NCBI GenBank assembly: GCA_023265025.1
Contig: JAHFUP010000062.1
Span: 1 to 32,357, forward strand
DNA: 32,357 bases
DNA from: Acidimicrobiia bacterium
GTDB lineage: Bacteria; Actinomycetota; Acidimicrobiia; Acidimicrobiales; AC-14
Direction: 5' to 3'
The notes under the pieces were generated by a model that saw only the letters and a list, made by a program, of their open reading frames with translations, did no database searches and was not told the DNA's origin. Positions 1-32,357 of this stretch are shown here, in pieces (position 1 is the stretch's first letter; every line of letters begins with the position of its first letter). A program made the position numbers and the translations under genes.

Positions 1-1
1 C

Positions 2-133
2 GGGGCGGCCACGGCCACCCTGGCCCGCACCGGCGCCGACCTCGACGGCCTGGCCGCCGTGGCCTTCGCCTCCACCGCCCTCGGTGGGGTGTTCCTGGCC
101 CTGGGCCGCCGGCGCAAGCCTGCCGCCATCTAG
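2..133 (+). CDS. C-terminal end of an LAXTG-type sortase-anchored surface protein (partial)
   Basis: Only the last 43 codons are inside the window; the start lies to the left. The visible end has the layout of a sortase substrate: LARTG, then a hydrophobic segment of about 20 residues (GLAAVAFASTALGGVFLALG), then the basic tail RRRKPAAI and a TAG stop. LAXTG is the motif recognised by class E sortases of high-GC actinobacteria, so the protein is probably attached covalently to the cell wall. Two more proteins with LALTG sorting signals follow in this window. Nothing can be said of the exported domain. The sorting signal is clear; the anchoring class is inferred from the Ala at position 2 of the motif. 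Confidence 0.75.
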   Translation, partial: GAATATLARTGADLDGLAAVAFASTALGGVFLALGRRRKPAAI

Positions 134-189
134 GTCTAGGAAACCCAGGGCCTGCTACAGCCTCCTACCAACCAAGAGAAGGAAATGAC

Positions 190-708
190 ATGACGCGTAC
201 CAAAGTGAGGACCACCGTCGGGGTCGCCCTCGCCGGCGTGGCCGCCGTCCTGGGCCTGCTGGCCGGGCCGGCCGGCGCTCAGACCACCTCGGCGACGCCC
301 ACCGTCAGCGGCGGGGCCCGGGCCACCACCGACTCGGTGGCGTCCGGCACCTGCGTGGCCACCCTCGACTCCACCTGCTCGGGCAGCGGCACCGCCATCA
401 ACGACTCCACCAGCTCGGGCAGCGCCGCGGCCCGTGACGGCTCGGTCGCCTCCGGGTGCTCCACCGCCATCACCGATTCCAATGCCTCGGGCGGCTCCAC
501 GGCCACCGGCGGGGCCAACACCTCCGGCGGGGCCTGCCCCACGACCACCACCACCAGGCCCGGCACCGCCACCCCGACCACCCCGACGGCCGCCCGCCTG
601 GCCCTCACCGGCAGCTCCAGCGCCGGCCTGGCCGGCGCTGGCCTGGTCGCCCTGGCCCTGGGTGCGGCCCTGTACCTCCTCGGCTCCCGCCGCCCGCAGG
701 AGTCCTAG
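190..708 (+). CDS. Small LAXTG-anchored surface protein with Ser/Gly/Thr/Cys repeats
   Basis: 172 residues. The N-terminal signal peptide (about residues 1-30) ends near AGAQ. A low-complexity middle (about 35-115) has units of 10-12 residues of the form (A/T)xx(D/N)(S/G)(S/T)xxSG, several carrying one Cys (SGTC, STCSG, SGC, SGGAC). A Thr/Pro stalk follows, then LALTG at residue 137, a hydrophobic helix and the tail SRRPQES. The regular spacing suggests a beta-solenoid-like or extended wall-spanning stalk, possibly cross-linked by disulfides; this is inference. The start has a GAAGGA ribosome site 6 nt upstream. A paralogue lies at 1932-2417, on the other side of the bacterioferritin genes. 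No sortase gene is in the window. I recognise no named family beyond the sorting signal. Confidence 0.85.
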   Translation: MTRTKVRTTVGVALAGVAAVLGLLAGPAGAQTTSATPTVSGGARATTDSVASGTCVATLDSTCSGSGTAINDSTSSGSAAARDGSVASGCSTAITDSNASGGSTATGGANTSGGACPTTTTTRPGTATPTTPTAARLALTGSSSAGLAGAGLVALALGAALYLLGSRRPQES

Positions 709-723
709 ACACCGAGCACAGAT

Positions 724-808
724 ACCCGGTTGCGCCCCTCGGAGGGCGAGCCGGGTCAGCGTCGAGACCACGACGGTCCACGGTCCCTTCTCTCCGTGGG
801 CCGTCGTG
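724..808 (+). terminator. Two tandem hairpins after the LAXTG gene
   Basis: A nested stem (ACCCGG 724-729 with CCGGGT 751-756; CGCCC 733-737 with GGGCG 744-748) is followed by a 15-bp stem with one G:T pair (769-783 with 794-808, loop 784-793). They lie 15-100 bp after the stop codon. There is no clear U-tract, so termination is likely but not certain; an attenuating leader for the iron genes downstream is the alternative. Confidence 0.55.
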
Positions 809-845
809 TCGCGCCCGGCAGGATCCACTTGTCCGGGCCGTGTCT

Positions 846-862
846 TAGGAGTACCTTACAAG
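846..862. promoter_or_regulatory. Possible DtxR/IdeR-type iron box
   Basis: TTAGGAGTACCTTACAA is an imperfect dyad with TTAGG and CCTTA half-sites. It resembles IdeR/DtxR iron boxes (TTAGG...CCTAA) but matches the full 19-bp consensus only partly. It stands out as AT-rich in a GC-rich region upstream of bfd and bfr, which are iron-regulated in many bacteria. The call rests on that context. Confidence 0.35.
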
Positions 863-886
863 TTGTGATCGGCTTTCCAAAGGCTC

Positions 887-922
887 CCGCCCGGACGCCG
901 GCCCGGGCCGGCGTCCGGGCGG
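887..922. repeat. 36-bp perfect palindrome just upstream of a start codon
   Basis: Positions 887-904 and 905-922 are exact reverse complements, almost wholly G+C. As RNA this would fold into a stem of about 16 bp with a 4-nt loop, ending one base before the ribosome site GGAG (924-927) of the gene starting at 934. It could be a terminator, an attenuator or a stem next to the ribosome site. Confidence 0.8.
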
Positions 923-933
923 TGGAGACGGGC

Positions 934-1143
934 ATGCGCCGGGTGAGCTGGGTTCGCATCCTCCTCGACGAGCACGGCGCCCACTGCGAGCTCCTCGGCG
1001 TCGGGCACCGGTTCCCGAGCGTCCGGCCGGTCTCGCTCGACACCGCGCTGGCCCTCGCCGCCAGCGGCGTCCCGACCGTCGTGCGCTCGGCCACCGGCCT
1101 GACGGGCGACGGCACCGTCCACACGCTCCCCGCCACCGGCTAG
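934..1143 (+). CDS. Small conserved-looking protein upstream of bfd
   Basis: 69 residues starting MRRVSWVRILLDEHG. The reading frame is open further upstream, but the ATG at 934 has a GGAG 6 nt before it and the earlier frame would run through the 36-bp palindrome, so this start is chosen. The protein is small, soluble and alpha/beta-looking, with one Cys (DEHGAHCELL) and a repeated SATGLTG-like end; there is no signal peptide or membrane segment. It ends 9 bp before bfd, so it probably shares a transcript with bfd and bfr. I do not recognise the family. Position suggests a link with iron metabolism, but nothing in the sequence proves it. Confidence 0.6.
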   Translation: MRRVSWVRILLDEHGAHCELLGVGHRFPSVRPVSLDTALALAASGVPTVVRSATGLTGDGTVHTLPATG

Positions 1144-1152
1144 CGATCCCCC

Positions 1153-1356
1153 GTGTACGTCTGCCACTGCCGGGCGGTCACCGACCGTCGCATCTGCGAG
1201 GCCATCGAGGCCGGCGCCTGCGATTCGGAGACGGTGAGCCGTAGGTGCGGCGCCGGCGGGGCGTGTGGCGGCTGCCTCCCGGCGGTCCGGGCCCTCCTGG
1301 CCCACTACGGTCTCACCGAGCAGGCCCGAACGACCGCCGATCACGCCGCCGCCTGA
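1153..1356 (+). CDS. bfd: Bacterioferritin-associated ferredoxin (BFD-type [2Fe-2S] protein)
   Basis: 67 residues from a GTG start. It begins MYVCHCRAVTD and carries Cys4, Cys6, Cys38 and Cys41 (CxC then CxxC 31 residues later), the same positions as the four cluster ligands of E. coli Bfd, so it binds a [2Fe-2S] cluster. Bfd docks on bacterioferritin and reduces stored ferric iron for release. Two extra Cys (15, 23) and Cys32 are present. It lies 9 bp after the small gene at 934 and 38 bp before bacterioferritin, the classical bfd-bfr arrangement. The length is normal for the family. A stand-alone BFD-like domain used elsewhere is the only alternative, and the context argues against it. Confidence 0.93.
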   Translation: MYVCHCRAVTDRRICEAIEAGACDSETVSRRCGAGGACGGCLPAVRALLAHYGLTEQARTTADHAAA

Positions 1357-1394
1357 CGGCCGGCGGACCGGCCGTCCCACCCACGGAGTGACGC

Positions 1395-1865
1395 ATGCAA
1401 GGCAATGAGTCGGTCATCGAGTTCCTCAACGACGTGCTGACCGCCGAGCTCACGGCCATCAACCAGTACTTCGTCGACTCGAAGATGATGGCCAACTGGG
1501 GCTACCAGCGGCTGGCCGACAAGGTGAGGGCCGACTCGATCGACGAGATGGGCGACGCCGAGAAGCTGATCGAACGCATCCTCTACCTCGACGGCGTGCC
1601 CAACCTCCAGCGCCTCGGCAGCGTGCGGGTCGGGGAGTCGGTGCCCGAAAAGCTGGCCCTGGCCCTCCAGGTGGAGACCGAGGCCATCGCCCGGCTGAAC
1701 AAGGGGATCGCCCTCTGCGTCGAGGTGGGCGACAACGGCAGCCGCGACGTGGCCGAGACCATCCTGGCCGGCGAGGAGGAGCACGCCGACTGGCTGGAAA
1801 CCCAGTTGGAGCTGATCCGCCAGGTCGGCGAGGCCCACTACCTGGCCCAGCAGATCGGCGGGTAG
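1395..1865 (+). CDS. bfr: Bacterioferritin with an altered ferroxidase ligand (Asp54 for His54)
   Basis: 156 residues, the usual length. It forms the 24-subunit haem-containing iron-storage shell and oxidises Fe(II) at a dinuclear site. The haem ligand Met52 is present (SIDEM). Ferroxidase ligands at the E. coli numbering are Glu18, Glu51, Glu94, Glu127 and His130, all present, but position 54 is Asp: the segment reads EMGDAE where the family has EMxHAE. The codon is GAC, one base from CAC (His). The C-terminus (ETQLELIRQ...YLAQQI) is typical. The ATG has a GGAG 6-10 nt upstream. bfd lies directly upstream. Family identity is certain; the effect of Asp54 on ferroxidase activity is open. Confidence 0.95.
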   Translation: MQGNESVIEFLNDVLTAELTAINQYFVDSKMMANWGYQRLADKVRADSIDEMGDAEKLIERILYLDGVPNLQRLGSVRVGESVPEKLALALQVETEAIARLNKGIALCVEVGDNGSRDVAETILAGEEEHADWLETQLELIRQVGEAHYLAQQIGG

Positions 1866-1879
1866 CGAATGGAGTAGCG

Positions 1880-1924
1880 CCTCCGGGGGTAGGACGTCGG
1901 TGGCTACACCCACCACTCCGGAGG
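1880..1924 (+). promoter_or_regulatory. Hairpin that pairs with the ribosome site of the second LAXTG gene
   Basis: CCTCCGG (1880-1886) is the exact complement of CCGGAGG (1918-1924), which contains the GGAGG ribosome site for the ATG at 1932. An inner stem GGTGG (1899-1903) / CCACC (1910-1914) would stabilise it. The structure could limit translation of the surface protein. Confidence 0.55.
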
Positions 1925-1931
1925 AACGAAG

Positions 1932-2417
1932 ATGACGACCACCCGACGGGCGACCACCGCCCTCGCCTCCCTGCTGGCCGGGACTGCGGCCGCCTTCGCC
2001 CTCCTGGCCGGCCCCGCCGGCGCCCAGACGAGCGGCGGTGCGGTGGCCACCAACGGCTCGGTCGCCTCGGGCACCTGCGTGGCCACGGCTGACTCCACCT
2101 GCTCGGGCAGCGGCCGGGCCTCGGGCGACTCCACCGCCTCGGGCGGGGCCACGGCCGTCAACGGCTCGGTCAGCTCCGGCTGCGCCACTGCGACCAACGA
2201 CTCGACCGCCTCCGGCGCCCCTTGCCCGCCGGCCGTCGCCGTCGTGACGCCCACCACCGTCCGCCCCGCCACGACGACCGCCGGCACTGCCTCGGCCCGC
2301 CTGGCCCTCACCGGGTCGAACAACGGCCCGCTGGCCGCGGCCGGCGCCGTCGCCCTCCTGGCCGGCGGCCTCCTGGTGCGGGCGTCGAAGAAAGACGAGA
2401 CCACCCGGATCGCGTAA
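1932..2417 (+). CDS. Second small LAXTG-anchored repeat surface protein
   Basis: 161 residues and a clear paralogue of 190-708. A signal peptide ends near AGAQ at residue 32. The repeat region (about 33-100) reads as units such as ATNGSVASG, DSTCSGSG, GDSTASGG, VNGSVSSG and NDSTASG with Cys in alternate units. A short Pro/Thr-rich linker follows, then LALTG at residue 124, a hydrophobic helix and the basic tail RASKKDETTRIA. The start has GGAGG 7 nt upstream, inside a potential hairpin. The gene follows bacterioferritin by 66 bp and is closed by the large dyad at 2424-2483. The role is unknown; wall-anchored stalk or coat protein is inference. Confidence 0.85.
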   Translation: MTTTRRATTALASLLAGTAAAFALLAGPAGAQTSGGAVATNGSVASGTCVATADSTCSGSGRASGDSTASGGATAVNGSVSSGCATATNDSTASGAPCPPAVAVVTPTTVRPATTTAGTASARLALTGSNNGPLAAAGAVALLAGGLLVRASKKDETTRIA

Positions 2418-2423
2418 CGCTTC

Positions 2424-2483
2424 GGTGTATTTTCGGTCGTGATTCCCGCCGAATTCGGCGATTTTCACGACCAGAAATGCACC
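2424..2483. repeat. 60-bp AT-richer dyad with a 14-bp perfect core palindrome
   Basis: The arms 2424-2442 and 2465-2483 pair at 16 of 19 positions (two of the three exceptions are G:T), and the core CGCCGAATTCGGCG (2447-2460) is a perfect palindrome with the same centre. The element begins 6 bp after the stop of the LAXTG gene. It may be a terminator, but there is no U-tract. Its size, symmetry and AT-rich arms also fit a dispersed palindromic element. Confidence 0.75.
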
Positions 2484-2517
2484 GGCCGACGGCGACGACA
2501 GCACGCGCACGAGGGGT

Positions 2518-2523
2518 TACGCT
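2518..2523 (+). promoter_or_regulatory. -10 box (TACGCT) of a leaderless lipoprotein transcript
   Basis: TACGCT fits TANNNT and lies exactly 6 nt before the ATC at 2530. The PPK2 gene on the other strand has the same spacing to its ATG. This geometry places the transcription start at or next to the first base of the codon. Confidence 0.5.
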
Positions 2524-2529
2524 CCCGGC

Positions 2530-3090
2530 ATCCGCACTCGTCCATCGCTGCTCCGGGCCGCACTGCTCGCCACCGTCGTTGCCGGCGCCCTGCTCGGAGC
2601 GTGCGGCGACGACCCCGCCGTCCAGACGGCGGGCCAGGCGGGCACGGTGACGACGGGCGCCACCACCCGAGGGCCGGCGTCGCAAGACCTGACCACGACC
2701 GACGGGTACAAGTACCGGATCACCATGCTGGTGGGGGAAGCGTCGCCGACCGGTTCCACCGACTGCGCCGGCACCGCCACCGCCGGCAAGGTGTACTTTC
2801 CGGTCACCCTGACCGTGACCAACGTGGCCACCGACCGGCCCGCCCCCTTCCCGCCGGTGCGGGTCGAGCTGACCGGGGCGGCCGGCACCAAGCCCGGGCA
2901 GGTCATGCTCCGGGACGCGGCCGGCGCGTGCACGTTCAGCCCCCGCCAGCCTTCGATCGCCGCCGGCGCCTCGGCGGTGTTCAGGGGCACCAGCCCGGCC
3001 GTCGATGCGGGCGCCGCCCCGCAGAGCGCCGGCCAGATCGAGGTCAAGGTCTCCGAGACGACCTTCTCGCTGTACACCCGTGTGCCGTGA
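2530..3090 (+). CDS. Lipoprotein of unknown function with a probable ATC start
   Basis: 186 residues if started at ATC 2530. The N-terminus is then (M)RTRPSLLR, a hydrophobic stretch AALLATVVAGALL and the lipobox LLGAC with Cys25, an ideal lipoprotein signal. An in-frame TGA at 2440 and the absence of any ATG/GTG/TTG before GTG 2647 rule out a normal start: beginning at 2647 would delete the whole signal. The mature part (about residues 40-186) looks like a secreted beta-sandwich of the DUF4352 kind (TLTVTNVATDRPAPFP..., AAGASAVFRGT), but I do not assign it firmly. A TANNNT box precedes the ATC by 6 nt, suggesting a leaderless mRNA. The mau-like operon starts 32 bp downstream. Confidence 0.75.
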   Translation: MRTRPSLLRAALLATVVAGALLGACGDDPAVQTAGQAGTVTTGATTRGPASQDLTTTDGYKYRITMLVGEASPTGSTDCAGTATAGKVYFPVTLTVTNVATDRPAPFPPVRVELTGAAGTKPGQVMLRDAAGACTFSPRQPSIAAGASAVFRGTSPAVDAGAAPQSAGQIEVKVSETTFSLYTRVP

Positions 3091-3107
3091 GGCCGGGCCG
3101 ACGGCCA

Positions 3108-3113
3108 TAGACT
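3108..3113 (+). promoter_or_regulatory. Possible -10 box (TAGACT) of the mau-like operon
   Basis: TAGACT lies 9 nt before the ATG at 3123, which would give a 5' leader of only about 2-3 nt. No Shine-Dalgarno is visible before that ATG. Confidence 0.4.
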
Positions 3114-3122
3114 GACCGGCCG

Positions 3123-3650
3123 ATGGCACTCCTGGCGGGCCCCTACCTCGTGACCGCCGCGCTCCTCGCCGCGGGCGGCGCGGCCAAGGTGGTCAAGCCC
3201 GCGCCCACCGCCACGGCCATGACCGAAATGGGCCTGCCCGTGCCGGCCGTCGCGGTGCGGGCCGGCGCCGCGGTCGAACTGGCCATCGCTTCCGGCGCCC
3301 TGGCCGGCGCCGGCCGGCCCGTTGCCCTTCTCGTCGCCCTGTCGTACCTGGGCTTCACCGGCTTCGTCGCCGCCGCCCTGCGGCGGGGCGTACCGCTGTC
3401 GTCCTGCGGCTGCTTCGGCGTGGCGGACACCCCACCGACCGCCGTCCACCTCCTCGTCAACGTGGCCGCCGCCGCGGTCGCCATGGCGGTGGCCCTGGGG
3501 GCCGGCGGCGGCGGCGGCCTGACCGAGATCACCGCCATGGATGGCTCCCTCCTCCTTCGGGGCACCTTCGTCGTCCTCACTGCGGCGTCGGTGTGGTTCG
3601 CCTACGCCGCCCTCACCCTGCTGCCCAAGCTGCAAGGAGCGCCCCGATGA
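3123..3650 (+). CDS. MauE/DoxX-type redox membrane protein
   Basis: 175 residues, four predicted membrane helices (about 4-20, 38-62, 66-86, 108-128) and a C-terminal one near 145-165. The loop PLSSCGCFG with Cys95 and Cys97 is the hallmark of MauE-like proteins, which with MauD are needed for disulfide formation in the methylamine dehydrogenase small subunit. Its stop overlaps the start of the next gene (ATGA), whose product has 24 cysteines, so it probably supplies oxidising equivalents for that protein outside the membrane. It is the first gene of the operon. The family call rests on the CxC loop, topology and neighbours; vitamin-K-epoxide-reductase-like alternatives lack this loop. Confidence 0.85.
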   Translation: MALLAGPYLVTAALLAAGGAAKVVKPAPTATAMTEMGLPVPAVAVRAGAAVELAIASGALAGAGRPVALLVALSYLGFTGFVAAALRRGVPLSSCGCFGVADTPPTAVHLLVNVAAAAVAMAVALGAGGGGGLTEITAMDGSLLLRGTFVVLTAASVWFAYAALTLLPKLQGAPR

Positions 3651-4774
3651 GCAGCCAGTGGCTGGCCGAGAAGAGCGCGGCGGTCCTGGGTGCCCGCACG
3701 TCGCGGCGGGGCTTTCTGGTCCGCAGCGCCCTCGGCGCCTCGGCCCTGGCCGTCACCCCCATGAAGTACCTCCTGCGCCCGGTCACGGCCTACGCGGCGA
3801 TCTGCGGGTGCGCCGGCACCAGCTGCGACTGCGGGTCGAGCTGCTGTGACGGCTACACCGAGTTCTGCTGCGCGGTGAACCCCGACGGCTCCAACGCGTG
3901 CCCGCCGGGCACGTTCGAGGCCGGCTGGTGGCGGGCCGACGGCTCCCGGTTCTGCGACGGCCCCCGCTACTACACCGACTGCAACGCCCGCTGCGGCTCG
4001 GGCGCCTGCTCGTGCAGCTGCGCCGGCGGCGACTGCGACAACCGGCGGGCGTGCTGCAACGTCTTCCGCTACGGCCAGTGCAACACCGACATCTCCTGCT
4101 ATGGCGCCATCGCCTGCCGGGTGGTGACCTGCACGCCGCCGTATGAGCTGTTCAATTGCGATCGCACCGCCCTCTGGGACGACTCCACCGCCAACCACAC
4201 CGCCACCTGCAGGTCGTCGATCGTACCGGCGCCCCGGCCCCCCGAGATCCTCCCTGTCTTCGGCGACCGGATCACCGTCAGCCACAGCGGCAAGGCGCTC
4301 GACGTGGCCGGCGTTTCTATGGCCGACGGCGCCGGCGTCATCGTCTGGCCGCCCAACGACGGCGTCAACCAGCGGTGGTCGATCGAGACCCTGGGCGACG
4401 GCAACGTCCGCTTGGTCGCCGGCCACAGCGGCAAGGTGCTCGACGTGGCCGGCGCGTCCACCGACGACGGGGCGGGCATCGTCCAGTGGCCCTGGAACGG
4501 TGGCCCCAACCAGCGGTGGCGCATGGAGGTTCTGAACGACGGCACCTACAGCTTCACCGCCGGCCACAGCCAGAAGGTGCTCGACGTCGCCGGCCTCAAC
4601 GGGGCCGACGGCGCTCCCGTGATCCAGTGGCCCTGGAACGGTGGCCCCAACCAGCGGTGGCGCCGCGAGGCGGGTGGCAACGCTGTCGCGCCGGCCAGCG
4701 CCGTCGTTCCGGCCGACGCTGTCGCACCGGCCACCCCCCCTCCCACCGTGAAACCCCCGAACCGTCGTGGCTGA
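3647..4774 (+). CDS. Tat-exported methylamine-dehydrogenase-light-chain-like protein fused to a ricin-type lectin
   Basis: 375 residues from the ATG that overlaps the MauE stop; AAGGAG lies 8 nt upstream. Residues 17-50 are a Tat signal (TSRRGFL, then a hydrophobic stretch). Residues 53-188 hold 24 Cys and resemble methylamine dehydrogenase light chain: CPPGT (85-89) followed by Trp94-Trp95, and DISCYGA (148-154) where Paracoccus MauA has IIWCFGA. The second Trp needed for the tryptophan tryptophylquinone cofactor is Ser150 here, so TTQ is unlikely. Residues 205-341 are three ricin-type repeats of about 47 residues, each ending NQRW (242, 289 and 336 are the Gln). A Pro/Ala-rich tail follows. 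I infer a disulfide-rich, carbohydrate-binding exported protein, not an active dehydrogenase. Light-chain homology is from motifs and neighbours only. Confidence 0.75.
   Translation: MSSQWLAEKSAAVLGARTSRRGFLVRSALGASALAVTPMKYLLRPVTAYAAICGCAGTSCDCGSSCCDGYTEFCCAVNPDGSNACPPGTFEAGWWRADGSRFCDGPRYYTDCNARCGSGACSCSCAGGDCDNRRACCNVFRYGQCNTDISCYGAIACRVVTCTPPYELFNCDRTALWDDSTANHTATCRSSIVPAPRPPEILPVFGDRITVSHSGKALDVAGVSMADGAGVIVWPPNDGVNQRWSIETLGDGNVRLVAGHSGKVLDVAGASTDDGAGIVQWPWNGGPNQRWRMEVLNDGTYSFTAGHSQKVLDVAGLNGADGAPVIQWPWNGGPNQRWRREAGGNAVAPASAVVPADAVAPATPPPTVKPPNRRG
4482..4663 (+). repeat. Two identical 41-bp repeats inside the lectin domain
   Basis: Positions 4482-4522 and 4623-4663 are identical over 41 bp, 141 bp (47 codons) apart, covering the IQWPWNGGPNQRW-type segment of the second and third ricin repeats. 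Identity at the DNA level, including third positions, points to recent duplication or gene conversion. Confidence 0.85.
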
Positions 4775-5477
4775 GGTCGTCGCGATCCAGGCCGTCGCCA
4801 TCGTGCTCTTGGGCGTCCTCGTCGTCGGCCTCCTCCGGAGCCACGCCGAGATCCTGCGCAAGCTGCACGAGCTGGGCGCCGGCCTCGACCCCGACGCCAC
4901 GCCGGGGGGCGTGACGACCCGGGTGCCGGCGCCGGTGCGGCGGGGAGAGGCCACCGGCTTCGACGTGGCGGGTATCACTCCCACCGACCAGGCGGCTCGC
5001 ATCGGCGTCGTGGGCGCCCGTCAGAGCACCGTCCTCGCCTTCCTGTCGAGCGGGTGCCTCACCTGCGGCGGCTTCTGGGACACCTTCGCCCGCCCCGACC
5101 GCCTCACCGTCCCCGGCGGGGCCCGCCTGGTCGTCGTGACCAAGGGATCGGAGATCGAGAGCCCGGCCCGCATCCGCGAGCTGGCGCCGCCCGCCTTCCC
5201 GGTCGTGATGTCGACCGAGGCGTGGTTGGAGTACCAGGTGCCGCACACCCCGTACTTCGTCTACGTCGACGGCCCCAGCGGGCGCATCATCGGCGAGGGG
5301 TCAGCCCAGACCTGGGACCAGGTCACCTCGCTGTGGTCCCAGGCCCTGGCCGACGACGCCGACCTGGCCGCCGGCGGCGAGGCCCGGGCGGACCGCGAGC
5401 TGCTCCAGGCCGGCATCCACCCGGGCCACGAGAGCCTGCACCCCCGCCGGCGGCGGTGGAGCCCGGACGACGAGTGA
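4767..5477 (+). CDS. MauD-like membrane-anchored thioredoxin-fold protein
   Basis: 236 residues from GTG 4767, overlapping the previous gene by 8 bp. One N-terminal helix (about 4-24) anchors it, and a thioredoxin fold follows with the redox motif Cys97-Leu-Thr-Cys100 in FLSSGCLTCGGFW. A cis-Pro region is visible at VPHTPYFVYV, and a charged tail of about 50 residues ends it. MauD proteins act with MauE in forming or isomerising the disulfides of the methylamine dehydrogenase small subunit. Here the obvious client is the 24-Cys protein encoded just upstream. The CLTC motif differs from the CPVC-type motif common in MauD, so the redox potential may differ. ResA/TlpA-type is the alternative name. 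Confidence 0.82.
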   Translation: MAEVVAIQAVAIVLLGVLVVGLLRSHAEILRKLHELGAGLDPDATPGGVTTRVPAPVRRGEATGFDVAGITPTDQAARIGVVGARQSTVLAFLSSGCLTCGGFWDTFARPDRLTVPGGARLVVVTKGSEIESPARIRELAPPAFPVVMSTEAWLEYQVPHTPYFVYVDGPSGRIIGEGSAQTWDQVTSLWSQALADDADLAAGGEARADRELLQAGIHPGHESLHPRRRRWSPDDE

Positions 5478-5551
5478 CGGCCTCGTTCGTTCTGGCGGCC
5501 GGCATGTGCGTGGCCGCGGTCGCCGCCGTCCGCTCGACCTGGTCACCCTGA
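5474..5551 (+). CDS. Possible 25-residue hydrophobic peptide
   Basis: A GTG overlaps the stop of the MauD-like gene (GTGA) and opens a 25-codon frame: TASFVLAAGMCVAAVAAV, then RSTWSP and TGA. It is mostly hydrophobic with one Cys and would form a single short membrane helix. It fits the operon's overlap style and fills the gap before 5561, but it has no independent ribosome site and is short enough to be chance. Confidence 0.3.
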   Translation: MTASFVLAAGMCVAAVAAVRSTWSP

Positions 5552-5560
5552 GGCGAGTCG

Positions 5561-6151
5561 ATGCTGGCCAGCATCCACCCGCTCGGGGAGCGGGCTCGTG
5601 ACCGTCGATGGGGGGTGACCGTGGGGGCGTACCTCCTCGGCTCCACCCTCGCCGCCGCGCTGCTCGGCGCGCTGCTCGGGGGCATCGGCTCGGTGCTTCC
5701 ACTCGGTGCCGGCGTCACCGCGGCGGGTGTCGTCGCCCTGGCCGCCCTGGCCCTGGCCTACGACCTGGGCATCGGCGGGCTGCGCCTGCCCACCGTCCAC
5801 CGCCAGGTCGACAAGGACTGGCTCGGTCGCTATCGCGGCTGGGTGGTCGGCGCCGGCTTCGGCGTCCAGCTGGGCCTCGGCGTGGTCACCATCGTGAACA
5901 CCGCTGCGGTCTACCTCGCCCTGGCCCTGGCCCTGCTCACCGGCACGGTCGCCGCCGGCGCCGCGGTGGGGACGACGTTCGGCCTGCTGCGGGCCCTGGA
6001 GATCCTGGTCGTGGCCCGGGTCCGGCGCCCCGACCAGCTCCGCAGCGTCCTCCGCCGCGTGCACGCGTGGCGTCCAATCTCCGAACGCATCGGCGTCGCC
6101 GTCCAGGCCGTGGTCCTGGTCGCTGCCGGTGCCGTCGCCATCGCCCACTGA
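5561..6151 (+). CDS. Cys-free polytopic membrane protein of the mau-like operon
   Basis: 196 residues with five or six hydrophobic helices (about 21-45, 48-70, 92-115, 117-150 as a pair, 172-195). A conserved-looking loop LPTVHRQVDKDWLGRYRGW separates helices 2 and 3. In methylamine clusters a CcdA-like membrane protein, MauF, occupies a similar place, and the topology here is compatible, but this protein has no cysteine at all and cannot relay electrons through its own thiols. It starts 9 bp after the possible peptide at 5551 and ends 10 bp before the next gene. I call it a membrane partner of unknown function; MauF relationship is inference. Confidence 0.65.
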   Translation: MLASIHPLGERARDRRWGVTVGAYLLGSTLAAALLGALLGGIGSVLPLGAGVTAAGVVALAALALAYDLGIGGLRLPTVHRQVDKDWLGRYRGWVVGAGFGVQLGLGVVTIVNTAAVYLALALALLTGTVAAGAAVGTTFGLLRALEILVVARVRRPDQLRSVLRRVHAWRPISERIGVAVQAVVLVAAGAVAIAH

Positions 6152-6161
6152 GGAGCCCGCC

Positions 6162-6611
6162 GTGGAGAAGCTGACCCGTTCGGGACTGGAGATCGAGCTG
6201 CCCGACGGCTGGGACGGCCGCATCTACCGCCGCGAGGTCGACGACGACGCGGTCACCCGCCGGGCCCTGCACGCGGCCAACTTCGCCCTGCCCCCCAACC
6301 TCGGCGACTACGCAGTCGGCGCCGCCGAGCGCATGGGCAGTGGTGACGTCCTCGTCGTCCTCCTCGAGTTCGACCCCGACCAGGCCGGCGCCGGCCTGTT
6401 CGCCAACGAGGGCCTGCCCACGTCGATGGGCGCCGGCGACTTCAGTCCCTCGGCCATGCCCCGGGCCATGCCCGGCCGCAGCGCGGCGCAGTGGTTCTTT
6501 TCCCGCGGCGGCCGGGCGTTCTGCCTCTACGTCGTGCTGGGTAGCCACGGCGAGCGGGCGGCCCTGCTACCCCTCGTCAGCCAGGTGCTGAAAACCCTGA
6601 CGATCGACTGA
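6162..6611 (+). CDS. Conserved protein of unknown function closing the mau-like operon
   Basis: 149 residues from GTG 6162, chosen over the in-frame ATG at 6129 because GAGGAG lies 6-12 nt before it and the earlier start would overlap the previous gene. It begins MEKLTRSGLEIELPDGWDGRIYRRE and has no signal peptide or membrane helix; one Cys (RAFCLYVVLG). The fold looks alpha/beta with a strand-rich end (LYVVLGS...VSQVLKTLTI). It is the last gene before a convergent terminator, so it belongs to the same transcription unit as the MauE/MauD-like genes. I do not recognise a functional family; the N-terminal 'SGL.IELP.GWDGRIYRR' pattern is a good search handle. Confidence 0.65.
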   Translation: MEKLTRSGLEIELPDGWDGRIYRREVDDDAVTRRALHAANFALPPNLGDYAVGAAERMGSGDVLVVLLEFDPDQAGAGLFANEGLPTSMGAGDFSPSAMPRAMPGRSAAQWFFSRGGRAFCLYVVLGSHGERAALLPLVSQVLKTLTID

Positions 6612-6624
6612 CCCTTCGTTCTGT

Positions 6625-6660
6625 GTCCCTGAGCACCGCGTTTTTGGCGTTCTCAGGGAC
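6625..6660. terminator. Convergent hairpin terminator
   Basis: GTCCCTGAG (6625-6633) and CTCAGGGAC (6652-6660) are exact complements with an 18-nt loop that contains TTTTT. It lies between the stop of the plus-strand operon (6611) and the stop of the minus-strand gene at 6674. Confidence 0.65.
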
Positions 6661-6673
6661 GCGGAACGGCCGG

Positions 6674-6976
6674 CTACTGGTTGACGACGCGCTCCTCGAC
6701 GACCAGGAGGTCGACGGGGACGGTGCCGGTGATGTCGCCGCCGGTCGGGGCCGGCGCCGGCACCGTGACCGGCGTATCGAAGCCGTTGGCCGCGCTCGCC
6801 TTCCAGTCCGGCGTCGTGGTGGTGCCGCCGCCCCGCTTGAGGAGCGAGCTCGCCTTCTCCTTGGCCTGCTCCCGGCGCTGGACGCCCCGGTCGGGGTCGA
6901 GGAACCAGGTGGCGGCGGCGCCGGCGCCCCCCACCAGGGCGAGGCGGACGATCTTGCGGCGGAGCTTGCGGAACAT
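6674..6976 (-). CDS. Small YtxH-like membrane-anchored protein
   Basis: 100 residues, starting MFRKLRRKIVRLALVGG. The start at 6976 is set by GGAGG 5-9 nt upstream. A basic N-terminus and one short helix (about 10-25) are followed by FLDPDRGVQRREQAKEKA, the pattern of YtxH/gas-vesicle-protein-like small proteins (a 'DP..G..RR' turn and a charged helix). The tail is Thr/Pro-rich and ends VEERVVNQ. It stands alone between two terminators. The function of such proteins is poorly known; stress or envelope roles are usual guesses. No enzymatic motif is visible. Confidence 0.6.
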   Translation of the reverse strand: MFRKLRRKIVRLALVGGAGAAATWFLDPDRGVQRREQAKEKASSLLKRGGGTTTTPDWKASAANGFDTPVTVPAPAPTGGDITGTVPVDLLVVEERVVNQ

Positions 6977-7067
6977 GCGGGCCTCCTGCATCGGTGTACA
7001 TGCCGTTCTTACCCAGTCGCCCCGTTCGCTACGCGGCCGGCCGCGTACGCCCTCGCTGCCGCGTTCT

Positions 7068-7105
7068 GGCTGCACTGACGTGCCTATAGGCACGCCAGTG
7101 CAGCC
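7068..7105. terminator. 38-bp dyad after the ligD gene
   Basis: Arms 7068-7086 and 7087-7105 are complementary at 18 of 19 positions (the exception is 7078/7095). It lies 18 bp beyond the ligD stop on the minus strand and probably ends the PPK2-ligD transcript, though there is no U-tract. Confidence 0.65.
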
Positions 7106-7123
7106 AAATCGCCGGGGTGGTGG

Positions 7124-8710
7124 CTACAGCGCCGGCAGCTGCTGGTGGCGGCCGATCAGCGGCGCGAGCGGGTCGCCGGCGCCGACGAGGCGGTCGAAGA
7201 CGGTGCGGAGCGTCCAGCGGTCCGGGCGGAGCTCGGGGTCGTCGAGCTCGTCCCAGCGGATCGGCACCGATACCGGCGCGCCGGCGGCGGGCCGGGGGCT
7301 GAACGGGGCGACGAGGGTCTTGTTGATGGCGTTCTGGGTGTAGTCGAGGCGGGCCAGGCCCTTGCGGCGGTCGGTGTGCCACTCCCAGCTGATCATCTCG
7401 GGCACGGTGTGGCCGACGGCCTTGGACACCTTCTCCACCCACTGGCGGGTGTCGGAGAACGAGTAGCCCGGGGCGATCGGGATCCAGATCTGCACGCCGC
7501 GCTTCCCGGTCACCTTCGGCATGCCGACCACGTGGAGGTGCTCCAGCGCCGTCCGGTACAGCCGGGCCAGCACCAGGATGTCGTCGAAGGTCGTGGTCGT
7601 CCCCGGGTCGATATCGATCAGGGCCCACGCCGGCTCGTGGACGTCCGGGATGCGCGACGTCCAGCCATGCAGCTCCAGCGCGCCGTAGTTGGCCATCCAC
7701 GCCAGCGCCGGCACGCTGTCGACCACCGCGTAGCGCCGGGTCTCACCCGGGTCGGCCTCGGTGTTGTCCCACGTGTGCAGCCAGTCGGGCGCGTGGCTGG
7801 GCACTTCCTTGTGCCAGAAGCCCGGCTTGTCCACGCCGTCGGGCGACCGGTACAGGTTGATCGGCCGGTCGTAGAGGTAGGGCAGCATCCACGGGGCGAT
7901 TCGGGCGTAGTAGCGGACCACCTCCCGCTTCGTCACCGGCGGCTCCCCGGGGAACAGGACCTTGTCGAGGTTGGTCAACTTCAGCTCGCGACCCTGGAGC
8001 GGCCACAAGCCGCCCTTGCCGCTCAGCGCGTCGAGGGCGGCCAGCTCGTCGGCCGACGGCGGGTCCCACGCCGGCCGGGCGGTGCTGCCGATGGCGATCG
8101 ACGCCTCGGCCGCCGGCAGGTCGCTGCGCCACAGCGCCTCGGGGGCGGCGGCCACCTCGTCGTTGGTGAGGCCACTCTTGACCGAGCGGGGGTACGCCTC
8201 GGGGTCCCAGCCGGCGACGGCGTCGTCGTCGTTCTTGTGCAGGAGGAGCCACTGCTCCTTCCCTGATGTGTCGCGGTCGCGACGAACCAGCACGAACCGG
8301 CCGGCCAGCTTCTCGCCCTGCAGGTCGAAGTGGAGGTCGCCCTTCTCGATGGCCTTCAGGGGGTCGCCGGGCTTGGCGTGCGACCACGTGCCCCAGTCCC
8401 ACACCACCACGTCGCCCCCGCCGTACTCGCCCTTGGGGATGACGCCCTCGAAGTCGAAGTACTCGACGGGGTGGTCCTCGACGTGGACCGCGAGTTGGCG
8501 GGCCTTCGGGTCGAGCGTCGGCCCCTTGGGCACCGCCCAGCTGACCAGCACGCCGGCCATCTCCAGGCGCAGGTCGTAGTGGAGGCGCCGGGCCCGGTGG
8601 CGCTGGACCACGAACCGGCCGGAGCCCGAGGGGGCGGTGCCGGCGCCGGCGGGCTCGGCGGTGACCGAGAAGTCCCGCTTGGCCCGGTAGGTGGCGAGCC
8701 GATCAGTCAT
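7124..8710 (-). CDS. ligD: LigD-type end-joining protein: 3'-phosphoesterase plus polymerase, no ligase domain
   Basis: 528 residues. The N-terminal 3'-phosphoesterase domain (about 10-175) has HRARRLHYDLRLE with His38, His44 and Asp46, then VEDHP with His80 and GVIPKGEYGGG. The C-terminal primase-type polymerase domain (about 235-525) has TNLDKVLFPGE, the metal-binding DIDPG, VTGKRGVQIW and DYTQNAINKT. The ATP-dependent ligase domain found between or after these in M. tuberculosis and Pseudomonas LigD is absent, so sealing must come from another ligase. These domains trim 3' ends and add nucleotides during non-homologous end joining with Ku; no ku gene is in the window. The ATG follows the PPK2 stop by 1 nt, so the two are translationally coupled. 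Confidence 0.92.
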   Translation of the reverse strand: MTDRLATYRAKRDFSVTAEPAGAGTAPSGSGRFVVQRHRARRLHYDLRLEMAGVLVSWAVPKGPTLDPKARQLAVHVEDHPVEYFDFEGVIPKGEYGGGDVVVWDWGTWSHAKPGDPLKAIEKGDLHFDLQGEKLAGRFVLVRRDRDTSGKEQWLLLHKNDDDAVAGWDPEAYPRSVKSGLTNDEVAAAPEALWRSDLPAAEASIAIGSTARPAWDPPSADELAALDALSGKGGLWPLQGRELKLTNLDKVLFPGEPPVTKREVVRYYARIAPWMLPYLYDRPINLYRSPDGVDKPGFWHKEVPSHAPDWLHTWDNTEADPGETRRYAVVDSVPALAWMANYGALELHGWTSRIPDVHEPAWALIDIDPGTTTTFDDILVLARLYRTALEHLHVVGMPKVTGKRGVQIWIPIAPGYSFSDTRQWVEKVSKAVGHTVPEMISWEWHTDRRKGLARLDYTQNAINKTLVAPFSPRPAAGAPVSVPIRWDELDDPELRPDRWTLRTVFDRLVGAGDPLAPLIGRHQQLPAL

Positions 8711-8711
8711 G

Positions 8712-9527
8712 TCACGTGATCACTACCCCCGTCAGGTCCTCCGCCGGCGGGTACTGGGGGTCCATGTCGGCCAGCGTCTCGACCAGGATGCGGCTGACGG
8801 CCCAGTTGCGGTACCACTTGCGGTCGGCGGGGATGACGTACCACGGCGCGGTCGCGGTCGACGTGCGGGAGATGGCCTCCTCGAAGGCGTCGACGTAGGC
8901 GTCCCAGCGGGCCCGGTCCTCCAGGTCGGCGGTGCGGAACTTCCAGTTCTTCGACGGGTCGTCGATGCGGGCCTGGAACCGCTCGGCCTGCTCCTCCTTG
9001 GAAATGTGGAGGTAGAGCTTCACGATGCGGGTGCCGGCGGCGGCGAGGGTGGACTCGAAGTCGTTCAGCATCTCGTAGCGGGGGCGCCAGACGTCCTCGG
9101 GGACGAGGTTGTGCACCCGCACCACGAGCACGTCCTCGTAGTGCGAGCGGTTGAAGACCACCACATCGCCCTTGGCCGGCGCCTTGTTGTGCACCCGCCA
9201 GAGGAAGTCGTGGCTGCGCTCCTCCTCGGAGGGGACCTTGAACGACACCACCCGGCAGCTCGCCGGGTTCAGGCCCCGGAACACGTGCTTGATCGTGCCG
9301 TCCTTGCCGCCGGCGTCGATGGCCTGGAGGACGACCAGCAGCGACTGCTTCCCTTCGGCGTACAGCCGCTCCTGCAGGCCCTGCAGCTCGCCCAGAAGGC
9401 CGGCGACCGCCTCGTCGGTGGCCGCCCTGTCGCCCGGCGCGCCGGCGGTGCTGCGGGTGTCGATCTTGTCGAGGTGGACCTTGGTCCCCGGCCCGACCCG
9501 CCAGCGCTGCCCGTCCGTCTTGGCCAT
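8712..9527 (-). CDS. ppk2: Polyphosphate kinase 2 (polyphosphate:nucleotide phosphotransferase)
   Basis: 271 residues. A P-loop kinase of the PPK2 family: Walker A LQAIDAGGKDGTIKH (about residues 67-81), Walker B-type NRSHYEDVLVVRVH, and the lid ISKEEQAERFQARIDDPSKNWKF. The sequence is closest in pattern to PPK2 enzymes that phosphorylate AMP or ADP from polyphosphate, but the exact nucleotide class cannot be fixed by eye. It is the first gene of a two-gene transcript with ligD. TAGCCT lies exactly 6 nt before the ATG and there is no Shine-Dalgarno, so the mRNA is probably leaderless. The pairing could supply nucleotides for the LigD polymerase; this is inference. Confidence 0.92.
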   Translation of the reverse strand: MAKTDGQRWRVGPGTKVHLDKIDTRSTAGAPGDRAATDEAVAGLLGELQGLQERLYAEGKQSLLVVLQAIDAGGKDGTIKHVFRGLNPASCRVVSFKVPSEEERSHDFLWRVHNKAPAKGDVVVFNRSHYEDVLVVRVHNLVPEDVWRPRYEMLNDFESTLAAAGTRIVKLYLHISKEEQAERFQARIDDPSKNWKFRTADLEDRARWDAYVDAFEEAISRTSTATAPWYVIPADRKWYRNWAVSRILVETLADMDPQYPPAEDLTGVVIT

Positions 9528-9533
9528 GCCCGC

Positions 9534-9539
9534 AGGCTA
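9534..9539 (-). promoter_or_regulatory. -10 box (TAGCCT) of the leaderless ppk2-ligD transcript
   Basis: On the minus strand TAGCCT is followed by GCGGGC and then the ATG of ppk2: a 6-nt spacer, which places the transcription start at the start codon. It is the reference case for the same geometry seen before the ATC starts at 2530 and 16066. Confidence 0.6.
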
Positions 9540-9600
9540 TGTCCCCTGCGCGGCCGGCACGCTCGGAGCGGCGGCGGGTAGCGGCGGCGTTGCTCCGTTC

Positions 9601-10128
9601 GTGACGATCATGGGCCGCAACCTGTTCGGCGACCACACGTCGTTCGCCATCGGAATCAGCGCCGTGCCCGTGGACGACGTTCTTCATCGTCCTCGGCGCC
9701 CTCCTCCTCGTGAAGGAGGATGCGCTACTCGCCGCCGTGGGATTCGGGCTCTGCATCGCGTGGAGGCAGAACCGGCGGATCGGGCTGCTGACGGGCGCGG
9801 GGTCGATCCTCTACGCCGGCGTGGCGTTCTGGGTGATCCTGCCCGTCCTCAACGGCGAGACTCCATCGCGGTCCACTATGGCTGGATCCCGCAGGTGCAC
9901 CACCGCACGGAGGTCTATATGTTCCCGAATCCGTGGAAAGCGTCGTACTGGGGGACCTTCAAGCAGGAGGGCAAGCGCCTTCCCATCGCCGACGGGGTGG
10001 AATGGCTTCTGCTCCCGACCCAGCTCGACCCCGAGCCGACGGCAGTCCTCGAGACAATTCGGGGCGAGCTCGAGACGGCGTACGAGAAGGAGCGCGTGAC
10101 GCTCATGCACCGCCGCGGGGCGACCTGA
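9601..10128 (+). pseudogene. Decayed DUF2079 membrane protein gene
   Basis: Three pieces in two frames add up to fragments of a DUF2079-type polytopic membrane protein. Frame 1 from about 9601 gives MGRNLFGDHTSFAIG. Frame 2 from about 9679 gives FFIVLGALLLVKEDALLA, then FGLCIAWRQNRRIGLLTG and VILPVLNG. Frame 1 resumes near 9873 with HYGWIPQVHHRTEVYMFPNPW and ends TLMHRRGAT. The HHR...MFPNPW block is typical of the C-terminal half of the family. About 175 codons remain of a protein usually more than twice as long, with at least two frame changes and an internal deletion. No intact start is seen. The gene is inactive; the family call is from motif memory. Confidence 0.65.
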
Positions 10129-10157
10129 GCTACGCCACGCCGGCGCCGGGACGACGG

Positions 10158-10511
10158 TCAGCGCCAGGCGACGTGGACCGAGTAGCCCTCCGCGTAGAGC
10201 TCGATGACGACGTGGGTCCTGCGTTCGAGGACCGGGCTCACATCGTCCAGCCATGTCGCGAGAACGCCCGGCCCGTCCGGCTGCTCACAGCAGAGCCGGA
10301 TGTGCCGGCCGATCGTGTTCCGCTTCCGGCGGTCGGTGAACTCTCGGTCGTGGGTGACGAGCACGGCGTCGTGCTCGTTGGCGTAGATGGTTTGGTCGTC
10401 ATCCGGCGCATCGGCCCGGCCCGCCTGCGCCGCCGTCCAACATTCATGCCCTGCGGCCTCGATCGTACGTCGACATCGGGCGTCGACGTCGTTGTCGAGG
10501 TAGAAGCGCAC
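10158..10511 (-). CDS. DUF5615 PIN-like toxin
   Basis: 117 residues from a GTG start directly abutting the stop of the antitoxin (TAG-GTG). It opens MRFYLDNDVDARCRRT, the Mut7-C/DUF5615 form of the PIN-like nuclease fold, with acidic residues Asp6, Asp8 and the later DDQTIYANEHDAVLVTHDREF, where the conserved Asp of VTHDxEF completes the metal site. Such proteins are found as toxins with DUF433 antitoxins, as here, and are expected to cleave RNA. Length is normal. Toxicity itself is inferred from pairing; the fold assignment is strong. Confidence 0.85.
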   Translation of the reverse strand: MRFYLDNDVDARCRRTIEAAGHECWTAAQAGRADAPDDDQTIYANEHDAVLVTHDREFTDRRKRNTIGRHIRLCCEQPDGPGVLATWLDDVSPVLERRTHVVIELYAEGYSVHVAWR

Positions 10512-11150
10512 CTACGCTTCGACAGCGCTCCGGGCGGTGTCGAGATCGTCGGCGCTCAGGTGCGGGAAGGCCTCGAGGATCTCGGCATCGGAAAAGCCGC
10601 GGCGGTAATAGGCGGTGACCACGTCAACGGGCGTGCGCGTCCCTTCGAACACTGGCTTCCGGCCGAGGACGCCACGGCGCTTCTCGACGGCGCCCGGCGT
10701 GCCCATGCGGCGGTGGGCCGCGTCACGCGTCGACGATCGAATCTCTTCGAGGTCGATGACCTCCGTGAGAACCCCCTGCCTCGGGTGCCGCCCGCCGACC
10801 CAGGACCCATCCTCGAAGCCGACATAGACCATGCCTGCGTCGGTCGCCCATCGGAGCTCGCGAAGGGGGTGCGGGATCGTCGACGACCGGTGCGCCTCGA
10901 CGATCCGCCGAACGAGGCGCACGGGCTGACCGCGCCTGATGAGCTCGTCGACGATGCGGAGCTCAACCAGCTCGGAGAGCCCGTAGATCCGGATGTGGCG
11001 GGCCCGGACCTGCGTCCGCACGCTGGGCTCAACCAAGCCGATCCGCTCCCATGCCGCCAGCTTCTGCACGCTCACGCCGACGATCGACGCAGCTCGTTCG
11101 ACGGACACGCCTATGAGGTCGTCCGGGGCACGATCCCTCTCGTCGTTCAC
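10512..11150 (-). CDS. Antitoxin with MerR-type HTH and DUF433 domain
   Basis: 212 residues from GTG 11150, with GGAGG 9 nt upstream; an ATG five bases earlier is out of frame. Residues about 13-75 form a MerR-like winged helix (SVERAASIVGVSVQKLAAWERIGLVEPS), suiting it to bind its own promoter. Residues about 160-212 form the DUF433 domain (VLGRKPVFEGTRTPVDVV, YYRRGFSDAEILEAFPHL), the usual antitoxin partner of DUF5615 toxins. The middle is less conserved (WVGGRHPRQGVLTEVIDLEEI). A dyad at 11177-11201, just upstream, is a good operator. The toxin gene follows with no gap. Family pairing is established; autoregulation is inferred. Confidence 0.87.
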   Translation of the reverse strand: MNDERDRAPDDLIGVSVERAASIVGVSVQKLAAWERIGLVEPSVRTQVRARHIRIYGLSELVELRIVDELIRRGQPVRLVRRIVEAHRSSTIPHPLRELRWATDAGMVYVGFEDGSWVGGRHPRQGVLTEVIDLEEIRSSTRDAAHRRMGTPGAVEKRRGVLGRKPVFEGTRTPVDVVTAYYRRGFSDAEILEAFPHLSADDLDTARSAVEA

Positions 11151-11176
11151 CAGACCATGCCTCCTGAGGAACGTTG

Positions 11177-11201
11177 GCGAAGTTACACCAGCGTACTTCG
11201 C
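11177..11201. promoter_or_regulatory. Candidate autoregulatory operator of the DUF433/DUF5615 module
   Basis: GCGAAGT (11177-11183) and ACTTCGC (11195-11201) are a perfect 7-bp inverted repeat with an 11-bp spacer, 27 bp before the antitoxin start. The long spacer is compatible with MerR-type regulators. Confidence 0.45.
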
Positions 11202-11226
11202 GGGAGCGACAGAACGGGGCTGGGCG

Positions 11227-12204
11227 CTATGTCCCTTGCACGGCTCGCAGCCTCGCCGCCGCGTCCTCCGGCGCCACGTCGTTGATGAACGCCCCCGCCC
11301 CCAGCTCCGAGCCGGCGAGGTACTTCAGCTTCTCGGCGGTGCGGTGCAGCGGCGTGAACTCGATGTGGAGGTGGCTCACGTGCTGGTGCTCGCCGTCGTC
11401 GGTCGGCGCCTGGTGCATCGACATGACGTAGGGGAGCGGGAACCCGAAGAGGCGGTCGTAGGCCCGCACCACGGTCTGCAGGATCTCGGCCAGCGACCGG
11501 CGCTCGGGGTCGGTCAGCTCGAGCAGGCTCGGGGCGTGGCGGCGGGTGGCGATCTGGACCTCATAGGGGAACCGGGCGGCGAAGGGCACGAAGGCGAGGA
11601 AGCTGGTGTTGCCGGCGACGACCCGCACCTCGTCGGACTGCTCCCGGGCCACGACGTCGCAGTACACGCAGGTGCCGTGCGTCTCGTGGTGGGCTCTGGC
11701 CACGTCGAGCTTCCGTTTGGCCCGGGGTGGGATCTCCGGGTAGGCGTACATCTGGCCGTGGGGGTGGTGCAGCGTCACGCCGACGGCCACGCCGCGGTTC
11801 TCGAAGATGAAGACGTAGGCGACCTCGTCGCGGCTGCCGAGCTTCGCGTAGCGGTCGGCCCAGACCTCGACCACCTTGGCGATGCGCTCGACGTCCATGT
11901 CGCCCAGGCTCAGGTGGTGGTCGTCGGAGTAGACGACCACCTCATTGGCGCCGGCCGAGGGGGCCACGGGGTACAGCTCCGAGCCGACCACCGCGGGCGC
12001 CGGCGGGCGACGGCTGAGCGACGGGAAGCGGTTCTCGAAGACGACGACGTCGAAGGCGGGCAGGGGGATCTCCGTCGGCGGGTGCCCCTCCCGGGTCGGG
12101 CACAGCGGGCAGAAGTCGTCGGCGGGCAGGAAGGTGCGGTCCTGGCGGTGGCCGGCGAACATGCGCCACTCGCCCGTAACCGGGTCGTACCGCCTTTCCG
12201 TCAC
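11227..12204 (-). CDS. galT: Galactose-1-phosphate uridylyltransferase
   Basis: 325 residues from GTG 12204, which overlaps the stop of the GH2 gene (GTGA). HIT-superfamily enzyme of the Leloir pathway, exchanging UMP between UDP-glucose and galactose 1-phosphate. The active-site motif HPHGQ is at about residue 147, with metal-binding CPLCP near residue 29 and CVYCD near 172, and a later HLHIEF. The start MTERRYDPVTGEWRMFAGHR is a typical GalT N-terminus. It is the last gene of the GH1-GH2-galT operon; galK is divergent on the other strand, completing the route from galactosides to glucose 1-phosphate except for GalE and a transporter, which are not in the window. Confidence 0.93.
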   Translation of the reverse strand: MTERRYDPVTGEWRMFAGHRQDRTFLPADDFCPLCPTREGHPPTEIPLPAFDVVVFENRFPSLSRRPPAPAVVGSELYPVAPSAGANEVVVYSDDHHLSLGDMDVERIAKVVEVWADRYAKLGSRDEVAYVFIFENRGVAVGVTLHHPHGQMYAYPEIPPRAKRKLDVARAHHETHGTCVYCDVVAREQSDEVRVVAGNTSFLAFVPFAARFPYEVQIATRRHAPSLLELTDPERRSLAEILQTVVRAYDRLFGFPLPYVMSMHQAPTDDGEHQHVSHLHIEFTPLHRTAEKLKYLAGSELGAGAFINDVAPEDAAARLRAVQGT

Positions 12205-14801
12205 CGAGCGACCTCGTCGCGCCACGAGTAGGCCAACAGGGCCCGGCCGTCGTCCTTGACCGACGATTCCCTCCGCAACACCGACCGGGGTTCGGCCGCC
12301 CACCGCAGCACGTCGGCCAGCAGGGCCTGGGCCGCGGCGTCGCCGCCACTCAGGCGGTACTGGCAGAAGACGAGCCGGCCGGCGCCGACGGCGTGCGATC
12401 CCAGCACCGTCCCCGTCATGGCCCCCGGCACCGGTTTGTAGACCACGACCACCGGGGTGTCGGGGAACGCCGACCCGTCGATCAGCGACACCGCGCTGGC
12501 CGGCTGCACCGTGGCGTCCTCGGCCACCAGGACGGCCCGGCGGGGCAGGCTGGGCACGGCGCCGTGGTCCGTGGTGAACCGGAACACTGTCGACCCCCAC
12601 ACCGACGTCAGCGCGGCCAGCTCCACCGCCACCGGGTAGTGCCCGGCCGCCTCGATCGGTTGGGCCAGGATCACCACCACCTCGCCCCGGTCGAGCCGGG
12701 CCCGGGCCTCGGCGCCGGCGCCGGCGTCGAGCGCGTCCTCGGCGACCACGAACGGCCCGCCCGCGGGACGGCCCGCCGGCGTCACCACGTGGATGGGGTA
12801 GCGGTTCCCGGCCACCTCGTCGTCGCCCGAGCGCAGGCGCAGGACCAGGTCGTGGCTCCCGGGAACCGTGGGAGCGACCACCTCGACCGGCGGGTACGCC
12901 GTCACGGACCACCCCGCCAGATCGCCGAGCGGCACCACGGACACGGCCTCTCGAAAGCCCACTTCGAGCGTCACGCCGCCGAGCGCCGGCCCGTCGTTGG
13001 CCACGTGCAGCGGCGCCCGCACCGTGCCGCCGGCGGCGACCACCAGGCTGTCGAGCCGCAGCATCGGCAGGACGACCTTGTTGGCCCGGGCCATCTCCGC
13101 CACGGCCACGCGCTTGGGCCGGCGGTGCAGGTCGAGCAGCCCGTTGAACTCCTGGGGGACGTCGGTCAGCTCGGTCAGGCAGTAGCCGCCGATGTGGTCG
13201 TGGCGGCGGAAGACTTCGGTCTGGAGACGGTCCGAGATGCCCTGGTAGCGCTGGGTCCCGATGACGAACCGGGCCAGGCTGCCGGGCCACGGCGTCGACG
13301 CCAGCCCGTCGGCGTAGACCTGGCGCGGGTCCCAGAACGGGGCCGGGGAGAGCACGGGCATGTCGGGCAGGCCCCAGTCGCCGTACTCGGTGACGAACAG
13401 CGGACGCTCATCGCCGGCCCACGGGGCCGAGGAGGCCTCCAGCCAGTCGAGGTGGTCCCGGTGCAGCCGCCCGTACCAGTGGGCGGTGAGGATGGGGGAG
13501 ACGAACACCCGCGCCGGATCGGGCTCGATCCAGTCGTTCTCGATGACCGGCCGCGTCGGGTCGTGCTCGGCGACGGCGCCGGCCACCGCCCGGACGAACG
13601 CCTCGTAGCCCGGCCACTGGCGAGCCTCCCACCGGGCCTCGCCGACCTCGTTCATCGCCGACCACAGGATGATGCTGGGGTGGTTCCGGTCGCGCCGGAC
13701 CTGTTCCCGGGCCGCGGCCGCGCACCGGCGGGCCAGCAGTGTGTTCCCGCCCATCTCGGCATGCTCCAGCGGCTCGGCCACCGGGATGTCGCAGTGCAGG
13801 AACATGCCCAGCTCGTCGCAGACGTCGAGGTAGGTGGGGTCGAAGGCCTTGATGTGGAGGCGCAGGGTGTTGAAGCCCATGTCCCTGGCCGCGGTGACCT
13901 CGTCGACGATCTGGGCTCGGGTGCCCTCGGCGTAGAGGCGGTCGGCCGTGAAGCCCTGGACCAGTGCGCTCTTCATCCGGTAGGGGACGCCGTCCACCAG
14001 TAGGCGCTTGCCGGCCATCCGCACCGTCCGGAGGCCGAAGCGCACCTTCCGCACGTCGCTCGGGTGCCCGCCGGCGGCGACGTCGACGATGGCGATGTGC
14101 AGTGTCGGGTGCTCGGGGCTCCACCGGCCGGCGGTCGTCGGTCCGGGGCGCACCTCGAGCCGGCGCAGCTCGCCCGGCGCCAGCTCCGCCTCCGCCCCGG
14201 CCGCCATCCCGACCGCCCGGACGCCGGCCCGAACCGCCTGCGTCAACCCCGACCGGTTCTGCAGTCGCACGGTGACGGCTAGGTCGTCGGGGTCACCGTT
14301 CACGAAGACGTCGGTGATCACGACGGGCCCGTGCCGGCGCAGGGTCACGCTCTGCCAGATGCCGCCGTAGGTCATGTACAGGCTGGGCGGGCTCGGGAGA
14401 ACCGAGTTGGCCCACCCCTGCTTGCCGTGGGCCATGAGGGTGTGGTCGGGGTCGGCCAGGGGCGGGTCGACGACGCGCACGGCCAGGACGTTCTCGCCGG
14501 CCCGCAGCGCCGGCGTGGGGTCGAGCTCGAACGGCGTGTAGGGCTGGTCGTGGCCCCCGAGCGGCACCCCGTTGAGGCGGACGGTCGCCTGGTCCATCAC
14601 CGCGCCGAAGCGCAGCGTCCAGTGCCCGGAGACGTCGGTCAGGTCGAACCGCCGGCGGTACCAGGCCACCCCGTCGAGGTCGAGCCACCCCTGCGCCTCC
14701 CAGAGGCCGGGCACCCGGATGGGCTCGGGCACGAGGCCGTCGAGCGCCGCCGGCCGGTGGTCGCCGGGGAAGAAGTCCCAGACGCCGTCGAGCTCGATCA
14801 C
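12201..14801 (-). CDS. GH2-family beta-galactosidase/glucuronidase-type enzyme
   Basis: 866 residues from GTG 14801 (VIELDGVWDFFPG), overlapping the GH1 stop by 4 bp. Domains in order: jelly-roll sugar-binding domain (about 1-165, YRRRFDLTD, VRLNGVPLGGHDQPYTPFE), Ig-like domain (about 170-270) and catalytic barrel (about 275-560), followed by about 300 residues of C-terminal beta domains. The acid/base is in ILWSAMNEVGE (Glu near 383) and the nucleophile in FVTEYGDWG (Glu near 470). The neighbours galT and galK point to a galactose-releasing activity, but beta-glucuronidase or beta-mannosidase cannot be excluded by eye. There is no signal peptide, so it acts in the cytoplasm on imported glycosides. 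Confidence 0.88.
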   Translation of the reverse strand: MIELDGVWDFFPGDHRPAALDGLVPEPIRVPGLWEAQGWLDLDGVAWYRRRFDLTDVSGHWTLRFGAVMDQATVRLNGVPLGGHDQPYTPFELDPTPALRAGENVLAVRVVDPPLADPDHTLMAHGKQGWANSVLPSPPSLYMTYGGIWQSVTLRRHGPVVITDVFVNGDPDDLAVTVRLQNRSGLTQAVRAGVRAVGMAAGAEAELAPGELRRLEVRPGPTTAGRWSPEHPTLHIAIVDVAAGGHPSDVRKVRFGLRTVRMAGKRLLVDGVPYRMKSALVQGFTADRLYAEGTRAQIVDEVTAARDMGFNTLRLHIKAFDPTYLDVCDELGMFLHCDIPVAEPLEHAEMGGNTLLARRCAAAAREQVRRDRNHPSIILWSAMNEVGEARWEARQWPGYEAFVRAVAGAVAEHDPTRPVIENDWIEPDPARVFVSPILTAHWYGRLHRDHLDWLEASSAPWAGDERPLFVTEYGDWGLPDMPVLSPAPFWDPRQVYADGLASTPWPGSLARFVIGTQRYQGISDRLQTEVFRRHDHIGGYCLTELTDVPQEFNGLLDLHRRPKRVAVAEMARANKVVLPMLRLDSLVVAAGGTVRAPLHVANDGPALGGVTLEVGFREAVSVVPLGDLAGWSVTAYPPVEVVAPTVPGSHDLVLRLRSGDDEVAGNRYPIHVVTPAGRPAGGPFVVAEDALDAGAGAEARARLDRGEVVVILAQPIEAAGHYPVAVELAALTSVWGSTVFRFTTDHGAVPSLPRRAVLVAEDATVQPASAVSLIDGSAFPDTPVVVVYKPVPGAMTGTVLGSHAVGAGRLVFCQYRLSGGDAAAQALLADVLRWAAEPRSVLRRESSVKDDGRALLAYSWRDEVAR

Positions 14802-16066
14802 CGGACCACCAACTCGAGCGCCGGCGGGTCCTGCCAGTCCCAGTGGGTCATCTGCGGCATCCAGCCGCGCAGCCAGCCGTCCACCGGCGGCTGGAAGCGG
14901 TATGCGGGCAGGTCGGCCGCCCGGGCGCCCCGCGCCGCGGCGGTGTAGGACCTCGACATCGACGACGGCCGGCGGTCGAGGCGCTCGTCGAGCCAGAAGA
15001 CGCCCACCGGGTCGATGTCGCCCACGCTGCGGACGAGCAGCGAGTTCCAATCGGCGGAGTCGACGAACGGGAACCAGCAGTACCCGTCGATGGCGACGCC
15101 CCGGGCCCGGGCCACCTCGCACTGCTCCAGGGTGTACTTCAGCCAGGTGGCCCGGTCGCTGGCGAAGCCGCGGATGTTCGTCTCGCCGAGCGCGCAGGGC
15201 AGGCGGTAGCGGTCGGAGTACTCGACGATGAGGTTGGCGAGGGAGCCGGGGTCCGGGGACGTCGTGATGCCGCGGCCCCGGGCGTCGAGGTACCACCACT
15301 GGTTGTGGGCGTAGTAGTCGAGGCCCAGGACGTCGACATGACCGGGCCGCAGGTCGAGCAGGGGCTCGCCGCCGGCGGCCAGGACCTCGGCCACGAACGG
15401 CCGGCCAGGGTCGACGGAGCGCCCGAGGAAGAGGTCGAGGACGAAGAACCGGCGGTCGTTGGCCACGTCGGCTGGCGCCCACGCGCCCGGGTTGGCCGCC
15501 GACGCCCGTTCGCAGGTCTCGACGTAGAAGTGGCGGGCCGATGGCAGGAGGTCGCGGTAAGCCCGGCTGGCTTCGGTCAGGGCGGGCAGGACGTTGCGGG
15601 CGAGGGTGAGGAACCCCTTCACGCCCTCCAGGTGGGGCGGCCAGACGCCCATCTGGCCGCAGAGCAGGAAGGTGGTGAACGGCTCGTTGAAGAGCGTGTA
15701 CTCCTCGATCCAGGGGTAGCGGCCGGCGAACGCCTCCACGTAGCGCAGGTACGCCTCGCCGAAGCGGCGGTCGGCGAAGCCCCGCTTCAGCCAGCGGGGG
15801 TAGCTGGTGTGGTGGCACAGGTCGACGATGGGCCGCAGGCCGTGGTCGCGCATCCAGCCGAGGACCTCGTCGGTGGCAGCCCAGTCGAAGGTGCGCCGGT
15901 CCGGCTGGATCCGGTGCCAGCGGACCGGGTAGCGCAGCCGGGAGACGCCGCAGGCGGCCAGCAGCTCCAGGTCGGACCGCCAGCGGGCGATGTGGCCGGT
16001 CGTCTCGGCCACGTCGACGTCGAACGCCGGCTGGTAGGTCGATTCGAAGGCGCCGATGAACTCGAT
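14798..16066 (-). CDS. GH1-like family glycosidase with a probable ATC start
   Basis: 422 residues if started at ATC 16066. The first usable normal start, GTG 16012, lies 18 codons inside the conserved N-terminus (EFIGAFESTYQPAFDVDVAET), and a TAG stands immediately upstream of the frame, so only CGT CGC CCG ATC are available. TAGCGT lies exactly 6 nt before the ATC. The clan-A barrel shows LFNEP (acid/base Glu near 128) and LGETNIRG (probable nucleophile near 295). It is cytosolic, first in the operon with GH2 and galT, and probably a beta-glycosidase acting on galactosides. The nucleophile context differs from the usual TENG of GH1, so substrate and even family edge remain open. Confidence 0.82.
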   Translation of the reverse strand: MEFIGAFESTYQPAFDVDVAETTGHIARWRSDLELLAACGVSRLRYPVRWHRIQPDRRTFDWAATDEVLGWMRDHGLRPIVDLCHHTSYPRWLKRGFADRRFGEAYLRYVEAFAGRYPWIEEYTLFNEPFTTFLLCGQMGVWPPHLEGVKGFLTLARNVLPALTEASRAYRDLLPSARHFYVETCERASAANPGAWAPADVANDRRFFVLDLFLGRSVDPGRPFVAEVLAAGGEPLLDLRPGHVDVLGLDYYAHNQWWYLDARGRGITTSPDPGSLANLIVEYSDRYRLPCALGETNIRGFASDRATWLKYTLEQCEVARARGVAIDGYCWFPFVDSADWNSLLVRSVGDIDPVGVFWLDERLDRRPSSMSRSYTAAARGARAADLPAYRFQPPVDGWLRGWMPQMTHWDWQDPPALELVVR

Positions 16067-16068
16067 CG

Positions 16069-16086
16069 GGCGACGCTACCGTCGCC
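16069..16086. promoter_or_regulatory. Compact bidirectional promoter between GH1 and galK
   Basis: Only 24 bp separate ATC 16066 (minus) from GTG 16091 (plus). GGCGAC (16069-16074) and GTCGCC (16081-16086) are inverted repeats. The minus -10 TAGCGT (16078-16073) and the plus -10 TACCGT (16077-16082) share the central TA. Both transcripts would be leaderless or nearly so. Confidence 0.5.
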
Positions 16087-16090
16087 ACCT

Positions 16091-17116
<1,026 letters not shown>

Positions 17117-17243
17117 AATGGCCAGAGTTGGCAAGGATCGATCGTGGGTTGCTCGCAGGAACACCAGCGAATCCGACAGGTAGCGGCGCGCCGCGACCGG
17201 GAGGTCGCTGGGTCCGGCGCGCCACGGCGGGGGTGAGGGTGGG

Positions 17244-17774
17244 TTGACGCCCTACGAGGTCCTCGGGATCGGCCCCAAGGCCAAGCCGGCCGAGATCACC
17301 GCCGCCTACCGGGTGCTGGCCCAGATCTTCCACCCCGATCGCTTCGCCAGCGCCCCGGCCGCCGTCCAGAAGGAGGCGGAGCGGCGCATGGGCGAGGTGA
17401 ACGACGCCTACGCCTTCTTCCGCGGGAGCAACAACAGCTCCGGCGAGAACTCCGTGGCCCGCACCCGGGCGGCCCGAGCGGCGGCGGCCACGCCGTGGCA
17501 CGAGGTGGTGCGCCACCGGGCCCAGGCCGAGGCGCGAGCCAAGGAGGTACGCCGGGCCAAGGAGGAGAGCACCCGTCAGGGCAAGGCCATCATGCGGCAG
17601 AAGACCGGTGGCGCCAAACTGGCCCTCGCCGGCATGGGCGAGGCGCTCCACACCAACAAGATCACCTGCCGGGAGTGCAAGAGCATCCAGTGGCTGCCCG
17701 ACGGCTGGCGCGAGCGCCTGGACGACATCGACTTCTACTGCTCGATCTGTTCCCGCCTCATCCTCGCCCGCTGA
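17244..17774 (+). CDS. J-domain protein with a C-terminal zinc ribbon
   Basis: 176 residues from TTG 17244 (MTPYEVLGIGPKAK), with a GGTGAGGG purine tract upstream; no other start keeps the J-domain N-terminus. The J domain (about 1-65) has YRVLAQIFHPDRF with the HPD tripeptide near residue 31, which stimulates Hsp70 ATPase. A basic, Ala/Arg-rich helical linker (about 75-130) follows, then a zinc-ribbon-like end with CRECKSIQW and YCSICSRL. There is no G/F region or DnaJ central zinc domain, so this is a specialised J protein and its client is unknown. It lies between galK and the unknown membrane operon, and no DnaK gene is near. Confidence 0.82.
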   Translation: MTPYEVLGIGPKAKPAEITAAYRVLAQIFHPDRFASAPAAVQKEAERRMGEVNDAYAFFRGSNNSSGENSVARTRAARAAAATPWHEVVRHRAQAEARAKEVRRAKEESTRQGKAIMRQKTGGAKLALAGMGEALHTNKITCRECKSIQWLPDGWRERLDDIDFYCSICSRLILAR

Positions 17775-17839
17775 CAGTAGCGGCAACACCACTCTTATTG
17801 AGAGAAATGGCCGTTCGCGCCCTTGTGACTGTCCCGTGC

Positions 17840-17887
17840 CTCTATGTTCAGGACACTTAGCCGACGGCGCTCTATGTTTGGAACACT
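17840..17887 (+). promoter_or_regulatory. Tandem 18-bp direct repeats, candidate activator sites
   Basis: 17840-17857 and 17870-17887 match at 14 of 18 positions (CTCTATGTT, four variable bases, then ACACT), 30 bp apart, about three helical turns. They end about 25 bp before a TACAAT -10 box (17913-17918) and so sit just upstream of the -35 region of the following operon. Confidence 0.55.
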
Positions 17888-17912
17888 CTTTCGCCCCCTT
17901 CGGGCGCCGTCA

Positions 17913-17918
17913 TACAAT
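17913..17918 (+). promoter_or_regulatory. -10 box (TACAAT) of the three-gene membrane operon
   Basis: TACAAT inside CATACAATCG is a good -10 hexamer, about 48 bp before the GTG at 17961. No clear -35 is seen, which fits an activator-dependent promoter using the upstream repeats. Confidence 0.5.
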
Positions 17919-17960
17919 CGCCACTCGTAGGCAATCCAGCCGACTTGGAGGTACTTGTCA

Positions 17961-18215
17961 GTGGCTTTGTGGTGGCTCGCCAACATCGTCCTCATCGCCG
18001 TGGTGGCGCCTGTGTGCCTGCTCTTCCTGAACAGGGTCCTGCGGCCCATCTTCGAGATCAAGCGGTACGTCGACGACGTCCTCGACCACGGCGTGAAGCT
18101 GACCGGCACGCTCGACTGCGTGCCGAACCTCATCCGGTCCTGCGAGCTCACCGGCGCAGCCCGGCTCAACGTGACGCGCTACGGCCTGGCCCTCGCCCGG
18201 CTCCTGCCCCAGTAA
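17961..18215 (+). CDS. Small single-helix membrane protein of unknown function (1)
   Basis: 84 residues. GTG 17961 is preferred over TTG 17955 because GGAGG (17947-17951) is then 9 nt away rather than 3. One N-terminal helix (about 4-26, LANIVLIAVVAPVCLLFL) is followed by a cytoplasmic part of about 58 residues: RPIFEIKRYVDDVLDHGVKL, then two Cys and a helix ending LALARLLPQ. First of three adjacent genes. The layout resembles that of the next product (short helix plus a 'V..I..YV..IL.DV' region), so the two may form a hetero-oligomer. I do not recognise the family. Confidence 0.6.
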   Translation: MALWWLANIVLIAVVAPVCLLFLNRVLRPIFEIKRYVDDVLDHGVKLTGTLDCVPNLIRSCELTGAARLNVTRYGLALARLLPQ

Positions 18216-18264
18216 CCCTGCATATCCGTTCTCTAGCAACTCGTCTTCAAGCAGAAAGGACACG

Positions 18265-18564
18265 ATGGGCGCTGCCACGATCGTGACGCTTTTGGGGGTG
18301 GCCATCATCGTGGCCGCCATCGCCCTCTACCTGATCATCATCTCCGTCACCCTGAACCACGTCAGCTACACGCTGGGCACCGTGATCGTCGGGGTGAAGT
18401 CGATCGTCTTCCAGACCGACCCCGTTCCCAAGTACGTGGGCATCATCCTCAACGACGTCACCGCCATCGACCAGGCGGCCAAGCAGCTGCTGGCGTGGGG
18501 CGAGCGCTCCGGCGCGGACTTCGCCACCGCCTACGGCACGACCAGCTACGTCGCCGCCACCTAG
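18265..18564 (+). CDS. Small single-helix membrane protein of unknown function (2)
   Basis: 99 residues; the ATG has AGAAAGGA 6 nt upstream. An N-terminal helix (about 4-28, IVTLLGVAIIVAAIALYLIII) is followed by SVTLNHVSYTLGTVIVGVKSI, a segment YVGIILNDVTAIDQAAKQLL likely to be an amphipathic helix, and a small-residue tail. It lies 49 bp after the first gene and 2 bp before the third. Together they look like a small membrane complex with a cytoplasmic partner. No family recognised, no catalytic motif. Confidence 0.6.
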   Translation: MGAATIVTLLGVAIIVAAIALYLIIISVTLNHVSYTLGTVIVGVKSIVFQTDPVPKYVGIILNDVTAIDQAAKQLLAWGERSGADFATAYGTTSYVAAT

Positions 18565-18566
18565 CC

Positions 18567-19271
18567 ATGGCGACGCCGCTGATCAAGAAGGGGCGGCGGA
18601 GCCCCACGGCCACGTCGGCACCCGAGCCCGCCCCTGAGGAGACCACGTCCATGGAGATGGTGTCCATGGACGAGTCCCCCGCGGTGCAGGGTTCCGCTCC
18701 GAACGACGTCGGGATGATCTACTCGCCGCCGACGGCACCCCTGCCCAACATGCCGAGGTCCTATGGCCAGATGTCGGGCTACGACCAGGGTGCCACCTAC
18801 GCCCCACCGGGCGGGGCCGACGACTTCCAGCCGCGGCGGCGGCACATCGCAGCTGAGCCGCCGCCCTCGCCGGAGCCCCCCGCGGGCCCCGCCGGGCTGT
18901 TGCAGCGGGTGCTGATGTTCTCGGGCGAGACGACGGCCCAGGAACGCGACCGGGTCGCGGCCCAGGAGTTCGAGCAGGCCATCGCCCCCGTTCTGGAGTA
19001 CATGCGGGCCCACAACCCCGATGCGTCCACGCCTGAGGAGGCGGAGCGGATCTGGGCCCAGAATCAGGGCGAGATCACGCCCGACCCCAGGGGCGGGTCC
19101 TTCGTGGCCGGCGACTCGTTCGACACCGACGCCCGGGTGTACTACCGGCTGCTGCACCGGAACTACGAGAAGACCCCCCGCCCGTCCGAGAAGCGGAAGG
19201 AGTCGCGGGCCCTGTCGCGCGCCGGTGGTTCCGACGGCTTCCGGCTCCTCCCCGGGACGCGCGGCTGGTAG
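18567..19271 (+). CDS. Disordered-then-helical cytoplasmic protein of unknown function
   Basis: 234 residues from ATG 18567, 2 bp after the previous stop. The first 105 residues are low-complexity and Pro/Met/Ser-rich (EPAPEETTSMEMVSMDESP, PPTAPLPNMPRSYGQMSGYDQ) and likely disordered. Residues about 110-215 look helical: LLQRVLMFSGETTAQERDRV, EFEQAIAPVLEYMRAH, then DARVYYRLLHRNYEK. The tail is basic. There is no signal or membrane segment. It ends 24 bp before a strong terminator, closing the operon of two small membrane proteins. It could be a cytoplasmic adaptor of that pair; no family recognised. Confidence 0.6.
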   Translation: MATPLIKKGRRSPTATSAPEPAPEETTSMEMVSMDESPAVQGSAPNDVGMIYSPPTAPLPNMPRSYGQMSGYDQGATYAPPGGADDFQPRRRHIAAEPPPSPEPPAGPAGLLQRVLMFSGETTAQERDRVAAQEFEQAIAPVLEYMRAHNPDASTPEEAERIWAQNQGEITPDPRGGSFVAGDSFDTDARVYYRLLHRNYEKTPRPSEKRKESRALSRAGGSDGFRLLPGTRGW

Positions 19272-19294
19272 CTCTGTACACGTAGATGCAGAAA

Positions 19295-19322
19295 GGCCCG
19301 GCTGGCGTTCGCCAGCCGGGCC
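19295..19322 (+). terminator. Strong intrinsic terminator
   Basis: A perfect 13-bp G+C stem (19295-19307 with 19310-19322) is followed by CTTTGCTGTTT and preceded by AAA. It ends the plus-strand operon and, with its symmetry, probably also the convergent YceI transcript. Confidence 0.85.
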
Positions 19323-19348
19323 CTTTGCTGTTTCCGCTGAGGAACCGC

Positions 19349-19900
19349 CTAGGCGGTGGGCAGCTCGATCGTCAGCTCGAAGTCGACGTCGTCGCGCAGC
19401 TTGATGGCGCCCATCATGGCCGAGAACGGCTTGATGCCGAAGTCCTTCTGGGAGATGCTCGTCTTGGCCGTCACCGTGGATCCGTTGACGTTCACGGCCA
19501 GGTTCACCGGGCGGGTGGTGCCCACGACGGTCATGTTGCCGGCCACGTTGAAGTTCGGCTCCGAGCCGCTCACCGAGGTCGAGGCGAACGTCAGGTTCGG
19601 GTGCTTGTCCGTGTGGAGGACGTCTTCCTCCATGTTCTTGGCGATCTTCTTGCGGTCCTTGTCACTCAGCGACATCATGCCGCCGACGGTCTCGAGGATC
19701 TCGATCGAGCGGGCGTCGATGGTGAGCTCTGCGCCCGAGGCCGCGGGGTTGTCGGCATCGACGTTGAGCGTGCCGCTCCACCTGGTTGGCGACAGGATGA
19801 GGTCGTGGGCCAGCTTGGCCCCCATACCGTCCTTGTAGCTCTTGATGATGAGCTTGCCGTTCTCGGGACCGATCGCGTGTGAACCACTCTTGATGTTGAT
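19349..19900 (-). CDS. YceI-family lipid-binding-type protein with a probable ATC start
   Basis: 183 residues if started at ATC 19900. YceI proteins are beta-barrels that bind isoprenoid-type lipids. The conserved N-terminal strand reads SGSHAIGPENGKLIIKSY, then AKLAHDLILSPTRWSGTL; later blocks are ARSIEILETVGGMMSLSDKD, KHPNLTFASTSV and GTTRPVNLAVNV. The first normal start, ATG 19825, would delete the first 25 residues of the domain. Upstream of ATC there is GAGGAG with a 6-nt spacer, then an in-frame TGA, and no ATG/GTG/TTG. No signal peptide is present, so it is cytosolic. It follows hypF by about 95 bp on the same strand; a functional link is not evident. Confidence 0.85.
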   Translation of the reverse strand: MNIKSGSHAIGPENGKLIIKSYKDGMGAKLAHDLILSPTRWSGTLNVDADNPAASGAELTIDARSIEILETVGGMMSLSDKDRKKIAKNMEEDVLHTDKHPNLTFASTSVSGSEPNFNVAGNMTVVGTTRPVNLAVNVNGSTVTAKTSISQKDFGIKPFSAMMGAIKLRDDVDFELTIELPTA

Positions 19901-19995
19901 GTGTTGCTCCTCTCAGGCCGGCGCGCTTAAGGGAAATGCCCGCGCCGAGTTGGACTGGTCATCAGCGTAACCCGCGAGGTGTGGCGGCTTCGAAT

Positions 19996-22293
19996 TCAGT
20001 CGACGCAACGGGCGGCGATGGCGGCCTGGCCCACGCTCACACCGCCGTCGTTCGGCGGGAGGAGGCGGTGCACGAGCACCCGTAGGCCGGCGGCTTCGAG
20101 CGCACCGACGACCACGTCGGTGAGGCGGGCGTTCTGGAACACCCCGCCGCTCAACGCCACGGTGTCGAGGCCGTTGTCGGCGGCCGCCCGCCGGGCGGCG
20201 CCGGCGACGCCCCGGCCGAGGCCGGCGTGGAAGCCGGCCGAGATCTCGCCGGCCGGCGTGCCCCGGTCCCGCTCGGCCACGACGGTGGCGAGCAGCGGCC
20301 CGGGGTCGAGCAGCAGGCCCTCCGGGCCGGCGACGACGTCGAGCTCGTAGCCGCCGGGGCCGGCGAGGGGCTGGCCGGCGGCGGCCGCCTCCAGCTCGAT
20401 GGCGGCCTGGGCCTCGTAGGTGATGCGGGTGCGCAACCCGAGCAGAGCCGCCACCGCGTCGAATAGGCGGCCGGCGCTGGACGTCCGCAGGACGTCGGGG
20501 CGCAGGGCCAGCCCGAGCACCGCGGCCCAGCGGTCGTCCACCGTGCGCCCGTAGCGCTCGGCGGCCTCGGGCCCGAGGGTGGCGGCCAGCCAGGCGACGG
20601 CCATGCGCCACGGTTCCCGTGCCGCCCGGTCGCCGCCGGGCAGGGCGACCTGGAGGAGGTGGCCCACCCGGCGGAAGCCGTCGAGGTCAGCGACCAGCAG
20701 CTCGCCACCCCAGGCGGTCCCGTCGGTGCCCATCCCGAGGCCGTCGAAGGCGACGCCCAGGACCGGCTCGGTCCACCGGTGCTCGACCAGGCAGGAGGCG
20801 ATGTGGGCGTGGTGGTGCTGGACGCCGACCGCCGGCAGGTCGAGTTCGGCTGCGAACTTGGTCGAGAGGTACTCGGGGTGCAAATCGTGGGCCACCACCT
20901 CCGGCGTGACGCCGGTGAGCCCGCACAGGTGGTCGACCGCCTGCAGGAACGACCGGTAGGCGGCCAGGTGCTCGAGGTCGCCGATGTGGTGGCTGGCCAC
21001 CACGTTGTCGCCCTTGGCCACCGCCACCGTGCTCTTGAGCTCGGCACCGACGGCCAGGACGTGGCGGCGGGCCGGCGTCGGCAGCCCGATGGGCTCGGGC
21101 GCGTACCCCCGCGACCGCCGCACCATCTGGACGCGGGCGGTGCCTGCCCGAACAACACTGTCGTCGCCGCGGATGTGGATGCCCCGGTCGTGGGTGAGGA
21201 TGGCGTCGACCATGGGGCCGAGGCGGACCAGGGCGTCGGTGTCGTCGTGGGCGATGGGCTCATCAGACAGGTTCCCGCTGGTCATGACCAGCGGCCGAGC
21301 CACGCCGGCGAGCAGTTGGAGGTGCACCGGGGTGTAGGCGAGCATGAGGCCCAGTTCCGGCAGGTTGGGGGCGACGCCGGTGGCGATCGGGGCCTCGTGC
21401 CGGCGGGGCGCCAGCACGATCGGCCGGCGAGGGGACGTGAGGGCCTCCTCAGCGTCGGCACTCAGGTAGCACAGTGACCGGGCCATCGGCAGGTCGACCA
21501 TGAGGGCGAAGGGCTTGTCGTCGCGGGCCTTGCGCCGGCGCAGCTCGGCGACCGCGGCTGGGTCGGTGGCGTCGCAGGCCAGGTGGTAGCCGCCCAGGCC
21601 CTTGACGGCCAGGATGCGGCCGGCGCCCAGGAGCTCCACCGCCGAGTCGAGGGCGTCGCCGGCCTTGGCCAGCAACCCGCCGTCAGGCGCCACCAGGCTG
21701 AGCTGGGGGCCGCAGGCCGGGCAGCACGTGGGCTCGGCGTGGAAGCGCCGGTCGGCGGGGTCCTCGTACTCCCGCCGGCAGTCGGCGCACATGGCGAAGC
21801 CGGCCATGGTCGTGGCCGCCCGGTCGTAGGGGATCGACCGGATGATCGTGTACCGCGGCCCGCAGTTGGTGCAGTTGACGAAGGGGTAGCCGAAGCGGCG
21901 GTCGGCGGGGTCGAACAGCTCCCGCTCGCAGTCGGCGCAGGTGGCGACGTCGACGGGCACGGCCACCGCCGGCGCCCCGGCCACCCGGCTGTCGACGACG
22001 GTGAACCCGGTCTCCCCGGTGGCCGCCAAGGCCTCGACGTCCAGCGTGTCGATCCGGGCCAGCGGCGGCGCCTCGTCGACGAGCCGGCGGGCCAGCTCGT
22101 CCAGCGCCGGCGCCGGTCCCTCCCCCTCCAGGATCACCCCGAGGCTGTCGTTGCCCACCCACCCGGAAAGCGCGAGGTCAGCGGCCAGCCGGTAGACAAA
22201 CGGCCGGAACCCGACCCCCTGCACAGTGCCGGTGACCCGCAGGCGCCGGCGTACGAGGTCGGGGTTCACGCCGCCGGCCGCTGACGGCGCCAA
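19996..22293 (-). CDS. hypF: Carbamoyltransferase HypF ([NiFe] hydrogenase maturation)
   Basis: 765 residues from TTG 22293, which has GGGAG 5 nt upstream; GTG 22269 is an alternative. Domains in order: acylphosphatase (about 18-100, VTGTVQGVGFRPFVYRLA), two zinc fingers (CADCERELF...CTNCGP and CADCRREYE...CPACGP), YrdC-like (about 205-390, ILAVKGLGGYHLACDA) and Kae1-like with VQHHHAHIASCLVEH and AFDGLGMGTDG. HypF makes thiocarboxamide on HypE from carbamoyl phosphate, the source of the CN ligands. Length is typical. A hairpin separates it from hypE, so its expression may differ from hypCDE. Confidence 0.95.
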   Translation of the reverse strand: MAPSAAGGVNPDLVRRRLRVTGTVQGVGFRPFVYRLAADLALSGWVGNDSLGVILEGEGPAPALDELARRLVDEAPPLARIDTLDVEALAATGETGFTVVDSRVAGAPAVAVPVDVATCADCERELFDPADRRFGYPFVNCTNCGPRYTIIRSIPYDRAATTMAGFAMCADCRREYEDPADRRFHAEPTCCPACGPQLSLVAPDGGLLAKAGDALDSAVELLGAGRILAVKGLGGYHLACDATDPAAVAELRRRKARDDKPFALMVDLPMARSLCYLSADAEEALTSPRRPIVLAPRRHEAPIATGVAPNLPELGLMLAYTPVHLQLLAGVARPLVMTSGNLSDEPIAHDDTDALVRLGPMVDAILTHDRGIHIRGDDSVVRAGTARVQMVRRSRGYAPEPIGLPTPARRHVLAVGAELKSTVAVAKGDNVVASHHIGDLEHLAAYRSFLQAVDHLCGLTGVTPEVVAHDLHPEYLSTKFAAELDLPAVGVQHHHAHIASCLVEHRWTEPVLGVAFDGLGMGTDGTAWGGELLVADLDGFRRVGHLLQVALPGGDRAAREPWRMAVAWLAATLGPEAAERYGRTVDDRWAAVLGLALRPDVLRTSSAGRLFDAVAALLGLRTRITYEAQAAIELEAAAAGQPLAGPGGYELDVVAGPEGLLLDPGPLLATVVAERDRGTPAGEISAGFHAGLGRGVAGAARRAAADNGLDTVALSGGVFQNARLTDVVVGALEAAGLRVLVHRLLPPNDGGVSVGQAAIAARCVD

Positions 22294-22334
22294 AGGCGCT
22301 CCCGATGGCTGGCGGCAGAAGAGGGGCCGGCGAA

Positions 22335-22359
22335 GGGCGGCCGGCTCTGCCGGCCGCCC
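22335..22359. terminator. Hairpin between hypE and hypF
   Basis: A perfect 11-bp G+C stem (22335-22345 with 22349-22359, loop TCT) lies in the 109-bp gap between the two genes. It may be a terminator, an attenuator or a processing stem. Confidence 0.6.
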
Positions 22360-22402
22360 GGAGCACGATCAGCTCGCCCGAGCGCCAGCGAGGGCGAAAC
22401 CC

Positions 22403-23500
22403 CTAACAGATGCGCGGGAGCGGGTCGCCGACGAGCATGTCGACGATCCTGTTGCCCCCGAAGACGGTGTTGAGGATCACGATGCCCGGCGGGTCCTCGC
22501 GGATCTCGCCGATCACGGCGGCGTCGACGCCGAACGGGTGGGCCTGCATGGCGGCCAGGGCGGCCTCGGTCTCCTCCGCCGGCACCACGGCGACGAGCTT
22601 GCCCTCGTTGGCCACGTACAGCGGGTCGATGCCGAGGATCTCGCAGGCGCCGTTGACGATGTTGCGGATCGGCAGGGCCGACTCCTGCATCACCACGCCG
22701 ACCTCGGCCTCGCGGGCCAGCTCGTTGAGCACCGTGGCCACCCCGCCGCGGGTGGGGTCGCGCAGGAAGCGGGTGTTGGGCGCCGCGGCGAGGAGGTGTT
22801 CAACCAGCTCGCCCAGCGGGGCGGAGTCGGTGGGGATATCGGCTTCGAGGGCCAGGTCGCCACGGGCGATGAGCACGGCGACGCCGTGGTCGCCGATCTT
22901 GCCCGACACCAGCACCTTGTCGCCCGGCCGGACGGACTTGGCGTCGAGGTGGATGTTGGCCGGGATGACCCCGACGCCGGCGGTGGTGATGTAGACGCCG
23001 TCGCAGGCGCCCTTGTTGACCACCTTGGTGTCGCCGGTGACGATCTGGACGCCGGCCTTGAGGGCGGCGGCGGCCATATCGGCCACCAGATCGCGCAGCT
23101 CGGTGATGGAGAAGCCGTCCTCGATGATGAAGCTGGCCGAGAGCCACTGGGGGACGGCGCCCATCATGGCCAGGTCGTTGACCGTGCCGTTGACGGCCAG
23201 GTCGCCCACCGACCCGCCCGGGAAGCGGCGGGGCTTGACCACGTAGCCGTCGGTGGAGAACGCCACCCGGTCGCCGCCCGGCAGCTCCAGGACGGCGCCG
23301 TCGGCCATGGTCTCCAGCGACTTGTTCCGGAACGCCTCGAGGAAGACGGCGTCGATGAGCGCCGCCGACGCCTTACCCCCGGCCCCGTGGGCCGAGTTGA
23401 TGAACTCGTCCTTCAGCTTGGGCCGGCGCCGGCGCCACGCCTCGATTCGCTCGAGGACCTCGTCCTCGTGCGAGTGGTCGTCGCGCCGCTCCTCTGTCAT
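22403..23500 (-). CDS. hypE: Hydrogenase maturation protein HypE
   Basis: 365 residues from ATG 23500, overlapping the hypD stop (ATGA). A PurM/AIR-synthetase-like ATPase that dehydrates the HypF-made thiocarboxamide on its C-terminal Cys to thiocyanate. The C-terminus is PLPRIC, with the essential terminal Cys. Other blocks are SAHGAGGKASAALI near residue 37, STDGYVVKPRRFPGG, NDLAMMGA, VTGDTKVV and DPTRGGVATVLNEL. The first 30 residues (EERRDDHSHEDEVLERIEAW) form an extra charged helix before the usual HypE start. Order hypC-D-E with 4-bp overlaps marks one translational unit. Confidence 0.96.
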   Translation of the reverse strand: MTEERRDDHSHEDEVLERIEAWRRRRPKLKDEFINSAHGAGGKASAALIDAVFLEAFRNKSLETMADGAVLELPGGDRVAFSTDGYVVKPRRFPGGSVGDLAVNGTVNDLAMMGAVPQWLSASFIIEDGFSITELRDLVADMAAAALKAGVQIVTGDTKVVNKGACDGVYITTAGVGVIPANIHLDAKSVRPGDKVLVSGKIGDHGVAVLIARGDLALEADIPTDSAPLGELVEHLLAAAPNTRFLRDPTRGGVATVLNELAREAEVGVVMQESALPIRNIVNGACEILGIDPLYVANEGKLVAVVPAEETEAALAAMQAHPFGVDAAVIGEIREDPPGIVILNTVFGGNRIVDMLVGDPLPRIC

Positions 23501-24645
23501 ACCGGTGCTGGCGCCTTCGACCGGCCCAGCTCCACCGCCACCGTCTGGTGCTTGGTGAACCGGCCGTAGTTGTAATAGGCGGCGCAGGCGCCTTCGGAGG
23601 ACACCATGCAGGTGCCGATGGGCGTCTCCGGCGTGCACGCGGTGCCGAAGACCTTGCACTCCCAGGGCTTGATGACGCCCTTCAGGACCTCACCGCACTG
23701 GCAGGCCTTGGGGTCGGCCACCCGCACGCCGGGCACTTCGTAGAGCAGCTCGGCGTCCCAGGCCGCATACTTCTCGCGGAGCTTCAGGGCGGACTGGGAG
23801 ATGAAGCCCAGCCCCCGCCACTCGAAGTGGGGGCGGAGCTCGAAGACCTCGGCGAGGATCTCCAGCGCCTTGGGGTTCCCGTGTTCGGGCACGGCGCGGG
23901 TGTACTGGTTCTCGACCTCGCAGCGGCCCTCGTCGATCTGGCGCAGCAGCATGAGGATGGATTGGAGGATGTCGAGGGGCTCGAAGCCGGCGGTGACCAG
24001 GGGCAGGCCATACTGCGCGGGCACGAACCGGTAGGGCCGGTTCCCGATGACGGTGGACACGTGGCCTGGGCCGAGGAAGCCGTTCAGGCGCAGGTCGGGC
24101 GAGTCGAGGATGGCCTTGAGCGGCGGCACGATGGTGACGTGGTTGCAGAACAGGCTGAAGTTGGTGACGCCCTTCTCCATGGCTTTCATCACGGTGACTG
24201 CGGTCGAGGGCGCGGTCGTCTCGAAGCCGACGGCGAAGAACACGACCTTCTTGTCCGGGTTGGCGATGGCGATACGCAGGGCATCGAGCGGGGAGTACAC
24301 CATCCGCACGTCCGCGCCGCGGGCCTTGGCCTCGAGCAGGTTGCCGTTGCCGCCGGGCACCCGCATCATGTCGCCGAAGGACGTGAAGATGACCCCGGGC
24401 GTCTCGGCCACGGCGATGGCGTCGTCCACCCGGCCCATCGGGATCACGCAGACCGGGCACCCCGGGCCGTGGACCAGCTCGACCGTCTCCGGCAGCACGT
24501 TCTCGATGCCGTGCTTGTAGATGGTGTGGGTGTGGCCACCGCACACCTCCATGAACTTGTAGTGCCCGTCCTTGGCCAGCTCGGTGATGTGGCCGAGGAT
24601 CTGCCGGGCCGCAGCCGGGTCGCGGTACTCGTCGACGAATTTCAC
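23497..24645 (-). CDS. hypD: Hydrogenase maturation protein HypD
   Basis: 382 residues from GTG 24645, overlapping the hypC stop (GTGA). HypD carries a [4Fe-4S] cluster and, with HypC, is the scaffold on which Fe receives CO and two CN. Visible motifs: MEVCGGHTHTIYKHG near residue 32, GPGCPVCVIP near 60, FETTAPSTA near 143, GFLGPGHVS and the C-terminal cluster Cys region (ACQCGEVLKGVIKPWEC, GTCMVSSEGACAAYY). Length and start (KFVDEYRDPAAA) are typical. It uses its own GTG with translational coupling to hypC. Confidence 0.96.
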   Translation of the reverse strand: MKFVDEYRDPAAARQILGHITELAKDGHYKFMEVCGGHTHTIYKHGIENVLPETVELVHGPGCPVCVIPMGRVDDAIAVAETPGVIFTSFGDMMRVPGGNGNLLEAKARGADVRMVYSPLDALRIAIANPDKKVVFFAVGFETTAPSTAVTVMKAMEKGVTNFSLFCNHVTIVPPLKAILDSPDLRLNGFLGPGHVSTVIGNRPYRFVPAQYGLPLVTAGFEPLDILQSILMLLRQIDEGRCEVENQYTRAVPEHGNPKALEILAEVFELRPHFEWRGLGFISQSALKLREKYAAWDAELLYEVPGVRVADPKACQCGEVLKGVIKPWECKVFGTACTPETPIGTCMVSSEGACAAYYNYGRFTKHQTVAVELGRSKAPAPV

Positions 24646-24920
24646 AGCGGCGCCTCCGCACTGAAGTCACGGATCTCGTCGTCGTAGACGCTGCCCAGCT
24701 GCTTGATGAACTCAAGCGTGCTGGCCGCCTCCTCCTCGTCGATCTTCGTCATGGCGAACCCGACGTGGATCAGCACCCAGTCGCCGACCTTGATGCCGCC
24801 GGCGTCGCCCATGACCAGGCCGACGTTGACCTCACGGCGAACGCCGTCGACGTCGACGGTGGCCCGGTGGTCGGCCGGGTCGATGATCTCGACCACTTGC
24901 CCGGGAATCCCGAGACACAT
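24642..24920 (-). CDS. hypC: Hydrogenase maturation chaperone HypC
   Basis: 92 residues, ATG with GGAGG 7 nt upstream. It begins MCLGIPGQVVEI; Cys2 is the ligand that carries the Fe(CN)2CO unit to the large subunit. VGDWVLIHVGFAMTKIDEEEA is the family's C-terminal helix motif. First of hypC-D-E-F. hypA, hypB and hydrogenase subunits are not in the window, so nickel insertion and the client enzyme must be encoded elsewhere. Confidence 0.96.
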   Translation of the reverse strand: MCLGIPGQVVEIIDPADHRATVDVDGVRREVNVGLVMGDAGGIKVGDWVLIHVGFAMTKIDEEEAASTLEFIKQLGSVYDDEIRDFSAEAPL

Positions 24921-24975
24921 CTGCGTACCTCCAAAGAAGATCGGACTCCCAGTCTCGCACCTGGGAGCGGTTGTT

Positions 24976-25353
24976 TCAGGGGCGAGCCGCGGCGGCCTTG
25001 TTCGAGAGGCTGTCGTAGCGGTCGAGCAGGGTGACCAGGATCTCCCGGACGTCGCGGAGGCTCTGCACCGACTCGTTGAGGCCCTTGCGGCCCTGCTCGG
25101 TGAGCACGTACGTGCGGCGGGCGGGGCCGGCCTGGGACGGCTCCCACCACGAGGAGACCATCTCCTCCTTCTCCATGGCCCGCAGGTAGCGGTAGAGGCC
25201 CCCGGGCTCGGCACCCTTGATGCCCATCCGGCGGACGTGCTCCAGGAGCTCGTAGCCGTGCGACGGGCCCTCGGCCAGCAGCAGCAGCAGGCAGGGCTTG
25301 AGGTAGTGGCGGGGGAGCGTGCCGTTCGAGTCGTTGGCCAGGGGTGCGCTCAT
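24976..25353 (-). CDS. PadR-family transcription regulator
   Basis: 125 residues from ATG 25353, overlapping the stop of the upstream regulator (ATGA). The winged helix of PadR type is clear: LKPCLLLLLAEGPSHGYELLEHV (about 18-40), EPGGLYRYLRAMEKEEMVSS (about 48-67), WWEPSQAGPARRTYVLTEQGR (wing), then a C-terminal dimerisation helix. It is short, like the one-helix PadR subgroup. It lies 55 bp before hypC on the same strand, and a perfect PadR-like dyad lies at 25800-25820 ahead of the two-gene unit. It probably controls this unit and perhaps the hyp genes or the divergent operon at 26047. The ligand is unknown. Confidence 0.85.
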   Translation of the reverse strand: MSAPLANDSNGTLPRHYLKPCLLLLLAEGPSHGYELLEHVRRMGIKGAEPGGLYRYLRAMEKEEMVSSWWEPSQAGPARRTYVLTEQGRKGLNESVQSLRDVREILVTLLDRYDSLSNKAAAARP

Positions 25354-25790
25354 GGGCGGGCCTTTCCTGCATCGGGTTCCGCCGCGGCCGCCCTTCGGCT
25401 CCGGGCTCGGGCGCACGCCTCCGCCTCCGCCGCGGAGGTCTGGCACCAGCATTGGTCGTCACATTCGTTGGAGACGGGGCGGACGAGGTCGGTGAAGGCG
25501 GTGGCCAGCTGGGCCTCGCCGTCGGCCAAGCCCCGCTCAGACAAGGCGTACCACTCGCCGTCGAGCACGAGGGAGCCGTCGGCGACCAACATCTCCAGGT
25601 ACTGCGACAGGTTTTCGTGGGCGTCGACATCGAGGTACTGCCGGATGAGATCGATGTCGACGACGTCGCCCAGGCCCTCGCCGTGGAGCCAATACACGAC
25701 GCCGAGGATCTCGCTCCGCCAAAACAGGGCGCGCAGGGACTTCGACTTCGGGGCCGACGAAGTCATCTGGTGCCGCGCGGGGTGGTACAT
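25350..25790 (-). CDS. Winged-helix-like regulator with a Cys-rich tail
   Basis: 146 residues from ATG 25790, or 138 from ATG 25766; neither has a good ribosome site, and the first fits a short-leader transcript. The centre (SLRALFWRSEILGVVYWLHG, DVVDIDLIRQYLDVDAHENL, YLEMLVADGSLVLDGEWYALSERG) has the helix-turn-helix-wing pattern. The tail has NECDDQCWCQTS, a Cx3CxC cluster, plus another Cys 9 residues later, which could bind metal or sense redox state. It overlaps the PadR gene, so the two regulators are co-expressed upstream of hypCDE. I know no family name; a metal or redox role near hydrogenase maturation genes is inference. Confidence 0.6.
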   Translation of the reverse strand: MYHPARHQMTSSAPKSKSLRALFWRSEILGVVYWLHGEGLGDVVDIDLIRQYLDVDAHENLSQYLEMLVADGSLVLDGEWYALSERGLADGEAQLATAFTDLVRPVSNECDDQCWCQTSAAEAEACARARSRRAAAAEPDAGKARP

Positions 25791-25799
25791 GGAAACCGG

Positions 25800-25820
25800 A
25801 TAGATGCAATATACATCTAT
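25800..25820. promoter_or_regulatory. Perfect 21-bp dyad, probable PadR operator
   Basis: ATAGATG (25800-25806) and CATCTAT (25814-25820) are exact complements around CAATATA. PadR proteins bind dyads of the ATGT-N8-ACAT kind; this site has ATG-N7-CAT at its core. It lies 10 bp before the start of the minus-strand regulator pair and touches the plus-strand TAGGCT (25820-25825), so it could control both directions. Confidence 0.6.
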
Positions 25821-25826
25821 AGGCTC

Positions 25827-26035
25827 CCGAAGCGGGGACTTTCTTCGGCGTCCCTGTGCGAGAATACCGGTGCCCGTATCCCCACCGGAAGGCCGGTAAT
25901 GAGAAGCCGCTGAGCGAGGTACCCGAGTTCGCCCGGTCGGGCGAAGCTCCGGACCGCCCAGCGCCGGACGGCCTAGCCGCCTCCTGCCGTCGGGCGGTCG
26001 AGAGGGAAACCTCTCCCACCCACAATCACAGGAGG
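25827..26035 (+). ncRNA. Long structured 5' leader of the acyl-CoA dehydrogenase operon
   Basis: Over about 200 nt there are at least five helices: CCGAAG/CTTCGG (25827-25832, 25843-25848); ACCGG/CCGGT (25884-25888, 25893-25897); CGCCC/GGGCG (25930-25934, 25939-25943); a 14-bp compound stem (25952-25959 with 25992-25999, and 25967-25972 with 25986-25991, leaving a 7-nt bulge on one side); and GAGAGG-GAAA-CCTCTC (26000-26015) with a GNRA tetraloop. AGGAGG follows at 26030-26035. I could not match it to a riboswitch family I know. A cis-regulatory RNA is likely but unproven. Confidence 0.45.
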
Positions 26036-26046
26036 AACACCGAACG

Positions 26047-27186
26047 ATGTCCGACGTATCCGTCGCGCTGCCCGCCTACATGGCCGCGCTCACGCCCGTC
26101 CTGAACGACGTGGTCGCACCGGCGGCGGCCGAGATCGATCGTGGGGGCACCTACCCCAGGGCGGCCATGGATGCCCTGGGCCGGGCCGGCCTGCTGGGCC
26201 TGATCAGCGCCCCCGAGGTCGGGGGCCAAGGGGAAGGCCACCGGGCGGCGACCGCGGTGGTGCAGGCCGTCGCCGAGCACTGCGGCTCGACCGCCATGGT
26301 GCTGATGATGCACTACGCCGGCGCCGCGGTCCTGGAGGCCTTCGGGCCCACCGGCGTGCGGGAGCGGATCGCCGCCGGCGACTACGTGACCACGCTGGCC
26401 TTCTCCGAGGTGGGCTCGCGGAGCATGTTCTGGGCGCCGATGTCCACCGCCGTCGCCGGCGGCGACACCGTGCGCCTCGACGCCCAGAAGAGCTGGGTCA
26501 CCTCCGCCGGCCAGGCCGACGGGTACGTGTGGTCCAGCATGCCGGTCGACGCCGAGGGGGCGAGCACCATCTGGCTGGTGCCCGCCGACGCCGCCAACCT
26601 GAAGGTCGGCGCCCCCTTCGACGGGCTCGGGCTGCGGGGTAACTCGTCCAGCCCGATGAGCGCCTCGGGCGTCGAGGTGCCGGCGTCGGCCATGCTCGGC
26701 ACCGACGGCGGCGGCTTCGACGTCATGCTCGGTGTCGTCCTGCCGTACTTCCAGGTGATGAACGCCGGCTTCTCCATCGGGACGGCGAACGCGGCCACGG
26801 CCAAGGCCGCGGCCCACGCGGCGGCGACCCGCTTTGAGCACCTCGACCAGTCCGTGGCGGACAACCCTGTCGCCCGGGCCAACGTCGCTCGCATGCGCAT
26901 CCGCACCGACGGCGCCGAGGCCCTGCTGCTCGACACCCTCACCGCGCTGGAGACCGGCCGGGCCGACGCCACGCTGCGCGTCCTGGAGGTCAAGGCCCTG
27001 GCCAGCGAGACGGCCATCGACGTCACCGACCTGGCCATGCGGGTGTCGGGGGGCGCCGCCTTCCGCAAGGAGGTCGGGGTGGAGCGCAACTTCCGCGACG
27101 CCCGGGCCGCGTCGGTCATGGCGCCGACCACCGACACCCTGTACGACTTCATCGGCCGCATCGCCTGCGGCCTGCCGCTGTTCTGA
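26047..27186 (+). CDS. Acyl-CoA dehydrogenase-like flavoprotein
   Basis: 379 residues. It has the acyl-CoA dehydrogenase fold: N-terminal helices (about 1-110, GRAGLLGLISAPEVGGQGEG), middle beta domain (TLAFSEVGSRS near 118, AQKSWVTSAGQADGYVWSS near 146) and C-terminal helices (EVKALASETAIDVTDLAMRVSGGAAF). Where short-chain enzymes carry the catalytic Glu in YEGT, this protein reads VMAPTTDTLYDFIGR, so ordinary alpha,beta-dehydrogenation is doubtful; flavin monooxygenases of the DszC/SfnB type share this fold without that Glu. It is first in an operon with a PhnD-like binding protein and a ferritin-like fusion. The substrate is unknown. AGGAGG is 11 nt upstream of the ATG. Confidence 0.82.
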   Translation: MSDVSVALPAYMAALTPVLNDVVAPAAAEIDRGGTYPRAAMDALGRAGLLGLISAPEVGGQGEGHRAATAVVQAVAEHCGSTAMVLMMHYAGAAVLEAFGPTGVRERIAAGDYVTTLAFSEVGSRSMFWAPMSTAVAGGDTVRLDAQKSWVTSAGQADGYVWSSMPVDAEGASTIWLVPADAANLKVGAPFDGLGLRGNSSSPMSASGVEVPASAMLGTDGGGFDVMLGVVLPYFQVMNAGFSIGTANAATAKAAAHAAATRFEHLDQSVADNPVARANVARMRIRTDGAEALLLDTLTALETGRADATLRVLEVKALASETAIDVTDLAMRVSGGAAFRKEVGVERNFRDARAASVMAPTTDTLYDFIGRIACGLPLF

Positions 27187-27199
27187 TGGCGCTCGACCG

Positions 27200-28027
27200 A
27201 TGACCCTTGTGCTGGGCGCCGTCGCCTACGACGTCAAGGTGGTGACCATCTGGGACGGCTTCCGGGACTGGTTCGCCAGCCGGGGGCTGGACTTCGACTA
27301 CGTCCTGTACTCGAACTACGAGCGTCAGGTGGAGGCCCTTCTGGCCGGCCACGTCGACGTGGCGTGGAACTCGCCGCTGGCATGGGTGCGGGCCGCCCGC
27401 ATGGGGCCGGTGACGGCGGTCGCCATGCGGGACTCCGACTGCGACCTGACGTCGGTGGTCGTGGTGCGGGCCGACTCCGACATTCACGACGTCGCCGACC
27501 TTTCGGGGCGGACCGTGGCGGTGGGGGCGGTCGACTCGCCCCAGGCCACCCTGATCCCGCTGTCGCACCTGCGGTCGCTTGGTGTGGCCGATATCACGGT
27601 CGAGTACCACGACATCGGCGTCGGCAAGCACGGCGACCACATCGGCGGTGAGCGGGACGCGGCCCGCTCGCTGATCGCCGGCACCGCCGACGCGGCCTGC
27701 ATGATCGACGGCAACCACCTGCTGTTCGGCGTCGAGGGGACGCTGCCGGCCGGCTCCACCCGGATCGTGGCCCAGACGCCGGCATACGACCACTGCAACT
27801 TCACGGTGGCGCCGGGCGCGCCGGCGGCGGAGGTCGACCGGTTCGTCTCGCTGCTGCTGTCGATGAGCTACGACGACCCCGAGGTGAGGCCGCTCCTCGA
27901 CCTGGAGGGGCTGAAGTCCTGGCGGGACGGACGGACCAGCGGGTACGCCCAACTGGAGCGGGCGGTCGGGGAGGTGGGGTTCTACGACAGCGCTGGCAAC
28001 GTCACCGCGGAGGCTTATCGACCTTGA
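27200..28027 (+). CDS. PhnD/SsuA-type substrate-binding protein without a signal peptide
   Basis: 275 residues from ATG 27200, 13 bp after the previous stop; the ATG at 27185 closes after 5 codons. The type-2 periplasmic-binding fold is visible: LVLGAVAYDVKVVTIWDGFRD as first strand and helix, ALLAGHVDVAWNSPLAWV near 50-66, DLTSVVVVRADSDIHDVADL and GRTVAVGAVDSPQATLIPLS near 110-130, and IAGTADAACMIDGNHLLF near 160. It starts directly on the first strand with no signal or lipobox, so it is cytosolic and is not part of a classical ABC importer; no permease or ATPase is nearby. It may be a ligand carrier or an enzyme-like relative. The next gene overlaps its end. Confidence 0.8.
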   Translation: MTLVLGAVAYDVKVVTIWDGFRDWFASRGLDFDYVLYSNYERQVEALLAGHVDVAWNSPLAWVRAARMGPVTAVAMRDSDCDLTSVVVVRADSDIHDVADLSGRTVAVGAVDSPQATLIPLSHLRSLGVADITVEYHDIGVGKHGDHIGGERDAARSLIAGTADAACMIDGNHLLFGVEGTLPAGSTRIVAQTPAYDHCNFTVAPGAPAAEVDRFVSLLLSMSYDDPEVRPLLDLEGLKSWRDGRTSGYAQLERAVGEVGFYDSAGNVTAEAYRP

Positions 28028-29168
28028 AGATCTGGGTCTCGACCGGGGCGGCCACCTCCTCCTGAAGCGAGCTCTCGCCGGCGTGGACGCCGGCGAGCGG
28101 GTGGAGGTCCGCGGCCGGGCGCCGGAGCTGGCCGTCCACGTGCGGGCCTGGTGCCGGGCCCAGGGCCACGGGTACGACTGGCCGTTCGTGGTCCGCGGCA
28201 ATGCCGCCGGCGCCCGCCGGCGGGGGGCGGAGGTGGCCGGCGGGCCGAAGACCGTGGCGGACCGGGCGCCGGCGACGTGGGGCCTGGCCGCCCGGGGCGC
28301 CGTGGTGGAGGCCGGGGGGCCGGCGTTCGCCTTCGCCCTGGACGAGAAGGCGGCGGTGTGGACGGACGCGGCCGCCGGCATCTACCGCCAGGCGCTGGCG
28401 TCGCAGTGGGACCCGGCGGTGGCCGTCGACTGGGACGAGCCCTTCGAGCTGCCCGAGGAGGTCGAGGCGGCCGTCGTGGCGGTCATGACCTACCTGATCG
28501 AGAACGAGAACGCCGCCCTGGTCGTCCCCGCCCGTTTCCTCGGCCAGATCCACCCGCACTTCCGGGAGGTCGTCGCCGTGCTGGCGGCCCAGGTGGCCGA
28601 CGAGGCCCGCCACGTCGAAGTCTTCACCCGTCGGGCCGAGCTGCGCGGGGGGCCGCTGGGCCTGTCGACCGCCGGCGGGCAGGCCTCGCTGCTGACCCTG
28701 CTGGAGGAGCCCGACTTCGCCCTGGCCCACTTCCTGCTCTCGGTCCTGGGCGAGGGCACGTTCCTGTCTCTGCTGTCGTTCCTCGAGCGCTTCGCCCCCG
28801 ACCCGGTGACCCGTCGGGTGACCCACCTGGCCCTGGCCGACGAGGCCCGCCACGTCGCCTTCGGCATGGCCCACATGGGCGCGCTGCTGGAGTCCGACCC
28901 CGGCCTACGGGCCCGGCTGGCCACCGCCGTCCGCCGGCGCCACGACGCCCTGGCCTCCACCGCCGGCCTCAACGCCGAGGTGTTCGACGGCCTCGTCGTC
29001 CTCGCCGCCGGCGCCTTCACGCCGGCCGCCATCGCCGAGGGGTTCGCCAAGGTCCAGGCCCTGGAGGCCGACATGGACGACGGCCGGCGCCGGCGCCTGG
29101 CCAAGCTCGGCTTCAGCGCCGGCGACGCCGCCGAGCTGGCCGAGCTCCACACCCGCAACTTCATGTAG
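28017..29168 (+). CDS. TusA-like/ferritin-like di-iron fusion protein with a probable ATC start
   Basis: 383 residues if started at ATC 28017, overlapping the previous stop by 11 bp; GGAGG is 3 nt upstream. No ATG/GTG/TTG occurs in frame before GTG 28083, which would cut the first domain. Residues about 2-60 resemble TusA: LEDLGLDRGGHLLLKRAL, GERVEVRGRAPELAVHV, AWCRAQGHG. The TusA CP dipeptide with the catalytic Cys is replaced by DR. Residues about 130-330 form a ferritin-like bundle with four ligand helices: ENENAA, ADEARHVEVF, GEGTFL and ADEARHVAFG (Glu, ExxH, Glu, ExxH), a di-iron oxygenase or oxidase site. Its partners suggest an oxygen-dependent step on the ligand of the binding protein; the reaction is unknown. 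Confidence 0.75.
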   Translation: MDLEDLGLDRGGHLLLKRALAGVDAGERVEVRGRAPELAVHVRAWCRAQGHGYDWPFVVRGNAAGARRRGAEVAGGPKTVADRAPATWGLAARGAVVEAGGPAFAFALDEKAAVWTDAAAGIYRQALASQWDPAVAVDWDEPFELPEEVEAAVVAVMTYLIENENAALVVPARFLGQIHPHFREVVAVLAAQVADEARHVEVFTRRAELRGGPLGLSTAGGQASLLTLLEEPDFALAHFLLSVLGEGTFLSLLSFLERFAPDPVTRRVTHLALADEARHVAFGMAHMGALLESDPGLRARLATAVRRRHDALASTAGLNAEVFDGLVVLAAGAFTPAAIAEGFAKVQALEADMDDGRRRRLAKLGFSAGDAAELAELHTRNFM

Positions 29169-29178
29169 CGGCGCTTTG

Positions 29179-29215
29179 CGGTAGCTCAGATACCGTGGCG
29201 GCACTTCAGCTACCG
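29179..29215. terminator. Inverted repeat after the ferritin-like gene
   Basis: CGGTAGCT (29179-29186) and AGCTACCG (29208-29215) are an exact 8-bp inverted repeat with a 21-nt loop, 11 bp after the stop codon. It is a probable weak terminator or a regulator site for the next gene. Confidence 0.4.
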
Positions 29216-29314
29216 GAAACTGCTGCGACCCTTGTCGTCGGCACCGGCCCGGCGTACGATCTGCTACAGGGGTCGGAAGTGGGGTCGGCCACACAACGAA
29301 TGGGGGGTTTCGTC

Positions 29315-29905
29315 ATGTTCGTTCGCCGTGGCGTGGCATTGGCCGGCGTGCTCGGTGCCGCCATCACCGTGGTGGCCGGGGCGGCGGCGTTCGCCTGCAC
29401 CAACCTGGCCACGTTGAACCTGAGCGCCAGCTCCGGCAAGACGGGCGACGTGATCACCGTCACCGGCTCGTCGTACCGGATGCCGAGCGGCGTCACGACC
29501 GGCGTGCAGTTGCGCTGGAACGCCCTCGACGGCCCGGTGCTCGCCGAGGTCACCCCCGACAAGGTCGGCAACATCTCGGCCAGCGTCACCATCCCCCAGG
29601 CTGCGCCCGACAACTACGTGATCGTGGCCATGCTCCGCGACGCCAAGGGCGCCGACACCTCGGGCACGCCGTCGCGGGCCCAGTTCCAGGTCGTCGGCGG
29701 CGCCGGTAGCGCCGCTCCGTCGCCGGTCATCGCCCAGCAGACGCCGGCGGCCGGCGCGTCCGGGAGCAGCTCGAGTGCACCTCTCGCCCTGCTCGTCGGC
29801 TTCGGCGTGCTCGGCCTGGTCCTGTTCGGGAGCGGCATCGTGGCTGCGGCCCGGGCCACCCGCACCAGCACGGCGCCGGCGGCGGCCCCTGCCCGTCGCG
29901 ACTGA
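29315..29905 (+). CDS. Membrane-anchored Ig-like surface protein
   Basis: 196 residues. ATG 29315 is chosen for the GGGGGG 7 nt upstream; an in-frame ATG at 29300 adds five residues. An N-terminal signal (about 1-27) ends at AFAC, which could also be lipobox-like. Residues 28-130 form a beta-sandwich of the IPT/TIG or Ig type (LNLSASSGKTGDVITVTGSS, GNISASVTIPQAAPDNYVIV). A Gly/Ser/Pro linker leads to a C-terminal helix (about 155-178) and a short basic tail, but there is no sortase motif. It precedes the Asp-box protein by 22 bp. Adhesion or a structural role at the surface is inference. Confidence 0.7.
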   Translation: MFVRRGVALAGVLGAAITVVAGAAAFACTNLATLNLSASSGKTGDVITVTGSSYRMPSGVTTGVQLRWNALDGPVLAEVTPDKVGNISASVTIPQAAPDNYVIVAMLRDAKGADTSGTPSRAQFQVVGGAGSAAPSPVIAQQTPAAGASGSSSSAPLALLVGFGVLGLVLFGSGIVAAARATRTSTAPAAAPARRD

Positions 29906-29927
29906 CCCCGCCTCACCCACGACGACC

Positions 29928-31559
29928 ATGAACGCCCGTCGCGTCGCTTGCCGCGCCCTCGCTGCCACCACCGCGGCCTCGGCCATGATGCTGTCGCCCG
30001 CCGGCGCCGCCCCTGACGCGGCGGCGCCGAAAGTGACGGGCGCGGTCCAGGTCACCGACAACCCCAACACCGTCCGGGCCCACATCGTCCCGCTGATGAC
30101 CCGGAACCCCATCAACGGTGAGCTGGTCATCGGCGAGGTCGACGCCCGGGGCACCCGCGAGTGCGCGGTGCACATCTCCTCCGATGGGGGACGCAGCTGG
30201 TCGCTCGGCGGCTCCTTCATGGTCAAGCCGTTCACCGACTGCTCGATCGGCGCCGAGTTCGGTCCCAGCATCCAGCCGTTCTTCGACCGTGACGGCGTCC
30301 TCAACGTGGCCTTCGCGGCCAACGACCCGGCCAGGCTGGCGTCATCCGACCGGCCGACGACCACCACCGACGTCCGGGAGGACATCCCCCGCAACTCCTA
30401 CCTGGCCCGGTCCACCGACGGCGGGCGCACGTTCACCACGGTGCTGGTGGCCGCCGGCAAGGAGGGCAGCACCCAGACGGCCTACATCGACGCTCCCGCG
30501 GGCGCCGTCGACCCCCTGAACCCCCGCAACATCTACGTCGCGTGGGGCCAGGGCGACTGGAGCAACGAGAAGGACCCGATCCGCACGATGGTGGCGGCGT
30601 CCACTGACGGCGGCAAGACCTTCGGGACGCCGGTGGAGATCAACGGCGGGATGGGTGCCGACTACACCTTCCTCGTCGTCGACGGCAAGGGCGTGGTCCA
30701 CGCCACCTTCTGGTCGCGCGGCGTCGGCACCGAGGCCTGGGACCCCACCCAGGCCCGCATCAACGGCCGCCGCAACCCCACCCCCCTCGTGCACGCCTGG
30801 TCGGCCGACAACGGCAAGACGTGGGAGCGCAACAACATCGACCCCGGGAACCAGCGGGTGTACCGGGCCGCCCCGCTGGCCGTCGACCTCAAATCCGGCG
30901 CCCTGTACGCGGTGTGGCACCAGTACCCCGACCCGTTGAACTTCGAGGCCAACCGCGACGGCAAGGACCGGGTCGACGTGTATTTCTCGGCCTCGACCGA
31001 CGGCGGGCGGACGTGGTCCAAGAAGGTCGTCGTGAACGAGGGCCCGCAGAGCGGCGTCAACCATGAGCTGCCCGGGATCGCCGTCGCCCCCAACGGCCGC
31101 ATCGACATCGCCTGGTACGACTACCGCTTCAGCCCTCGGGCGGGTAGCGGGGCCGGTGTGCAGGACGTGTTCTATGCATCGTCCACCGACCAGGGCCGCA
31201 CGTTCTCCCGCAACGTGCGGGTTACCGACCGCTCGATCGACCGCTCCATCGGGGTCTACGCCGGCGCCATCGGCGTGAACATCAACGTCGGGATCACCTC
31301 CACCGACTCGGCGGTGTACCTCACCTGGCAGGACACGCGCAACGGCCGCCCGAACACCCAGTCCGAGGACATCTACAGCGCGTCGATCGTCCTGGCCGGC
31401 ACCGCGGCGGACGCCGGCACGGCGGCGTCGGACGACGACGGCATCGCCGGCTGGGTCTTCCTCGTCTCCGGGATGGCCATCGGGGCCGGCGTGGCCTGCG
31501 GCCTGGTGTGGCTAGCGGTGTCCCGTTCCCGGTCGAACCCCACAGGCTCGCCGGCCTGA
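29928..31559 (+). CDS. Exported Asp-box (sialidase-like beta-propeller) protein with C-terminal membrane anchor
   Basis: 543 residues from ATG 29928. The signal peptide (about 1-28) ends at AGAA. Six Asp boxes (SxDxGxxW/F) are visible: SSDGGRSW, STDGGRTF, STDGGKTF, SADNGKTW, STDGGRTW and STDQGRTF, so a six-bladed propeller fits. An arginine triad and a Tyr/Glu pair of true sialidases cannot be confirmed by eye, and many Asp-box propellers are not sialidases. A C-terminal helix (about 505-528, WVFLVSGMAIGAGVACGLVW) and tail SRSRSNPTGSPA anchor it. It lies 22 bp after the Ig-like protein and probably shares its transcript. A surface glycan-related function is plausible but unproven. Confidence 0.78.
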   Translation: MNARRVACRALAATTAASAMMLSPAGAAPDAAAPKVTGAVQVTDNPNTVRAHIVPLMTRNPINGELVIGEVDARGTRECAVHISSDGGRSWSLGGSFMVKPFTDCSIGAEFGPSIQPFFDRDGVLNVAFAANDPARLASSDRPTTTTDVREDIPRNSYLARSTDGGRTFTTVLVAAGKEGSTQTAYIDAPAGAVDPLNPRNIYVAWGQGDWSNEKDPIRTMVAASTDGGKTFGTPVEINGGMGADYTFLVVDGKGVVHATFWSRGVGTEAWDPTQARINGRRNPTPLVHAWSADNGKTWERNNIDPGNQRVYRAAPLAVDLKSGALYAVWHQYPDPLNFEANRDGKDRVDVYFSASTDGGRTWSKKVVVNEGPQSGVNHELPGIAVAPNGRIDIAWYDYRFSPRAGSGAGVQDVFYASSTDQGRTFSRNVRVTDRSIDRSIGVYAGAIGVNINVGITSTDSAVYLTWQDTRNGRPNTQSEDIYSASIVLAGTAADAGTAASDDDGIAGWVFLVSGMAIGAGVACGLVWLAVSRSRSNPTGSPA

Positions 31560-31563
31560 TTCG

Positions 31564-31839
31564 TCAAAGCGTCGCCTCGGCGACGACGGCAATGGTGATC
31601 TCGTCGGCTTCCGGCCCGGCCATCCACATGACGTACCAGTCGCCCGTTCCGACCGGCGTGCTACGTAGCTGTCCGTAGCGCTCGGTGGCGAACTGGCGGG
31701 TGCGCAGGCGCGGGTCGAACGGGTCGACTTCGAGCCTCCCGAGGGTCCGGAGCGCGGCCCGGTGGACGTCGGCTAGGGCCGGCTCCGCTTCGAGTCGGGT
31801 CATCGCCTGGTCGGCAGCTGGGAGCCAGAGCAACTGCAT
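31564..31839 (-). CDS. ParE/RelE-like toxin
   Basis: 91 residues from ATG 31839 (MQLLWLPAADQAMTRLE); a longer frame to 31938 would cross the antitoxin promoter. The pattern is that of small RelE/ParE-fold toxins: N-terminal strand, two helices (ADVHRAALRTLGRLEVDPFD), then LRTRQFATERYGQLRSTPVG, DWYVMWMAGPEADEITIAVV with the strand-rich end. It is transcribed away from the antitoxin-like gene at 31921, with the 81-bp gap holding tandem repeats. A TACCCT -10 box lies 9 nt before the ATG. Toxic activity and target (mRNA or gyrase) are inferred from the fold only. Confidence 0.65.
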   Translation of the reverse strand: MQLLWLPAADQAMTRLEAEPALADVHRAALRTLGRLEVDPFDPRLRTRQFATERYGQLRSTPVGTGDWYVMWMAGPEADEITIAVVAEATL

Positions 31840-31864
31840 GATGAGGAAAGGGTACGAGAATCGT

Positions 31865-31895
31865 TGCCCAGTTTGGCGGATGCCCAAATTGGCGG
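31865..31895. promoter_or_regulatory. Tandem 15-bp repeats in a divergent promoter
   Basis: TGCCCAGTTTGGCGG (31865-31879) and TGCCCAAATTGGCGG (31881-31895) match at 13 of 15 positions with a 16-bp period, and each is an imperfect palindrome (GCC...GGC). They lie between the -10 boxes of the toxin (31849-31854, minus) and the antitoxin-like gene (TACAGT 31908-31913, plus). Confidence 0.6.
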
Positions 31896-31920
31896 GGTGT
31901 GGCCCGCTACAGTACGGGTG

Positions 31921-32187
31921 ATGAGCGCATACCCCCACCGCGAAGAGATCGTGCTCGATGGTCGTCGCCGGACCAGCCTGGCCCGGGTCGGCGTCGCCAG
32001 TGATAGCCGCTACATCGCCGAGACACTCGAGGACGGCTCGGTCCTGCTGACGCCAGCCGTGCTGATCGAGAAGTGGGAGCTGGCCGCGCTGACCAACCCT
32101 GAGATCCGGTCCGCTCTCGATGCCGCCCTCACGACCTCGCGTGACCAGCTCGTCAGCCGGGGGTCGTTCGCCGGTTACGCCGACTGA
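31921..32187 (+). CDS. Antitoxin-like DNA-binding protein (AbrB/SpoVT type)
   Basis: 88 residues from ATG 31921. TACAGT lies 7 nt upstream and no Shine-Dalgarno is seen, so it is probably leaderless. The N-terminal half (EEIVLDGRRRTSLARVGV, RYIAETLEDGSVLLTPAV) has the swapped-hairpin pattern of AbrB/SpoVT-type antitoxins; the C-terminal half (WELAALTNPEIRSALDAAL) is a helix suited to wrap a toxin. It is divergent from the ParE/RelE-like toxin, and the tandem repeats between them are likely its operators. Most toxin-antitoxin pairs are co-directional, so this arrangement is unusual. The pair is inferred from position. Confidence 0.65.
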   Translation: MSAYPHREEIVLDGRRRTSLARVGVASDSRYIAETLEDGSVLLTPAVLIEKWELAALTNPEIRSALDAALTTSRDQLVSRGSFAGYAD

Positions 32188-32188
32188 C

Positions 32189-32233
32189 TCTTTGTCGGCT
32201 CAGCTACCTCAGGTGTACTCCAGCCGACAAAGA
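32189..32233. terminator. Bidirectional terminator
   Basis: 32189-32200 and 32222-32233 are exact 12-bp complements (TCTTTGTCGGCT and its reverse complement) with a 21-nt loop. It lies directly after the antitoxin-like stop and just beyond the stop of the minus-strand gene at 32237. Confidence 0.7.
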
Positions 32234-32236
32234 ACG

Positions 32237-32357
32237 CTAGAAGCGGAGGGCGGCCAGCTTGTCGGTGAGCTTCGACACGGCCGAGACGACGGGGCTGGCG
32301 GGGTCGAAGTCGATCAGCGGGATCTCGGCCTTGTCGGCGTCGAGCACCAGGGTGCTC
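32237..32357 (-). CDS. C-terminal end of a probable ParA/MinD-like P-loop ATPase (partial)
   Basis: Only the last 39 codons are inside the window; the start lies to the right. The end reads AEIPLIDFDPASPVVSAVSK, then LTDKLAALRF and a stop. This pattern (switch-like 'IPL...DP.SPV..A...L...L') is common at the C-terminus of MinD/ParA-type ATPases, which act in cell division, polar placement or pilus assembly. The nucleotide-binding motifs are outside the window, so the call is tentative. Confidence 0.4.
   Translation of the reverse strand, partial: STLVLDADKAEIPLIDFDPASPVVSAVSKLTDKLAALRF

Follow-up and report, generated by a model that had tools for sequence, protein, structure and literature searches.

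The window, the whole 32,357-nt stretch analysed here, lies on contig C24 of a 5.4-Mb draft genome (G000). As originally predicted, it carries at 31564-32187 two small genes with intact ORFs that are transcribed divergently, with a gap of 81 nt between their ATGs. The features of the locus are:

31564..31839, minus strand: toxin-like gene, ATG start, 91 aa, predicted RelE/YoeB-type fold, ORF intact
31849..31854, minus strand: -10-like TACCCT of the toxin gene, 9 nt to the ATG, near-leaderless (sequence, family pattern and the TANNNT consensus in the available text of PMC3898074)
31865..31879, plus strand: candidate operator repeat 1, TGCCCAGTTTGGCGG (repeat search; motif site at 31865)
31881..31895, plus strand: candidate operator repeat 2, TGCCCAAATTGGCGG (repeat search; motif site at 31881)
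31908..31913, plus strand: -10-like TACAGT of the antitoxin gene, 7 nt to the ATG, leaderless (sequence, family pattern)
31921..32187, plus strand: antitoxin-like gene, ATG start, 88 aa, AbrB/MazE-like N-half and YefM-tail-like C-half, ORF intact

With -10-like elements 7 nt and 9 nt from the two ATGs, near-leaderless starts are found on both sides, as had been proposed; a generic sigma-70 scan returned 0 promoters. The gene at 29775-31559 on the plus strand, which encodes a 594-aa BNR-repeat protein (PF13088, E 6.5e-16), is convergent with the toxin-like gene, and the two end 4 nt apart.

The product of the left gene is, by confident model prediction, a protein with a RelE/ParE-superfamily fold of the RelE/YoeB type. 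The model, built with 19 relatives (pLDDT 93.8, pTM 0.83), has the secondary structure order strand-helix-helix-four strands, and its top structural matches are RelE/ParE-superfamily toxins over the full length: M. tuberculosis RelK (Z 13.1, 84 residues, 2.1 A) and YoeB (Z 12.9) in VIA-align, and the YoeB/ParE toxin 6n90_B (E 9.6e-4) at the top in Foldseek. MazF is absent among the listed structural matches. These two fold comparisons agree with the original description of the protein as a RelE/ParE-like toxin. In family searches the window toxin matches 0 Pfam or NCBIfam families at cut-off; one of 16 toxin relatives matches PF05016 (E 1.8e-4), and the toxin-family profile gives a weak YoeB match among PDB sequence profiles (E 0.061). 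The activity is probably RelE/YoeB-like mRNA cleavage, that is, of an mRNA interferase, and ParE-like gyrase inhibition may also be compatible with the modelled fold.

The window toxin has the family-conserved R46 and W72. At three of eight invariant or near-invariant family positions in alignment A4 it deviates, W59, Y85 and G87 being replaced by R, V and A, and its neighbour in the tree, L019, has a very long branch. These three departures make loss of toxicity in the window copy a live rival to an addiction module: the pair would have a toxin-antitoxin origin, and the RelE-like protein would now be a non-toxic co-repressor of the AbrB-like protein in a divergent autoregulatory switch. RelE-fold toxins serve as co-repressors in known systems, which supports such a switch, as do the intact ORF and the retained operator motif of the window. 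It is nonetheless an unlikely account, since a paralogous toxin on contig C172 of the same genome keeps all three positions, so that at most the window's subclade would be affected, and since the toxin gene is still paired with its antitoxin gene, as addiction predicts.

The antitoxin-like protein appears, on modest profile evidence, to be of two sources, AbrB/MazE-like in its N-half and YefM-tail-like in its C-half. The family alignment (truncated L027 excluded for profile comparison) displays the pattern D-x-R-[RG]-R-V-x-L ... DG-x-x-x-L-x-P, which we take to be reminiscent of SpoVT-AbrB domains. The comparison profiles were built from members in 21 related genomes, using 28 of 30 PF04014 loci and 17 of 20 PF02604 loci. 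Against the AbrB/MazE profile the N-half scores 20.1, a value that 0 of 60 column shuffles reach, with a low hhalign probability of 29.8%, and against the Phd/YefM profile 5 of 60 shuffles score as high as it does. For the C-half the corresponding counts are 0 of 60 shuffles with the Phd/YefM tail profile (hhalign probability again low, 15.8%) and 49 of 60 with the MazE profile. The unsplit antitoxin gave an hhalign probability of 64.5% for Phd/YefM, above the 27.6% for MazE, and a Phd/YefM reading of the whole protein was dropped for the N-half when AbrB/MazE fitted better after splitting. The two-source reading is held at modest strength because the hhalign probabilities of the halves are low and the unsplit protein favoured Phd/YefM. 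An AbrB-type antitoxin, as first proposed, is thus modestly supported by profile for the N-half, and the proposal had missed the resemblance of the C-half to YefM tails.

The window antitoxin matches PHROG 19414, "antitoxin from a toxin-antitoxin system", at E 1.7e-3 and a mycobacterial relative matches it at E 5.3e-11; no Pfam or NCBIfam family is matched by the window antitoxin at cut-off. Queried singly, 25 family members gave no Pfam match, and seven of the 25 matched NCBIfam MazE_PemI (best E 0.037). The monomer model is of moderate quality (pLDDT 77.5, pTM 0.49) with a strand-helix-strand-strand order; fold searches with it listed no AbrB or MazE chain (best Z 3.4) and are uninformative on the fold either way. 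The antitoxin profile found nothing credible among PDB sequence profiles. Single-sequence Pfam, NCBIfam and PADLOC matches such as Cas_Cmr3 were set aside as noise, PADLOC giving nothing credible.

Antitoxin relatives occur in 23 of 298 sampled genomes of the window's order (26 places, of which all but L029 and L033 satisfy the antitoxin profile made later), in 15 of 396 genomes of the phylum sample, and at 34 loci in named genome contigs, mostly of Acidimicrobiia and other actinobacterial bins, which makes an acidimicrobial actinobacterium the probable host of the window. A single-sequence search found toxin relatives in 14 of the 298 genomes of the order, and just one of nine other genomes of the window's taxonomic family has one. 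The same genome carries a second divergent pair, on contig C172, at 40% and 36-38% identity. As sole query the window toxin found no relative in the genome contigs and no match on plasmids; the window antitoxin found no match in phages and four plasmid records. Mycobacterial queries reached further into mobile elements, the antitoxin matching 16 plasmid and 54 phage records and the toxin two plasmid and 0 phage records.

Ten of 15 toxin-anchored places, window and paralogue included, pass a toxin profile that was built partly on the places it scored (L041, L042, L044, L045 and L048 fail), and the antitoxin gene adjoins in all ten. From the antitoxin side, 70 distinct proteins were pooled from the order sample, the phylum sample, plasmids and named genome contigs, "distinct" meaning that they differ in the first 60 residues; the near-copies L094, L095 and L097 are counted separately. 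Of these, 29 have a divergent toxin gene, the order for which a survey of relatives had been proposed, 17 have a co-directional toxin gene downstream, and 24 are without a detected toxin; convergent and toxin-first pairs number 0 among the 70. The resulting 46 pairs include three weak toxin matches (L028, L061, L077) and the broken-looking toxin of L035. Among the 24, four lie at contig ends (L058, L079, L086, L111) and five have a toxin-like ORF by eye, divergent in L015 and L075 and co-directional in L030, L034 and L059. As a yardstick, Phd/YefM loci of related genomes have a co-directional RelE- or PIN-like ORF directly downstream in 17 of 20 by eye, the other three being impossible to call in this way.

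Protein distances of toxin and antitoxin correlate (r 0.76, n 41), as they do in a non-redundant set (r 0.45, n 19), and none of 2000 permutations reaches the observed value in either set. Together with the ten of ten toxin-anchored places, the correlation supports the proposed partnership of the two genes. Of other partners, whose presence in relatives would have spoken against it, none recurs among the loci inspected, with the reservation that 24 of 70 antitoxins have no toxin by profile and that one PIN-like ORF was seen, these calls being partly by eye. This ORF follows a distant antitoxin relative (L063, 1438-2221) in place of a RelE-fold toxin, a possible partner swap. At L014, L020, L025, L089 and L092 antitoxin relatives stand without any toxin gene detected, and these are possibly solitary antitoxins.

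Divergent pairs are also present on plasmids of M. intracellulare subsp. chimaera, M. abscessus and M. fortuitum, where they are annotated "hypothetical protein" and one antitoxin gene is absent from the annotation. Co-directional pairs occur on Kitasatospora and Amycolatopsis plasmids, their members being likewise "hypothetical protein" or unlisted. Among the 54 phage records matching the mycobacterial antitoxin, 52 are of Gordonia phages. In SoilAssassin, Attis and LonelyBoi (four records) a divergent ORF, annotated "hypothetical protein", sits between the antitoxin relative and the integrase gene, and the toxin profile matches this ORF weakly (E 0.007 in Attis, 0.017 in LonelyBoi, search size 20000); the SoilAssassin and Attis records label the antitoxin relative "MazE antitoxin". 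Regulatory pairs are common beside phage integrases and on mobile elements, and the positions of these plasmid and phage pairs would suit a real divergent pair that is no toxin-antitoxin system at all, for example a mobile-element regulatory pair re-using the RelE fold. Such a pair is very improbable, given that YoeB/RelK toxins are the best fold match over the full length, that the antitoxin C-half resembles YefM tails, and that many of the members come from genome contigs belonging to the window's own order.

Divergence is conserved across the family, and gene order flips about six times on its tree. A tree built from the joined sequences of 41 pairs, 26 of them divergent and 15 co-directional (L017 retained, L035, L062, L077, L028 and L061 excluded), requires six changes of gene order, with a bootstrap range of 5-7; at least two changes are forced by strongly supported branches, and many deep forks are open. 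An antitoxin-only tree gives six changes and a toxin-only tree eight. A single clade of co-directional pairs is rejected (p-AU 1e-11 under the model used, with long branches present). From the tree changes and the correlated protein distances it follows that gene order has been altered at least twice in a pair of genes that are inherited together.

The two gene orders differ in how the toxin gene starts. Promoter and motif counts excluded the divergent loci L017, L035, L062 and L077 and the co-directional L028 and L061, because of an uncertain toxin start, a broken toxin or a weak match. A TANNNT element stops 6 or 7 nt short of the toxin start in 18 of the 25 divergent loci, while any other distance from 0 to 59 is seen in zero to two loci, and a Shine-Dalgarno-like core is found at two of the 25 starts; in the window the TANNNT-type element is at 9 nt, compared with the 6-7 nt of the family. 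None of 15 co-directional toxins has TANNNT at any of these distances. Instead, 15 of the 17 co-directional pairs have the toxin start no more than 7 nt from the antitoxin stop, a closeness that resembles translational coupling and is missing in divergent pairs. The suggestion that divergence would uncouple the dose of the two proteins fits this difference. Antitoxin starts of the leaderless type occur in both orders: seven of the 25 divergent loci, including the window, have the element at 7-8 nt, and seven of the 15 co-directional loci have it at 6-7 nt. In M. tuberculosis the consensus mapped for -10 elements is TANNNT, and leaderless starts are found in 32 of the 37 toxin-antitoxin gene pairs that have a primary start site, according to the available text of PMC3898074. 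As far as that text goes, leaderless starts are thus ordinary for such modules, and what is distinct here is the toxin's own leaderless start. Divergent toxins are accordingly predicted from their upstream sequences mostly to have a leaderless promoter of their own.

Between the two -10-like elements lies the candidate operator, 10 nt from that of the toxin gene and 12 nt from that of the antitoxin gene, so a bound protein could block both promoters. Its 15-bp repeats (31865-31879 and 31881-31895) are identical at 13 of 15 positions with a period of 16, and none of 1000 sequences made by dinucleotide shuffling of the gap contains a 13/15 direct repeat. Self-similarity of the gap is unremarkable alone, lag 16 being matched in 119 and lag 8 in 286 of 1000 shuffles; firmer evidence for the window operator comes from the repeat itself and from its agreement with the relatives' motif. 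This 12-bp motif, T[AG]CCCaAtTGCC, was learned from 38 relatives with the window and C172 withheld, and over both strands of the 32-kb window it ranks 31881 first and 31865 sixth. With 14- and 16-bp models the window sites fall outside the top eight. When the window gap was shuffled 5000 times, a pair of equally strong sites appeared in 20 of the shuffled sequences and a single site matching the best in 131. The tandem operators originally proposed are therefore backed by a motif to which the window did not contribute, in the 12-bp model only.

The same motif recurs in both gene orders. Same-strand T[AG]CCC pairs at 8-bp spacing number 10 in divergent loci versus 0.08 expected and seven in co-directional loci versus 0.04 expected; a spacing of 8 or 16 is found in seven of 25 divergent and nine of 15 co-directional loci, some of which are close relatives. 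Motif-free self-similarity likewise peaks at lag 8 (z 6.9 divergent, z 5.0 co-directional), and the peak is absent in phage Attis. The family operator thus seems to have an 8-bp tandem period, and the 16-bp period of the window may correspond to two units. In phage LonelyBoi the gap between the divergent genes 39 and 40 contains a tandem array of 8-bp units (L164, 1262-1305; 5.5 copies, 72% matches), which is perhaps a clear form of the family operator. That an AbrB-type regulator merely happens to lie next to an unconnected small gene is scarcely credible: although no toxin was detected near 24 of the 70 antitoxin relatives and Pfam and NCBIfam name neither gene, 46 of 70 antitoxins are paired, as are all ten profile-passing toxin-anchored places, the distances of the two proteins are correlated, and the operator motif is common to both gene orders.

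The locus is probably a divergent two-gene module that works like a type II toxin-antitoxin system with a shared candidate operator. The left gene would encode the RelE/YoeB-fold toxin, a likely mRNA interferase. Judging from the profiles, the AbrB-like domain of the antitoxin would contact DNA and its YefM-like tail would wrap and mask the toxin. Antitoxin dimers, with or without toxin, may occupy the tandem operator at 31865-31895 and so close both leaderless promoters together; a drop in antitoxin would then open both. Each protein would be made from its own leaderless mRNA, and the toxin:antitoxin ratio would be set by the strengths of the two promoters and by leaderless translation rather than by gene order or translational coupling. 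The one-operon trait, customary in type II systems but no strict criterion for them, is missing in the window and in 29 of the 46 pairs and is present in 17 of 46. For the wider group we lean towards a toxin-antitoxin family that is new to description: gene order has repeatedly flipped between operon and divergent, one conserved operator of 8-bp units would be bound by the antitoxin, and the divergent toxin would have its own leaderless promoter, a shared array on two promoters replacing translational coupling.

Several known systems share parts of this module. The E. coli prlF-yhaV pair has what appears to be the same fold-class pairing, of an AbrB-superfamily antitoxin (PrlF) with a RelE-superfamily toxin (YhaV), and PrlF is a DNA-binding protein that regulates this operon according to the available part of PMC5408214. 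However, prlF-yhaV is an operon, and the two genes here diverge, each with its own promoter-like element, an order shared by 29 of the 46 pairs; Pfam and NCBIfam family matches give no link between the two, the comparison being by description. The yefM-yoeB system and relJK of M. tuberculosis resemble the present module in predicted toxin fold (Z 12.9 and 13.1) and, by profile, in the antitoxin C-tail, and they differ in that the antitoxin N-half here fits AbrB/MazE and does not fit Phd/YefM above shuffles. With mazEF the antitoxin N-half appears to be shared, but the toxin partner here has a predicted RelE fold. In divergent restriction-modification systems such as Ecl18kI, harmful and protective proteins are made from divergent genes and the protective one regulates (PMC3874152, available portion); these are enzymes that act on DNA, unlike a RelE-fold toxin with a protein-binding antitoxin. 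A survey, in so far as its text is available, counted AbrB/MazE adjoining RelE 27 times (PMC2701414), reverse toxin-antitoxin gene order is described in the accessible part of PMC7157771, and plasmid pGD21-2 carries a toxin-antitoxin system, not necessarily the pair found here, according to the part of PMC8092301 at hand. An AbrB-type antitoxin with a RelE-fold toxin, reverse order, and divergent restriction-modification with a protective regulator are thus already known from these partial texts. A divergent type II pair was not recognised in a literature search whose sources were in part incomplete and from which subscription journals mostly fell outside, so that absence is unproven.

Searches by named families or for co-directional neighbours would presumably miss such pairs. 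The usual account of toxin-antitoxin modules is that of a single operon whose antitoxin is produced before the toxin and in larger amount. Both gene orders with a similar operator motif constitute a natural experiment on what sets the toxin:antitoxin ratio, and recurrence of the arrangement in related bacteria and on some plasmids makes it a natural test of toxin and antitoxin balance. Elsewhere in the window, on the minus strand, lie genes for a LigD-type phosphoesterase plus primase-polymerase (7124-8710), a 1295-aa member of glycoside hydrolase family 2 (12201-16088) and a HypF-like carbamoyltransferase (19996-22293).
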